From positions 1-8,792 of the forward strand of contig USFU01000062.1 in assembly GCA_900554135.1 (NCBI GenBank): 8,792 bases of DNA, given 5' to 3'. Shown here in pieces: positions 1 through 8,792 of the stretch. Under the pieces are notes generated by a model. The model was given only the letters and a program-made list of their open reading frames with translations. It was not told the origin of the DNA and made no database searches. The DNA comes from an uncultured Collinsella sp. (GTDB taxonomy: Bacteria; Actinomycetota; Coriobacteriia; Coriobacteriales; Coriobacteriaceae). Numbering within the stretch: the stretch's first letter is position 1; each line of letters begins with the position of its first letter. The translations under genes and the position numbers were made by a program.

Positions 1-434
1 ACGGCAGCCTTGATGATGTTGAGGCCGTTGTCGGTACCGAGGGACTTGGACAGGACGTTCTTGATGCCAGCAAGCTCGAAGAGGGGACGCACAGCGCCGC
101 CGGCGATAACGCCGGTACCCTCGACAGCGGGCTTGATGATGATGCGGCCGGCACCAAAGTGACCGAGAACCTCGTGCGGGATGGTGCCCTGATCGGTCAC
201 CGGCACGTGGAACATGTTCTTCTTGGCATCGAGAGACGCCTTGGAGATGGCCAGGGGCACCTCAGCGGACTTGCCCATGCCAACGCCGACGTTGCCCTTG
301 CCGTCGCCAACGACGACGAGAGCGACGAGGCTCATGCGACGACCACCCTTGACGGTCTTCGACACGCGGTTGATGTAAACGACGCGCTCCTCGAACTCGG
401 AGGCCTCGCGCTGCTGCTTCTGATTACGAGCCAT
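1..434 (-). CDS. rpsE: 30S ribosomal protein S5, 3' end cut by window edge
   Basis: Small-subunit ribosomal protein S5, which helps maintain decoding accuracy in the 30S subunit. Translating the minus strand from the ATG at 432-434 gives 144 complete codons starting [20 protein letters not shown]5 hallmarks are in order: [13 protein letters not shown] near residues 22-34, [17 protein letters not shown] near 41-57, [14 protein letters not shown] near 85-98, and [13 protein letters not shown] near 105-117. Family length is about 165-175 residues, so roughly 20-30 C-terminal residues lie off the left edge. The AGGAGG ribosome site at 445-450 overlaps the rplR stop codon, and only 14 bases separate the genes, which suggests translational coupling. 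It is the last visible gene of the spc operon in this window; rpmD and rplO would be expected next. Identification is secure. Confidence 0.97.
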
Positions 435-448
435 GTGCTACATACCTC

Positions 449-817
449 CTAGAACTCGAGACCGGCGGCACGAGCACCGTCGGCGAGGGCCTTGACGCGG
501 CCATGGTAGATACGGCCACCACGATCGAAGGCGACCTTGGTGATGCCGGCCTCGATGGCGCGCTTGCCAACGAGCTGACCGACCTTCTCCGCAGCCTCCT
601 TGTTCGAGGTGTGGGTGCCCTTGAACTCGGCCTCGAGGGTCGAGGCGGAGACGAGCGTCAGGCTGGAGCCCTTGCTGTCGTCGATGATCTGGGCATAGAT
701 GTTGGCGTTAGTACGGGTCACGCGAAGACGCGGACGCTCGGCGGTACCCGAGACCTTGCCGCGAACACGACGCTGACGACGCTTGAGGCCTTCCAGCTTC
801 GCCTTATGCTTGTTCAT
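449..817 (-). CDS. rplR: 50S ribosomal protein L18
   Basis: Large-subunit protein L18, which binds 5S rRNA together with L5 and helps attach it to the 50S subunit. The 122-residue product is the normal family length. It has the basic N-terminus ([21 protein letters not shown]), the central [20 protein letters not shown] segment, and the diagnostic C-terminal [20 protein letters not shown] motif near residues 98-117. The ATG start is preceded by AGGAG at 825-829, 7 bases upstream. It lies between rplF and rpsE on the same strand. Its stop codon is embedded in the rpsE ribosome-binding site. The 75-base gap to rplF is longer than usual within this operon and holds a stem-loop. Identification is secure. 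Confidence 0.98.
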
Positions 818-845
818 ACGTAAACTCCTAAAAAGGTTGATCTTG

Positions 846-867
846 CCAGCACCTGACGGGGTGCTGG
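846..867 (-). promoter_or_regulatory. Stem-loop in the rplF-rplR gap
   Basis: A perfect 8-bp inverted repeat, CCAGCACC (846-853) against GGTGCTGG (860-867), with a 6-base loop. It sits in the middle of the 75-base gap between the rplF stop and the rplR start. No T-run follows it in the transcribed (minus) direction, so it is not a standard intrinsic terminator. It may be an mRNA processing, stability or attenuation structure; the function is unknown. The structure is seen directly, the role is inferred. Confidence 0.55.
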
Positions 868-892
868 TCTTATGCGAGTGAGTCGGTTACGA

Positions 893-1429
893 CTACTTGG
901 CGGCCTTACCCAGCTTGCGGCGGATGTGCTCGCCAACGTAGTGGATACCCTTGCCCTTGTAAGGCTCGGGAGGACGATGGCCGCGGATCTCAGCGGCGAT
1001 CTGACCGACCTGCTGCTTGTTGATACCCTTGACGTTCACGTGGGTGTTGTCGGGAACCTCGAAGGTGATGCCCTCGGGAGCCTCGACGATCACGGGGTGC
1101 GAGAAGCCCAGGGAGAACTCGAGGTTCTTGCCCTTCTGCTGCACGCGGTAACCGACGCCGGCGAGCTCGAGCTTCTTCTCGAAGCCCTCGGAAACGCCAA
1201 CAACCATGTTGTGGATGAGGGCGCGGGTGAGGCCGTGGCGGGCACGGGTCTCACGCTCGTCGTCGGGACGGGAAACGGTGAGGACGTTGTCCTCGACGTT
1301 GATAGCGAGCTTCTCAAAGACATCGAGCTCGAGCTGGCCCTTGGGGCCCTTGACGACAACGTTGTTGCCGTTGACTGCCACTTCGACTCCGGCGGGAATC
1401 TGGACAGGCTTATTACCGATACGAGACAC
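893..1429 (-). CDS. rplF: 50S ribosomal protein L6
   Basis: Large-subunit protein L6, located near the GTPase-associated centre of the ribosome. The 178-residue length is typical. The product opens [17 protein letters not shown], the classic L6 start, and ends with the diagnostic [13 protein letters not shown] segment (near residues 153-165) followed by a basic tail ending RRKLGKAAK. The two repeated L6 folds are both present (approximately residues 1-82 and 83-178). The initiation codon is GTG at 1427-1429, not ATG. It is supported by AAAGGAG at 1436-1442, 6 bases upstream, and by agreement with the family N-terminus. It follows rpsH after 33 bases. Identification is secure. Confidence 0.98.
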
Positions 1430-1462
1430 GGTGATCTCCTTTCCTTCTACCTACCGAGAAAA

Positions 1463-1861
1463 TTACCAGACGTAAGCGATGATCTCGCCGCCGACGTTGT
1501 GCTTGCGAGCATCGCGGTCGGTCATGACGCCATGGCTGGTGGAAATAATGGCGGTACCAAGGCCACCGCGGACGCGGGGCATGTCGGCAACGCCGGTGTA
1601 CTTACGCAGGCCCGGCTTGGAAATGCGGCGGATGCCGTTGATGACCTTAGCCTTCTTGGGACCATACTTAAGCGTGATGTGCAGAGTCTTCTGGGGAACG
1701 GTGTCCTCGACATCGTAGCCCTCGATGTAGCCCTCCTCGTGCAGAACACGAGCGATCTCGACGAGCTTCTTGCTGCTCGGCATGGAGACCGTGGCCTTGT
1801 TCACAGAGTTAGCGTTACGGATGCGCGTAAGCATATCTGCGATCGGGTCTGTAAGGTTCAT
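1463..1861 (-). CDS. rpsH: 30S ribosomal protein S8
   Basis: Small-subunit protein S8, a primary 16S rRNA binder. In E. coli it is also the translational repressor of the spc operon; whether that applies here is unknown. The 132-residue product is the usual length. It begins [18 protein letters not shown], the standard S8 N-terminus, and ends with the rRNA-contact signature [27 protein letters not shown]. The ATG start has AAGGAG at 1869-1874, 7 bases upstream. It lies between rpsN (119-base gap, containing a stem-loop) and rplF. Identification is secure. Confidence 0.98.
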
Positions 1862-1902
1862 ACAGATTCTCCTTCGTTCTTGATGAACACGTGCTCTTGG
1901 TT

Positions 1903-1925
1903 CTTCGCCGCCCTTAACGGCAAAG
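1903..1925 (-). promoter_or_regulatory. Stem-loop in the rpsN-rpsH gap
   Basis: The minus-strand transcript can form an 8-bp stem, CUUUGCCG with CGGCGAAG, around a 7-base loop UUAAGGG. One of the eight pairs is a G-U wobble in the mRNA sense and would be a C-A mismatch on the other strand. It lies in the 119-base gap between the rpsN stop and the rpsH start, about 40 bases before the rpsH start. No T-run follows. The rest of the gap shows nothing recognisable beyond the rpsH ribosome-binding site. Role unknown. Confidence 0.4.
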
Positions 1926-1980
1926 CCTAACTAGCGCGTTTTCCCTGTTCCAAACGGATGCTTGAAACGCTGGTAGTGAC

Positions 1981-2166
1981 TTACCAGCTGGCCTTCTTAA
2001 CGCCGGGAAGCTCGCCCTTGAGTGCAAGCTCGCGGAAGCAGACACGGCACAGGCCGAACTTGCGGTACACAGAGTGCGGACGGCCGCAGCGCTGGCAGCG
2101 CGTGTACTCACGAGTAGAGAACTTCTGCTTGCGATTGCACTTGACGATCATCGATGTCTTAGCCAC
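1981..2166 (-). CDS. rpsN: 30S ribosomal protein S14, zinc-binding type Z
   Basis: Small-subunit protein S14 in its short, zinc-binding (C+) form. The 61-residue length is exactly that of the type Z family, compared with about 100 for the zinc-free form. Two CxxC pairs are visible: C24/C27 (CQRC) and C40/C43 (CRVC), which would bind one zinc ion. The C-terminus [11 protein letters not shown] is the family signature. The start is GTG at 2164-2166, with AGGAGG at 2173-2178, 6 bases upstream. It lies between rplE and rpsH on the same strand, the normal spc operon position. The symbol rpsZ is sometimes used for this type. Identification is secure. Confidence 0.97.
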
Positions 2167-2201
2167 TTATATCCTCCTCACATAGAGTATTGTTCGCCCC
2201 A

Positions 2202-2229
2202 AGCGCCGCCCCCTTCTGGGAACGGCGCT
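2202..2229 (-). promoter_or_regulatory. 12-bp stem-loop in the rplE-rpsN gap
   Basis: In the minus-strand mRNA, AGCGCCGUUCCC pairs with GGGGGCGGCGCU around the four-base loop AGAA: 12 continuous pairs including two adjacent G-U wobbles. On the other strand those two positions are C-A mismatches, so the structure is intact only in the coding sense. It occupies 28 of the 79 bases between the rplE stop and rpsN start, ending about 24 bases before the rpsN ribosome-binding site. There is no following T-run. A regulatory, processing or mRNA-stability role is inferred, not shown. Confidence 0.6.
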
Positions 2230-2245
2230 CATAGGGCAGGTGAAC

Positions 2246-2803
2246 CTATTTCTTGAACGGGAAACCGAAGGCGTCCAGAAGGGCCTTGGCCTCCTCATCG
2301 GTGTTGGCGGTGGTCACGAAAGTGATGTCCATACCACGCTGGTGATCGACGGAGTCGAAGTCGATCTCGGGGAAGATGAGCTGCTCGGTGACGCCCATGG
2401 AGAAGTTACCACGGCCGTCGAAGCTCTTGGCGGAGATGCCGCGGAAGTCGCGGATACGGGGGATCGCGACGGAGGTCAGACGATCGAAGAACTCCCACAT
2501 ACGGTCGCCACGCAGGGTAACCTTGCAGCCGATCGGCATACCAGCGCGCAGGCGGAAGGTAGCGATGGACTTGCGGGCACGGGTGATCATCGGCTGCTGG
2601 CCGGTGATGGCGCGCAGGTCGCGCACGGCACCGTCGATGGCCTTGGAATCGGTAGCGGCCTCGCCGACACCCATGTTCACGACGATCTTCTCAAACTTGG
2701 GGATCATCATGACGTTCTCGTACTGGAACTTGTCCTGAAGCTGCTGCTTGACCTCGTTGTTGTACTTGGTCTTCAGACGCGGCACATACTTCTCTTCTGC
2801 CAT
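2246..2803 (-). CDS. rplE: 50S ribosomal protein L5
   Basis: Large-subunit protein L5, which binds 5S rRNA and contacts the P-site tRNA and the S13 bridge. The product is 185 residues, within the usual 178-188 range. Recognisable blocks are [16 protein letters not shown] (near 34-49), [27 protein letters not shown] (near 73-99), [18 protein letters not shown] (near 106-123) and the C-terminal [25 protein letters not shown]. The ATG start has AAGGAGT at 2809-2815, 5 bases upstream. It is the first ribosomal gene here: the expected rplX is not upstream, and none of the upstream frames resembles an L24 C-terminus. A candidate promoter lies about 140 bases upstream. Identification is secure; the operon break is the unusual part. 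Confidence 0.98.
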
Positions 2804-2940
2804 TGTTCACTCCTTCTTGGGGTTTTAAGCACGGGGCGTGGCCACGATGGGTTGTCCTCGTGCCTCCTGGCTGCATCCGCGCCGCTCATGGCATTTCGCG
2901 GTTTGGACTCGACGCAGCAGGAGCCGACAAAACAATCGGT

Positions 2941-2969
2941 ACTATACGCGCATCGGGAGCGTATTTCCA
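2941..2969 (-). promoter_or_regulatory. Candidate promoter for the rplE-led operon
   Basis: On the minus strand, TGGAAA (2964-2969, 4 of 6 matches to the -35 consensus) and TATAGT (2941-2946, 5 of 6 to the -10 consensus) are separated by 17 bases. Transcription would start near 2934, leaving a leader of about 130 bases before rplE. The stretch between 2804 and 3030 holds no convincing gene. Besides this promoter it contains a 10-base palindrome CGTGGCCACG (2837-2846) and an AGGAGG (2863-2868) with no start codon at proper spacing. The promoter call rests on motif match only. Confidence 0.45.
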
Positions 2970-3023
2970 GAAAAACCTCGTCTGCCTGCACAACTCCACA
3001 ACTCCCCCGCACAAATGGGTCCC

Positions 3024-3097
3024 AAAAAGCAGTTGCAGTGAAATAGGGACTGTTTGGCTGCTTAACAGGCTTAAACAGTCCCTATTCCACCGCAACT
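3024..3097 (-). terminator. Probable intrinsic terminator downstream of the permease
   Basis: The hairpin of repeat copy A (3031-3097), read in the permease direction, is followed after GC by five T residues (3024-3028). A 25-bp stem directly followed by a T-run fits rho-independent termination. It would separate the permease transcript from the downstream ribosomal operon, which is on the same strand. The T-run is short and the stem AU-rich in its middle, so efficiency is uncertain. Confidence 0.5.
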
Positions 3098-3108
3098 CAT
3101 ATATGGGG
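3031..3108 (-). repeat. Dispersed hairpin repeat, copy A
   Basis: Inverted repeat with 25-base arms (3031-3055 and 3073-3097) and a 17-base loop. There are two non-Watson-Crick positions, 3037/3091 and 3041/3087. Both are A-C on the plus strand but G-U wobbles in minus-strand RNA, the sense of the permease just upstream. The conserved block extends past the stem through CATATATG and GGGG (to 3108), ending 2 bases from the permease stop codon. Shares arms and flank with copy B, and arms and loop motif with copy C. The inner stem is GGGACTG/CAGTCCC, differing from GTTCCTG/CAGGAAC in copy C (copy B pairs as far as GTTCCT/AGGAAC). Likely a REP-like or structured 3'-UTR element. Confidence 0.85.
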
Positions 3109-3110
3109 CG

Positions 3111-4424
3111 TTATTTTTGGTGCGGGAGGACCAGGTTGAGGATCACAGCAACGAGCGCAGCGACGGCAATGGAGGATCCGCCAAAGACGGTGCCGACCCA
3201 GGCGGGGAATCCAGCGCCGGCAAGCGCGCCGGCCGTGCGCTCAATGCCCGTGCCAAAGGCGATGGAGAGACCCATGAGCGTGGTATCGCGCTGAGGCAGG
3301 CCGTGGCGGGCAAACATGACCACACCGTTCATGCCGATGGTCGCGAACACGCCGATCGTGGCGCCGCCGATTACCGGCTGCGGAATGGACGTGAGCACTG
3401 CCGCGCACTTGGGCAGCAGGCCCGCGATGAGCAAGATGGCGGCGGCAAGCGTAAAGACCATGCGGTTGACGACCTTGTTCTCGGCGATAATGCCCACATT
3501 CTGGCCAAAGGTTGCCGTGGGGACGCCGCCCAAAAAGCCCGACAGCATACCGACCAGGCCGTTGGCGATCAGACCGCCCGAGATCTGGCTATCGGTCGCA
3601 GGGGTATCGAGCGCGGCGGACGACACGGCGGCAAACTCGCCCATAACCTGCACGGCGTTGACAATGGCGACAACGCCCACAACGGCGCACGCGGCAGGGT
3701 CGAACACCAGACGATGGGCACCCAGGGTCGGCGGAGCAAACCAGCTGGCGGTCGCGATAGCCGAGAAATCGACCATGCCCAGCACCGTCGCCAAAACAAA
3801 GCCCGCGCAGATACCGGCCAGGATGCTGCCCAGCCTAAGCGCGCCCTTGCCGTAGTTACCGACCATAAAGGTGACGACAAACGTCACGAGCGCGACGGCC
3901 CAGTTGGTGACACTGCCAAAATCGGCAGCGCCCTCCCCGCCCGCCATGGAGGCAACTGCCACTGGGCATAACGACAGGCCAATGACAAAGATGACGGTGT
4001 CAAGCACCGGGGCCGGGAACAGAAAGCTCACGCGCCTGAACAGTAGGCCGAAGAGCACGACGAGTGCGCCGCCGATTACCTGGGCGCCCAGCACGGCCTC
4101 AAAGCCGAGCTCAAGACCGACCGCCTTGAGCGCCGGCACGAAGGTGAAGCTCGCGCCCATCACGATGGGCAGGCCCGAACCGACGACACCTTTTATGGGG
4201 AACTGTTGAAGAAAAATGTCGAGCGCCGAGAGGACGAGCGACGCCTGGATGACAGCGGCTTCCTCTTGAGGGGTAAAGCCACAGACCGACGCGATAATGA
4301 TGGCGGGCGTGACGATACCCGCGAATGCCGCCAGCACATGCTGCAGCGCATGGGGTAATACCTGCACAAACGAAACTTTTCCCGTACGCTCGAACAGGGC
4401 ATCCCCTGCTGCCGACTCTGCCAT
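3111..4424 (-). CDS. NCS2-family purine (xanthine/urate type) permease
   Basis: Membrane symporter of the nucleobase-cation symporter-2 (NAT/NCS2) family, predicted to import a purine such as xanthine or urate. From the chosen ATG (4422-4424) it is 437 residues, the family norm, with about a dozen hydrophobic segments. Family landmarks: QHVLAAFAG (residues 28-36, the QH motif), MGEFAAVS (E263, matching the essential TM8 glutamate of E. coli XanQ), and the NAT signature QNVGIIAENK (308-317). Two usual residues differ: the aspartate of the ADG motif is asparagine (ANG, N288), and the signature threonine is asparagine (N316). An in-frame ATG at 4523 would add 33 residues, but it lies upstream of the -10 element and lacks a ribosome site. 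GGGAGG at 4430-4435 supports the shorter form. It neighbours xdhC and yqeB on the same strand. The exact substrate cannot be read from sequence. Confidence 0.92.
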   Translation of the reverse strand: MAESAAGDALFERTGKVSFVQVLPHALQHVLAAFAGIVTPAIIIASVCGFTPQEEAAVIQASLVLSALDIFLQQFPIKGVVGSGLPIVMGASFTFVPALKAVGLELGFEAVLGAQVIGGALVVLFGLLFRRVSFLFPAPVLDTVIFVIGLSLCPVAVASMAGGEGAADFGSVTNWAVALVTFVVTFMVGNYGKGALRLGSILAGICAGFVLATVLGMVDFSAIATASWFAPPTLGAHRLVFDPAACAVVGVVAIVNAVQVMGEFAAVSSAALDTPATDSQISGGLIANGLVGMLSGFLGGVPTATFGQNVGIIAENKVVNRMVFTLAAAILLIAGLLPKCAAVLTSIPQPVIGGATIGVFATIGMNGVVMFARHGLPQRDTTLMGLSIAFGTGIERTAGALAGAGFPAWVGTVFGGSSIAVAALVAVILNLVLPHQK

Positions 4425-4429
4425 TTGCG

Positions 4430-4435
4430 CCTCCC
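4430..4435 (-). promoter_or_regulatory. Ribosome-binding site that decides the permease start
   Basis: GGGAGG in the mRNA sense, 5 bases before the ATG at 4422-4424. The longer reading frame starting at 4523 has no such site, so this fixes the start used here. Confidence 0.75.
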
Positions 4436-4475
4436 ATACCCTAAGCAGCGGCCCCATGCCGCTCAACGGTCGGAC

Positions 4476-4481
4476 ATTATA
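4476..4481 (-). promoter_or_regulatory. Candidate -10 element of the permease promoter
   Basis: A perfect TATAAT on the minus strand. Transcription would start near 4469, giving a leader of about 45 bases. No good -35 hexamer is present at 16-18 bases (best is ATGCTA, 3 of 6), so an activator or a different sigma factor is possible. Together with the hairpin repeat at 4542-4608, it implies the permease is transcribed separately from yqeB-xdhC. The rest of the 201-base gap holds only the repeat and the ribosome site. Confidence 0.5.
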
Positions 4482-4541
4482 GGGCATATGACACAGGTAG
4501 CATTTTGACCCGCAATCCTGCATCCCCCGGGGTCAAACAGC

Positions 4542-4619
4542 AGTTGCGGTGAAATAGTTCCTGACTGACCGCCCGTCAGGCTTATTTAGGAACTATTTCA
4601 CCGCAACTCATATATGGGG
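4542..4619 (-). repeat. Dispersed hairpin repeat, copy B
   Basis: Inverted repeat with perfect 21-base arms (4542-4562 and 4588-4608) and a 25-base loop. The CATATATG plus GGGG flank (to 4619) is identical to copy A and ends 6 bases from the xdhC stop. The inner stem reads GTTCCT/AGGAAC, like copy C. The loop contains GCCTGACGGGC, able to form a small GCC/GGC stem, and an alternative CCTGAC/GTCAGG pairing (4560-4565 with 4575-4580). In the xdhC sense the stem is followed by GCTGTTTGACCCC, only a poor T-run. It separates xdhC from the permease promoter. Confidence 0.85.
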
Positions 4620-4625
4620 ATGCGA

Positions 4626-5669
4626 TTAGCGCTTGCGGGGAACGAGTTTGGTGCGCCGCAGGTGGATCATCTCGGCGGCAATGGAGATAGCGATCTCCTC
4701 GGGGTCCTCCGCCTCGATGGCGACTCCGATCGGCAGGTGCAGCTCGTCAATTTGCTCCTGCGTAAAGCCCTCCTGCTCCAAGCGGGCGCGCACAAATGCC
4801 GTCTTGCGGCGCGAACCCAAGCAGCCCAGATAGGCGGGTTTGGCGCGCATGGCCTGAATCACCACGTCGATATCGGACTTGTGACCCGCCGTGGCGACGA
4901 CCACCAGGTCGCGCGGGCCGATGGGGCACTGCTTGCTCAGGTTCTTGTAGTCGACCAGACGACGGTCGTAGACACCGGGCACCCATTCGGGGGTCAGCGT
5001 GCCGGGGCGGTCGTCGCAAGCCACGACGGCAAAACCCGCCGCCGTGAGCACGCGCGCCGTCGCGGCGCCCACGTGTCCGCAGCCAAAGATGTAGGTCAGG
5101 CCCTCGGGGCAGAGCGTCTCGATGTGTGCCGGGGGAATCTCGGAGGCGGCGTTGGTGTAGGTGACCTTACTCCCCTCCTCCACCAGCGAAAGCCCGGGGC
5201 AGCCCGCAATGGTGCGGCGCGATGCCTCGCCATGGTACTCGGCCGCATCGCCCTCGAGCGCGCTCGCGACAAACGGCCCAAAGTCGATGACGAAGTCGCC
5301 GATGCGCCGATAGGCCAAGACGTCGGCAATTTCCTGGAACAACGGTGCCTGGGTCGCATCCAGATGCAGGTAGCACAGGCAGATGGCCCCGCCGCAGATC
5401 ATGCCGGTATCGGAGTTCTCGCCGCCCATGGTATAGCGGACCAGACGCGATTGCCCTGCGGCCAGCAGCTCACGCGCCTCGTTCAGCGCAAAGAGCTCGA
5501 TCTTGCCGCCGCCGATGGTACCTGCTTGGCTGCCATCGGCAAAGACAGCCATCCAGGCGCCCACGCCGCGCGGCGATGACCCTGCCGTTCCGGCCACGAC
5601 CACGAGCTCGCACGTCTCGCCAGCACGCAGGGCGGCAAGCGCCGCATTCACAACATCGAGCTTTTCCAT
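4626..5669 (-). CDS. xdhC: XdhC/CoxI-family molybdenum cofactor insertion protein
   Basis: Accessory protein of molybdenum hydroxylases such as xanthine dehydrogenase. In characterised members it binds molybdenum cofactor, promotes its sulfuration and delivers it to the apoenzyme in the cytoplasm. The 347-residue product has both expected halves. The N-terminal XdhC_CoxI domain carries TAGSSPRGVGAWMAV (28-42), GTIGGGKIE (50-58) and GMICGG (89-94). The C-terminal Rossmann domain carries FGCGHVG (195-201), CDDRP (218-222), LGSRRK (284-289) and PIGVAIEAEDPEEIAISI (313-330). The usual glycine in the IGLxIGAxTPEEI block is glutamate (E319). The start lies 9 bases after the yqeB stop, with a weak AAGG ribosome site, so it is probably co-transcribed and coupled with yqeB. 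The family is confident; the partner hydroxylase is not in the window. Confidence 0.93.
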   Translation of the reverse strand: MEKLDVVNAALAALRAGETCELVVVAGTAGSSPRGVGAWMAVFADGSQAGTIGGGKIELFALNEARELLAAGQSRLVRYTMGGENSDTGMICGGAICLCYLHLDATQAPLFQEIADVLAYRRIGDFVIDFGPFVASALEGDAAEYHGEASRRTIAGCPGLSLVEEGSKVTYTNAASEIPPAHIETLCPEGLTYIFGCGHVGAATARVLTAAGFAVVACDDRPGTLTPEWVPGVYDRRLVDYKNLSKQCPIGPRDLVVVATAGHKSDIDVVIQAMRAKPAYLGCLGSRRKTAFVRARLEQEGFTQEQIDELHLPIGVAIEAEDPEEIAISIAAEMIHLRRTKLVPRKR

Positions 5670-5678
5670 TGCCGCCTT

Positions 5679-6473
5679 CTATCCTTTAAAGACATCGGTG
5701 AGCATAGCGAGTGCCTCGAGCACGCCGCCGCCGACCGACGTCGCCTTGTCCGAAATATAGTTGATATAGCCGGCGTCGCCGCGGGGGTCGACGTCGGCGC
5801 ATTTAAAGCCCTCAGTCACCTGCACGCCGTTCGCCAAAAGGCCGCGCAGGCAGCCATCGATCTGCGTGCGCATGGGCGTATCGCCCGCGTAGCCAATCAC
5901 GTCTCCGGCGCTCACGATATCGCCGATCGCATGGTCGGACCGAAACACGCCGGCGGCGGGGCTGTGGATAACACGCTCTTTGCCATAGCCGGCGATAATG
6001 CCCGGCACGCCCGTGTTGGGCTGGGGCGAGCCTTGGGTAATGACACGGCCCAGGAAATGCCCGCGCATGGTTTCGACCACGGCGTCGCAGTCAACCGGCG
6101 CGGCAAAGCCCGGCCCCACGGCGATAACGGCAGGCGCCATGTCGCGCGTGGTGCCCAAGTTACGCTTGGCCAGAATCGCGTCGACCACAGCCGCGGGCTT
6201 CAGTTCGTCGAGCATCTTGGCCTGGGGGTCCACCACAACGGCAACATCCCCCGTTTGGATAATCTCGAGCGCCTCAGCCGGCGCCTGCGCCAAGCGGGCG
6301 CGAATGCCCTCGACCTCGACCTCGCCCAAGCGAATGGCCTCGCAAAAACTGATTGTGCGACGGATGCACGTGGGGACCGCGATATCGGCCATGACGACCG
6401 ACACGCCGGCGCGCACCAAGCGAGCGGCGACGCCCGTGGCGATATCGCCGGCGCCGCGAACATAAACGAGCAT
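5679..6473 (-). CDS. yqeB: Selenium-dependent molybdenum cofactor biosynthesis protein YqeB
   Basis: Member of the YqeB (EF2563) family, a comparative-genomics marker of selenium-dependent molybdenum hydroxylases; its chemistry is not firmly established. The 264-residue product matches the family length. Visible landmarks: a nucleotide-binding-like start VRGAGDIATG (5-14), PGFAAPVDCDAVVETMRGHFLGRV (121-144), QGSPQPNTGVPG (147-158), RGLLANGVQV (210-219), KCADVDPRGD (224-233) and DKATSVGGGVLEA (242-254). The ATG is preceded by GGGAGG at 6484-6489, 10 bases upstream. It is first in a two-gene unit with xdhC and divergent from yqeC, with which it shares a 102-base promoter region containing an interrupted palindrome. 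Its presence argues that the organism makes a labile-selenium hydroxylase. Confidence 0.92.
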   Translation of the reverse strand: MLVYVRGAGDIATGVAARLVRAGVSVVMADIAVPTCIRRTISFCEAIRLGEVEVEGIRARLAQAPAEALEIIQTGDVAVVVDPQAKMLDELKPAAVVDAILAKRNLGTTRDMAPAVIAVGPGFAAPVDCDAVVETMRGHFLGRVITQGSPQPNTGVPGIIAGYGKERVIHSPAAGVFRSDHAIGDIVSAGDVIGYAGDTPMRTQIDGCLRGLLANGVQVTEGFKCADVDPRGDAGYINYISDKATSVGGGVLEALAMLTDVFKG

Positions 6474-6505
6474 TCCCGGGGCACCTCCCTGTGCTACGGT
6501 TTGAA

Positions 6506-6535
6506 CAGAGCAAAAGCGGTTCGACCGCTACTCTG
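6506..6535. promoter_or_regulatory. Interrupted palindrome between yqeB and yqeC, possible operator
   Basis: CAGAG (6506-6510), four spacer bases, AGCGGT (6515-6520), TCG, ACCGCT (6524-6529), one base, CTCTG (6531-6535): two nested inverted repeats with a common centre region. It lies between the divergent starts of yqeB and yqeC. It overlaps the candidate -35 of yqeC and lies within the likely yqeB leader. It could be a regulator-binding site or an RNA hairpin in the yqeB leader. The symmetry is seen; the function is inferred. Confidence 0.5.
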
Positions 6536-6544
6536 ATGATTATT

Positions 6545-6562
6545 TATTATCACAGTATTATA
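6545..6562. promoter_or_regulatory. Overlapping divergent -10 elements for yqeB and yqeC
   Basis: Minus strand: a perfect TATAAT at 6557-6562 (and GATAAT at 6546-6551) facing yqeB. Plus strand: TATTAT at 6545-6550 and again at 6556-6561 facing yqeC. TCGACC (6521-6526) stands 18 bases before the first plus-strand TATTAT and matches 4 of 6 at -35; it lies inside the palindrome. The -35 matches for yqeB are poor. Using the second TATTAT would leave yqeC an almost leaderless transcript of about 8 bases. This AT-rich patch stands out in a GC-rich region. Confidence 0.45.
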
Positions 6563-6575
6563 CGGCGGTGAACAG

Positions 6576-7310
6576 ATGGAAACGGTTAGCGGCAATCTTG
6601 CCTCGGCGCTCAGGATTGAGCCGGGCATTACCGCGATTATCGGCAGCGGCGGCAAGTCGACCTTGCTAAAGACGCTCGGCCTTGAGCTTATGCGCGCTGG
6701 CGGCCGCGTGCTCCTCTGCACCACCACGCGCATGTTCCCCGTCGCCGGCGTGCCGTGGGACGGGTCGAGCCGTCGCCTGGACGCCGCGCCCTGGAAGCCG
6801 GGTGCCTCACACGCCCCAGGCTGCACCTGCGAGGCCTGCGCGGGGCTTGTGCGGGGAAGCATCTGCCAGGCGGGTGTTTTGGACCCGGAGACGGGCAAGC
6901 TCTCCTCCCCTGCCGAGCCGCTCGACCAGCTGGCGCAGCGCTTTGACTACGTCCTGGCCGAGGCGGACGGCAGCAAGCGGCTCCCGCTCAAGGCCCACGC
7001 CCCGTGGGAGCCGGTCGTTCCCGCAGGCACGGCCAACGTTATCTGGGTCGTGGGCGCCTCGGGGCTGGGCAAGCCCGTCGCCGAGGTTGTCCACCGCCCC
7101 GAGCTCTTCTGCGAGCGCTGCGGCTGCAAGCCCACCGACATTGCCACCCCCGAGCGCGTCGCCCAAGCGCTCAACGCCGAGCTGCGGGCGCTGGACCTCA
7201 ACACCGCCCGCATCATGCTCAACCAAGTCGACACGCTCAGCGACCCCACGATGGCCGACTGCTTCGAGGCCGCCCTCGGCCGCCTCATCGTCGCCAGCAG
7301 CCTCAAATAG
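6576..7310 (+). CDS. yqeC: Selenium-dependent hydroxylase accessory protein YqeC
   Basis: YqeC-family protein, found with YqeB in genomes predicted to carry selenium-dependent molybdenum hydroxylases; the biochemical role is unproven. The 244-residue product has a P-loop-like GSGGKSTLL (23-31), LLCTTTRMFPV (46-56), DYVLAEADGSKRLPLKAH (124-141), GLGKPVAEVVHRPELF (163-178) and NQVD (216-219), all expected family blocks. It is odd in carrying two cysteine clusters: CTCEAC (C83, C85, C88) and CERCGC (C179, C182, C184), forming CxCxxC and CxxCxC. The start is ATG after a weak GGCGGTG site. It is divergent from yqeB and convergent with the hydantoinase gene. The family assignment is strong. Confidence 0.92.
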   Translation: METVSGNLASALRIEPGITAIIGSGGKSTLLKTLGLELMRAGGRVLLCTTTRMFPVAGVPWDGSSRRLDAAPWKPGASHAPGCTCEACAGLVRGSICQAGVLDPETGKLSSPAEPLDQLAQRFDYVLAEADGSKRLPLKAHAPWEPVVPAGTANVIWVVGASGLGKPVAEVVHRPELFCERCGCKPTDIATPERVAQALNAELRALDLNTARIMLNQVDTLSDPTMADCFEAALGRLIVASSLK

Positions 7311-7319
7311 CCGGCGCTG

Positions 7320-7402
7320 CCCCACCAGACATATAAGTTGCGGTGGAATAGTTCCTGAAACGGCCTATTTGGCGGCTAAACAGGAACTATTTCACCGCAA
7401 CT
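7320..7402 (+). repeat. Dispersed hairpin repeat, copy C
   Basis: Inverted repeat with 22-base arms (7336-7357 and 7381-7402) and a 23-base loop, placed between the convergent yqeC and hydantoinase genes. The single non-Watson-Crick pair (7346/7392) is a G-T wobble on the plus strand, the sense of yqeC; on the minus strand it would be A-C. The proximal flank, CCCC then ACATATAAG (7320-7337), is a degenerate version of the copy A/B flank, placing the element in yqeC orientation. The loop carries GCCTATTTGGC. No T-run follows in the yqeC direction (GCGAAGGG). It may still act for both genes. Confidence 0.82.
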
Positions 7403-7428
7403 GCGAAGGGAATCCGGCGCCCTTTCTG

Positions 7429-8792
7429 TTAGCGGGGGACGTAGCGGCCGGGTTGGGCTCCGGTGGGCTCGCCGTCGCGTGCAGCCAGCACGCCGTTCAC
7501 AAACACAGCCTTGGCGCGGCCATGCGCCTCAAAACCCTCGAGCGGCGTGTAGTCCACAGCCTGATGCTGTGTCGCGGCACTAATTGTCCAACGCGCCTTG
7601 GGATCCCACACGCACACGTCGGCATCGGAGCCCTCGGCAAGACAGCCCTTGCGCGGATACATGCCAAAGACGCGCGCCGGGTTCTCGCTCATCAAGCGGC
7701 ACAGATCCTCAGGACCCAGCTGTCCCTCAAAGCTCGTAGCGATCGCAACGGGGCGATGCTCCACACCGGGCCCGCCGTTGGGAATCGCGCGGAAGTCGTC
7801 GCGTCCGCGGTCCTTTTGCCCGTGCAGGTTAAAGCTGCAGTGGTCGGTCGCAATCGTATCGATCTCGCCGGACACAAGCGCCTCGCGCAGAGCCGCACGG
7901 TCGCCAGCATGGCGCAGCGGCGGACTCATCACATACTTGGCACCCGCAAAGCCGTCCTCTCCCTGCTCCAGATAGCAGGTGTCGTCGAGCATCAGATACT
8001 GAGGGCAGGTCTCGACATAGATGTTCTTCTGCCCGCGCGCCTTGGCAGCGCGAATGGCCTCGAGCCCCAGCCTGGTCGAAAGGTGCACCACGTTGACCGG
8101 AGCATCCCCGGCCAAGTGAGCCAGATACAGCAGCCGGCTCACTGCCTCGGCCTCGCACACATCCGGACGGCTGAGCGCATGGCCCTCGGGCCCGTGGATA
8201 CCCTGCTTAAACACGCGCTTCTGCAGTTCATTCACCAGCGTACCGTTCTCGCAATGCACGCACAGGATACCGCCCAGGCGCTTGAGCTCCTCGAGCACCT
8301 CGAGCGTCTCGGCATCGTCCAGGCGCAGATGATCGTAGGCAAAGTAGGTCTTGAATGACGATACGCCCGCCTCGCGCATGGCCGAAAGATCGGCGCGGTT
8401 GCGCTCGTTCCACTCGGCGAGTGCCATATGAAAGGCGTAGTTGGCCGTGCAGGTTCCGTCGGCGCGGCGATGCCACTCGGCCAAGGCATCGGGCATGGTC
8501 ACGCCGCGATCGGCCGTGGCGTAGTCCACAATGGTCGTCGTACCGCCGCAGGCAGCCGCACGCGTACCGGTCTCAAAGCTATCGGCCGTCCAATCCATGC
8601 CGGTCCAGCACTGCATGTGCGTGTGGGCATCGATAAAGCCGGGGAACACCCAGCAGCCCGCGGCATCCTGGACGGTATCGCCCTCGGCCGGCTCAATCGC
8701 CGCGGCGATCCGCACGATCTTATCGCCATCCATGGCAAGATCGGCGCGGCGAAGCCCCTGGGGCGTCACGAGCGCGCCGTTTTTGATGATGA
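7429..8792 (-). CDS. hydA: Dihydropyrimidinase / D-hydantoinase family amidohydrolase, 5' end beyond window
   Basis: Metal-dependent cyclic amidohydrolase that opens hydantoin-like or dihydropyrimidine rings. Codons continue upstream of the first GTG to the window edge (IIKNGALVTPQGLRR), the standard family N-terminus, so the true start lies just past 8792 and only a few residues are missing. About 453 residues are visible. Counting from the valine codon at 8767-8769, the binuclear metal site is complete: DAHTHM (H49, H51), SFKTYFAYD (K140, the carboxylated lysine), VHCENG (H172), VVHLST (H229) and ATDHC (D309). Substrate-side MSPPLR and IPNGGPGVEHR are present. The stop TAA is at 7429-7431. 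Homologues such as HyuA occur in selenium-hydroxylase/purine clusters of E. coli and gut anaerobes, which fits its neighbours; the actual substrate is unknown. Confidence 0.93.
   Translation of the reverse strand, partial: IIKNGALVTPQGLRRADLAMDGDKIVRIAAAIEPAEGDTVQDAAGCWVFPGFIDAHTHMQCWTGMDWTADSFETGTRAAACGGTTTIVDYATADRGVTMPDALAEWHRRADGTCTANYAFHMALAEWNERNRADLSAMREAGVSSFKTYFAYDHLRLDDAETLEVLEELKRLGGILCVHCENGTLVNELQKRVFKQGIHGPEGHALSRPDVCEAEAVSRLLYLAHLAGDAPVNVVHLSTRLGLEAIRAAKARGQKNIYVETCPQYLMLDDTCYLEQGEDGFAGAKYVMSPPLRHAGDRAALREALVSGEIDTIATDHCSFNLHGQKDRGRDDFRAIPNGGPGVEHRPVAIATSFEGQLGPEDLCRLMSENPARVFGMYPRKGCLAEGSDADVCVWDPKARWTISAATQHQAVDYTPLEGFEAHGRAKAVFVNGVLAARDGEPTGAQPGRYVPR

Follow-up and report, generated by a model that had tools for sequence, protein, structure and literature searches.

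The window analyzed here is the whole 8,792-nt stretch of DNA from an uncultured member of Collinsella, a genus of the human gut. It contains three similar hairpins lying between genes, which raises the question of what kind of element they are and how they came to lie there. A preliminary description proposed a dispersed structured family and left the choice between REP-like, MITE-like, and 3′-UTR RNA elements.

Three Hairpins of Identical Length

The features of the window are the following (no strand is assigned to the hairpins).

2246..2803, minus strand: rplE (50S ribosomal protein L5), the next gene downstream of copy 1
3032..3096: copy 1 of the element (65 nt, GGA type), from the pbuX stop side to the rplE start side of the gap between these genes
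3111..4523, minus strand (start may be 4424): pbuX-like NCS2 xanthine permease (TIGR03173, below its cut-off)
4543..4607: copy 2 of the element (65 nt, TTC type), located between the stop of xdhC and the start of pbuX
4626..5669, minus strand: maturation factor of the XdhC family (its best models score below cut-off)
6576..7310, plus strand: yqeC, selenium cofactor biosynthesis protein
7337..7401: copy 3 of the element (65 nt, TTC type), located where yqeC and the dihydropyrimidinase gene converge
7429..8790, minus strand: dihydropyrimidinase (TIGR02033), convergent with yqeC and extending past the window end

The three hairpins are real, near-perfect, exactly 65 nt each, and members of a dispersed family. 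Their folding z-scores are −9.6, −8.5, and −7.3 for copies 1, 2, and 3, and for each of them 0 of 200 shuffles fold equally well. Pairing in copy 1 reaches outward at least to A3031/T3097. The swap of three base pairs on both arms (GGA/TCC versus TTC/GAA) is as first described, and the called genes are free of all three hairpins. The arm core said to be common to the copies needs qualification, as copy 1 departs from it, with GTTGCAGTG in its left arm. The distances to the stop codons, given as 2–9 nt, were wrong: they are 14 nt (pbuX, 3111), 18 nt (xdhC, 4626), and 26 nt (yqeC, 7310). The pbuX-like gene, which copies 1 and 2 bracket, is missing from this locus in most relatives. A CATATA flank is common to the three window copies, yet it is no feature of the family, whose usual flank is ATAA...TTAT. 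A search of the window against Rfam gave no match over the gathering score; four weak matches to miRNA models (best E 0.0024, 32 bits versus a gathering score of 90) were rejected as matches of hairpin shape.

Distribution of the Family

Further copies in related genomes, predicted by the preliminary description, were found with a covariance model. There are ~20–48 sites in each of 22 of the 43 Collinsella genomes, these being the C. aerofaciens clade, one or two sites in 3 others, and none in 18. Among 396 genomes sampled from the class, the model matches only within the genus Collinsella. The element is extragenic and multicopy, as REPINs are: genome G024 has 47 sites, of which one overlaps a called ORF. 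Phages gave no match to the element, the exact pattern was not found in viral contigs, and the only matching plasmid record is a 0.9-Mb C. aerofaciens replicon; given these outcomes, a phage or plasmid origin was set aside. Literature searches on REP and RAYT found no report of a REPIN-like family in Collinsella in the text that they covered.

Architecture of the 65-nt Unit

The unit consists of arms STTGCGGTGRAATAS, an inner block of three base pairs (GGA or TTC in most cases), and a center of fixed length but variable sequence. A conserved end sequence is thus present twice, in inverted orientation, with a spacer held in length and able to fold, as in REPINs. Among the 149 copies in the fetched loci, which were ascertained by their arms, 145 have 65 nt and four have 64 nt; in G024, 44 of the 47 sites have 65 nt. 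Paralogous copies are 90–91% identical in the arms and 42% in the 23-nt center (26% when shuffled). The inner block comes in discrete classes (GGA, TTC, and also CGGA), the inner arm sequence of the GGA type being GGGACTG. At the foot, the flanks are symmetric (ATAA and TTAT), the consensus 3′ of the stem is TTAnnnGG, and no GTAG or CGTC tetranucleotide tag was found. The flanks are also C-rich and G-rich, and single arms of the element are encountered as well.

Two other interpretations of this structure were rejected or set aside. A locus-specific outer stem, reflecting insertion of the element into pre-existing terminator hairpins, was discarded, as pairing between a copy's own flanks does not exceed that between swapped flanks (permutation p 0.33). 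The ends of attC sites are the reverse of GTT...AAC; the element arms begin with GTT and end with AAC, and an attC-type recombination site was set aside on this ground.

REPINs are REP doublets that form hairpins (Bertels and Rainey 2011, PMC3116915). Within the portion of that paper that was available, the likeness extends to conserved ends in inverted orientation, a spacer constrained by its length and its capacity to form a hairpin, compensatory changes, a location outside genes, and many copies. The Collinsella element differs in its discrete inner-stem classes, in its number (~20–48 sites per genome versus 430 doublets in SBW25), and in that its clade has no RAYT flanked by these repeats. 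The GTAG and CGTC REP super-families, 20–40 bp long in the available sections of PMC3733652, are placed between co-directional and convergent genes, as is the element, but the latter carries neither tag and has 65 nt.

Location at Gene Ends

The tie to 3′ ends is confirmed by 46 of the 47 sites in G024, which lie 3′ of a gene: 29 are co-directional, 17 convergent, and none divergent, with one over a called ORF. Co-directional copies in this genome are closer to the stop in 24 of 29 cases, the median distance being 27 nt versus 118 nt to the next start. That the copies are oriented with the gene, as had also been suggested, is at most weakly supported. The unit forms a palindrome, with both strands scoring within ~6 bits of each other at all 47 sites of G024; the sense strand scores above the antisense at 20 of the 29 co-directional sites, below it at 8, and ties at 1, by a covariance model itself built from copies turned by their genes.

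Such locations would suit a structured 3′-UTR RNA or a family of bidirectional intrinsic-type terminators, selected mainly as RNA and never mobile. The strong hairpins, the lack of divergent sites, the strong covariation of pairs, and the weak orientation signal (sense higher at 20/29, lower at 8/29) are in its favor, as is the scarcity of other terminators at convergent ends bearing the element. A home-made finder, in a comparison confounded by short gaps, places a canonical terminator at 3 of 34 convergent ends with the element versus 10 of 18 without; for co-directional ends, the same finder gives 9/29 versus 17/42, which is not significant. At one site where three genomes have the element, a terminator-like hairpin is present in 11 of 12 other genomes. 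The hairpin appears to lack a steady U-tract; at least five T within the 8 nt that follow it were counted in 10 of 29 co-directional copies (a raw count, without background).

Covariation is real, and the inner block covaries tightly. Cells changed on both sides number 70 versus 35 in shuffles, and the covariation score of 0.195 drops to 0.016–0.117 when partners are slid. Two of the five measures are no better than shuffles (both-side pair changes, 60/500; pair types, 174/500). Arm position 10 (R/Y) pairs as if its two sides were independent (AU 20, GU 9, GC 6, unpaired 9; n = 44), and pairing fails at position 1 in 8 of 44 and at position 19 in 12 of 44. On the sense strand, departures to G.U are no commoner than those to A.C (12 versus 12; 10 versus 12). 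The random pairing of position 10 and the lack of any G.U excess over A.C point to an element acting more at the DNA level than as an RNA motif. The equality of G.U and A.C on the sense strand weakens the 3′-UTR RNA option, which the weak orientation signal (20 to 8) leaves open. The arm sequence, however, is conserved beyond pairing, and near-identical arms at unrelated sites require copying; a family never mobile is rather unlikely.

Retention and Change of Copies

In one genome pair, G024 and G006, 24 orthologous copies differ at 20/720 positions in the arms, 59/552 in the center, and 364/2753 in the flanks, so that the arms change ~4 times more slowly than the center. Both genomes carry a group (i) RAYT lacking the catalytic tyrosine. 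Shared sites are classed as holding a different element in 5 of 32 cases, two of the five having flanks only 87.5–87.6% identical. One site shows the GGA/TTC swap on both arms when two genomes are compared with a third, the center being unchanged. This swap and the 5 of 32 sites classed as different would fit an element without function or recent transposition, whose arms are kept alike and complementary by ectopic gene conversion and palindrome-templated correction. Yet correction between arms should also have matched positions 1, 10, and 19, of which position 10 pairs at random and the other two are not always paired; this explanation is very improbable.

Neither transposition nor a clean target duplication was observed. 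The element-less site L194 has a direct repeat, TATTGAT, that is also present in occupied alleles, L190 among them; further bases adjacent to the element differ too, and the case is not a clean insertion. This shared repeat, the palindromic ends, and the dispersed, intergenic location speak for a MITE of another insertion sequence type, with the 15–21-nt arms as terminal inverted repeats. Against this, the length is fixed at 65 nt, and the searches, which were aimed at other features, brought up no insertion sequence with such ends; a MITE is improbable.

RAYT Transposases and Relatives in Sister Species

A linked REP-associated transposase had been suggested as a thing to look for, and no element adjoins one. 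Among 32 loci around PF01797 matches, one has the element, 2.3 kb away, and in G024 no element lies <13 kb from any of the five PF01797 matches. In the flanks of group (i) RAYTs (11 loci), arm-like sequence never beats more than 96/100 shuffles, and degenerate arms seen by eye beside these genes were dismissed as within chance. A cognate RAYT closely flanked by its REPs, as expected for REPINs, was not found at these loci of the clade, and at the 11 group (i) loci the 65-mer is not located at the borders of the transposase gene, as a TIR of a TIRYT (a Y1 transposase with a C-terminal HTH) would be.

Group (i) RAYTs are present in 21 of the 22 element-rich genomes and in 0 of the 21 other Collinsella genomes, a co-occurrence confounded with clade. 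Genome G031, with ~27 sites, has no group (i) match, and the locus may be unassembled. The catalytic tyrosine is lost in 14 of the 18 aligned copies; the reading frame is kept, and dN/dS is low, indicating purifying selection. No trend of element number with this status is claimed (42–96 model matches in the 14 tyrosine-less genomes, 39–90 in the four intact ones, G007 being an example of the latter). A solved-structure search with one RAYT gave no match at E 0.01. The RAYT tree is unresolved and includes wrongly chosen reading frames for L151, L153, L155, and L157, and nothing is concluded from it.

TIR repeats belong to TIRYTs, or subclass 2.1 Y1 transposases, for which the accessible parts of PMC3733652 and PMC6006769 report the motif GGGGWSAS. 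Collinsella RAYTs likewise have repeats at their borders, in which GGGAC-type motifs close to GGGGWSAS are frequent. A C-terminal HTH is over the cut-off in two of five group (i) proteins (L167 and L164), and the GGGACTG of GGA-type arms is a further likeness. Unlike TIRs, the 65-mer borders no RAYT tested, and its motif fits GGGGWSAS only partly.

Outside the clade, model sites at E ≤ 0.001 comprise one intact copy (G015) and inverted REP doublets (G041 and G037). The arms of these sister-species doublets beat shuffles at a fixed offset (0–25/200000), the offset having been chosen after viewing the doublets. They have 87–88 bases over 81 model positions and are hence longer than the 65-mer by about 6–7 nt; a hand count gives 60–64 nt between different end points. 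In G041, G030, and G037, RAYT genes have single units of the doublet type at their flanks. The doublets and the RAYT-flanking units are probably relatives of the 65-mer.

A Probable REPIN-Like Element at Gene Ends

A dispersed structured family at 3′ ends is borne out, and of the three kinds first proposed, REP/REPIN-like is the best. A REPIN-like origin is likely, because of the architecture, the fixed length, and the remote relatives flanking RAYTs in sister species; a recount of the sister doublets' length lowered the estimate slightly. For the whole explanation, a REPIN-like element spread by a RAYT and then retained at gene ends, the probability is put at about 0.62. Two inverted arms conserved in sequence fold into one long hairpin, its center constrained in length more than in sequence. 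A TIRYT-type RAYT would have moved the unit in trans, in the form of single-stranded hairpin DNA. The mover was perhaps the clade-wide group (i) RAYT, with catalytic residues since lost in most copies read, an assignment that is tentative and somewhat short of an even chance. Copies would persist after genes because they are harmless there and because a symmetric hairpin, serving transcript ends in both directions, would replace an ordinary terminator; they may also be binding sites for a non-cutting RAYT. The two-way role at 3′ ends comes close to an even chance.

An unlikely extension is that the REPIN population has outlived cutting, the clade-wide RAYT being a nuclease-dead DNA-binding protein under purifying selection and the palindromes its sites. 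If so, RAYT and palindromes would be a domesticated system marking gene ends, for example as two-way terminator, insulator, or nucleoid site, and the inner block (GGA, TTC, or CGGA) would be a binding code switching on both arms at once.

REPINs and RAYTs are regarded as a domesticated pair, with little evidence of host gain in the available part of PMC8049555. In one genome pair of Collinsella, copies are under constraint though catalytic residues are missing from the candidate RAYT. Should group (i) prove to be the cognate RAYT, copying would be separated here from benefit to the host, and the benefit would become testable. The finding places a REPIN-like family in Collinsella, apparently a new branch of the known REPIN class.

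Hairpins of the Window

The window contains three copies of a 65-nt palindromic hairpin, made of two inverted arms, an inner block of three base pairs, and a variable centre.

Elements of the window (65 nt each)
3032-3096, copy 1 (inner block of GGA type), starting 14 nt from the pbuX stop codon
4543-4607, copy 2 (TTC type), starting 18 nt from the xdhC stop codon
7337-7401, copy 3 (TTC type), starting 26 nt from the yqeC stop codon

Their folding z-scores relative to shuffled sequences are -9.6, -8.5, and -7.3 (copies 1, 2, and 3), and for each copy none of 200 shuffles is equally good. The swap of three base pairs in the inner stem, reported in the preliminary description, is present as claimed. 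The hairpins do lie near gene 3′ ends, but farther from the stop codons than the 2-9 bases proposed there. Their orientation with the gene is reduced to a weak signal. The element is palindromic, and the scores of a covariance model for its two strands lie within about 6 bits at all 47 sites of the Collinsella genome G024; among the 29 sites between co-directional genes, 20 favour the sense strand, 8 the opposite one, and one neither, a count that is not independent because the copies used to build the model had been turned according to their genes.

Distribution of the Family

A hairpin pattern scanned against 84,980 species genomes found at least 120 matching stretches, and among the matches listed (80) all are from Collinsella. 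Less strict matching of the arms gave 149 hairpins in 121 records (the window plus 120 loci); 145 measure 65 nt and 4 measure 64 nt, in a set skewed to intact arms. The covariance model, made from 62 copies, has 39-96 matches in 22 of 43 genomes of the genus (about 20-48 sites, as both strands are counted), 2-3 in 3 genomes, and none in 18. In 396 genomes sampled evenly across the class (which we take to be Coriobacteriia), a scan that used stricter filters and scored few candidates in each genome gave 24 matching genomes, all belonging to the Collinsella set. The XdhC protein is 94-97% identical to the window's in exactly the 22 element-rich genomes, the next best being 58%. Hence, the family marks one clade, here named the C. 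aerofaciens clade, and any clade-specific gene will co-occur with it. No description of the family in Collinsella was found in the accessible portions of the literature that links this genus with REPs or RAYTs (REP-associated Y1 transposases), the palindromic candidates listed in the supplement of PMC8040213 falling outside this comparison.

Placement at Gene Ends

The 47 sites of G024 constitute an unbiased set: the genome's matches are all on a single 2,245,632-bp contig, and none scores below 40 bits, even with E up to 1. Co-directional genes surround 29 of them and convergent genes 17, one overlaps a called ORF, and none is divergent, versus 24 divergent among the 75 other intergenic gaps of at least 85 nt that the fetched regions contain (a count by subtraction; Fisher p = 2e-6). 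The upstream stop is the nearer gene end for 24 of the 29 co-directional copies, element-gene distances being approximate because genes were called with a home-made codon model. Some of these gene ends have other dispersed repeats (e.g., with core GGGGACGTTCC, or GTAGCTAATTTGGGACGGGGC) adjoining the element or occupying its position (flanks of loci L082, L096, and L097; L201; L252).

With a home-made finder, a canonical terminator is present elsewhere in the gap at 3/34 convergent ends with the element and 10/18 without (Fisher p = 0.0004), a deficit that is only suggestive because element-carrying gaps leave less room; at co-directional ends the difference (9/29 versus 17/42) is not significant. 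The right flank is usually TTAnnnGG, with no U-tract, and at least five T occur in the next 8 nt after 10 of the 29 co-directional copies.

One alternative is a family of structured RNAs or terminators, selected mainly as RNA, and pairing bears on it. In the 44 G024 copies that measure 65 nt, 89.6% of the cells are paired and 70 are changed on both sides, versus 35 in shuffles, a signal lost when the partner is slid by one to three columns; neither the pairs changed on both sides (11 versus 9.3) nor the pair types (21 versus 19.8) exceed shuffles. Most inner blocks read GGA or TTC, and mixed pairs are few (unpaired in 1, 2, and 5 of 44 copies at the three positions); there is also a third form, beginning CGGA. 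Arm position 11 likewise shows compensated changes (UA in 2/44, GC in 1/44). Position 10, with A/G on one side and T/C on the other, is uncoupled (AU 20, GU 9, GC 6, unpaired 9; n = 44), and position 1 is unpaired in 8/44; both speak against a plain hairpin requirement. Selection at the RNA level should favour G.U over A.C. Counted on the sense strand over the 21-bp stem without position 10, 28 co-directional G024 copies have 12 G.U and 12 A.C, and 28 dereplicated copies of other strains, at sites partly common with the former, have 10 and 12; at position 10, A.C outnumbers G.U in both sets (8 to 5 and 11 to 5). The uncoupled position 10, the unpaired position 1, and G.U not exceeding A.C thus suggest that what is read in the arms is their DNA sequence. 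Passages of PMC3733652 take G-T pairing as an argument that many REPs act as RNA, but the Collinsella family lacks such a signal. Selection mainly as RNA, which the weak orientation signal favours, therefore seems unlikely.

Change at Fixed Sites

For 35 of the 47 G024 sites, the 43 elements fetched from genome G006 include an ortholog. Of the 32 one-to-one pairs, 27 were classed as a single element inherited by both genomes and 5 as distinct elements sharing a location (flank identity is only 87.5-87.6% in two of the five). In 24 usable pairs, differing positions amount to 20/720 in arms, 59/552 in the centre, 20/288 in the inner block, and 364/2753 in 60-nt flanks, so the arms are the slow-changing part. 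That they are kept alike by templated correction is very improbable. Two pairs show a switch of type with a related centre. At one site, both arms carry GGA/TCC in two loci (L061, L251) and TTC/GAA in a third (L027), with identical centres; by eye, 11 of 12 other genomes have a GC-rich terminator-like hairpin there and one (L252) another repeat family.

The pbuX gene of the window sits between two elements (3032-4607) and is absent there in most relatives (loci L181-L202). In 18/22 clade genomes, xdhC, one element, and rplE follow one another with pbuX missing. Two have pbuX, one lacking an element on the xdhC side (L182) and one with it (L198); L194 has neither gene nor element, and L201 has other sequence. 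Thirteen of the 18 single elements have the rplE-side flank of copy 1, extending as far as the arm, together with copy 2's xdhC side; in the remaining 5 (L181, L190, L195, L196, L197) the bases beside the left arm differ. Seventeen have a centre like that of copy 1, and one (L181) a centre like that of copy 2. In most of these genomes the junction element looks like a recombinant of copies 1 and 2, which fits gain or loss of pbuX through recombination at elements, perhaps more than once. Beyond pbuX in the window (4626-8790) lies a cluster of xdhC, yqeB, yqeC, and a dihydropyrimidinase gene, presumably a locus for purine use with a selenium-dependent molybdenum hydroxylase.

RAYT Transposases and Remote Relatives

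Matches to PF01797 (Y1) occur in 37/43 genomes. An element lies near them in only 1/32 loci, 2.3 kb off (some loci overlap, and a few lack a RAYT frame). Group (i) RAYTs are found in 21 of the 22 element-rich genomes (70-100% identical, no internal stop); in the remaining 21 genomes, identity reaches at most 43%. In 11 loci, arm-like sequence within 400 nt of the gene never beats more than 96/100 shuffles. Co-occurrence in one clade and elimination make group (i) a lead for the element's own RAYT.

The class-2 catalytic tyrosine has the context Y---NP in the relevant passages of PMC6006769. In an alignment of 18 of the 21 group (i) copies (loci L271-L282, L161, L162, L171, L174, L176, L178), serine replaces it in 14, 9 of which also have an altered HUH (HVR in 5, xVD in 4). 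Both motifs are kept in only 4 (genomes G007, G005, G035, and G014), and in all six aligned RAYTs of other groups. Most of the aligned group (i) proteins are thus predicted to be non-cutting. Within groups, dN/dS is 0.09-0.49, well below 1 (simple count method, two identical pairs aside). The five group (i) proteins that were scanned all match Y1_Tnp, and their scores for C-terminal HTH models are above a curated cut-off in L167, just above it in L164, and below it in the other three. A CGTTCGCCGAA motif, which may be a promoter or operator element, is shared near genes around RAYT loci (intergenic regions of L161, L168, and L169).

Outside the clade, one intact element occurs in G015 (E = 3e-15), and the model also matches inverted doublets of a REP unit in G041 and G037, single copies of which flank RAYTs in G041, G030, and G037. 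The doublets are somewhat longer than the element (87-88 bases for 81 model positions). Their arms beat fixed-offset shuffles (0 to 25 of 200000), at 1.3-7.7 bits versus 25.2-37.1 in true members, and kinship to the 65-mer is probable, if remote.

By this probable kinship and by its architecture, the element is best explained as REPIN-like, i.e., resembling a REP doublet that forms a hairpin (probability roughly 0.6). The length of the doublets, together with the weak signal of orientation, slightly lowers these odds and raises those of selection as RNA. As its own RAYT was not found beside it, the element is said to be built like a REPIN, not filed as a proven member.

Palindromic repeats of their own border RAYTs in 19/20 loci, often with GGGAC-type loops (by eye), the exception being group (i) of G024; these loops are close to the GGGGWSAS motif that parts of PMC3733652 and PMC6006769 report in TIRYT repeats. 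RAYT/REP pairs are numerous and varied in Collinsella genomes (L149-L158, L290-L309); every pair has a palindromic repeat of its own, often including such a loop, and together they are a rich set for the study of co-evolution.
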